A stretch of DNA of 35,283 bases, taken from the IMG/VR virus record IMGVR_UViG_3300025483_000894, positions 1-35,283 of that record. One strand, 5' to 3'. Below the pieces are notes generated by a model. The model had not been told where the DNA came from and did no database searches. It saw only the letters and a list, made by a program, of their open reading frames with translations. Origin of the DNA: a virus. Below are positions 1 through 35,283 of this stretch, in pieces. Positions within the stretch are counted from its first letter, which is position 1. The number at the start of each line of letters is the position of its first letter. The translations under genes were made by a program, and so were the position numbers.

Positions 1-10
1 TCCTTTTACT

Positions 11-262
11 TTAACTTTCATCTCTGTATAACTTAGTTCTATTATTTATAGCTGTATTAATGATTTGCCATTTCACCCATGCTTCCATGCAATGTTCTAT
101 TTCTTTATAGAAGATAGCGTCGAGCAACCAGACTACGTGCCACTTACCTCTTCTCTTTCTTTCCCACTGCGCTGCAGAGAAGGATTGATTTAACCTGCCA
201 CCAATTATAACATTAAAAAGAATAGAAGTGGCAATAACTATTCTCTTAAAATACATCTTCAT
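11..262 (-). CDS. Small hypothetical protein with N-terminal signal/anchor segment
   Basis: The 83-residue frame starts directly after the stop codon of the topoisomerase gene 52, with an AGGA about nine bases upstream, so it is probably translated from the same leftward message. Residues 6-21 are hydrophobic after a short basic start (MKMYFKR), which suggests a signal anchor. The rest is basic and aromatic (W-E-R-K-R-R-G-K-W, then EHCMEAWVKW). I recognise no domain. Function unknown. The tight spacing and membrane-like N-terminus make it a credible gene rather than a chance frame. Confidence 0.6.
   Translation of the reverse strand: MKMYFKRIVIATSILFNVIIGGRLNQSFSAAQWERKRRGKWHVVWLLDAIFYKEIEHCMEAWVKWQIINTAINNRTKLYRDES
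43..50 (-). promoter_or_regulatory. Possible leftward late promoter (TATAAATA)
   Basis: Read on the minus strand this is a perfect TATAAATA, the T4-type gp55-dependent late promoter box. It lies inside the 3' end of the preceding small gene and would serve a gene beyond the left edge of the window. Because AT-rich octamers occur by chance, confidence is low. Confidence 0.35.
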
Positions 263-1603
263 TTAATCTAATCCTTGTAGATCACTCTCATACTGTTTTG
301 CGGGGGTTGTTTTATTCCAAAAATTTAATTCTGCTTGAGTTGATTTGATTTCCTTGGCTAGTTCCTTTACCATTTCATCTGTCAAGCTCATGATGTTGAT
401 GCGTAGCAATCTATCAGTGTCAGACTCAATAGCGTGTGTATTTTGCAGGATCTGATTACCAACATCTTTCTTATTGCGGTTTTTAAATACGATACGATCA
501 TCAAGTACTGCTTGGATGAATTGCATCTTTACATTTAACCAGCGAAGATCTTCTTGAGCTTCTTCTCTACGTTTCTCAATTCGTTGTTGTAGTATACCAA
601 GGCGGTAGTCTACGAAGTCTTTGACTAGAATACGTTCATCTTTGTATTCACGAAGTCTTCCATCTGGCCCAATCACTGTTAAGTTTTCAGACAATGGCTT
701 ACTCAACTTAAACTTTGAAATGATCTTAGCATCATTCCAATTAGCTGAAGTGTTTTGCTTTAATTTGATTTCAAAAGAGAAACCAGTCTTATCACAAAGA
801 TCTTCGTATGATACGATATCACCTTCATCTTCAAGTTTATCAAGTACCTTAACATATGATTCACGATCAAAACCATAAGGAACTTCAGTAATCATCATTA
901 CTGTTTTGGTTTTCTTATGGTATTTACCATAAACAACATGTCGATCTTCAACTGGATCATAGTCGACACGTCCTTTGAACTCAGGAAAGGACACTGGCGC
1001 CTTGTTGGTTATATTACCATCCGACAAGTATTCATGAACGAGGCGAGAGAGGTCTTCTACTGATCGTGGTAGTATGTTTGTGGCAAAACCAGTGGCAATA
1101 CCCTTAGTTCCGTTAGCCAATACTAAAGGAAGTACTGGTAGATAGAATGCTGGTGGTTCGTGTTCAGGATCATCGTGTGCGGGGGCCAGGTCAACATCGC
1201 GAATATACTTCTCAAAGTTTTCGCTTAGGCGCGTATAGACATAACGTGGTGCGCCTGCTTCTTGAACTAGTCGAGTACCAAAGGAACCACGACCCTCGAC
1301 TAAGCAGACATTGTTATTCCACGTCGCAGCCATCAGTTGCCCGGCCCCCGCGGCAGAAGCCTCTCCATGATTGTACCCATAGTCTGATATAATACCTGCA
1401 ACCGCGCTTACCTTTTTGAAGTCGCGTTTAGAGTTGAGGATACTGCTATAAAGATAGAACCTTTGGACAGGCTTTAACCCGTCAATCATATTAGGAATCG
1501 CTCGTGATTCCACGGTATACATTGCGAAAGATTTCCACTCATTGGATGCAACCTTTGAGATTGGATATTCATTTGCTTCAACTGTAAATTCCATCAATGA
1601 CAT
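263..1603 (-). CDS. 52: DNA topoisomerase II medium subunit (T4 gp52-like)
   Basis: This is the breakage-reunion subunit (GyrA/ParC family), 446 residues, similar in length to T4 gp52. It cuts and rejoins DNA through a catalytic tyrosine. The motif GAPRYVYTRL corresponds to the GyrA active-site region, making Tyr121 the likely nucleophile. The upstream segment with IISDYGYNHGEAS (about residues 71-83) and EGRGSFGTR (about 103-111) is also typical of the family. A coiled-coil region near residues 330-370 (RLGILQQRIEKRREEAQ) fits the long-helix dimerisation part. It partners the ATPase subunit encoded at 1879-3702 on the same strand, and has its own early-type promoter at 1632-1660. It functions in phage DNA replication. 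Confidence 0.95.
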   Translation of the reverse strand: MSLMEFTVEANEYPISKVASNEWKSFAMYTVESRAIPNMIDGLKPVQRFYLYSSILNSKRDFKKVSAVAGIISDYGYNHGEASAAGAGQLMAATWNNNVCLVEGRGSFGTRLVQEAGAPRYVYTRLSENFEKYIRDVDLAPAHDDPEHEPPAFYLPVLPLVLANGTKGIATGFATNILPRSVEDLSRLVHEYLSDGNITNKAPVSFPEFKGRVDYDPVEDRHVVYGKYHKKTKTVMMITEVPYGFDRESYVKVLDKLEDEGDIVSYEDLCDKTGFSFEIKLKQNTSANWNDAKIISKFKLSKPLSENLTVIGPDGRLREYKDERILVKDFVDYRLGILQQRIEKRREEAQEDLRWLNVKMQFIQAVLDDRIVFKNRNKKDVGNQILQNTHAIESDTDRLLRINIMSLTDEMVKELAKEIKSTQAELNFWNKTTPAKQYESDLQGLD

Positions 1604-1631
1604 GACGAACCCTTTTTTAATTTATAAGACC

Positions 1632-1660
1632 ATTCTATCACAGTTTTTGGTATATGTCAA
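1632..1660 (-). promoter_or_regulatory. Early sigma70-type promoter for gene 52
   Basis: On the minus strand the sequence reads TTGACA (1660-1655), a 17-base spacer, then TAGAAT (1637-1632). The ATG of gene 52 is about 30 bases downstream. The same -10 hexamer followed by G occurs in the promoters at 3735-3763 (minus) and 4402-4430 (plus), so this is a repeated phage promoter type recognised by host sigma70. The -35 overlaps the stop codon of the upstream small gene. Confidence 0.75.
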
Positions 1661-1866
1661 CTAAAATATTTGTCAAGCATCTCTAAAACATCGTCATATT
1701 TAGCAATCTCAAGGATTTCTGTTTCCATTGCTTCAAACACATCTGGATGTTCACCAATACCAGCTGGGTTGTTTAGATATACTTCAACATTCATTTTATG
1801 TTTATCAATATGACCTCTAGCATGCGAACGCATTGCATTAATCATAAAATCTTGGTCTAGTGCCAT
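1657..1866 (-). CDS. Small hypothetical protein between topoisomerase genes
   Basis: This 69-residue frame lies 12 bases downstream of gene 39, with an AGGAGAA ribosome-binding site before its ATG, so it is co-transcribed with the topoisomerase large subunit. The sequence is acidic toward the C-terminus (EILEIAKYDDVLEMLDKYFS) and has no cysteine, signal or membrane segment. I recognise no family. Its location between the two topoisomerase subunits says only that it is expressed early. Confidence 0.65.
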   Translation of the reverse strand: MALDQDFMINAMRSHARGHIDKHKMNVEVYLNNPAGIGEHPDVFEAMETEILEIAKYDDVLEMLDKYFS

Positions 1867-1878
1867 TTCTTATTCTCC

Positions 1879-3702
1879 TTATTGGAACATGTAGTCTTTA
1901 CGTAATTGCGAATCTTTTCCAAACATCATTTGGAACATACCGGCATCGTCAACCGTAACAGTATCATATACGGGCTTATTGATGATGGTATCATATTCTT
2001 CTTCAGTCAAACTTCCGAGCCCTTTGATGTAACGATGTTTCCATCCATCTTTGCTTGACTTAAATTTATTCGCCTCTTCATATGTATAAAACCACTTGAT
2101 TTGAGATGATCCTTTTGTAGAAATCATAATAGGCGTTCTAGTGATCTTCACTTTCTTTTCAAGAAGAAGCCGAGGCCAAAACTTGTAGAAGAAAGCAATT
2201 AAAAGAGGACTAATGTGGCCGATACCATCATGGTCAGCATCAGTCAGTGTTGCAATATGTTCATATGTCATATCATCAACTGAGTTTGGATTTGTAATAT
2301 CCAACCCAAGAACTGAGATCAATTCTGAGAGCTCTTTGTTCTTAAGAACGTCTGCAGGTTTCATATCCCACGTGTTCATAATAACACCACGAAGAGGATA
2401 AGCACCTACCTTGTTTGGATCACGCACTTTAAGAAGGAAGCCCATCGCTGAGTCACCCTCTACAATTTTCAAAGTGGCGTCATCCTTATTTGCTGCAATA
2501 TGCTTAGCCACTTTAACCTTACGCAATTTCTTTTGAGCAAGGGTAGCGGCTCGTTTGTCTGCGGCAATTTTCTTTGCAAGCTGAGCCTCAATAATCGGAT
2601 CAATAATAGATGGAGTATTCAGGATCTTACGAGCAAAGAAGTCAGCCTCACGAATGCCAGAAGCAATTGCATGCTCTTTTACATTACCCATAGGATTCGT
2701 AAGACGTTCTTTTGTTTGGCTATCGAATTTGGGATTAGTAAAGTTTTTAGCGAACATGACAAACGTGAGACCGCCTTTGATTGTCGACTTTACAACTTCA
2801 ATCTTATACTTGCGCTTAATCATAGTTGTAAGTTCTTCAACAATACCATTCACGATAAAGTCTACATATGTACCACCTTGTCGTGTATTCACACCATTTA
2901 CAAATGAATTGGTGCGGAAACCATCTTCAGATGTAGTGATGAAGAATGAAAGATCTTCAGTTTTCTCGATGATTGCTTCCTCACCAAAAAGCTCAGCATA
3001 CTTCTTAAGGTTGTTTACCTTAATGCGTCGCTTATTAAAAGAGAATGCGATTTCAGGGAATGCCATTTGAAGTGAAGACAAACGATCTTCAATTAAAGCA
3101 ACCGTATCGAGTTCTTGTAAACTGTCGACTTCAAACAATGCGAAATCAGGAGTAAACCAGACTTCAGTTCCGTTTCCATCTTTGGGAGTATTCTTTTCAC
3201 TAACATCCTCAGCACCGTTTTTACATTCAACTGTAAGCATAGTGCCGTTAGACCAAGTCTTACCAACAAACTTAGATGATAAGAAGTTGGTTGCAGCTGA
3301 GCCAACACCATTTGTACCGATAGTCACTCGTTCATCATCAAAACTTGTACCTGCATTTACACGGGTCCAAGCTGCGGTTGCTCGAGCAACCTTGCTGTCT
3401 GTGGTCTCATCATAAACGAGCTCTTGCGGAATACCACGGCCGTTATCCGTAATCATCACCTTATTATTATCTATAGACACGTTGATTTTGTTCGCAAACT
3501 TAAAGTTAGTGCGAATGGCTTCGTCTATAGAGTTGTCAAGAATCTCGTCAATCATTTTTGATAGTGCTGGAACATACCGTGAGGTTTTCCATTCACCCAT
3601 CACAAAACGCTCAACCTGTTCTTGGGCACTCGAGCCCATATACATACCAATGCGTTCTCTAACGTGTTGGCGAGCTGTTAAGATTTTGAACTGTTCAGTC
3701 AA
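1879..3702 (-). CDS. 39: DNA topoisomerase II large subunit (T4 gp39 and gp60 fused)
   Basis: This is the ATPase plus TOPRIM subunit of the phage type II topoisomerase (GyrB/ParE family), 607 residues. GHKL ATP-binding motifs are visible: DEILDNSIDEAI (about residues 48-59), DNGRGIP (about 81-87) and GTNGVGSAATN (about 130-140). TOPRIM motifs are EGDSAMGFL and TDADHDGIGH. In T4 the same protein is split into gp39 and gp60. Here the C-terminal part, including RYIKGLGSL and NPVYDTV, is continuous with the rest, so it represents the unsplit form. It has an early promoter at 3735-3763 and the gene 52 partner downstream. Confidence 0.95.
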   Translation of the reverse strand: MTEQFKILTARQHVRERIGMYMGSSAQEQVERFVMGEWKTSRYVPALSKMIDEILDNSIDEAIRTNFKFANKINVSIDNNKVMITDNGRGIPQELVYDETTDSKVARATAAWTRVNAGTSFDDERVTIGTNGVGSAATNFLSSKFVGKTWSNGTMLTVECKNGAEDVSEKNTPKDGNGTEVWFTPDFALFEVDSLQELDTVALIEDRLSSLQMAFPEIAFSFNKRRIKVNNLKKYAELFGEEAIIEKTEDLSFFITTSEDGFRTNSFVNGVNTRQGGTYVDFIVNGIVEELTTMIKRKYKIEVVKSTIKGGLTFVMFAKNFTNPKFDSQTKERLTNPMGNVKEHAIASGIREADFFARKILNTPSIIDPIIEAQLAKKIAADKRAATLAQKKLRKVKVAKHIAANKDDATLKIVEGDSAMGFLLKVRDPNKVGAYPLRGVIMNTWDMKPADVLKNKELSELISVLGLDITNPNSVDDMTYEHIATLTDADHDGIGHISPLLIAFFYKFWPRLLLEKKVKITRTPIMISTKGSSQIKWFYTYEEANKFKSSKDGWKHRYIKGLGSLTEEEYDTIINKPVYDTVTVDDAGMFQMMFGKDSQLRKDYMFQ

Positions 3703-3734
3703 GATTTTATCCCTTTTGGAAGCATTACTAAGTC

Positions 3735-3763
3735 ATTCTATACTATTTCTTCTATTATGTCAA
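3735..3763 (-). promoter_or_regulatory. Early sigma70-type promoter for the topoisomerase large subunit
   Basis: Minus strand: TTGACA (3763-3758), 17-base spacer, TAGAAT (3740-3735), with the gene 39 ATG about 33 bases further. Spacing and -10 match the promoters at 1632-1660 and 4402-4430. Confidence 0.75.
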
Positions 3764-3867
3764 CCCCTAAATTTTTCCAATCCAGTGGATACAGTCGTCA
3801 CAAGGATCATCAAACATGTAAGATTGATAGTCATTGTCCATGCAGTTCCTTTCGGTTGTTGGCTCAT

Positions 3868-3879
3868 TATTTATAAATA
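3868..3879. promoter_or_regulatory. Bidirectional late promoter, palindrome TATTTATAAATA
   Basis: The 12-base sequence is its own reverse complement and contains the T4 late box TATAAATA on the plus strand (3872-3879) and on the minus strand (3875-3868). The plus box lies 40 bases before the gp19-like late gene. The minus box faces the topoisomerase operon, which also has its own early promoter. Confidence 0.7.
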
Positions 3880-3918
3880 CTATCATAGAGTTTCAGAAAT
3901 GTCAACAGGAAATTTCAT

Positions 3919-4401
3919 ATGATTACAAATTATCTGTCTCCAGTTGGATTTGTGGTGTCAATTCAACGACTACCAAATGTAGAATTTTTCACACAAAGAG
4001 CCGCTATTCCAGGAGTCACCATCACACCCGCGCCTCAGGCTTCACCTATACACCAGTTGTATGCTGTTGGTGATCGCCTTGAGTACCAAGAACTTGACAT
4101 GAATTTTATCGTGGACGAGTCTATGAATAATTATAATGAGATCCTTGCATGGATGGAGGGTATCGGCACACCAGAGAAGTCGACACAATTCAGAGATCTT
4201 GAGAAAGGTGATGGTACCACATCAGACATCCGCATCTTGATTTCAAACTCTAACAAAAATCCAAACATCGAGTTTACTTTCTTCGATTGCTTCCCAACTA
4301 GCCTCAGCCCAGTCTCTTTAGATGTGACAGGAACTGACGTCATCTACCCTGAATGTTCAGTAACTTTCAGATATACTCGTTTCGAATACAGAAAAATGTA
4401 G
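3919..4401 (+). CDS. Tail tube (gp19-like) family structural protein
   Basis: A 160-residue protein, close in length to T4 tail tube gp19 (163). The layout fits the tube fold: an N-terminal strand (FVVSIQRLPNVEFF), a loop (ITPAPQASPIHQLYAVGDRLEY) followed by LDMNFIVDESMNNYNEILAWMEGI, which resembles gp19 VTVMNDEAHDARQKFVDWQ, and a final strand region VTFRYTRFEY. It is preceded by a late promoter, as expected for a virion protein. It could be the main tube subunit or a paralogous tube/baseplate protein; the isolated position away from a sheath gene leaves this open. Assignment rests on pattern similarity, not an alignment. Confidence 0.65.
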   Translation: MITNYLSPVGFVVSIQRLPNVEFFTQRAAIPGVTITPAPQASPIHQLYAVGDRLEYQELDMNFIVDESMNNYNEILAWMEGIGTPEKSTQFRDLEKGDGTTSDIRILISNSNKNPNIEFTFFDCFPTSLSPVSLDVTGTDVIYPECSVTFRYTRFEYRKM

Positions 4402-4430
4402 TTGACATTTCTATCAAAGTGTGATAGAAT
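4402..4430 (+). promoter_or_regulatory. Early sigma70-type promoter for uvsY-uvsW
   Basis: TTGACA (4402-4407), 17-base spacer, TAGAAT (4425-4430). It starts immediately after the stop codon of the gp19-like gene and lies about 30 bases before the uvsY ATG. It is the plus-strand counterpart of the two leftward topoisomerase promoters. Confidence 0.8.
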
Positions 4431-4460
4431 GTATTATAAAATGGTTTTGAAAGGTATGAA

Positions 4461-4898
4461 ATGAGTACTGATGATATAAGTGAAATTTGGGCAAAAGATG
4501 CTAACATCGATGAAACAAATCTTATCGGCGAGTCTAAGAATATCCCATCATTACATAGTAAGTACTACAACATGTACTTCCGAGAAGCTCTTAAAGTAAA
4601 GAAGCTCCGTTATGATTACAAGCAACTTGAGCTTGCAAAGCGAGAGTGGTATGACGGATCTATGGCTGAAGAAGATTTGAGAGAACGTGGATGGAGACCG
4701 TACCAGAAAAAAATCATTCGTCAGGATATAGATAAATATATTCAAGCAGACAGTGATATTGTAAATCTAAGTTTAAAGATCGATTACCATTCGGCTCGAG
4801 CGGATTACTTAGAAGATATTGTAAAAACTATTCATAGTAGAAATTTCATTATCAAGTCAATGATTGATGTATTGAAGTTTCAAGCAGGAGAGTACTAG
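4461..4898 (+). CDS. uvsY: Recombination mediator UvsY
   Basis: A 145-residue protein, close to T4 UvsY (137). UvsY loads the UvsX recombinase onto ssDNA coated with gp32. The characteristic pattern is visible: an N-terminal WAKDANIDETNL, then LHSKYYNMYFREALKVKKLRYDY, and at the C-terminus TIHSRNFIIKSMIDVLKFQAGEY, which matches the T4 ending with its IKSRGFAIKHIQDMRAFEAG. An AAAGG ribosome-binding site precedes the ATG. It is followed after three bases by uvsW, as in many T4-like genomes. Confidence 0.9.
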   Translation: MSTDDISEIWAKDANIDETNLIGESKNIPSLHSKYYNMYFREALKVKKLRYDYKQLELAKREWYDGSMAEEDLRERGWRPYQKKIIRQDIDKYIQADSDIVNLSLKIDYHSARADYLEDIVKTIHSRNFIIKSMIDVLKFQAGEY

Positions 4899-4901
4899 AT
4901 T

Positions 4902-6392
4902 ATGAGTGAAGTGGTGAATGTTGAAGAAGGAAATGCTGTGCACCTGAAGGTGACGGCCGATCCCGGCACTCGCCAAGAAATTGCTGAATACTTTTCTTTC
5001 AAGCCATCCGGCTATCAATTTTCTCCAGCATATAAGAATAGAGTGTGGGACGGTACAATACGCTTGTATCAACCTATGCGACCAGTACTATATGTTGGTT
5101 TGTTTCCAAGACTAAAGAAGTTTTGTGAAGATCGTGGTTATGAGCTGAATGCGCCAGCACATCTAATGTATGGAGAGGATATTCCTGACGACTATGGTTA
5201 TGAATTGGCTAAAGAGGTTAACTGTAAGTTTGAACCGCGCGATTACCAAAACCAATACGTTGTTGATGCAATCCGGGATTCAAGATCATTGTCCTTGTCT
5301 CCTACAAGTTCTGGCAAATCGTTAATTATCTATCTGATACAACAACACTATTGGAGAGTTTATGAGCACAGAACACTTATCATCGTCCCAACAATCTCAC
5401 TGGTTCACCAGATGGCTGGAGACTTTAGGGACTATGGATGCGAGGACGATATATATACGATTCAGGGCGGTGTAGATAAGAATACAGACGCTTCGATTGT
5501 TATCTCAACTTGGCAGTCTCTCATCAAACAACCAAAGGATTGGTTCTCTCAGTTTGGTGTTGTACTCGGCGACGAAGCACATTTGTTCCAAGCTAAATCA
5601 TTACAAAAAATTATGGAAGGTTTAGATCAGTGTTACTATCGACATGGCTTTACTGGTACTTTAAAATCAGAAGAAAGCAAGACTCATCGTTTAGTACTCG
5701 AAGGTTGCTTTGGCGGCGTAAGAAGACATGTGACAACTAAAGACTTGATGGATTCCGGTACTGTTGCAGACTTTAATGTTAAAGCAATCGTATTATCACA
5801 TGAACAAGATGTAAGAAAAAGCTTTAAGAAAGCTCTTGGTCAGATACAAGTAGCAAGTAAGAAGTATCCTGCCGAAAGAGAGTTCATCGTCAACAATCAC
5901 AAACGAAACATTTTCATTCGAAACTTACTTTGGTCTCTCAAAGATCAGAACAATTTGGTCTTGTTTGATTTGGTTGAGAAGCATGGTAAGATCCTTGAGC
6001 CAATGCTGCAGAAGGAAGGTCGCCAACTCCATTTTATATATGGCGCCACCAAAGGTGACGAGCGCGAGCGCATCAGACATCTAATTGAAAATGATCCTAT
6101 CAAACAACATAACATCCTTGCATCATATGGTGTATTCTCGACTGGTGTGAACCTTAAGAAACTTGATAATGTGATCTTTGCATCTGGATCTAAATCTGAG
6201 ATTAAAGTATTGCAATCAATTGGTCGTACCCTAAGAAAGGGAAACGACGCCGATAAGGCGACTCTGTATGATATTGCAGATGATCTTTCGGTAGGGACTT
6301 ACCAGAACTATACTCTCCAACATTTCAGGAAACGGATTGAGATTTACGGTCAGGAACAGTTTGCTGTTAAGATCTACACAGTAGAGATCTAA
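4902..6392 (+). CDS. uvsW: Recombination DNA-RNA helicase UvsW
   Basis: Superfamily 2 helicase of 496 residues (T4 UvsW about 500). It unwinds branched recombination intermediates and R-loops, shifting replication from origin-dependent to recombination-dependent mode. Motifs: Q/RDYQ (about 113-115), Walker A PTSSGKS (134-140), DEAH box (224-227), FTGTL as motif III, ASYGVFSTGVNLKKLDNVIFA and QSIGRTLRKG as motifs V and VI. The N-terminal 90 residues with YKNRVWDGTIRLY form the small UvsW DNA-binding domain. It sits directly after uvsY. Confidence 0.93.
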   Translation: MSEVVNVEEGNAVHLKVTADPGTRQEIAEYFSFKPSGYQFSPAYKNRVWDGTIRLYQPMRPVLYVGLFPRLKKFCEDRGYELNAPAHLMYGEDIPDDYGYELAKEVNCKFEPRDYQNQYVVDAIRDSRSLSLSPTSSGKSLIIYLIQQHYWRVYEHRTLIIVPTISLVHQMAGDFRDYGCEDDIYTIQGGVDKNTDASIVISTWQSLIKQPKDWFSQFGVVLGDEAHLFQAKSLQKIMEGLDQCYYRHGFTGTLKSEESKTHRLVLEGCFGGVRRHVTTKDLMDSGTVADFNVKAIVLSHEQDVRKSFKKALGQIQVASKKYPAEREFIVNNHKRNIFIRNLLWSLKDQNNLVLFDLVEKHGKILEPMLQKEGRQLHFIYGATKGDERERIRHLIENDPIKQHNILASYGVFSTGVNLKKLDNVIFASGSKSEIKVLQSIGRTLRKGNDADKATLYDIADDLSVGTYQNYTLQHFRKRIEIYGQEQFAVKIYTVEI

Positions 6393-6478
6393 TATTGTTT
6401 GTAACTGATAAATCAGATTATACCAGGCATTGAAAGTGATGTCAAGGCTTTTTTTCACAAAATAGTAACTTTTTACAG

Positions 6479-6507
6479 TTGACATTTCAGTCAATATGTA
6501 CTATATT
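6479..6507 (+). promoter_or_regulatory. Early sigma70-type promoter for 55-47-46
   Basis: TTGACA (6479-6484), 17-base spacer, TATATT (6502-6507), followed by an AGGAGG ribosome-binding site at 6524-6529. It drives the tightly coupled 55-47-46 operon. Confidence 0.75.
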
Positions 6508-6538
6508 ATATCTAAGCAACATTAGGAGGCGCAGAGAA

Positions 6539-6574
6539 ATGCTATGGCAAAACGCAAAACACGCAATTACGTAA
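6539..6574 (+). CDS. Possible 11-codon leader ORF overlapping the start of gene 55
   Basis: The AGGAGG at 6524-6529 is nine bases from an ATG at 6539 but fourteen from the ATG of gene 55 at 6544. The upstream ATG opens a frame of 11 codons (MLWQNAKHAIT) that ends within gene 55 in another frame. It may be translated and modulate late-sigma synthesis, or be a chance overlap. Confidence 0.25.
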   Translation: MLWQNAKHAIT

Positions 6575-7047
6575 ACAACAAAGATCTTCTCGAAGCACTC
6601 ATCAAGTACAAAGAAGAGTGTACAGAAGCAGAGGACGCAGGTGATCCGTTGCCACGAGTACCAGACTACATTGGAAAGTGTATCTATCAAATTGCTACTC
6701 GACTTGCAACGAAACCAAACTTCTCTGGATATTCTTATAAAGAAGATATGATTTCAGATGGAATTGAGAACTGCCTACTATACATTGGTAACTTCAATCC
6801 TGAGAAATCTCAGAATCCATTCGCTTATTTTACTCAAATTATTTGGTACGCATTCCTACGTCGTATTCAAAAGGAAAAGAAGCAAATGTATATCCGGTTT
6901 AAATCTTCGCAAAGTATGATTGCAACTGGCGGAACTTATGCCGGTGATGAGGTACAACTCAATCTTACTACAAGTGCAGACTATATGAATTCGTTTATTT
7001 CAGACTTTGAAGACAAGCTGCAAAAAGATAAGGAAAAGAAAAAGTGA
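6544..7047 (+). CDS. 55: Late transcription sigma factor gp55
   Basis: A 167-residue minimal sigma-like factor (T4 gp55 is 185) that directs host RNA polymerase to late promoters with TATAAATA boxes. Region 2-like sequence is visible: YKEDMISDGIENCLLYIGNFNPEKSQNPFAYFTQIIWYAFLRRIQKEKKQ (quoted in part from about residues 71-119), the segment with the highest family conservation. The C-terminus (SFISDFEDKLQKDKEKKK) would hold the clamp-binding tail. The window contains at least six perfect late boxes for it to act on, and its co-activator gp33 at 21640. It overlaps gene 47 by GTGA. Confidence 0.92.
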   Translation: MAKRKTRNYVNNKDLLEALIKYKEECTEAEDAGDPLPRVPDYIGKCIYQIATRLATKPNFSGYSYKEDMISDGIENCLLYIGNFNPEKSQNPFAYFTQIIWYAFLRRIQKEKKQMYIRFKSSQSMIATGGTYAGDEVQLNLTTSADYMNSFISDFEDKLQKDKEKKK

Positions 7048-8108
7048 AGATAGCAATCGTAACAGATATGCATATCGGAGTCCGTGGTGATTCCAAAGTT
7101 TTTGCAGATCATCAAGAGAAGTTCTTCTTAGAATGCTTCTTTCCATATCTTGACGAGCATGGGATTGATACTGTATTTGATCTAGGCGATACATTTGATC
7201 GTCGTAAGTTCATCAACTATGTATCACTAAAGCGTGGTAAAGAATTCTTCTTTGATCAGCTTGCAAAACGAAACATCGAGTATCATGCTTTAGTTGGAAA
7301 TCATACGACATACTACACTAATACAAATCAGGTGAATAGTATGGATCTTCTTCTAAAAGAGTATGACAACTTCCATATCTATCAGCACGAAACAAAAGAG
7401 TTGACATTTGGATCAACTAAGTTTATTATGGTACCGTGGATTACAAAAGACAATAACCAGCATTGCTTTGATAGCATCAAGAACTCAGATGCTCATGTTC
7501 TTGCTGGTCACCTCGAGCTTAAAGGCTTTGAGATGCTGAAAGGTCAAGTTTGTACTCACGGTATGGATAAAGACATGTTCAGTAATTACGAGCAGGTTTG
7601 GTCTGGTCACTTCCATCATCCTTCTAAGTATGGTAACATTGAGTATCTTGGTGCACCTTACGAGATGACTTGGTCAGACTATCAGGGAAAGCGTGGCTTT
7701 CATGTTTTTGACACAGAAACAAGAGAGCTTACTCGAATTGATAATCCATTCCAGATATTCCACAAAATTGAATACGACGATAGTGATATGACAATTGAAG
7801 ATATTGCTCACCTTGATACTACAAATATCAAAGACGCATATATCAAAGTGATTGTAAAGAACAGAACGAATCCTTACATTCACGACTTGTTTATCAACAA
7901 ACTTGCAGACGCTGGTGCCACTGATGTAAAATCAATCGAAGACACCTTGAATATTGAAAGCGAGGGAATAGATGAGATCCTTGACGAAACTCAAGATACG
8001 AAAGACATACTTCATGCCTTTATCGATTCTTTAGAAACAAAGGTAGATAAAGTGAGTGTAAAGAGAGTTATTGATGATTTATATATTGAGGCACAAAGTA
8101 TTGCATGA
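7044..8108 (+). CDS. 47: Recombination endonuclease subunit gp47 (Mre11/SbcD family)
   Basis: A 354-residue metallophosphoesterase forming the gp46/gp47 end-resection nuclease. All phosphoesterase motifs are present: TDMHIGVRGD (D8, H10), DLGDTFDRRKFIN, VGNHTTYY, AGHLELKG and SGHFHHPSKYGN. It processes double-strand ends for recombination-dependent replication. The start is GTG, overlapping the gene 55 stop codon; the stop overlaps the gene 46 ATG (ATGA), so the three genes are translationally coupled. Confidence 0.95.
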   Translation: MKIAIVTDMHIGVRGDSKVFADHQEKFFLECFFPYLDEHGIDTVFDLGDTFDRRKFINYVSLKRGKEFFFDQLAKRNIEYHALVGNHTTYYTNTNQVNSMDLLLKEYDNFHIYQHETKELTFGSTKFIMVPWITKDNNQHCFDSIKNSDAHVLAGHLELKGFEMLKGQVCTHGMDKDMFSNYEQVWSGHFHHPSKYGNIEYLGAPYEMTWSDYQGKRGFHVFDTETRELTRIDNPFQIFHKIEYDDSDMTIEDIAHLDTTNIKDAYIKVIVKNRTNPYIHDLFINKLADAGATDVKSIEDTLNIESEGIDEILDETQDTKDILHAFIDSLETKVDKVSVKRVIDDLYIEAQSIA

Positions 8109-9817
8109 AGATATTATTTAAGGAATTACGTTACAAGAATATTCTATCCACAGGAAATTCTTTTACAACGATTCGTTTAGACGAAAAGACAAACACTCTA
8201 GTGAGTGGTACTAATGGCGCAGGCAAATCGACAATGCTTGACGCCATTGTGTTTGCTTTATATGGCAAACCTTTTCGTAAAATTAATAAGCCACAGCTTA
8301 TCAACTCTATCAATCAAAAAGAATTACTTGTTGAGATTGATTTTGTAATTGGTCAAGCTCAGTACATGGTACGTCGTGGTATCAGACCTAACTTATTCGA
8401 AATGTATAAGAATGGTGAACTTATCAATCAAGATGCTGCGGCTCGTGACTATCAAACGTATCTTGAGAAAAACATTTTAAGATTAAATTATAAGTCGTTT
8501 ACCCAGATAGTTGTATTAGGTAGCGCCACGTATGTTCCATTTATGGAATTACCAGCACACGGCAGACGTGAAGTTATTGAAGATCTTCTCGATATTCAAG
8601 TCTTTAGTACTATGAATACTCTTCTCAAAGAACATTTGATTGAGAACAAAGAAAAGATCTCTGAGAACAACTATCAGAAAGATCTTACAGAGTCTAGAAT
8701 TGAATCTGCTGAAGCTCATAATGCTTCTATTCGTCAGATTCGTCAAGATGAAGTTGATAAGATCAAGGAGAAGATGAATGAGCATATATCTAAGATCGAG
8801 ACAGAGAAAGCAGAAATTGAAAGCACTCAAGAAGCTATCGAAGAACTTATCAAAACAATCACAGACAAATCAAGTGTCAAGTCAAAAATCGACAAAGCTC
8901 GAAACTTAAATCAAGAACTCAATTCAAATCTGCGTAACTATATGAAAGAGCTTGCATTCTATCATGACAACGACAATTGCCCTACATGTAAACAAGGTAT
9001 TGCTCACGAATTCAAACAAGAACAAATTACTACAAAAGATCAAAAGGTAGCTGAACTTGAAAAAGGAATTGACGAATTAACTTCAAAAGGGATTGGTTAT
9101 GAATCAAGACTTGAAGCAATATCAGGAATTGAAGACGAGATTGCAGGACTTAACTTGCAAATTAGCGAACATCGAGCAACAATTAAAATCTCAAAAAATG
9201 CACTTGTATCTTATAAGACAGAACTTGACAAAGCTGAAGAAGAAGTCGAAGCGGTAGATCAAACTCAACTTAATTCTCTACGAGAAGCGATGCAGTCTAT
9301 TGAAACTCAACAAACAGATTTATTTAATCATAAAGAAGTCTTGTCTGTGGTATCAACTATGCTTAAAGATGGAGGCATCAAATCAAAAATCATTCGTCAG
9401 TATATTCCAGTTATGAACAAACTCATCAATAAATACTTGAGTGCCTTTGATTTGTTCGTTGACTTTCAACTTGACGAAAACTTTAATGAGGTGATTAAGT
9501 CTCGCTTCAGAGATGCTTTCTCGTACTCTTCATTCTCAGAAGGTGAGAAGCTTCGTATCACTCTATCGATTATGCTATCATGGAGAACAGTGGCAAAACT
9601 TCGCAACTCAGTATCAACTAACTTATTGGTACTTGATGAGACTCTAGATGGTGCAATGGACGGTGTTGGTGTTGAGAACTTGATTGAGACTCTGCAAAAT
9701 CTAAACGCAGAAGATAATATCTTCGTTATCAGCCACCGGGGCGATCAGTTCGGTGACAAATTTGAAGGACACATTAAATTTGAAAAGGTTAAAAATTTCA
9801 GTGAAATAGCAGCATAG
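8105..9817 (+). CDS. 46: Recombination endonuclease subunit gp46 (Rad50/SbcC family)
   Basis: A 570-residue SMC-like ATPase, similar to T4 gp46 (560). Walker A is SGTNGAGKST near residue 35. Long coiled coils flank a zinc hook, CPTCKQG, near residue 293. The ABC signature FSEGEKLRITLSIML and Walker B LLVLDETLDGAMDG are near the C-terminus, with a final H-loop VISHRG. It pairs with gp47, encoded directly upstream with an ATGA overlap. Confidence 0.95.
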   Translation: MKILFKELRYKNILSTGNSFTTIRLDEKTNTLVSGTNGAGKSTMLDAIVFALYGKPFRKINKPQLINSINQKELLVEIDFVIGQAQYMVRRGIRPNLFEMYKNGELINQDAAARDYQTYLEKNILRLNYKSFTQIVVLGSATYVPFMELPAHGRREVIEDLLDIQVFSTMNTLLKEHLIENKEKISENNYQKDLTESRIESAEAHNASIRQIRQDEVDKIKEKMNEHISKIETEKAEIESTQEAIEELIKTITDKSSVKSKIDKARNLNQELNSNLRNYMKELAFYHDNDNCPTCKQGIAHEFKQEQITTKDQKVAELEKGIDELTSKGIGYESRLEAISGIEDEIAGLNLQISEHRATIKISKNALVSYKTELDKAEEEVEAVDQTQLNSLREAMQSIETQQTDLFNHKEVLSVVSTMLKDGGIKSKIIRQYIPVMNKLINKYLSAFDLFVDFQLDENFNEVIKSRFRDAFSYSSFSEGEKLRITLSIMLSWRTVAKLRNSVSTNLLVLDETLDGAMDGVGVENLIETLQNLNAEDNIFVISHRGDQFGDKFEGHIKFEKVKNFSEIAA

Positions 9818-9828
9818 AAAGGATCCCA

Positions 9829-10056
9829 ATGTTACATTCAGTAGAAGATCTTATTAGAAGAATAAATGCTATGAAAGATAAAGCAATTATGGTTCACCGT
9901 CTTCGCAATGAGTTTTCTGAACAAGCAGAAAAAACTTACGACAAGGAGACATGCAACGAGCTTATCGCTGATATTCAAGCTTTAGCTCTTGGTATAGCCA
10001 ACGACAAAGAGGGCGATGACATTATTACTGAGATGGATTCTTGGAAAGAAAAATGA
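9829..10056 (+). CDS. Small hypothetical protein after gene 46
   Basis: A 75-residue, charged, probably helical protein (LIRRINAMKDKAIMVHRLRNEFSEQAEK) with one cysteine. An AAAGGA ribosome-binding site lies upstream and its stop overlaps the next ATG, so it belongs to the 55-47-46 transcript. I recognise no domain. Confidence 0.7.
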   Translation: MLHSVEDLIRRINAMKDKAIMVHRLRNEFSEQAEKTYDKETCNELIADIQALALGIANDKEGDDIITEMDSWKEK

Positions 10057-10748
10057 AACTACTTAATCCCAAAAGCTATATTACAACTCACTTGCATGAT
10101 AGAGATACTTATGCCACTATGGTACATGAGTTCTTCAACCTTGATACGTACGGTTGGTGGTATCAGGTAAAGCCAGGCGACGTTGTAATGGACATCGGTT
10201 CCTGTATTGGAATGTTTACTTGCAAAGCTCTGGATCAGGGAGCTAAACATATTTATGCAGTAGAGCCGAATATCAAAATGCTTCATACGACTATGGTCAA
10301 TGCCATGCCAGCTATTTCAAGATCGGCAGAGCAAAGAGTAACTCCTATCAACGCTTTCATAGGCCACTCAGATCATGGGTTTGGTGTTAAAGGAGACCAG
10401 GCTCCGCATAAATCATTCAAACAGATTATAGAAGAATATGAGATTGATCATCTTGACTTCTTGAAGGTTGACTGCGAAGGTGGCGAGTACGACATCTTTA
10501 TAAAAGAAAACTATGACTTTTTACGCACCAAGGTGAACCATATTGCTATGGAAGTACATCTTGACGTATATCCTGAGGCACCCGAACGATTTATCAAGAT
10601 GAGAGAGAAGTTCATACGAAAATGGCCAGGCTATGTTAGATTCATAAAGGCAGAACACAGAAAGAAAACATGGGACGACAACTATATAAGAGGAGACTGG
10701 CCAATAGGCTGGGGAAGCTCTTGGATGATTTATTTAACACGTCAGTGA
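10053..10748 (+). CDS. FkbM-family SAM-dependent methyltransferase
   Basis: A 231-residue class I methyltransferase. The SAM-binding motif I is VVMDIGSCIGMFT (about residues 44-56), followed by the acidic YAVEPN (68-73). The FkbM signature FLKVDCEGGEYDIF lies in the second half. I chose the ATG at 10053, which overlaps the previous stop as ATGA. FkbM enzymes usually O-methylate sugars or small molecules, so it may modify a glycan on host or virion. Such genes are common in marine phages, but its place inside the recombination operon, away from the glycan cassette at 30.7-33.5 kb, is unusual. The substrate cannot be read from the sequence. Confidence 0.85.
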   Translation: MKLLNPKSYITTHLHDRDTYATMVHEFFNLDTYGWWYQVKPGDVVMDIGSCIGMFTCKALDQGAKHIYAVEPNIKMLHTTMVNAMPAISRSAEQRVTPINAFIGHSDHGFGVKGDQAPHKSFKQIIEEYEIDHLDFLKVDCEGGEYDIFIKENYDFLRTKVNHIAMEVHLDVYPEAPERFIKMREKFIRKWPGYVRFIKAEHRKKTWDDNYIRGDWPIGWGSSWMIYLTRQ

Positions 10749-10757
10749 ATAAAATGG

Positions 10758-10786
10758 TTTACAAAGTGAACATTGTGTGTTACAAT
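10758..10786 (+). promoter_or_regulatory. Sigma70-type promoter for DNA polymerase gene 43
   Basis: TTTACA (10758-10763), 17-base spacer, TACAAT (10781-10786), about 28 bases before the polymerase ATG. The -35 differs from consensus at one base. Confidence 0.65.
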
Positions 10787-10814
10787 GTTAATTATATGAT
10801 ACAAACAGGTGAAC

Positions 10815-13346
10815 ATGTCTAAATTCTATACATCAGTCGAGCGTTTCATTAACGACATTCTAGTTCGTGGATATGAAAACGGCAGACCATTCCAACGCAA
10901 AGTCAAATTCAAGCCAACACTATATGTTCGTGCTCGTGAAAACGCAACACACAAATCATTGATCGGTGATGTACCTCTCGGTGCTACTCGTTTCGATAGT
11001 ATGATCGATGCTCGTAACTTTATCAATCAGTACAAAGATGTACATGGCTTCGATATCTGTGGTACTATGAACTACGTCACCCAGTACATTCAAGAAGAAT
11101 ATCCTGGTGAGATTAAGTTTGATATGTCTAAGATCAACATTTGCTCTTTTGACATCGAGGTCGATATCTCGAACGGTTATGCCAACATCAATGAGGCTGA
11201 CAAAGAAATTACTTCTATCGCCTACAAGTCTTCTAAGTCTAACACATATCACCTACTTGGTCGTAAGGACTTTGACAAGACGAAGACGATCACTGGTATT
11301 GATCCCGATGATATTTCGTTTATGAAATTCGATACTGAGATCGCATTGCTTGAGAGATTCATTCAGATCTGGCAGATGGAATATCCCGAAGTTATTACAG
11401 GTTGGAACGTTGAGTACTTCGACATTCAGTATATTGTTACTCGCATCATTCGACTTATGGGTGAAGAGAAGGCTAAGAAGCTTTCACCTTGGGGTCGTAT
11501 CTCACCGCACTCAATCACCAAATTTGGCAAAGAACAGAAATCATATATCATTTCCGGCGTGACTGTAATTGACTATATGGATGCTTTCAAAAAGTTTGGT
11601 TATAAGTATGGCCCACAAGAATCTTACAAACTGGATCATATTGCTCACGTCGTTCTCGGCGAGAAGAAACTTGATTACTCTGAATATGGAAATCTTAATG
11701 CACTTTATGAACAAAATCCGCAACTATATCTTGACTACAACCTCAAAGATACTCAGCTCATTCAAAGAATGGAAGACGAATCTGGACTTCTTTCGCTTGT
11801 ACTTACTGTTGCTTATGGCGGCGGGGTTAACTTCAGTGATGCATTTGGTACAGTAGGAATTTGGGAAACAACCATCTATCGTCGCTTGATGAAAGATAAG
11901 ATTGTTCCGCAACTCAAAGGTGGGCCTGGCGCGCGAGCTGGTGAACTCGTCGGTGGCTATGTTAAAGATCCAAAAGTTGGCATGCATCCGTGGGTTGTAT
12001 CCTTCGATCTTAACTCTCTGTATCCACACTTGATGCTACAATATAATCTATCTCCTGAAACTTATGTTGAAGATGATCGCCAATACGTATCACAAGAAAT
12101 GGTACTCGATGGTTCATATCAAAACAAAACAGAATATGCAGTATGTGCAAACGGGGCATGCTTCCGGAAAGACAAGCTCGGCATCATTCCTGAGATCATT
12201 GATGAATACTACAATCGTCGTTCTCTGATTAAGAAAGACATGCTTCGAGTTGAGCAAGAAATCGAAAATGAAACTGATCCTACGAAAAAACGTCAGCTTC
12301 AATCTAAACAGACACAGCTTCATAACAATCAAATGGCTATCAAAATTGCTATGAACTCTCTTTATGGCGCAACTGCTAATATCTACTTCCTCTACTATAT
12401 TAACGACATGGCTGAAGCCATTACAACATCAGGTCAGCTTTCAATTCGTTATGCTCAAAAGTCTGTTAACGAGTATCTCAACAAGATTCTCAAAACTGAC
12501 GGTAAAGACTATATCATCTATATTGATACCGACAGTATCTATGTAGACTTCGGTCCTTTGGTCAAGGCATCCTTCGGCACTGTTGATATTGATCGTAAGA
12601 AAGGCGAAGAATTCCTTGATAAGGTTTGCTCAACTAAGATTGAAGAAATAATTGAAAAAGGTTACATTGATCTTGCTTCGAAGATGGGTGCATATCGTCA
12701 AGCTATGGTAATGAAACGAGAAAAGATTACTGATAAGTCAGTATTCATCGCTAAGAAGCGGTACATCATGAATACTCTCAACTCAGAAGGTGTTCATTAC
12801 GAAACTCCAAAGATATCTGTAACAGGTCTTGAATCTGTAAGATCTTCAACACCAGAAGTTTGTCGTGATAAACTCAAAGAATCATTCAAAGTTATTATGA
12901 ATGATGGTGAAGAAGCAATTCAAAATTTTATTAGCCAATTCAAATCTGAGTTCTTCAATCTTCCACCGGAGGATGTCGGCCGCAACTCAGGTACTGACAA
13001 CATTGAGAAGTATACAGTTAGTGGTACTTACAAGAAAGGTTGCCCGATGCATGTCCGTGGCTGCATCCTATATAACCAGTATCTCAAACAAAACGGCTTG
13101 TCGAATCGTTATGAATCTATTACATCAGGCGACAAGATCAAATTCGTGTATCTCAAAGTACCGAATCCAATCAAAGAAAACATCATTTCGTTCCCAGCGG
13201 TTCTACCAAACGAATTCAATCTTAGACCGTATGTGGATTATGAAACTCAATTCAACAAAGTCTTCCTTAGTCCTCTTGAGTCAATCCTTGAAGCACTCGG
13301 ATGGTCTTCTGAGAAGACAAACACGATAGAGGAATTTTTTATATGA
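10815..13346 (+). CDS. 43: DNA polymerase gp43 (family B)
   Basis: Replicative polymerase with proofreading, 843 residues from the ATG at 10815; a GTG six bases upstream is in frame, but the AGG at 10807-10809 is correctly spaced for the ATG. T4 gp43 is 898. Exonuclease motifs: FDIEVD (near residue 112), GWNVEYFD and YNLKDTQ. Polymerase motifs: [36 protein letters not shown]. The C-terminus NTIEEFFI is a likely sliding-clamp peptide. All catalytic acids are present, so it should be active. It has its own promoter and overlaps the next small gene by ATGA. Confidence 0.96.
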
Positions 13347-13507
13347 CACAACAAAAACTTGCTCAGCTTGAAGCCGCATGGCGTTATCAAAACACAATCG
13401 TGGATGCGTTAGAAGCTGAAAGAGCGCCGGACAAATATATTACCAAAGCTAAAAAAGAACGTTTAAGAATTAAAGATATGATTGCTAATTTAAAAGGAGA
13501 AAGATAA
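13343..13507 (+). CDS. Small helical hypothetical protein coupled to DNA polymerase
   Basis: A 54-residue frame whose ATG overlaps the polymerase stop (ATGA) and whose own stop overlaps the next ATG (TAATG). The composition is helical and basic toward the C-terminus ([24 protein letters not shown]), consistent with a short coiled coil. The double overlap strongly suggests it is a real, translationally coupled gene. No family recognised. Confidence 0.7.
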
Positions 13508-13917
13508 TGACTGATATGGTTAATGACATTTATATGATGCATAATAAATTTGGCGTAAAAGAATGGTTTGAAAAAAACAAAAACCATAAAGAGCTTATGC
13601 GCAAGTATCTTACTTTCCGTATGTTGATGGTTCATGAAGAATTGCACGAAACCCTTACGGCTATCAATAATGGCGATGCTGAAGAAATCGTTGATGGTTT
13701 AATTGATATGATTGTGTTTGCTATTGGTACTCTTGACGTTATGGGTGTTGATGCAAATAAAGCATGGGATGAAGTTTATCGTGCCAATATGGCAAAGGAA
13801 CCTGGTGTAAAGCCTGGTCGGCCGAACCGTTTTGGTCTGCCTGATTTGCTAAAACCAGCAGGGTGGACACCACCTTCGCATGAAGGTAATCACGGCGAAT
13901 TAGATAAAGCCTTGTAA
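13507..13917 (+). CDS. MazG-like nucleoside triphosphate pyrophosphohydrolase
   Basis: A 136-residue all-alpha NTP-PPase of the MazG / dUTPase-2 / HisE superfamily. The metal-binding pattern is visible: VHEELHE (E44, E45, E48) followed by DAEEIVDGLIDMIVFAIGTLDVMG (E59, E60, D63, D67). The C-terminus is rich in proline and glycine (PGRPNRFGLPDLLKPAGW), a pattern seen in phage members. Such enzymes hydrolyse (d)NTPs or alarmones. In marine phages they are proposed to tune ppGpp or the nucleotide pool. Coupled to DNA polymerase, so a nucleotide-pool role is the simplest inference. Substrate is not determinable from sequence. Confidence 0.8.
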   Translation: MTDMVNDIYMMHNKFGVKEWFEKNKNHKELMRKYLTFRMLMVHEELHETLTAINNGDAEEIVDGLIDMIVFAIGTLDVMGVDANKAWDEVYRANMAKEPGVKPGRPNRFGLPDLLKPAGWTPPSHEGNHGELDKAL

Positions 13918-13954
13918 GTTTTACATTACTGTCACAAAACTTTTAGGTTTCTGT

Positions 13955-13962
13955 AATAAATA
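13955..13962 (+). promoter_or_regulatory. Possible late promoter (AATAAATA variant)
   Basis: One base from the TATAAATA consensus, 79 bases before the phosphate permease gene. A strong terminator hairpin (13967-13997) starts only five bases downstream, so the promoter, if real, would make a leader that folds at once. Confidence 0.3.
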
Positions 13963-13966
13963 ATTT

Positions 13967-13997
13967 AAGGCAAGGTGGTAAATACCTTGCCTTTTTT
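13967..13997 (+). terminator. Rho-independent terminator after the polymerase/MazG operon
   Basis: A perfect 10-base stem (AAGGCAAGGT with ACCTTGCCTT), seven-base loop and a run of T ending at 13997. It closes the gene 43 transcript. Confidence 0.85.
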
Positions 13998-14040
13998 ATG
14001 TGAGCGACGGGGTAAAGCCGTCAAGCAAAAGGAGAACTAA

Positions 14041-15006
14041 ATGGAACTACTCACAATGTGGAGTCTTATCGGATTCCTGCTTGCTGCATACGCAGTAATC
14101 GCCAACGATTCAGTACAAACTCTCGGTACTTGGATGGCATCAAATAACGAGAGATTTAACTATAAAGTATTATGGGCCGCAGCATCTGCGGTTTTGTTAT
14201 ATACACTATGGTATGGTTGGTATATGAATGGCGGTGATATATCATATGGCCGCTTGAATAAGATCCCATTCCAAGATGTACAATGGTATCATGCTGCAGC
14301 ACCAGCAATCCTTGTTTTACTTACACGGATGGGTGTACCGGTTTCAACATCATTTTTGGTTCTATCAGTATTTGCTTCAACCTTTGTGTTGGAAAAGATG
14401 CTTATGAAATCAATTATGGGTTATGGTGTAGCCGCGGCATTTGCTTATGCTGTATGGTTTGCTATCCATAAGTACTTTGGTAAATGGTATGATGAAACTC
14501 AGCCAGTATCTGAAAGTAATAAGAAATTTTGGCGTGTTGCCCAGTGGGTAGCAACTGGTGGATTATGGTTTACTTGGTTATCGCATGATATTGCTAACAT
14601 CGCGGTATTCCTACCACGAGTAATTCCCGTAGACTTAATGGTGTTTATCAGTGTTGTGTTTGTTGCAGGCCTATTCTTTATGTTTAGAGAAAAAGGTGGT
14701 AAGATCCAAAAGATTGTTTTGGAAAAGCATAATACTCGTTATGTTCGTTCAGCAACATTGATTGACTTGTTTTATTGGTTATGTCTATACTTCTTCAAAG
14801 AACTGAATGATATTCCTATGAGTACAACTTGGGTCTTTGTTGGTTTACTTGCAGGCCGTGAATTGGCTATGGCTACATACTTTGGTAAAAAGAAAACAAA
14901 ATCAGTATTCCCATTGGTCGCAAAAGACTTTGGAAAAATGATGGTTGGTCTTGGCGCCTCAGTTGCATTGGTGTTACTAATCCACTATGTTATTAACCCA
15001 TCTTAA
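14041..15006 (+). CDS. PiT/Pho4-family inorganic phosphate permease
   Basis: A 321-residue multi-pass inner-membrane protein with about nine hydrophobic segments. The inverted-repeat signatures of the PiT family are recognisable: AVIANDSVQTLGTW (about 18-31) for GANDVANxxGT, and SHDIANIAVFLPRVI (about 181-195) in the second half. The PVSTS (about 100-104) and PMSTTWVFVGLLAGRE (about 258-273) segments match the PVSTTH-type motif. These permeases import phosphate with H+ or Na+. E. coli PitA is about 500 residues, so this is a compact form lacking much of the central loop. AAGGAG precedes the ATG, and both flanks carry strong terminators, so it is a stand-alone unit. Likely role: raising phosphate supply for phage DNA synthesis. 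Transport of another anion is possible. Confidence 0.8.
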   Translation: MELLTMWSLIGFLLAAYAVIANDSVQTLGTWMASNNERFNYKVLWAAASAVLLYTLWYGWYMNGGDISYGRLNKIPFQDVQWYHAAAPAILVLLTRMGVPVSTSFLVLSVFASTFVLEKMLMKSIMGYGVAAAFAYAVWFAIHKYFGKWYDETQPVSESNKKFWRVAQWVATGGLWFTWLSHDIANIAVFLPRVIPVDLMVFISVVFVAGLFFMFREKGGKIQKIVLEKHNTRYVRSATLIDLFYWLCLYFFKELNDIPMSTTWVFVGLLAGRELAMATYFGKKKTKSVFPLVAKDFGKMMVGLGASVALVLLIHYVINPS

Positions 15007-15016
15007 ATTAATTTAG

Positions 15017-15055
15017 AATGTTACCGCAATCATTTTTTGTTTGCGGTAACATTTT
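15017..15055 (+). terminator. Rho-independent terminator after the phosphate permease
   Basis: A perfect 13-base stem (15017-15029 with 15041-15053), 11-base T-rich loop and a short T tail. AATGTTACCGCAA pairs with TTGCGGTAACATT. The near-symmetric A/T flanks could also act in the opposite direction. Confidence 0.85.
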
Positions 15056-15066
15056 GTCACATGGTA

Positions 15067-15074
15067 GATAAATA
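15067..15074 (+). promoter_or_regulatory. Possible late promoter (GATAAATA variant) flanked by inverted repeat
   Basis: One mismatch from TATAAATA, 31 bases before the ATG at 15105. It is flanked by ATGGTAG (15061-15067) and CTACCAT (15086-15092), a seven-base inverted repeat. Either a late promoter or an operator-like element. Confidence 0.35.
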
Positions 15075-15104
15075 AAATCACATAACTACCATAGGAGGTC
15101 CACC

Positions 15105-15356
15105 ATGTGCTCACCAGCAGTACGTAAAGAAGCCAACCGTTTGAATTGGATGGTAAAAGGTCAACTGATTACAAAGTCAGAATCTGACACAGTAGTTGAA
15201 TACATTTACGATAGTTATTTCAGAAGATTGTGGGGCAACCATGAACGTGGCCAATATGGCACCGAAGGTTTTGATGAAGCATATAGAATACGTGAAGAAG
15301 AAGTTCGTAATGACGAAATTATGAAAGTTGCTGTCCTCGGAGGACACTTCGACTAG
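15105..15356 (+). CDS. Small hypothetical protein
   Basis: An 83-residue protein with a very strong AGGAGGT ribosome-binding site (15093-15099). It is mixed in charge (YRIREEEVRNDEIMK) with one cysteine near the start. No domain recognised. It is the first gene of a run of six small unknown genes between the phosphate permease and the tmRNA. Confidence 0.75.
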   Translation: MCSPAVRKEANRLNWMVKGQLITKSESDTVVEYIYDSYFRRLWGNHERGQYGTEGFDEAYRIREEEVRNDEIMKVAVLGGHFD

Positions 15357-15376
15357 CAAGAAAGTATATTATGGAA

Positions 15377-15433
15377 TTAATTTGATTTAAAAAGAAATTA
15401 ACTATTGACATTTGGTATAGAATCAGTTATATT
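15377..15433 (+). promoter_or_regulatory. Promoter cassette 1 (inverted repeat plus TTGACA-N17-TATATT)
   Basis: TTAATTT (15377-15383) and AAATTAA (15395-15401) form an inverted repeat just before TTGACA (15405-15410), a 17-base spacer and TATATT (15428-15433), then AGAATCA. The whole arrangement recurs almost unchanged at 15718-15774 and 16563-16619. The AT-rich arms may act as an UP element or weak terminator of the gene before. Confidence 0.8.
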
Positions 15434-15461
15434 AGAATCAACAAATAAAGGAATATACCAA

Positions 15462-15716
15462 ATGTCTACAGAATTACGCAATGTACCGAACTTAAACGCA
15501 ACAACTGAATTAACTCAAACTCGTTTTTGGGGTGGTCAGGATCGTAAGCAATGTGTTCAAATAACACAAGCAAAACCTCGTGGTTTTTCTCAGCCTACTA
15601 CATCTGATGGATTTTTCAACCATGTTGAATTGACTCGTGAGCAGGCTCGTGAATTGGCTGTTGAGTTGATGTTGTTTGCTGAAGGTCGTGAAGTTGAGGA
15701 ATTTGAAACAGTATAA
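15462..15716 (+). CDS. Small hypothetical protein
   Basis: The frame is open from 15405, but that part is the promoter, so I place the start at the ATG at 15462, 12 bases after AAAGGA; this gives 84 residues. Contains RFWGGQDRKQCVQITQ and a C-terminal helix LTREQARELAVELMLFAEGREVEEFE. The pattern of a short beta part followed by an acidic helix is common among small phage proteins, but I cannot name a family. Confidence 0.7.
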   Translation: MSTELRNVPNLNATTELTQTRFWGGQDRKQCVQITQAKPRGFSQPTTSDGFFNHVELTREQARELAVELMLFAEGREVEEFETV

Positions 15717-15717
15717 T

Positions 15718-15774
15718 TTAATTTGGTTTTAAATTAAATTGTCTATTGACATTTGGTTTAGAATCAGTTATATT
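15718..15774 (+). promoter_or_regulatory. Promoter cassette 2 (inverted repeat plus TTGACA-N17-TATATT)
   Basis: TTAATTT (15718-15724) and AAATTAA (15731-15737), then TTGACA (15746-15751), 17-base spacer, TATATT (15769-15774) and AGAATCA. The arms begin two bases after the preceding stop codon. Spacer differs from cassette 1 at only two or so positions. Confidence 0.8.
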
Positions 15775-15800
15775 AGAATCATCAAATGAAGGAATACCAA

Positions 15801-16058
15801 ATGTCATATATCGTAACAAACCTAACAACAGGCGTTAACTATAAAATGGATGTTGTAAAATCTTTTCAAGATGCAATTGCTGAGCCAACAAATAAGTATA
15901 CTGATGGTTCAATAAACTGGGATTATGTTGCAGCAGATATGCATATGGACCTTAGCACATGGTATGCTGCATCTTATATTGATGAGGCCTTTGAATATAT
16001 GGCTTCTCTTGAAGATGAAGATCGTGCAGTAGAAGTTAAAATGTTGGAGTACGTATAA
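15801..16058 (+). CDS. Small hypothetical protein
   Basis: 85 residues from the ATG at 15801, eight bases after GAAGGA; an in-frame ATG at 15786 lies too close to the promoter. Sequence is acidic with several aromatic residues (NWDYVAADMHMDLSTWYAASYIDEAFEYM). Its stop overlaps the next ATG (TAATG). No family recognised. Confidence 0.7.
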   Translation: MSYIVTNLTTGVNYKMDVVKSFQDAIAEPTNKYTDGSINWDYVAADMHMDLSTWYAASYIDEAFEYMASLEDEDRAVEVKMLEYV

Positions 16059-16300
16059 TGACACCTTGGATCCAAGAAACTCGTAATGGCTTTGAAATGG
16101 CTGAAGAAGAAATAGACCGCATTTATGCTGAGCCTGTTCAAGGCGAACAAGCAATTGCTGTTCAACTTGACCTAAAATCTTGGGCTTTGGAAAAAGGCTT
16201 GTGGAATACTGATGAACCTTATAATGATATGATTGTTTGTCACGCTATTGATCGTGGTTGGTTGCAAGAATATTCAAATGGTATGGAGGTTGTAGGATGA
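16058..16300 (+). CDS. Small hypothetical protein
   Basis: 80 residues, acidic (MAEEEIDRIYAEPVQGEQ), coupled to its neighbours by TAATG at its start and ATGA at its end, so it sits in the middle of a three-gene translational chain. No family recognised. Confidence 0.7.
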   Translation: MTPWIQETRNGFEMAEEEIDRIYAEPVQGEQAIAVQLDLKSWALEKGLWNTDEPYNDMIVCHAIDRGWLQEYSNGMEVVG

Positions 16301-16566
16301 GGTATTGTGAGAAATCAGACACCTTTGAATTTAAAGGCCGTGTATATGATGTAGAATTTGGTTCAGATGATACACGTCATGGAGGGCCTTTTGACCGCGG
16401 CTCAGCGGATAGTTACTATGGGCGTGGTTGTCGACCTCATTACTATGTTGGTGATACTGGACTGTCTGAAGTCGTTGCTGAGCTGACTGATATTGAAAGA
16501 GATGCGTACTTTGCTGGGTATGAGTACAATGAAGAAATCGTTCGAGATTTTAAAGATTGGGGTTAA
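16297..16566 (+). CDS. Small hypothetical protein
   Basis: 89 residues from the ATG at 16297, which overlaps the previous stop as ATGA and follows GGAGG at 16285-16289; an in-frame start at 16258 is less likely. It contains a glycine/aspartate-rich middle (SDDTRHGGPFDRGSADSYYG) and an acidic C-terminal half (ELTDIERDAYFAGYEYNEE). No family recognised. Confidence 0.65.
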   Translation: MRYCEKSDTFEFKGRVYDVEFGSDDTRHGGPFDRGSADSYYGRGCRPHYYVGDTGLSEVVAELTDIERDAYFAGYEYNEEIVRDFKDWG

Positions 16567-16619
16567 TTTCTTTTTAACTTAAATTAACTATTGACATTTG
16601 CTGTCGAATCAGTTATATT
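16563..16619 (+). promoter_or_regulatory. Promoter cassette 3 (inverted repeat plus TTGACA-N17-TATATT)
   Basis: TTAATTT (16563-16569, overlapping the stop codon) and AAATTAA (16581-16587), then TTGACA (16591-16596), 17-base spacer, TATATT (16614-16619) and AGAATCA. Third copy of the cassette. Confidence 0.8.
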
Positions 16620-16645
16620 AGAATCAACAACAAAAGGAAAACACC

Positions 16646-17023
16646 ATGAACTACTCAGTATATCAAATTCAAATGACTCGTGAAATTGCTGACAAAGTAA
16701 ACGCAGGCAAAACTGTACCAGCATTTGAAGCTCGTAATAAAATGAACCTTGACTTTGCTGGTCACAAAATGGGTGGTTTGGCAGATGAGGCACTTACTGC
16801 TGGTTTTTACACTCACGTTGCTAACATTGAAGCTGAAGATGCAAACGATGTTTTTGAAATTGGTAATATGGGTCCTGAGTCGGCAATCACTCGTTTTTCT
16901 CGTATGCACTCACTATCAGTTGGTGATCTTATCGTTGATGAAGAAGGTCAGGTAATTGTTGTTGCTCCTATGGGTTTTGTAGCATTTGCCTTCCGTCCTG
17001 AAATGAACAAGGTTGCTGCATAA
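16646..17023 (+). CDS. Hypothetical phage protein with a YodL-like C-terminal motif
   Basis: 125 residues preceded by AAAGGA. The C-terminal half reads SRMHSLSVGDLIVDEEGQVIVVAPMGFVAF, which resembles the 'S-x-S-V-G-D-V-I-V ... G-F' pattern of YodL-type domains found in mobile-element and antirestriction contexts. The N-terminal part (ADKVNAGKTVPAFEARNKMNLDFAG) is common in style to marine phage proteins. The domain suggestion is from pattern memory only. It is driven by cassette 3. Confidence 0.65.
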   Translation: MNYSVYQIQMTREIADKVNAGKTVPAFEARNKMNLDFAGHKMGGLADEALTAGFYTHVANIEAEDANDVFEIGNMGPESAITRFSRMHSLSVGDLIVDEEGQVIVVAPMGFVAFAFRPEMNKVAA

Positions 17024-17043
17024 ATAAACTAAAGGAGTTTATA

Positions 17044-17694
17044 GTGGCAAAAGAATATATTGTAGAACTTGAGATCAGGCTCCCGGATAGAAACGGGGTG
17101 CCTGTTCCTGATGTTGAAATTAGAGAATGGGGTTTAAGCTTGGGCTGTCACAGTGTTGAGCCTACTGGCACATCTGATGATGGCTTTCGTATATTTACGT
17201 TTAAAGGAATTAACCGAGAGTCAGTTGCTAATATTGGCGCTCGAGTATCAGCGGTCGATGGAGTAACTTTTGATCCTGATTCAGTGTATGAAGCTGATAC
17301 TGATTTTCCTGACCATTTTACTTCTGCTCAAAATGCCATTATCTTTCCATCAAGGTTTACTGCTGCTGATTACGCATATAGTGAAGAAGGAGACTTTATT
17401 GGTGTAGTCCTTGAAGATGGACGGACATTATCTCCTGGTGATTACCTTGATAGATCAGGTACTATCATACCAGGTGGTGCTAAAGGAGTTATTAAAGGTA
17501 ATCCGTATGACTATGAAACTTCATTGGTAACTGATGAAACTCACGTAACTGATGGTGAAAACAATCCACAGATTGAAGATACACCTGCCGAAGGTATGCC
17601 AGGTTGGGAATTACCTGATATTGAAATACCTGACGATTGGTTTGAAGATCTTACAGATTATGACGAACAGATAATTGTTAAAACGCAAGAGTAG
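17044..17694 (+). CDS. Acidic hypothetical protein
   Basis: 216 residues starting at a GTG after AAAGGAG. Strongly acidic, especially the last 60 residues, with many Asp and Glu and a proline-rich stretch (PGWELPDIEIPDDWFEDL). The first half looks beta-rich (YIVELEIRLPDRNGVPVPDVEIREW). No signal, membrane segment or catalytic motif visible. It is the last protein gene before the tmRNA promoter. Function unknown; a DNA-mimic or host-takeover protein would fit the charge, but that is speculation. Confidence 0.7.
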   Translation: MAKEYIVELEIRLPDRNGVPVPDVEIREWGLSLGCHSVEPTGTSDDGFRIFTFKGINRESVANIGARVSAVDGVTFDPDSVYEADTDFPDHFTSAQNAIIFPSRFTAADYAYSEEGDFIGVVLEDGRTLSPGDYLDRSGTIIPGGAKGVIKGNPYDYETSLVTDETHVTDGENNPQIEDTPAEGMPGWELPDIEIPDDWFEDLTDYDEQIIVKTQE

Positions 17695-17719
17695 CTGTAT
17701 CATTTAAGTCACTAAAAAT

Positions 17720-17767
17720 AATCAAAGTTTTTATTTGATTGACATTTCATCAAAATAGTTTATATAT
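17720..17767 (+). promoter_or_regulatory. Promoter of the tmRNA gene, with abutting inverted repeat
   Basis: AATCAAA (17720-17726) and TTTGATT (17734-17740) form an inverted repeat that runs into TTGACA (17739-17744). The -10 lies in TATATATAT (17761-17769) at 16 or 17 bases spacing. The predicted start is near 17774, just before the acceptor piece. Layout recalls the three promoter cassettes upstream, but with different arms. Confidence 0.75.
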
Positions 17768-17835
17768 ATCTAGTAATCGTTGATACAATTCAGCGCATGG
17801 ACAGGACCGCGGGGCAGTACCGCGCAGCTCCACCA

Positions 17836-17907
17836 TAACTACACTTGAGCGGTTGGCCTAGTGCAAGTAAGGACTCGAAAGAGAATAGACTTGAGTGTAG
17901 TTATGAT
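17836..17907 (+). other. Intervening segment of the tmRNA precursor (removed in maturation)
   Basis: A 72-base spacer between the CCA end of the acceptor piece and the G1 of the coding piece. CATAACTACACT (17834-17845) pairs perfectly with AGTGTAGTTATG (17894-17905), so the precursor forms a 12-base helix stacked beyond the acceptor stem. This places both cleavage sites side by side, as expected for processing by RNase P at G1 and a 3' exonuclease/endonuclease at CCA. A small CTC-GAAA-GAG hairpin lies in the loop. Confidence 0.8.
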
Positions 17908-17991
17908 GGGGCTGAACAAGGATCGACTGACGTGAAGAGATGAGAGTAGATTACCGTGTTGGCCTACGTTATTAAGCCAAAATTTTTAATT

Positions 17992-18036
17992 GCAAATGAC
18001 AATTATAAACCATCTGGATTTGCCCTAGCGGCGTAA
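17992..18036 (+). other. tmRNA proteolysis tag reading frame
   Basis: The resume codon GCA is followed by codons giving ANDNYKPSGFALAA and a TAA stop. The ANDN start and ALAA end match bacterial SsrA tags; the terminal LAA is the ClpX recognition element. The tag is 14 residues, the usual alphaproteobacterial size. This frame is the strongest single proof of the tmRNA call. Confidence 0.92.
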
Positions 18037-18068
18037 TCAAAGGGGGTTGGCCACTTACCTAGCAACAG

Positions 18069-18086
18069 AAAATGTGGCACATTTTT
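18069..18086 (+). terminator. Possible 3' end/terminator of the tmRNA transcript
   Basis: AAAATGT (18069-18075), loop GGC, ACATTTT (18079-18085), then T. The stem is AT-rich and weak. GCCAC (18050-18054) can instead pair with GTGGC (18074-18078), so the two structures compete. Confidence 0.4.
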
Positions 18087-18108
18087 AACAAATAATAAAG
18101 GAAGTAAT

Positions 18109-18912
18109 ATGACCAAATTTCTATCAACAACAGCCCTTGTATTCGCGGGTACAGCGGCATTTGCAGATCAAGCACCTGTAACACCAACACCAGCAGTCAC
18201 ACTTAGTGGCGAAATTGAAACAGTAATCGCTGAAGGTCTGAATGATAAATGGGGTGCAACTACTTCATTCGGTTTTGATGGCGCTTTGACAAACGGCGCT
18301 GCAACAGGTTCAATGGAATTTGTTGTTGACTCTGATAATGATCTAACACTTGACGGTTGGTCAATGGGTACCAATGTTGCAGGAGTTGCAATGTCTTTTG
18401 GTGACCAAGGTAATATCTGGTTTGACACAGAGTCTGGCGCAACAATTGAAGAACCAACAATGGCTGGCGAAAGCTTGTCCCTCGGCGTTGGTGGTGCAAC
18501 GGTTGCATTGGCATTCACTGATATTGGTACAGACGTAACTGACATTGCTAACGTACAAGGTGCATACACACTAAACGTTGGTATTGCCAATGTAACTACA
18601 GCAGGTGATTATAACCTCGACTCCAAAGAATGGGTTGTAGGCGGCCGTGCTGATACAGCAGGAATGCTTGACGGTGTTCGTCTAGGTGGTGCCGCAACAT
18701 ACGGTTCTGCGTCAGAGAACATTGCTTTTGAAGCAGATGCTACTGTAATGGGCCTGACTGCATATCTTGCAGGTGACCAGGATGATCTTGCACAAAATAT
18801 CGGTGGTTCATATACATATGACCTAAGTGGTATTGATCTAAAAGGTGCTGTCGACTATGACATTGATGCAGAAACATATGCACCATCTGTAACAGCGACA
18901 TTCGCATTTTAA
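18109..18912 (+). CDS. Outer-membrane porin-like beta-barrel protein
   Basis: A 267-residue protein with a clear Sec signal peptide: basic start (MTKF), hydrophobic core and cleavage after AFA (residue 19 or so, then DQAP). The mature part is rich in Gly, Ala, Asp and Thr with alternating strand-like segments (VTLSGEIETVIAEGL, WGATTSFGFDGAL, GTNVAGVAMSFG) and ends in the aromatic ATFAF, the terminal-phenylalanine signal for BAM insertion. It resembles alphaproteobacterial porins of the Porin_4 type but is shorter. It could form a diffusion channel during infection, or alter receptor properties to block superinfection. It lies 40 bases after the tmRNA, with AAAGGAAG before the ATG, and ends in a strong terminator. 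Confidence 0.75.
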   Translation: MTKFLSTTALVFAGTAAFADQAPVTPTPAVTLSGEIETVIAEGLNDKWGATTSFGFDGALTNGAATGSMEFVVDSDNDLTLDGWSMGTNVAGVAMSFGDQGNIWFDTESGATIEEPTMAGESLSLGVGGATVALAFTDIGTDVTDIANVQGAYTLNVGIANVTTAGDYNLDSKEWVVGGRADTAGMLDGVRLGGAATYGSASENIAFEADATVMGLTAYLAGDQDDLAQNIGGSYTYDLSGIDLKGAVDYDIDAETYAPSVTATFAF

Positions 18913-18938
18913 AAAGTAATATTGTATAAATTTTAGAC

Positions 18939-18968
18939 GGGGTGGCATTAATTTGTCACCCCTTTTTT
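18939..18968 (+). terminator. Rho-independent terminator after the porin
   Basis: Nine-base stem with one G-U (GGGGTGGCA with TGTCACCCC), loop TTAATT, followed by six T. Strong. Confidence 0.9.
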
Positions 18969-18971
18969 CAT

Positions 18972-18979
18972 TATAAATA
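18972..18979 (+). promoter_or_regulatory. Late promoter TATAAATA for heme oxygenase
   Basis: Perfect T4-type late box four bases after the porin terminator's T run, 30 bases before the heme oxygenase ATG, with GGAGGAA between. Suggests heme oxygenase is made late in infection. Confidence 0.7.
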
Positions 18980-19008
18980 ACTGTATCATACCACGGAGGA
19001 AATTTATA

Positions 19009-19548
19009 ATGAGCAACGAGTTGAAGAAATTAACGTGGGATCATCATCAAGCAGCAGAACGGCGGGCATTTGCTCGTAAGCTTTTAAGAGGCGAGTTATC
19101 GGACCACGAATATTACATATTCCTGGTTTGCCAATGGCACAACTATACGCCACTTGAAAATGCTGTTATCATTCCACCTAATCTCAATGCTATATACCGA
19201 GCGGACCGTATCAAAGCTGATATGCAGGAACTCGAAAAACTACACGGATTTGGTCACCCATCGGCATTACCAGCATCCGTAATAGAATACCAAAACCATA
19301 TTGGACAACTTGCCGAATCTGAAAACAATCATGGTCTACTTGCCCATATGTATACTCGGCATTTTGGAGAATTACACGGCGGTCAAATTATTAAAAAGAA
19401 AGCACCAGGATCTGGAACAATGTATGACTTTGACGGTGATAAAGAATTGCTTATCTCAGAGTTTAGAAAACTTCTTGACGATAGCATGGCACCCGAGGCA
19501 AAAAAGTGTTTTGAATTTGCCTCAAAATTATTTGATGAATTGTCATAA
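19009..19548 (+). CDS. hemO: Heme oxygenase (biliverdin-forming)
   Basis: A 179-residue, all-helical heme oxygenase. It opens heme with O2 and reductant to biliverdin, CO and Fe2+. The proximal helix reads TWDHHQAAE, making His13 the likely heme ligand (family pattern H-x-x-A-E). The distal helix is YTRHFGELHGGQIIKKK (residues 115-131), matching the usual YxRYLGDLSGGQxLKK. Two substitutions stand out: the key distal Asp is Glu121 and the Ser is His123. The gene after next encodes a bilin reductase, so biliverdin is probably its product. Similar phage heme oxygenases are known next to pcyX in marine metagenomes. It is preceded by a late box rather than an early promoter. Confidence 0.88.
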   Translation: MSNELKKLTWDHHQAAERRAFARKLLRGELSDHEYYIFLVCQWHNYTPLENAVIIPPNLNAIYRADRIKADMQELEKLHGFGHPSALPASVIEYQNHIGQLAESENNHGLLAHMYTRHFGELHGGQIIKKKAPGSGTMYDFDGDKELLISEFRKLLDDSMAPEAKKCFEFASKLFDELS

Positions 19549-19553
19549 TATAA

Positions 19554-19582
19554 TTGACAATCCAAGTTTTATGATATAAAAT
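19554..19582 (+). promoter_or_regulatory. Early sigma70-type promoter for the pcyX operon
   Basis: TTGACA (19554-19559), 17-base spacer, TAAAAT (19577-19582), followed by AAGGAGG and the ATG at 19620. It lies a few bases after the heme oxygenase stop, so the two bilin genes have different promoters. Confidence 0.7.
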
Positions 19583-19619
19583 AATACTATAATACAACAT
19601 ATTCTAAGGAGGAAATCAA

Positions 19620-19787
19620 ATGCAAGATGAAGCATTAGAAGACATTAACCTTAAACCTAAGAAACGTGCAGATCGACTCGCAAGAAGTATCAGCGCAAGG
19701 CGAAGGCGGAAGACGTTGAAACAAGTAAGAGAAACACGTTTACTAAATGTATATGCCAAACTGAAAAGGGCACGTAGAAATAAATGA
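19620..19787 (+). CDS. Small basic hypothetical protein ahead of the bilin reductase
   Basis: 55 residues with AAGGAGG before the ATG and an ATGA overlap with the next gene, so translation is coupled to the bilin reductase. It is very basic: RLARSISARRRRKTLKQVRE near the middle and RARRNK at the end, which suggests nucleic-acid binding. No cysteine or histidine. Not recognised as a known family. Confidence 0.7.
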   Translation: MQDEALEDINLKPKKRADRLARSISARRRRKTLKQVRETRLLNVYAKLKRARRNK

Positions 19788-20467
19788 CACCACTATGGGA
19801 CCGGCTTAACAGCTATGCTGAATATATATCAAACTCATTTGATAATAAGTTCGAGCGTTATGACAACCAAAAATATACTGATGATATGCACTTTCCTGGA
19901 TGGACTGATACCTTTTGGAATTCAGATCAAATCTACAAAGCGCATTTGAAAACCATTGTACCAGAAAACGGTAAAGGTTTATGGTTGATGCACGTTAACG
20001 TATTTCCAAAAGCAAATATTGAATTACCTATTCTTGGGTTTGATATTGTTGCTGGTCCCAAAAAGATTACAGGTTCGTTTATGGACTTTTCACCATTACA
20101 TGGTTTTCCACATCCTTACCATAATTACATGGAACGTCGGGTTGAGAAACTTGAATGGAATAAACCACGTGAATTACCACCGTGGGCAAAAGAAATCTTT
20201 TCAAGTGATATGCTTGCGGTTGGTAATATTAATACTGATGATGAGCTTAATCAATTTATTCAAGTAACAACCGATTTGGTAGATTATTATCTAGATAATT
20301 TAGATGATAATGCCTTTGTATCACACCGCGATACACTGATCTTATTAAATAAGTATTGTCAAAATCAAAAATTAAATCCACATTTGCACAGATCCATTTT
20401 AGCAATGGGCATATCCGAAGAAGATAAAGATGATTATGTCAACAATGTTTTATTTGAGGAAATTTAA
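19784..20467 (+). CDS. pcyX: Ferredoxin-dependent bilin reductase, PcyX-like
   Basis: 227 residues of the HY2/PcyA/PebS family, which reduces biliverdin with electrons from ferredoxin. The N-terminus ISNSFDNKFERYDNQKY is a PebS-like opening. The central motif ELPILGFDIVAGPKKITGSFMDFSPL (residues 80-105) carries the conserved Asp101, equivalent to the catalytic Asp105 of PcyA/PebS. The C-terminus YCQNQKLNPHLHR ... YVNNVLFEEI is also typical. PcyX enzymes from uncultured marine phages, found next to heme oxygenase genes, make phycoerythrobilin from biliverdin by two two-electron steps. The gene order here fits that group; PebS or PcyA regiospecificity cannot be excluded from sequence alone. The acceptor of the bilin is unknown: no phycobiliprotein or phytochrome gene is in the window. 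Confidence 0.85.
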   Translation: MTPLWDRLNSYAEYISNSFDNKFERYDNQKYTDDMHFPGWTDTFWNSDQIYKAHLKTIVPENGKGLWLMHVNVFPKANIELPILGFDIVAGPKKITGSFMDFSPLHGFPHPYHNYMERRVEKLEWNKPRELPPWAKEIFSSDMLAVGNINTDDELNQFIQVTTDLVDYYLDNLDDNAFVSHRDTLILLNKYCQNQKLNPHLHRSILAMGISEEDKDDYVNNVLFEEI

Positions 20468-21124
20468 ATGGCATTTTTAGTACATCCTTTACCGCCAGTT
20501 GCGGTATATGTTAAGATGGAATATCTTTATGATTTAGAACCAGGTCATCCAAGATGGGGTAATTTGACACCAGGAATTTGGATCAGTGTTAAATCAACAC
20601 AATCAAAAGCATTATATTTTGAAACACTACTTACTGATTATGGAGCACTATATGACAAACTACCTATTTCCGCGTTTGTTTGGAAGGAAGACATTAATGT
20701 TGACGAACAACTCCCGCTTGACGTTCTTCAGCTATGGGATTGTTTTGATTATGATATTACTGTTATTGAAAAGCCAATCTTGTGTAGGTGTGAGTTCTTT
20801 GGAAAAGATAAAAAGATGCACAGTGGCGAGTACGAATTCACTATTGACAATGCCCACCGCGACAAGTCTATCCTTGACACCAATTTCAGTGAGCAAGATC
20901 CCGAGCACAAATCGTTCAACGTCATCCGACTTGACAATGGACAATTCGCCGCACAACCAAACAACAGGGTCATATGGCGAGACAGCTCATTAACACCTGC
21001 TGATTTGAAACGACCTGATTTTAAAGTGTGTACTCAAAACTACGCAGTTGAAGATCAACCTAAATGGTCGGTTGGTCACACTGATGAATGGCAATATAAA
21101 ACAAAAGAGGAAGAAAACGGTTGA
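20468..21124 (+). CDS. Conserved hypothetical T4-like phage protein
   Basis: 218 residues starting directly after the pcyX stop, with GAGGAA upstream. The opening (FLVHPLPPVAVYVKMEYLYDL) and the segment ALYFETLLTDYGALYDKLPISAFVWK are of a kind I associate with conserved proteins in marine T4-like phages. Three or so cysteines (LWDCFDY, CRCEFF) are scattered. No enzymatic motif visible. Because it continues the pcyX transcript into the gene 33-59-32 block, it is more likely core than pigment-related. Confidence 0.75.
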   Translation: MAFLVHPLPPVAVYVKMEYLYDLEPGHPRWGNLTPGIWISVKSTQSKALYFETLLTDYGALYDKLPISAFVWKEDINVDEQLPLDVLQLWDCFDYDITVIEKPILCRCEFFGKDKKMHSGEYEFTIDNAHRDKSILDTNFSEQDPEHKSFNVIRLDNGQFAAQPNNRVIWRDSSLTPADLKRPDFKVCTQNYAVEDQPKWSVGHTDEWQYKTKEEENG

Positions 21125-21291
21125 CAATCAACGGATGCTGTGATAATGTTGATATTGTAAGGAATCAAATAACAACTGAGTTTGATACACATAAGTATTT
21201 AATTACTTTACATTACTGTAAATCTTGCGGGTCTAAAAAGGCCAGCTCAAACATAACTCATATTAAAAAGGAGAAAACAGATGTATGTTAA
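21121..21291 (+). CDS. Possible 56-residue zinc-ribbon-like protein with TTG start
   Basis: The frame opens with TTG, overlapping the previous stop as TTGA, and stays open for 56 codons, overlapping the next gene by 11 bases. It contains GCC near the start and HYCKSCGSKKAS in the middle, a CC...CxxC arrangement that could bind zinc. No clear ribosome-binding site apart from GGAAGAAAACGG. The same bases also contain a TTGACA...GATAAT promoter-like match (15-base spacing), so this may be regulatory sequence instead. Confidence 0.4.
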   Translation: MTINGCCDNVDIVRNQITTEFDTHKYLITLHYCKSCGSKKASSNITHIKKEKTDVC

Positions 21292-21484
21292 ACACGTACT
21301 AGGCGAACGCAATAAACTGATGTATCGTGCTGAAATTCATAAAGATAATGAAGGAACATATTCTATTCGTTATTTCTCAGAAGCACAAGAAATTAAACGT
21401 GAAACTTTTGAAGGGAAATCTATCCACTATGTCGAGGATGCAGCTGATAATTGGATCAGCGGGATTAAGACATTAAATGGATAG
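21281..21484 (+). CDS. Small hypothetical protein
   Basis: 67 residues with AAAGGAGA before the ATG. Mixed charged sequence (HKDNEGTYSIRYFSEAQEIKRETFEG) that looks beta-rich then helical. The stop overlaps the next start. No family recognised. Confidence 0.7.
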   Translation: MYVKHVLGERNKLMYRAEIHKDNEGTYSIRYFSEAQEIKRETFEGKSIHYVEDAADNWISGIKTLNG

Positions 21485-21668
21485 TAACATACCTGAAATC
21501 CGTGGTAATACTTATGGTGTTGAAATTCAAATAAAAGATAAACCTTTTGTGAAGATTAATGGCAACTTAGTTTATGAGGACAAGAAAGATGTAATGCTTT
21601 TTTGGACAGCCTATAGAATGGGAAGGGACCATAAGAAAAATGAAATTAGACACGCGTTGGGACTTTAG
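21477..21668 (+). CDS. Small hypothetical protein
   Basis: 63 residues, ATG inside the end of the previous gene, so translation is coupled. Contains YGVEIQIKDKPFVKINGNLVYEDKKDV, probably beta strands, and a basic end (GRDHKKNEIRHALGL). It overlaps gene 33 at its 3' end. No family recognised. Confidence 0.6.
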   Translation: MDSNIPEIRGNTYGVEIQIKDKPFVKINGNLVYEDKKDVMLFWTAYRMGRDHKKNEIRHALGL

Positions 21669-21912
21669 ACAAATGATTACGCCGCCAAGGTCACCTGAAA
21701 AAATCCACCATGAAATTGCGGATATGCTGGCCAATGGTGTAAATTATATTGATGCGTTAGTTGAATATGCGCGCAAGAATGGTCTAGAAATTGAGTCAGT
21801 TGCTGATATTGTAAAGAAATCATCAATACTTAAAGAGAAACTTAGATCAGAAGCTGTGCAATTGAGATTGGTTGAAAAAGATGATAAAGACATCACAGAG
21901 CTTTGCAAATGA
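21640..21912 (+). CDS. 33: Late transcription co-activator gp33
   Basis: 90 residues from the ATG at 21640; an in-frame ATG at 21675 would give 79. gp33 bridges the sliding clamp and RNA polymerase to enhance gp55-dependent late transcription. The pattern NYIDALVEYARKNGLEIESVADIVKKSSILKEKLRSEAVQL (residues about 35-75, quoted in part) has the layout of T4-like gp33: a helix with D-A, then I-E-x-V-A, then LKxKLxxEA. It lies immediately before gene 59, as in T4. It works with gp55 encoded at 6544. Confidence 0.8.
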   Translation: MKLDTRWDFRQMITPPRSPEKIHHEIADMLANGVNYIDALVEYARKNGLEIESVADIVKKSSILKEKLRSEAVQLRLVEKDDKDITELCK

Positions 21913-22483
21913 GGAAACTTTTCAGCTCTATATAAAATATCTTGCAATGAAAAAACACTTTACCACGGATGGTTATGACTATCAAAAATACCGTGGTAAA
22001 GTAAGAGCCAAATTTGAAACATATCGTACACGTAACGATGTTTTCTTCTTTCACAAATTATCAACTAAGACTGAGCCAATAAATCAATTGTTGGCCAATA
22101 TGGTTGTTAATCCTAATTCATGGATACGTGATATTGTTGAAGACATTGGTGATGAGCGATATGTTGATTGGCGCAAAAAGATGGATGCGTTAAGTTATAC
22201 TTTTAAATCTGATTTGAGTAAACTTGATGATAACTACCAAGCAAATTTTGTAACACCAGACGGACAGCATCCGCATATCTTACGTCTGTATTTACAAAAG
22301 CAAATATCACTTGAGACGTTTACAATAATTACCAATTTATCAAACATTTTTCCTTATTGGGATGATAATTTGGTTGACAAAATCGTTGCTCGTGATATAA
22401 TTAGATTATCCAAGAAATACAGACCGTTCTTGGAAATAAATGAAAAAAAGTTCAAGGATATCATCCGTGATCGGTTTTTCTAA
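21881..22483 (+). CDS. 59: DNA helicase loader gp59
   Basis: 200 residues from the ATG at 21881 (T4 gp59 is 217); a TTG nine bases upstream is possible. It loads the gp41 helicase on forked DNA covered with gp32. The opening FQLYIKYLAMKKHFTTDGYDYQKYRGKV and the block RNDVFFFHKLSTK match the T4 protein (LYLMIKQHMNGKYDVIKYN ... RRDKYFFQKLSEK). QKQISLETFTIITNLSNI in the second half also fits. It overlaps gene 33 and precedes gene 32, the T4 order. Confidence 0.88.
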   Translation: MIKTSQSFANEETFQLYIKYLAMKKHFTTDGYDYQKYRGKVRAKFETYRTRNDVFFFHKLSTKTEPINQLLANMVVNPNSWIRDIVEDIGDERYVDWRKKMDALSYTFKSDLSKLDDNYQANFVTPDGQHPHILRLYLQKQISLETFTIITNLSNIFPYWDDNLVDKIVARDIIRLSKKYRPFLEINEKKFKDIIRDRFF

Positions 22484-22491
22484 TATAAATA
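22484..22491 (+). promoter_or_regulatory. Late promoter TATAAATA for gene 32
   Basis: Perfect late box immediately after the gene 59 stop codon, 73 bases before gene 32. It leaves a leader of about 65 bases containing GTTAAC twice (22497-22502 and 22507-22512). In T4, gene 32 is also transcribed late and is regulated at translation through its leader. Confidence 0.65.
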
Positions 22492-22563
22492 GTTGGTTAA
22501 CTGATGTTAACTACATTTCGCAACACAAAACGCTATATAAAGCAATATTAAGGAGATACGTAT

Positions 22564-23505
22564 ATGACTATGTCATTTGATGCACTCAAAAAGAATCGTT
22601 CAAGTTCTTTAAACAAATTGAACCAACAGCTCGACAAGATTTCTCAAAAGAGCTATTCCGATCCCAATGAAGGTAAAATGTGGAAACCAACTCGCGATAA
22701 AGCGGGTAACGGTTTTGCTATTATTCGTTTCTTGCCTGCCCCTCAAGGTGAAGAAATGCCTTTTGTACGCATTTGGGATCACGGGTTTCAAGGCCCGACA
22801 GGTCTGTGGTACATTGAAAACTCATTAACAACAATCGGTGCGGATGACCCGGTTTCAGAATTTAATTCAAAATTGTGGAACTCAGGTATTGAGTCCGATA
22901 AAGAACAGGCACGCAAACAGAAGCGTCGTCTGAAGTATGTTGCCAATGTCCTTATTGTAAAAGACAGCGCAAACCCTGATAATGACGGCAAGGTCTTTAT
23001 GTACCAATTTGGTAAAAAGATCTTCGACAAACTGAATGATATGATGAACCCTCAGTTCGAGGATGAAACACCAGTAAACCCATTTGATTTTTGGGAAGGT
23101 GCAAATTTCCGTTTGAAAATCCGTAAGTTTGAGGGATATCCAAACTATGACAAATCAGAATTTGATTCACCGTCACCTATTGATGGCGATGACTCAGTGA
23201 TTGAAGGTATTTGGAACCAACAGCACAAGTTGCAAGAATTGGTTGATCCAAAGAACTTCAAAGATTATAATGAATTGAAAGCAAAGCTTTACCGTGTACT
23301 TGCTTTGAATGAAGAACCATCCGATCCAACAACTGCTGTTGGTGACGCCGATGATGATCTTGATTTGAGTAGCCTGGGTAATGCAGCAACGTCAGCACCT
23401 CAGCCGACAATGCCTGCCGCAATGCCTGAAATGTCGTCCACAACCATGTCAATGGACGACGATGATGAAGATCTTTCAATCTTTAAGGAACTAGCAAATG
23501 GTTAG
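22564..23505 (+). CDS. 32: Single-stranded DNA-binding protein gp32
   Basis: 313 residues (T4 gp32 is 301), with an AGGAG at 22551-22555. gp32 coats ssDNA in replication, recombination and repair. The basic N-terminal LAST-like region (LKKNRSSSLNKLNQQLDKI) for cooperative binding, the central fold (GFAIIRFLPAP, VRIWDHGFQGPTGLWYIENSLTTIG) and the acidic C-terminal tail (SMDDDDEDLSIFKELANG) are all visible. The whole protein has no cysteine. T4 gp32 binds zinc through one His and three Cys, so the zinc site has been lost, as the segment after WYIEN shows. Confidence 0.93.
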   Translation: MTMSFDALKKNRSSSLNKLNQQLDKISQKSYSDPNEGKMWKPTRDKAGNGFAIIRFLPAPQGEEMPFVRIWDHGFQGPTGLWYIENSLTTIGADDPVSEFNSKLWNSGIESDKEQARKQKRRLKYVANVLIVKDSANPDNDGKVFMYQFGKKIFDKLNDMMNPQFEDETPVNPFDFWEGANFRLKIRKFEGYPNYDKSEFDSPSPIDGDDSVIEGIWNQQHKLQELVDPKNFKDYNELKAKLYRVLALNEEPSDPTTAVGDADDDLDLSSLGNAATSAPQPTMPAAMPEMSSTTMSMDDDDEDLSIFKELANG

Positions 23506-23824
23506 TAAAACCTACGAAGAGGTTTTAGATTTTGACTTCGGCTTCAGCTTCATTGATGAAGAGCTTCAGGAAAAAGAAGCTGCTGCCGAGGAAAAAATTC
23601 AAGAAGTTAGTAGTGAAAAGCAATCACTCGAGGATCAACTCAATGATGCTAAAGTAGCTGCTGACGACTTTGAATATCGTCTAGAACTTTTATACAAATC
23701 TGTAACACCTTTTCTGGATAATCTATGTAAGAACCCAGATAAGTCAACAATCTTTTGGCCCGATAGAGTCGGGAAAATTGAAGCCTATAAAGGTAAACTA
23801 TTGACGATTGTAGAGGGAAAATAA
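23498..23824 (+). CDS. Coiled-coil hypothetical protein between 32 and uvsX
   Basis: 108 residues, start inside the end of gene 32. Residues 20-55 form a strong heptad-type coiled coil (LQEKEAAAEEKIQEVSSEKQ followed by SLEDQL). The C-terminus contains FWPDRVGKIEAYKGKLLTIVEG. A gene of this size is often found here in marine T4-like phages, but its function is not known to me. Confidence 0.8.
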   Translation: MVSKTYEEVLDFDFGFSFIDEELQEKEAAAEEKIQEVSSEKQSLEDQLNDAKVAADDFEYRLELLYKSVTPFLDNLCKNPDKSTIFWPDRVGKIEAYKGKLLTIVEGK

Positions 23825-23825
23825 T

Positions 23826-24914
23826 ATGAGTCTTTTAGACAAACTTGTAAAGAATTCTACCATTAAATTGACGGCACAGTTATCTGAGTCAAAAGTTTTT
23901 GGCAAGAAAGAAATGGCACCAACACCTGTACCTATGGTAAATGTTGCGCTGTCAGGCCGTGTTGATGGTGGCCTATCACCAGGTCTCCTTGTTTTGGCAG
24001 GCCCATCAAAACACTTTAAATCCGCATTTGCTCTGTTAACTGCAGCAGCATATTTGAATAAACACGAAGATGCTATCTTGTTGTTTTATGATTCAGAATT
24101 TGGTACACCTCAATCATATTTTGAATCATTTGGTATTGACATGGATCGAGTCGTCCATACACCAATTACCAATGTTGAAGAACTCAAATTTGATGTTACG
24201 AAACAATTGGACGGTATTGAGAAAAAGGATAATGTTTGTATTATCATTGACTCAGTTGGTAACCTTGCATCTAAGAAAGAAGTCGAAGATGCGATGAATG
24301 AAAAATCAGTTGCTGATATGTCTCGAGCAAAGGCACTGAAATCATTGTTCCGAATTGTTACACCACATCTTAATTTGAAAGATATCCCACTGATTGCGGT
24401 AAACCATACGTATCAGGAAATTGGTTTGTTTCCTAAAGCTATTGTTTCAGGTGGGACTGGTATTTACTACTCTGCTGATGCAATTTGGATTATTGGTCGC
24501 CAACAGGATAAGGTTGGCACTGAAATTCAAGGTTATCACTTTGTTATTAATATTGAAAAATCACGCCATGTTAAAGAAAAATCTAAAATTCCAATCAGCG
24601 TAAGTTGGGAAGGCGGTATCGTTAAATGGTCTGGTTTGATGGATGTAGCTGAAAAAGGTGGTTACCTCCGTAAACCAAAAGTTGGTTGGTATGAAGCAGT
24701 TAACCCAGAAACCGGTGAGGTTATTTCTGAAAAGCTGATGCGTGCCAAAGAGGTTAACGATAACAAAGAGTTTTGGTTAATGATGTTTGAGAAAACTAAT
24801 CTCACAACATATATTAAAGATGCCTTTACAATTGGAGCCTCAGGTAGCATTATGCGTGAAGAAACGGATGAACCTGAAGTAATTGAAGATCTTGTTGTGG
24901 ATACCGAAGAATAA
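23826..24914 (+). CDS. uvsX: Recombinase UvsX (RecA-like)
   Basis: 362 residues (T4 UvsX is 391). It forms filaments on ssDNA and drives strand exchange with UvsY and gp32. The Walker A is the UvsX type, LAGPSKHFKS (residues 57-66). Walker B is VCIIIDSVGNL, followed by the loop MNEKSVADMSRAKALK and VNHTYQEIGLFPKAIVSGGTGI, close to the T4 pattern. The C-terminal tail is acidic. It starts two bases after the coiled-coil gene. Confidence 0.95.
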   Translation: MSLLDKLVKNSTIKLTAQLSESKVFGKKEMAPTPVPMVNVALSGRVDGGLSPGLLVLAGPSKHFKSAFALLTAAAYLNKHEDAILLFYDSEFGTPQSYFESFGIDMDRVVHTPITNVEELKFDVTKQLDGIEKKDNVCIIIDSVGNLASKKEVEDAMNEKSVADMSRAKALKSLFRIVTPHLNLKDIPLIAVNHTYQEIGLFPKAIVSGGTGIYYSADAIWIIGRQQDKVGTEIQGYHFVINIEKSRHVKEKSKIPISVSWEGGIVKWSGLMDVAEKGGYLRKPKVGWYEAVNPETGEVISEKLMRAKEVNDNKEFWLMMFEKTNLTTYIKDAFTIGASGSIMREETDEPEVIEDLVVDTEE

Positions 24915-24917
24915 CAG

Positions 24918-24946
24918 TTGACAAGTTCTTACATCTGTAATACAAT
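24918..24946 (+). promoter_or_regulatory. Early sigma70-type promoter for helicase gene 41
   Basis: TTGACA (24918-24923), 17-base spacer, TACAAT (24941-24946). It starts four bases after the uvsX stop. Confidence 0.75.
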
Positions 24947-24951
24947 TAATA

Positions 24952-24981
24952 TTGTGGCGGGTAACTTATTGCTCGCCACAA
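24952..24981 (+). other. Hairpin at the predicted 5' end of the gene 41 mRNA
   Basis: TTGTGGCG (24952-24959) pairs with CGCCACAA (24974-24981), eight base pairs, 14-base loop, no T run after it. The promoter's predicted +1 falls at its first bases, so it would cap the transcript. Confidence 0.6.
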
Positions 24982-25005
24982 ATCATCTCAACTTATGGAT
25001 ATCCA

Positions 25006-26424
25006 ATGATTGAAAAAACAGTATTAACAAACCTTATATTTAACCGTGCGTATTTTCAAAAGGTATTTCCGTATATTAAATCGGATTACTTTGAGGATGC
25101 TAATATCAAAAAGATCTTTGATACATATTCGTCATATGTTGAAGATTACAAAGAACCACCTTCCGTCGAAGCACTCAAGCTGTCCGTTGATAAACGTAAA
25201 GATTTGAATGAAGATACCTATAAAGGTGTTATGACTGAAATTGATACAATGGCAATTGATGAGAATACTAACTTTGATTGGTTGGTAGGTGAAACAGAAA
25301 AATTCTGTCAAGACCGTGATTTATATAATGCAATCCGTAAAGCAATTTTGGTTGTTGATGGTACTGATAAAGAATTTGATAAAGGTGCCTTACCTCAACT
25401 TTTGAGTGACTCGCTTGCTGTTAATTTTGATACATCAATCGGCCATGATTACCTTGAAGATTATGACTCTCGATATGACTTCTATCACAAGAAAGAAGAA
25501 CGCATTCCGTTTGATATTGATCTTCTCAACAAGATTACTAAAGGTGGTTTGCCACGCAAATCTATGACTGTATTGTTGGCAACAACAGGTGGCGGTAAAT
25601 CATTAGTTAAATGTCACCATGCTGCATCGGCACTGATGCACGGTAACAATGTCTTATACATTACAATGGAAATGGCAGAAGAACGTATCTCTGAACGTAT
25701 TGATGCCAATATGATGGATGTAACAATTGATGAAGTTTCTGAAACCCCACGTGATGTATTTGCCAAACGTATTAATCGCTTCAAAGGTAAAACAACAGGC
25801 AAACTTGTTGTTAAAGAATATCCAACAGGTTCGGCTCACGTCGGTCATTTCCGACATTTGCTAAACGAATTAAAAATGAAACGCAACTTCACTCCTGATA
25901 TTATCTTTATTGATTATCTAAACATCTGTGCGTCGGCACGTGTCAAAGGTGCAGCTGCAGCTAACTCGTATACGTTAGTTAAATCAATTGCCGAGGAGGT
26001 GCGTGGTCTTGCTATGGAATACAATTGTGCCGTTGTTACTAGTTCTCAGTTTAACCGTGATGGGTATGGCAATTCTGATGTGGATCTTACGAATACTTCT
26101 GAATCCATGGGCATTACTCATACTGCTGATTGTATTATTGGCTTGATCTCATCTGAAGAGCTCGACAACCTTGGTCAATTAATGTTTAAACAATTGAAAA
26201 ACCGTTGGGGTGATTTGAATTATTTCCGCCGATTTGTTGTTGGTATTGACCGTGCTAAAATGAAACTATATGACCTTGAGGATTATGCTCAGTCAAGTGT
26301 TAGCCAAGACACCGCTAATACAACACCACAACAACCAAGATCTTTTGATGATGCACCTGTATTTGATAAAGGCAATTTTGGTAAAAGTAAAAAGAAATTA
26401 TTTGACTCAGGAGATTTAATGTAA
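25006..26424 (+). CDS. 41: Replicative DNA helicase gp41 (DnaB family)
   Basis: 472 residues from the ATG at 25006, almost equal to T4 gp41 (475). The frame is open from 24952, but that part would include the promoter's start site and leader hairpin. gp41 is the hexameric 5'-3' helicase at the fork. N-terminal domain, then RecA-like core with Walker A TTGGGKS (193-199), Walker B IIFIDYLNIC, and VVTSSQFNRDGY as motif H3. The C-terminus is polar (QDTANTTPQQPRSFDD). Its loader gp59 is encoded at 21881. Confidence 0.95.
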   Translation: MIEKTVLTNLIFNRAYFQKVFPYIKSDYFEDANIKKIFDTYSSYVEDYKEPPSVEALKLSVDKRKDLNEDTYKGVMTEIDTMAIDENTNFDWLVGETEKFCQDRDLYNAIRKAILVVDGTDKEFDKGALPQLLSDSLAVNFDTSIGHDYLEDYDSRYDFYHKKEERIPFDIDLLNKITKGGLPRKSMTVLLATTGGGKSLVKCHHAASALMHGNNVLYITMEMAEERISERIDANMMDVTIDEVSETPRDVFAKRINRFKGKTTGKLVVKEYPTGSAHVGHFRHLLNELKMKRNFTPDIIFIDYLNICASARVKGAAAANSYTLVKSIAEEVRGLAMEYNCAVVTSSQFNRDGYGNSDVDLTNTSESMGITHTADCIIGLISSEELDNLGQLMFKQLKNRWGDLNYFRRFVVGIDRAKMKLYDLEDYAQSSVSQDTANTTPQQPRSFDDAPVFDKGNFGKSKKKLFDSGDLM

Positions 26425-26615
26425 TGGCTTATGTTGTGACTCAAAAAGATAAACGTTGGCAGTTATACAATACGGAAAGTAACGAATGGATTGAAATAAA
26501 TGTTAGTAAACGTGAGGCTAACAAGATGGCTCGTCGCCTAAACCTTGGGTCAGGTTTCTATCAATCACCTGTACCTTCCTTTTTTCAGAAATATAACAAT
26601 TCAGCAGAATTATAA
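26424..26615 (+). CDS. Small hypothetical protein after gene 41
   Basis: 63 residues; its ATG overlaps the gene 41 stop (TAATG). Tryptophan- and lysine-rich start (YVVTQKDKRWQLYNTESNEWIEI) and a basic helix (SKREANKMARRLNLG). No family recognised. The last codons overlap a late promoter box. Confidence 0.75.
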   Translation: MAYVVTQKDKRWQLYNTESNEWIEINVSKREANKMARRLNLGSGFYQSPVPSFFQKYNNSAEL

Positions 26616-26618
26616 ATA
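26611..26618 (+). promoter_or_regulatory. Late promoter TATAAATA for the 26.6-29.7 kb late genes
   Basis: Perfect late box spanning the stop codon of the preceding gene, 29 bases before the ATG at 26647, with GCGGAG as ribosome-binding site. Marks the change from replication to late virion genes. Confidence 0.75.
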
Positions 26619-26646
26619 GTTTTAAATAAACACAGCGGAGCTTACT

Positions 26647-27357
26647 ATGTTACGGTTTAAGACATTTATAAATGAGAAAAAAGATCCTGAAGCAAAGGAA
26701 AAGATGCACCTTGCGCACTTTAATGACGAAGTAAATCGTGTTAAAAAAGAAACAGGCAAGGACCATGTGGTATTACATCATAATGGCAAAAAGCATCAAA
26801 TTACCCATGCCGAAAAGGTTAATGGTACACCGAAAGCCGATTTTAAACTACACGATAAAAAAGGCAATCACGTTTACGTTTCTCATAAGGATTATAAAGG
26901 TTCAGGTGATGCTGCTAAATCGTATAATCAATTAGGTGGTGTTTCAAAGTTTAAAGATCATCCCGCGGTTAAAAAATTCCAAAAAGCTGTTGAAAAAGAT
27001 CATGGTGGTACTGCCGAAGGAAAAGGCACCATCTCTATGCATCTCGACAATAAAAACAAACAACACCATGACCTAGTTAAAAAGGCATTGTTTGGTAAAG
27101 ATCACGGCGGTAAGCACGGCCATGATGCGTGCCATAGTTTGATTCAAGGGCATATGAATTTGAAAAAGCATAAAGATGGGCATCATATTGACGCTCACCA
27201 TATTATGCACCACGACGAGCCAATTAAACACGACTATCATATCTTTGCAAGAACAGCGAAAAGTGGTAGTTCAAAAAGAAACGATTTGGGACTAAAGCAT
27301 ACTCGTGTTGGTATCGGTATGAAAGCTGGGCGTAAAATATCTCACGAAGTTAAGTAA
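26647..27357 (+). CDS. His/Lys-rich late protein with capsid-targeting-like N-terminus
   Basis: 236 residues, unusually rich in His and Lys (for example KHGHDACHSLIQGHMNLKKH and HHIDAHHIMHHD). It begins MLRFKTFINEKK, similar to the capsid-targeting sequence of T4 internal proteins (MKTYQEFIAEA), which the prohead protease removes after the Glu. It may therefore be packed inside the head, as a DNA-binding or injected protein. The segment TPKADFKLHDKKGNHVYVSHKD has a D-x(n)-S-x-K pattern reminiscent of PD-(D/E)XK nucleases, but this is weak. Late promoter upstream, and overlap (TAATG) with the next gene. Confidence 0.7.
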   Translation: MLRFKTFINEKKDPEAKEKMHLAHFNDEVNRVKKETGKDHVVLHHNGKKHQITHAEKVNGTPKADFKLHDKKGNHVYVSHKDYKGSGDAAKSYNQLGGVSKFKDHPAVKKFQKAVEKDHGGTAEGKGTISMHLDNKNKQHHDLVKKALFGKDHGGKHGHDACHSLIQGHMNLKKHKDGHHIDAHHIMHHDEPIKHDYHIFARTAKSGSSKRNDLGLKHTRVGIGMKAGRKISHEVK

Positions 27358-28586
27358 TGAAAAAGTTTAGTACATTATTAAACGAGGCTAAAAACCTGCA
27401 TATGACCCATGCGGAAGATGCGGTTATTGACGGCGGTGTTATGGGAACACGTAACGTCATTAATCATCTACGAGATATACGGGATATGCTTGGCGGCACA
27501 TCAAAATCATCGGTTAACATTAGTGTTAAGTGGGATGGCGCACCTGCTGTATTTGCAGGTACTGACCCGAGTGATGGTAAATTCTTTGTTGCCAAAAAAG
27601 GTATATTCAATAAGAACCCAAAAGTATATAAAACGCATGCTGACATTGATGCGGATACAAGTGGTGAACTTGCAATAAAATTAAAACTTGCTCTTGATGA
27701 GTTTTCAAAACTCGGTATCAAAGGTGTAGTACAAGGTGATTTTTTATATGAAAGAAGTGATATTAAAGAAGATACGATTGATGGAGAACCGCATATTACT
27801 TTCCATCCTAATACGATTGTTTACGCGGTACCAAAGTCGTCAGCCCTTGCTAAAGAAATACTCGGATCCAAGGTCGGTGTGGTCTGGCATACAGTCTATC
27901 GAGGAGACTCATTTGAAACAATGTCAGCAAGTTTTGGAGAGGAGATTGCATCTGGACTCAAAAAGGTAAAATCCTGTTGGAGTGTTGATGCGGTATTCCG
28001 AGATCAATCAGGTACAGCTAATATGACAAAAGCTGAAACCGATGCAGTAACACTTGCACTATCGAACGCAGGTAAGTTATTCCGTATGGTACCTAAAAAG
28101 ACATTAGATGATGTTGCTAATAATGAAGCAATCAATCAAAGATTAAACGTATATATTAATTCAAAGGTTCGTGAAGGACAGCGGGTTGGTAAACCTAAAG
28201 CTTTCGTTAAAGGATTTGAGAAATATATGAATACTTATTTTGATAAAGAAATCGCTGAAAAGAAATCACCTAAGGGTAAGGCGACATGGCAAGGTAAAAA
28301 AGATGTTGCTATGAAGTTCTTTAAAACAAACAAATCAAAAGATCTTGAAAATATGTTTACGATGTATAATCACATCGTAGATGCAAAGCACCTTATTGTT
28401 AAAAAGCTTAACATGGTAGGTGGATTAAGAACTTTACTCAAAACGAGTAAAGGATATGAAGTAACAGGCCAAGAAGGGTTTGTCGCTATTGATAGATATG
28501 GCAAAAACGCATTAAAACTTGTTGACAGATTAGAATTTAGTAAAGCTAATTTCTCAGACAAGTATATCAAAGGGTGGACAAAATAA
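27357..28586 (+). CDS. Ligase-like nucleotidyltransferase with capsid-targeting-like N-terminus
   Basis: 409 residues. Motifs of the covalent nucleotidyltransferase (DNA/RNA ligase, capping) superfamily appear in order: I, SVKWDGAPAVFAG with Lys58 the likely nucleotide-accepting residue; KKG (80-82); III, VVQGDFLY (124-131); IIIa, HPNTIVYAVP (150-159); IV, EGFVAI (373-378); V, ALKLVDR (385-391). The spacing between III and IV is longer than in a simple ligase, so an insert or a divergent fold is likely. The N-terminus MKKFSTLLNEAK resembles T4 capsid-targeting sequences, and the gene is transcribed from the late promoter at 26611. That combination suggests an enzyme carried in the virion. Function is unproven. 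Confidence 0.7.
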   Translation: MKKFSTLLNEAKNLHMTHAEDAVIDGGVMGTRNVINHLRDIRDMLGGTSKSSVNISVKWDGAPAVFAGTDPSDGKFFVAKKGIFNKNPKVYKTHADIDADTSGELAIKLKLALDEFSKLGIKGVVQGDFLYERSDIKEDTIDGEPHITFHPNTIVYAVPKSSALAKEILGSKVGVVWHTVYRGDSFETMSASFGEEIASGLKKVKSCWSVDAVFRDQSGTANMTKAETDAVTLALSNAGKLFRMVPKKTLDDVANNEAINQRLNVYINSKVREGQRVGKPKAFVKGFEKYMNTYFDKEIAEKKSPKGKATWQGKKDVAMKFFKTNKSKDLENMFTMYNHIVDAKHLIVKKLNMVGGLRTLLKTSKGYEVTGQEGFVAIDRYGKNALKLVDRLEFSKANFSDKYIKGWTK

Positions 28587-28921
28587 TGGCATGGGTAGAT
28601 GTTCCGGGATCACCAACAATTTTAGTTAGTGGAACACCAACTAAAATTTGGCAATATGATAACGCTCCTACATTGGGAACATTGGTAAATGCTAATGCAA
28701 AAGTTCAAGACGATCCTGACGCAGGTCAAGTAGATGAATATTATAGAGCAAATGGCGCCGTAACAAATGGTATCAGATCTTTCACACCTCCAGGTGGTAA
28801 TACACAAGAAACATATGTAAAATGTAAAAAGGTTCAACCAACTGGAAAAATTTATCCAGACTCTAATACAAATGGACCTTGGAGTGAATTAAGCAAAAAC
28901 TATTATGACGGGAAAATCTAA
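28586..28921 (+). CDS. Probable structural protein, function unknown
   Basis: 111 residues from the ATG at 28586, overlapping the previous stop as TAATG; the frame opens further upstream but the overlap start is better. Rich in Gly, Pro, Asn and Thr (VDVPGSPTILVSGTPTKIWQ) with YDNAPTLGTL, beta-type, typical of a virion surface or fibre-associated protein. It is coupled to the next gene. Confidence 0.65.
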   Translation: MAWVDVPGSPTILVSGTPTKIWQYDNAPTLGTLVNANAKVQDDPDAGQVDEYYRANGAVTNGIRSFTPPGGNTQETYVKCKKVQPTGKIYPDSNTNGPWSELSKNYYDGKI

Positions 28922-29709
28922 TGGCTATTTGGAACAAATTAACACAAGCATTTTTACCAGGCAATAAAACATTATTCGAAGCATTTATGCTCGCAGATAA
29001 AGATGGTAATATTATTAATTCATTTGGCGCTTCTAGTAACATTCCTATTTCTGCTGGTCTTGTAGATGGATATGGTCACATTAATAAGTTTGGTGCAACC
29101 GACGGTGACGTAACCGCGGGTACTATTTGGGATGGGAATAGCGGTACAGCCGTATATCCATATCCTGCTGACAGTGTTGTTGCTATTTCTTCAACACAAA
29201 ACTCAGGCGCCGCGGTTTTAGTTGAAGGTCTTGACGCTAACTTTGAAAGCATTTCAGAAACAATTAATATTGGCTCAACGGGATCTACTGTATTCTCTCG
29301 TATCTTTAGAGCAAGAATGGTTGATACCAATAATGATAAAGATGTATCACTAACTATGGGTGGTACTGTTGCCGCTAAAATTCTTGAAGATCAAGCTCAA
29401 ACTCTTATGTGTGTTTATACTGTTCCTGCAGGTAAAACTGGCTATCTTATGAATATGCAAATGGGTTCAGATAAATCATCAACAAACGCTTCCACTCAGT
29501 ATAGCCTAAGAGCAAGAGATACAGATGATGGAAACATATTCCAGATCAAAGGCATTAACTATGCTGCCGGTGGGCAAAACGTTGTTCACGAATATCCAGT
29601 TCCTTTAAGGTTTGAAGAGAAGACAGATATCAGAATTGATGTTGTAGCTGCTGGATCAGGTCAAACATTTGCTGCAACCCTTGATATTATGTTAGTTGAC
29701 AACGAATAA
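28921..29709 (+). CDS. Probable virion structural protein
   Basis: 262 residues, beta-rich with low-complexity Gly/Ser/Thr composition. It begins MAIWNKLTQAFLPGNKTLFEAFMLADKDGNII and ends in a domain with VPAGKTGYLMNMQMGSDKS and LRFEEKTDIRIDVVAAGSG. This style is common in marine T4-like phage structural proteins, often of the neck, head decoration or fibre. There is no signal or membrane segment. It is the last gene of the late unit from 26611. Confidence 0.65.
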   Translation: MAIWNKLTQAFLPGNKTLFEAFMLADKDGNIINSFGASSNIPISAGLVDGYGHINKFGATDGDVTAGTIWDGNSGTAVYPYPADSVVAISSTQNSGAAVLVEGLDANFESISETINIGSTGSTVFSRIFRARMVDTNNDKDVSLTMGGTVAAKILEDQAQTLMCVYTVPAGKTGYLMNMQMGSDKSSTNASTQYSLRARDTDDGNIFQIKGINYAAGGQNVVHEYPVPLRFEEKTDIRIDVVAAGSGQTFAATLDIMLVDNE

Positions 29710-29727
29710 CTCGACAAGTTGTCACAG

Positions 29728-29754
29728 TTGACACTAGTGAATACCGGCTATACC
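29728..29754 (+). promoter_or_regulatory. Weak early-type promoter candidate
   Basis: TTGACA (29728-29733) with TATACC after 15 bases; the spacing and -10 are poor. It may add early expression to the DUF1127 mini-gene chain. Confidence 0.3.
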
Positions 29755-29785
29755 AAATTGGTAACCGTTATTTACCTATTTCCCT

Positions 29786-29793
29786 AATAAATA
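29786..29793 (+). promoter_or_regulatory. Possible late promoter (AATAAATA variant)
   Basis: One mismatch from TATAAATA, 83 bases before the DUF1127 gene, followed by a small hairpin at 29814-29832. Confidence 0.35.
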
Positions 29794-29813
29794 TATTTGT
29801 AAAAAGGATTAAA

Positions 29814-29832
29814 CCTAGGCATACGGTCTAGG
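29814..29832 (+). other. Small hairpin in the leader of the mini-gene chain
   Basis: CCTAG (29814-29818) and CTAGG (29828-29832) pair across a nine-base loop; no T run. It would lie in the 5' leader of a transcript from the upstream late box. Confidence 0.35.
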
Positions 29833-29875
29833 ATCGGATCATACAACATACACATATATTAGAGGAAACGGAAAA

Positions 29876-30130
29876 ATGTCACAAGCTATCCTTACAGCTC
29901 ACAGTTTTTTAACACAAGGTGTTGAAGGTTTCATGGATTTTATGAAATCAGTAAACGAAAAAAGAATTCAGCATAAAGCAATCCGCGAAACGGAAAAAGA
30001 ATTGGGAAAATTGTCAAACGCAGAGTTGGATGATATTGGAATCACCCGCGGAGATATCTACACAATCGCACGTTCTAAAGATACCATTGAAAATGTAAGA
30101 GCAAATAACAATTTGCGGGGTTGGGTATAA
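29876..30130 (+). CDS. DUF1127-domain small protein
   Basis: 84 residues with AGAGGAAACGG before the ATG. The C-terminal half, RETEKELGKLSNAELDDIGITRGDI, matches the DUF1127 core (ExELxxLsdxELxDIGitRxDI). DUF1127 proteins are abundant in alphaproteobacteria, where some bind RNA and affect small-RNA maturation or phosphate and stress responses. A phage copy could act on host RNA regulation. It overlaps the next ATG (TAATG), the first of four such junctions. Confidence 0.85.
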   Translation: MSQAILTAHSFLTQGVEGFMDFMKSVNEKRIQHKAIRETEKELGKLSNAELDDIGITRGDIYTIARSKDTIENVRANNNLRGWV

Positions 30131-30321
30131 TGGAAGTAGTAGGAAACACACCAGTAGAAACACCACGCTTCATCCGTAAGTTTGGAAAAATCATTGTTGC
30201 AATCGGAATGGGTATATGGGCATTTGGTGAAAGTGCAGGACGAGCAAGAGCAGCTGCTGAATTGTCACGTCAAGGATATCACCAAGAAGCACGTAATTTG
30301 ATGTTGGGAGATACAAAGTAA
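30130..30321 (+). CDS. Small protein with one membrane-like segment
   Basis: 63 residues from the ATG at 30130. Hydrophobic segment FGKIIVAIGMGIWAFGESAG (residues about 17-36) and then AELSRQGYHQEARNLMLG. The RQ-x-GYHxEA motif recurs in the next mini-gene. Starts by TAATG overlap and ends by the same. Confidence 0.7.
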   Translation: MEVVGNTPVETPRFIRKFGKIIVAIGMGIWAFGESAGRARAAAELSRQGYHQEARNLMLGDTK

Positions 30322-30455
30322 TGTTGAAACGTTTTATGAAAGCAATGGAATATCGTTCATACTGTATGGCTATTCGTCAACTGCGCCAATGCGGCCATCA
30401 CCGTGAAGCTAATGAGATTTCTGAGTACAAACATAATATGTATAAAACATGCTAG
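30321..30455 (+). CDS. 44-residue mini-protein with RQ-x-G-H-H-x-EA motif
   Basis: Frame of 44 codons starting at TAATG. It has four cysteines or more (SYCMAIRQLRQCGHHREA) and shares the motif LRQCGHHREANEIS with LSRQGYHQEARNLM of its neighbour. The two may be diverged copies. No known domain. Confidence 0.6.
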   Translation: MLKRFMKAMEYRSYCMAIRQLRQCGHHREANEISEYKHNMYKTC

Positions 30456-30511
30456 ACCCAGATCATACATACACAAAACCAAAAGGTGAAAAGAAAAAAG
30501 GCGGCAAGTAA
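30449..30511 (+). CDS. 20-residue lysine-rich mini-ORF
   Basis: A frame of 20 codons (MLDPDHTYTKPKGEKKKGGK) starting inside the end of the previous mini-gene and ending in TAATG. The tight coupling on both sides supports translation. AAAGGTG near its end can serve as ribosome-binding site for the next gene. Confidence 0.4.
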   Translation: MLDPDHTYTKPKGEKKKGGK

Positions 30512-30618
30512 TGCACGGTGATAGAGGTAACGTCAAAATAGTATGGTTGATGTTATTCCTATGCGTATTTTTACACCTTGGCTTAATACCAGTATGGATG
30601 TGGTATTTAGGTTTATAA
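30511..30618 (+). CDS. 35-residue single-span membrane mini-protein
   Basis: 35 codons, starting by TAATG overlap. After a polar start (MHGDRGNVK) nearly all of it is hydrophobic (IVWLMLFLCVFLHLGLIPVW), so it is a membrane peptide. Last gene of the five-gene chain. It could be a small lysis-timing or membrane protein, but nothing identifies it. Confidence 0.55.
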   Translation: MHGDRGNVKIVWLMLFLCVFLHLGLIPVWMWYLGL

Positions 30619-30630
30619 TATTAAAAACTT

Positions 30631-30638
30631 TATAAATA
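30631..30638 (+). promoter_or_regulatory. Late promoter TATAAATA for the glycan cassette
   Basis: Perfect late box 50 bases before the first sulfotransferase. A seven-base hairpin (AAAGGTG 30640-30646 with CACCTTT 30660-30666) lies at the very start of the predicted transcript. Confidence 0.7.
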
Positions 30639-30687
30639 AAAAGGTGTTCACTAGTTGGGCACCTTTCATCATTTTAAAGGTTATATT

Positions 30688-31329
30688 ATGCCAGTCTTTA
30701 CAGTTGAAATCAACAATAAAGTAGTTGAGTTTACGCATATACCAAAATGCGGCGGTACATCCGCAAAATGTATGATGCTCGAGGCATCAGGATTTGATTG
30801 GAGAAACTCCCCGGCAAATGATTGGGGATTGCCAATAGGTCAAAGAAAACATCAAAAACAAAATAACAAATTCATGGATCAGCATGGAAAAGGTAAATTT
30901 GGTAACGTAGATTATCGGTTCACTATTATCCGTGATCCTATTAAAAGACTTGTGTCTTGTTATACAAACCGAGTGTTGTTTTATAATAAGATGAGAAATC
31001 GTGGTTGGGATAATTTTGTTGATAAGTTAGGTAACTATGCAGCAGGTGATATTTCTCACCATTCTTTTCCAATGACGTATTGGCTAGGTAAAGATCCTAA
31101 CCGATATGATAAGATCTTTACAGTATCACAGGTTGGCACAGATATGCGTGAATGGTTATCAGAAATTGCCAATACTAATGTACCTGCGCTGCAGCGACAA
31201 GATGGTGGTAGAGAAAAACAAAGTAAAATTGTTATTACTGAAGATCAGATAACAAGAATTAAAAAATACTATAAAAATGATTATGAGAATTGGTGGAATG
31301 ATAAGGTTGTTCCACAGGAGTTTGTATAA
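30688..31329 (+). CDS. Sulfotransferase-family protein 1
   Basis: 213 residues from the ATG at 30688, after TTTAAAGG; an in-frame TTG upstream is inside the leader hairpin. The 5'-phosphosulfate-binding loop THIPKCGGTSAKC (residues about 16-28) and the 3'-phosphate-binding motif IIRDPIKRLVSCYTN are those of the PAPS-dependent Sulfotransfer_2 type family. It likely moves sulfate from PAPS to a sugar hydroxyl. It begins a four-gene overlapping cassette with a second sulfotransferase and two glycosyltransferases. Confidence 0.85.
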   Translation: MPVFTVEINNKVVEFTHIPKCGGTSAKCMMLEASGFDWRNSPANDWGLPIGQRKHQKQNNKFMDQHGKGKFGNVDYRFTIIRDPIKRLVSCYTNRVLFYNKMRNRGWDNFVDKLGNYAAGDISHHSFPMTYWLGKDPNRYDKIFTVSQVGTDMREWLSEIANTNVPALQRQDGGREKQSKIVITEDQITRIKKYYKNDYENWWNDKVVPQEFV

Positions 31330-32009
31330 TGTATATCCCAGAAATCAATACTTATTTTGTCCATGTTCCTAAAGCAGGTGGAACAAGTGTTGAATTATTC
31401 TTTCTTCGTAATGTATGTGGTTATCCTGACTTTCAAGAAAGAAATATGTTTCGGCAATTTATAACAAAATACGGTGGGCGAATAAATGCTTCACGGTATC
31501 ATTTTGGACAACCAACACCTGAAAGATTACCTACTGGTGAAACACAGCATTTATCGGCATGGCAATTGAAAGCTTGGAATGATAAAGCCTTCACAGGATC
31601 TAAATACACATTTGCGTTTGTCCGAAACCCCTATGATAAATTTGTATCTGAGGTTATTTGGAAACGTGAAAGGCTACCTGGTAAAGCAAATATAACATTT
31701 GAACAGCAGATTAGAGCTATGAAAGCGGAGACAGCGCGGGATAATATGAAAATACGTACTCCACATAATGCACCACAATGGAAGTTTGTATATGATGAAA
31801 AAGATAATCTTATTGTTGATGACGTATTTAGGCTCGAGGAAATGGGTAAAGCACAAAAGGTTATATCGGAAAAACTCGGCATACCTATAAACTTTGGGCA
31901 TGAAAATAGAACAACACGAAAACATTATAAAGAATATTTGAATGCTGATTTAGTAAAACAACTTAAACCGTTAATTCAAAAAGATATGGAAGTATTCGGT
32001 TATGATTAA
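31329..32009 (+). CDS. Sulfotransferase-family protein 2
   Basis: 226 residues, starting by TAATG overlap. PAPS motifs: FVHVPKAGGTSVELFF (residues about 10-25) and FAFVRNPYDKFVSE. The fold matches the previous gene, but the rest differs, so the two are distant paralogues or independent acquisitions. Likely modifies a different position of the same glycan. Its end overlaps the next start by eight bases. Confidence 0.85.
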   Translation: MYIPEINTYFVHVPKAGGTSVELFFLRNVCGYPDFQERNMFRQFITKYGGRINASRYHFGQPTPERLPTGETQHLSAWQLKAWNDKAFTGSKYTFAFVRNPYDKFVSEVIWKRERLPGKANITFEQQIRAMKAETARDNMKIRTPHNAPQWKFVYDEKDNLIVDDVFRLEEMGKAQKVISEKLGIPINFGHENRTTRKHYKEYLNADLVKQLKPLIQKDMEVFGYD

Positions 32010-32709
32010 AACGCTATGGATATATTGGAATACAGGAATTAAAGCAGCACCACCAATTGTTCATAAATGCGTTGACAGTTGGAAACACCATAATCCTACA
32101 TGGAAAATAGTATTACTTGATAATACAAATCTTAGGGATTATTATAAAGGCACACAAGATGGGCGTAGTATTCAGGCGTGGTCTGATGTTGTTCGTATTA
32201 ACCTACTTAAAGAATACGGCGGAGTGTGGGTAGATGCAACCGTTGCTTGTAATAAACCACTTGATAGTTGGTTACCTGCTCATGCTAAAAACGGTTTCTT
32301 TGCGTTCCGAAAACCAAAACCTGATACCGAAGTTGCAAGCTGGTTTCTATATGCTGATAAAGATAATTGCATTGTAGATCGGTGGAAATTATTGGTTGAT
32401 GAGTATTGGAAGAACCGCCCAAATATAGATTATCTGTGGTTTCATGGTTTATTTAATAATGTATTAGAAGACCCTGCTTGTCAGGCAATGTGGAACAAAA
32501 CTAAACCATGGCTGGCTAATCATAAACCACTTCCTGAAACACCTGACAACCCACACTGGTTTACACCATATAATGCCAGCAGATGGACAAAAATAAGAAA
32601 ACAAGGATTGCCATTAACAGGACCTTGTTATAAATTAGCACACGGAACATCTAGGAGAATGATCCAAGAACCTACTATTATGAGGATATTTAATTATGAA
32701 AGTAAATAA
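32002..32709 (+). CDS. Glycosyltransferase (capsular polysaccharide/GT32 type)
   Basis: 235 residues. Opening LWIYWNTGIKAAPPIVHKCVDSWKHHNPTWKIVLLD is typical of capsular-polysaccharide synthesis (Caps_synth) and GT32 enzymes. The motif AWSDVVRINLLKEYGGVWVDATV carries the nucleotide-sugar and metal binding D-x-D-like site. No membrane segment, so cytoplasmic. It overlaps both neighbours. Confidence 0.8.
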   Translation: MIKTLWIYWNTGIKAAPPIVHKCVDSWKHHNPTWKIVLLDNTNLRDYYKGTQDGRSIQAWSDVVRINLLKEYGGVWVDATVACNKPLDSWLPAHAKNGFFAFRKPKPDTEVASWFLYADKDNCIVDRWKLLVDEYWKNRPNIDYLWFHGLFNNVLEDPACQAMWNKTKPWLANHKPLPETPDNPHWFTPYNASRWTKIRKQGLPLTGPCYKLAHGTSRRMIQEPTIMRIFNYESK

Positions 32710-33457
32710 GTATTATATAATTTATACTAATGATAACCTATCAAAACAATACGCAAATGATGCTGCCGAGCAATGTAAAAAGCTTGGATTAAATTATGAG
32801 TTATATGAAGGATGGAAACCAGAAGGTGGACCTGGTAAAATGTGGAGAAAGTTTACCGCTGAAACAGGAATTCCAATTAAATCATTTAAAAGAATGATGA
32901 TTGGTGCTCATGGTTGTATGGCTTCTCATTTACAATTATGGCAAAGGATTGTTCAGAATAAAGAATGCGCTGTTATATTAGAACACGATGGGATGATGCT
33001 TCATAAAGTAAAGTTGGATATTCCCGATGATAAAATCGTTGCGTTAGGATACAAATATAGAGAATGGGAAGATTATGACTATAAGACTGCAGGTCAACCC
33101 GAAAGAATTAAAGATGTGAAATTTCATCCAGGTTCTCATGCGTATGCTATTACACACGTTACCGCACAGAAAATGATTGATGAAGTAACAAAGAAAGGTG
33201 TTACCGAGGCAATTGATAATCGTTGGTTTATGAGCACTCGGAAAAATTTCACCAAAGTACCAATGGCTATCTGTGATCCTATAGCAGCAATTGGGTGGTT
33301 AAGATTATCAACTATTCAGGGATATAGTGCTCCTCATAATAATCATAGTGAAATGTTAGAATCTTTTAAGAACAACTTTAAAGGTCAGCTAAGAGAATCG
33401 GTTGTATTACCCAAAGGGTCTGTAAATATTATAAATAGAAACAAAATCAGAGAATAG
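32696..33457 (+). CDS. Glycosyltransferase family 25-like protein
   Basis: 253 residues. The core motif IGAHGCMASHLQLWQRIVQNKECAVILEHDGMM corresponds to the GT25 pattern (GCxxSHxxxW ... aIILEDD), with EHD replacing EDD. The later PGSHAYAITHVTAQKM matches the GT25 AYxIs segment. GT25 enzymes add sugars to LPS. The 3' end contains the late promoter for the next gene. Confidence 0.8.
   Translation: MKVNKYYIIYTNDNLSKQYANDAAEQCKKLGLNYELYEGWKPEGGPGKMWRKFTAETGIPIKSFKRMMIGAHGCMASHLQLWQRIVQNKECAVILEHDGMMLHKVKLDIPDDKIVALGYKYREWEDYDYKTAGQPERIKDVKFHPGSHAYAITHVTAQKMIDEVTKKGVTEAIDNRWFMSTRKNFTKVPMAICDPIAAIGWLRLSTIQGYSAPHNNHSEMLESFKNNFKGQLRESVVLPKGSVNIINRNKIRE
33430..33437 (+). promoter_or_regulatory. Late promoter TATAAATA inside the end of the GT25 gene
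   Basis: Perfect late box 29 bases before the ATG at 33467, with GAGAATAGAGG as ribosome-binding region. Gives the last gene its own late start. Confidence 0.7.
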
Positions 33458-33466
33458 AGGTATCCT

Positions 33467-35283
33467 ATGGCAGACGAAAGCGATAAGGACAAAAAGAAAA
33501 AGGTTAAAGGGTTCAAAGAATTTGATCCTGGAAACTATATTGATATTGAACCTACTATCAATGAAGCAAAAGTAGGCGAGGTTGTTGTTTCCTGGGGACG
33601 TATGAACCCTATTACAACTGGGCACGAAAAACTTATCAATAGAGTTTTAAATGTAGCAAAATCAAAGAATGCTACTCCTGCTGTATTTTTAACACATTCT
33701 CAAGATAAAACAAAAAACCCATTGTCATATAATGATAAGATCAAATATGCCGAGGTAGCATTTGGTAAAATCATTAAAAGATCAACTGCCAAGACAATTA
33801 TTCAATTGATGCAGCAGTTACAAAAGAAATTTAAAAAGGTAACTCTCGTTGTTGGTTCTGACCGATATAAAGAGATGGATACATTGCTTAACAAATATAA
33901 TGGTAAAGAATATAAATTTGATGAAATAGAAGTTGTATCCGCAGGTGCTAGAGATCCTGATGCCGATGGCGTTAAAGGAATGTCAGCATCAAAAATGCGT
34001 GAGTATGCTGTTTCAGATAATATCAAAAAATTTACTACAGGATTACCTAGTAAACTAAAAACAAGCGCGGCCGACATTATGGCCAGCATTAAAAAGGGTA
34101 TGGGAATGTCGGAAGAATATGAAGAAGACTTTATCGAAGAAGATGAACTAGACGAAGCTTTGACTCGACAGCAGCGTATTAAACGTGGCCGTCAAATGCG
34201 AAGAATGCGTGTTAAAATGAAAAGAGGTCGGGAAAAGGCAAGCCGCCGCCGGGCCAATATTGATGTTTTGAAAAGAAGATCAAGAAAAGCAGCACGTAAT
34301 GTAATTAAAACACGTCTTGCTGGTAATAAACGATATGCTGATATGGAGCCTGCGGAAAAGGAACGTATTGATAAACGTATTGAAAAGATTTCAAAACAAC
34401 GTATTGATAACCTGGCAATTAAATTGTTACCTTCTGTTAAAAAGAAAGAACGTGAGAGATTACAAGCACGCCATAAGAAAAATGAGTCTGTTGATCTGAA
34501 TGAGATGTGGGGTGCATATGTAACTAAGCGACCACATATGCTTATGGATAAAAACAACAAACCAAAGTTTGATAAACGGTTTAAGATGTTTAAACCTAAA
34601 CAAGTTACAGAGATGAATGAGTTTGATATTGAAGATATCGTTGAACTTATGGAATCAGTTGAAAAATTTACCGAAACAGCAGGTAAATATTACACAGGTG
34701 TTGCTAAAAATAAGAAAGAAGAAGTAGAAATGGACGAAGCACACGATCCTAAACACGTAAAGATGGCGGTAGGTATTGCATCAGATAAAAGATATGCTGG
34801 TGGTAATATGACAGGTGCAGTTAAGCAAATTGATAAAATCAAAAAAGGTTTATCAAATCATCCACAGGTACGTGCAGTTTTAAGAAAACAAAATGAAGAA
34901 CTAATTAATAAGCTAGAGGAAGCCATGATGAGCAATCAACTCGACGAATTAACAGCAGCTGAGAAAAAGCTTGTAAATCAAATGTATGATAAAAAAGGCA
35001 ACCTCACACCACTTGGTAAAAAAGTAATGAACCACGGTAAGAAAAAAGGTGATAAAGGTTTTGTTGAATCGTTAGATGATAGGTTTGAAGCATTCATGGC
35101 GGAATCAATTGACGAGGTTCTTGATACTCCAAAAGCAATGGATAGTTATAGAAATAAAGCTAAGTATAGTAAAGATAAAGCTGGCAACTCGGCGATGGCT
35201 ACTGTTCTTAGAGGTGATGGCGACGGTAAAAAAGATTTAAAAACAATGTCCAAACGGACAAAGGGTTTAAAAATGGCAGATCG
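33467..35283 (+). CDS. Large late protein: nucleotidyltransferase domain plus long basic tail (3'-truncated by window)
   Basis: Open without a stop for 605 codons to the window edge. Residues 38-60 contain VVVSWGRMNPITTGHEKLI, the (H/T)xGH signature of cytidylyl/adenylyltransferases (NMNAT, FMN adenylyltransferase types). VVGSDRYKEMD (about 128-138) and GMSASKMREY (171-180), an ISSTxxR-like motif, complete the fold. Beyond residue 200 there is a very basic part (QQRIKRGRQMRRMRVKMKRG and many similar) and then charged repeats. Short motifs of the form (L/M/I)-(D/N)-E recur: TINEAK near 30-35, LDEAL, LNEMW, MNEFD, MDEAH, LDELT, IDEVL. These resemble T4 prohead protease (gp21) cleavage sites, so it may be a head protein processed during maturation. 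Late promoter upstream. Confidence 0.75.
   Translation, partial: MADESDKDKKKKVKGFKEFDPGNYIDIEPTINEAKVGEVVVSWGRMNPITTGHEKLINRVLNVAKSKNATPAVFLTHSQDKTKNPLSYNDKIKYAEVAFGKIIKRSTAKTIIQLMQQLQKKFKKVTLVVGSDRYKEMDTLLNKYNGKEYKFDEIEVVSAGARDPDADGVKGMSASKMREYAVSDNIKKFTTGLPSKLKTSAADIMASIKKGMGMSEEYEEDFIEEDELDEALTRQQRIKRGRQMRRMRVKMKRGREKASRRRANIDVLKRRSRKAARNVIKTRLAGNKRYADMEPAEKERIDKRIEKISKQRIDNLAIKLLPSVKKKERERLQARHKKNESVDLNEMWGAYVTKRPHMLMDKNNKPKFDKRFKMFKPKQVTEMNEFDIEDIVELMESVEKFTETAGKYYTGVAKNKKEEVEMDEAHDPKHVKMAVGIASDKRYAGGNMTGAVKQIDKIKKGLSNHPQVRAVLRKQNEELINKLEEAMMSNQLDELTAAEKKLVNQMYDKKGNLTPLGKKVMNHGKKKGDKGFVESLDDRFEAFMAESIDEVLDTPKAMDSYRNKAKYSKDKAGNSAMATVLRGDGDGKKDLKTMSKRTKGLKMAD

Follow-up and report, generated by a model that had tools for sequence, protein, structure and literature searches.

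A permuted alpha-type tmRNA gene of a marine T4-like phage, most likely working, with an intervening sequence that is probably a tolerated slot for cassette exchange

Is the circularly permuted tmRNA gene carried by a marine phage a working gene, and what is the spacer that separates its two pieces? The question is raised by a locus in the window, by which we mean the whole stretch of DNA analysed, a 35,283-base virus record with T4-like genes that comes from a marine T4-like phage and whose DNA polymerase shows 45% identity to cyanophage homologues such as that of S-MbCM25. Two Rfam covariance models match the locus on the plus strand far above their cut-offs, RF01849 (alpha_tmRNA) at 17735-18081 with 103.7 bits (gathering 50; E 1.8e-27) and RF04321 (tmRNA_permuted) at 17773-18036 with 108.1 bits (gathering 47; E 2.1e-20). 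The identity of the gene is thereby established by computation: window 17773-18081 (+) is a circularly permuted tmRNA of the alphaproteobacterial type, the CCA-bearing acceptor piece preceding the coding piece in the sequence and in the Rfam alignments. The proposal of an earlier note on this DNA, a phage-borne permuted two-piece tmRNA with its own tag, is thus borne out, and the Infernal search against Rfam suggested there returned two matches rather than none. ARAGORN, likewise suggested, failed to agree and reported neither a tRNA nor a tmRNA in the window, which, with two covariance models matching strongly, is taken as a miss by the program; annotation relying on ARAGORN would overlook the gene. 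The features of the locus are as follows.

17739-17767, plus strand: sigma-70-like promoter TTGACA-N17-TATATA, read by eye from the sequence
17773-17835, plus strand: acceptor (tRNA-like 3') piece, from the RF04321 and RF01849 alignments and from acceptor pairing and covariation in relatives
17773-17778, plus strand: P2 strand GTAATC, within the acceptor piece
17808-17824, plus strand: T-arm, within the acceptor piece
17825-17831, plus strand: acceptor 3' strand, within the acceptor piece
17832-17835, plus strand: encoded ACCA, end of the acceptor piece
17836-17907, plus strand: intervening sequence (IVS), 72 nt, non-coding in the window, a shared cassette
17836-17849, plus strand: 5' strand of the IVS clamp helix, pairing with 17890-17903 (14/14 pairs)
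17890-17903, plus strand: 3' strand of the IVS clamp helix, followed by UGAU at 17904-17907
17908-18081, plus strand: coding (mRNA-like) piece from G1; the RF01849 match ends at 18081 and the 3' end is approximate
17992-18036, plus strand: tag reading frame ANDNYKPSGFALAA (codons 17992-18033) and stop TAA (18034-18036)
18109-18912, plus strand: porin-like gene, the syntenic neighbour downstream, kept beside the permuted tmRNA in relatives

The acceptor stem (17825-17831 with 17908-17914, CAGCTCC/GGGGCTG) forms all 7 of 7 pairs including G3-U70, the feature recognised by alanyl-tRNA synthetase, and among relatives it covaries as a stem of 7 bp with G3-U70. The positions given earlier for the acceptor strands, the CCA end (17835), G1 (17908) and the tag all agree with the alignments, and the LAA-ending tag announced there can be read as ANDNYKPSGFALAA, a frame that ends in a small hydrophobic degron. 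An outer helix between the two pieces is readable as GTAATC 17773-17778 with GATTAC 17949-17954 (6 bp); among the phage tmRNAs in the matches listed such a helix forms in 69% of the true pairings of the two pieces and in 43% when the pieces are swapped, a modest gap, and the inter-piece helix in the alpha_tmRNA alignment contains several non-standard pairs. The tmRNA stretch as a whole folds more stably than dinucleotide shuffles (z -2.9). Unusually long tags of 24-31 residues, as read, occur in L033, L060, L093 and L099, for example ANDNVSNVFSFVDFGSLKNYVNEDYALAA.

With respect to genome context, the tmRNA sits between a 216-aa gene of unassigned family and the porin-like gene, the product of which has no Pfam match and is a porin in our own reading. 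In related viral contigs a permuted tmRNA lies directly upstream of porin homologues at 53-100% identity, and as the position is the same in relatives down to 53% porin identity, the locus is a gene that has been retained rather than a chance fragment. The permuted tmRNA is also present in a 221-kb relative. No SmpB gene was found in 12 phage records, the window and 11 others including the 221-kb relative, so the phage tmRNA is assumed to depend on host SmpB. Downstream of the porin-like gene the window encodes a heme oxygenase (19009-19548; PF01126, E 4e-22) and next to it a ferredoxin-dependent bilin reductase (19784-20467; PF05996, E 2e-18); the pair is a hemO plus PcyA/PcyX-type cassette, as described in phages (PMC11480375).

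Directly ahead of the tmRNA 5' end, the promoter boxes TTGACA (17739-17744) and TATATA (17762-17767) are separated by 17 nt; the consensus scan does not list this promoter, its rule demanding T at the last -10 position. Among the matches listed, 110 of 162 phage copies have a -10-like box upstream (TATAAAT, TATATAT and similar), and 73 of the 162 carry as upstream box TATAAATA, which is also the late-promoter motif of T4. The tmRNA had been credited with its own early promoter; the promoter is readable, but because of these 73 copies its early timing is not established.

A permuted tmRNA in a phage is not new, which answers a question the earlier note had left open: the two-piece tmRNA of the OM43 phage Melnitz has been reported, together with a count in which 53 of 133 unique phage tmRNAs are two-piece structures, 50 of these 53 being marine or aquatic (PMC9004378, 2022). 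The same work puts forward both roles suggested in the note, keeping translation going while host mRNA is destroyed and marking truncated host proteins differently. Like the window, Methylophilales phage Melnitz (MZ577095-MZ577098) is marine and T4-like and combines a permuted alpha-type tmRNA with a clamp-ended IVS; unlike the window, it has a longer IVS with a 54-codon ORF, and a glutamine riboswitch (PMC9004378), for which the window gives no Rfam match. Our scan of IMG/VR for the alpha-type core pattern returned at least 120 contigs. Phage-borne tmRNAs also exist in one piece, for example in cluster C1 mycobacteriophages, where they are not permuted and have no IVS. The alphaproteobacterial permuted tmRNA (RF01849; merged model RF04321) shares with the window the gene order, the G3-U70 acceptor stem, the encoded CCA, the T-loop type and the LAA-ending tag, while its IVS, unlike that of phages, is short and seldom clamped. 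Two phage records hold unannotated permuted tmRNAs, Phaeobacter phage MD18 (L182; MT270409.1 20285-23573, 118.7 bits) and Sinorhizobium phage Phosso (L185; PV764938.1 348096-351698, 113.3 bits, IVS 410 nt), and a contig binned as Nitrosopumilus (L235; JAJCXK010000034.1) holds an alpha-type tmRNA core and is likely misbinned bacterial or phage DNA.

When excised by pairing-based segmentation from 101 distinct phage genes, a non-random set of at least that size, and from 53 bacterial genes, many of them from SAR11, the IVS has a median length of 74 nt (range 5-410, among the matches listed) in phages and of 12 nt in bacteria; for alphaproteobacteria the estimated median is 26 nt, with 4 long ones among the 150 best-scoring matches. 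In 69 of the 91 phage IVSs of at least 20 nt among the matches listed the ends pair better than shuffles, and by far the commonest register (68 of 91) pairs base 1 with base -5 and leaves UGAU before G1. In 75 distinct phage genes chosen without regard to the IVS, pairs 2-11 are formed in 57-70 genes against shuffle maxima of 44-61, among the matches listed, and each is represented by four to six pair types, a covariation established by computation. The ends of the phage IVS are accordingly predicted to form a conserved, covarying helix in a fixed register, the clamp. As the terminal UGAU could pair with the opposing ACCA at 3 of 4 positions, the clamp would continue the stack of the acceptor stem with hardly a break. 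Some alphaproteobacterial IVSs (L417, L428, L431, L436 and L462) also have a helix in the register of the clamp, which may therefore be older than the phages. The spacer helix had been seen from the sequence alone, though with 12 instead of 14 pairs, and what it signifies, a conserved clamp that encloses a cassette open to exchange, had been missed.

Two simple accounts of the clamped IVS were rejected. Clamp-bearing phage tmRNAs are not a single clade, as the label has to change 11 times along the tree and a one-clade topology is rejected; copies with a short IVS are interspersed among the clamp-bearing ones. Nor does the IVS look like a spliced intron or homing element: Rfam matches no intron at the tmRNA, and none of the 19 nested ORFs tested has a mobility domain. 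Within the window IVS no known RNA was found, Rfam giving no match up to E 5.

That the IVS is exchanged between phages is established computationally. The window, L129, L130 and L132 have flanks near identity and wholly different IVSs (72, 63, 36 and 164 nt), and among the matches listed seven pairs of phage genes combine coding pieces at least 92% identical with unrelated IVSs. Conversely, ten IVS clusters occur, among the matches listed, in tmRNA bodies less than 80% identical: L050 and L132 share 140/140 nt of the interior with coding pieces 63% identical, L054 and L125 40/40 nt with coding pieces 69% identical. The window IVS itself recurs at 67-72 of 72 identical positions in eight other phage tmRNAs among the matches listed (72/72 in L467, L469 and L473), the coding pieces of which are 59-81% identical; body, T-arm and tag differ in all eight and the acceptor stem in seven. 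A 21-nt core of the window IVS is found in at least 13 contigs, every time within a tmRNA gene. L465 departs from the window IVS at five positions, and four of these make up two compensatory changes, each altering both bases of a clamp pair (4/65 and 5/64). Between the clamp strands, the 40 non-coding nucleotides of the window IVS (17850-17889) are nearly invariant across nine phage tmRNAs and match no Rfam family. In the eight sharers of the window IVS the shared block borders at CCA and G1, and in L125/L054 and L080/L024 it extends through the T-arm to GGATCGAC, as it does in L132/L050 with the exception of the acceptor tip; as both acceptor halves flank the insert, the acceptor stem stays paired with either type of boundary. 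The viral sample is non-random and its counts are minimum values, and metagenomic contigs can be chimaeric, although the same IVS arrangements recur in separately sampled contigs as well as in the isolates of Melnitz.

Many of the longer IVSs contain a protein gene. Among the matches listed, 24 of the 40 distinct IVSs of at least 100 nt have an ORF that follows a Shine-Dalgarno sequence and exceeds the length seen in dinucleotide shuffles (p <=0.05); the set of 40 includes mutual relatives and does not represent 40 independent events. The nested ORF mostly starts at IVS nt 12-23, just beyond the 5' clamp strand, and fills most of the IVS; over all 40 long IVSs its mean length is 37 aa against 13 expected. 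In comparisons of related nested ORFs, dN/dS is computed as 0.04-0.23 in seven of eight cases and as 0.53 in one, so that these ORFs bear signs of purifying selection. Two of those tested (L100 and L014) match the Pfam family DUF6356 over the cut-off, and that of L416 matches DUF2061 slightly below it. Products resembling small membrane proteins are predicted for L416, L363, L336, L398, L146 and L390, as for many IVS-nested ORFs. Three nested ORFs have no match elsewhere among 50,697 phage records. On several contigs with nested ORFs, other genes match families typical of phages, namely tape measure, DnaB-like helicase and ribonucleotide reductase. In Melnitz the ORF of 54 codons (46096-46257), the product of which starts MFKWLSKTRLVVITRDYF, lies inside the annotated SsrA, is identical in four isolates and has a relative in L339; it is unannotated in the records and without mention in PMC9004378. 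Several nested ORFs, for example those of Melnitz and L339, extend into the tmRNA coding piece. The window IVS has no Shine-Dalgarno-led ORF of the nested type, and the 410-nt IVS of Phosso no coding ORF above shuffles.

Cumulatively, we consider it very probable, from sequence comparison, that the locus is a phage alpha-type two-piece tmRNA gene, most likely a working one, with the IVS as a tolerated slot for the exchange of cassettes. One precursor RNA would be transcribed from the locus, in which the strands beside the IVS would pair as the 7-bp acceptor stem, the ACCA/UGAU step and then a clamp helix of 10-14 bp. This pairing would join the acceptor halves into a substrate for tRNA end-processing, and host enzymes, RNase P at G1 and a 3' nuclease at CCA, would excise the IVS without ligation. 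The two pieces, together with host SmpB, would then free stalled ribosomes, with ANDNYKPSGFALAA as the tag that is added. As the IVS would be discarded and only the clamp is seemingly needed, the slot could tolerate cassettes passed from phage to phage, which are non-coding in the window and in relatives often amount to an entire gene for a small protein. A nested gene would be translatable only from the uncut precursor or the released IVS, and since several ORFs enter the coding piece, translation and processing would compete. Tentatively, and with somewhat more doubt than belief, one may go further and regard the IVS as a slot for mobile clamp-ended units, many of them small protein genes, which are cut out by tRNA end-processing and the translation of which competes with the making of tmRNA.

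Other explanations deny the gene its function. Instead of rescuing ribosomes, the RNA might act as a decoy for host tmRNA or inhibit it, and a precedent exists in the tag-less tmRNA-like RNA of phage DS6A, whose expression in E. coli inhibits the endogenous tmRNA (PMC11915505); this reading is very improbable, as the window gene keeps an intact LAA-ending tag, like 52 of the 64 distinct phage tags among the matches listed, and preserves acceptor stem, G3-U70 and CCA with compensatory change. It is even more improbable that the gene came from a host and serves the phage in no way, as a passenger or a copy in decay. Host tmRNA genes do serve as integration sites and fragments are found in prophages (PMC9004378), but the position beside its neighbours is kept down to 53% identity, close relatives show compensatory changes, and the phage tmRNAs cluster separately from the bacterial ones in the tree.

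With a working gene, the question is how the IVS came to vary. That it is not exchanged at all but inherited vertically, its sequence fixed by strong selection, would suit the near invariance of the window's 40-nt interior across nine genes, but near-identical phages with unrelated IVSs of other lengths are impossible under vertical constraint, which makes this the least credible of the alternatives. A dedicated mechanism of movement, whether a recombinase with the hairpin as its substrate or insertion at the RNA level, is unlikely, though less so than the foregoing explanations: the block shared by the eight sharers of the window IVS stops at CCA and G1, the conserved flanks are very short, and the cassette units have inverted-repeat ends. 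On the other hand, other exchanges take in the T-arm as well as the first part of the coding piece, as general recombination with selection for acceptor pairing would produce, and no mobility gene is present among the cassettes examined. Exchange by general recombination, which would proceed through the conserved flanks, combined with selection for acceptor pairing is thus most likely.

Foreign sequence absent from the mature RNA is known from other tmRNA genes, as a T-loop group I intron and as IVS inserts, of which one tRNA-Ala and one repetitive element are described (PMC11915505). The phage IVS differs from the intron in the absence of splicing, and from these inserts, which are single cases, in that clamped IVSs with shared cassettes and nested genes recur in many phages. 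No report of a clamped, exchangeable or protein-coding IVS was found in the open-access literature; Sharkady and Williams 2004, under subscription, could hold earlier IVS helices. While the phage tmRNA itself is known, the exchangeable, clamped and sometimes coding IVS seems to be a new aspect, and the discarded spacer of phage tmRNAs has apparently been overlooked until now.

The permuted gene may tolerate foreign DNA because its acceptor halves flank the insert, so that one exchange swaps both and leaves them paired. Melnitz, isolated on a cultured host, carries a nested gene, which makes the idea of a cassette slot directly testable. Should mobile clamp-ended units be involved, they would represent a class of mobile unit that resembles introns but does without splicing. 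If the IVS is a cassette slot with nested genes, a gene for a translation-rescue RNA would double as a site of gene exchange, ordinary annotation would overlook proteins inside the tmRNA gene, and a single transcript would have to choose between translation and processing.
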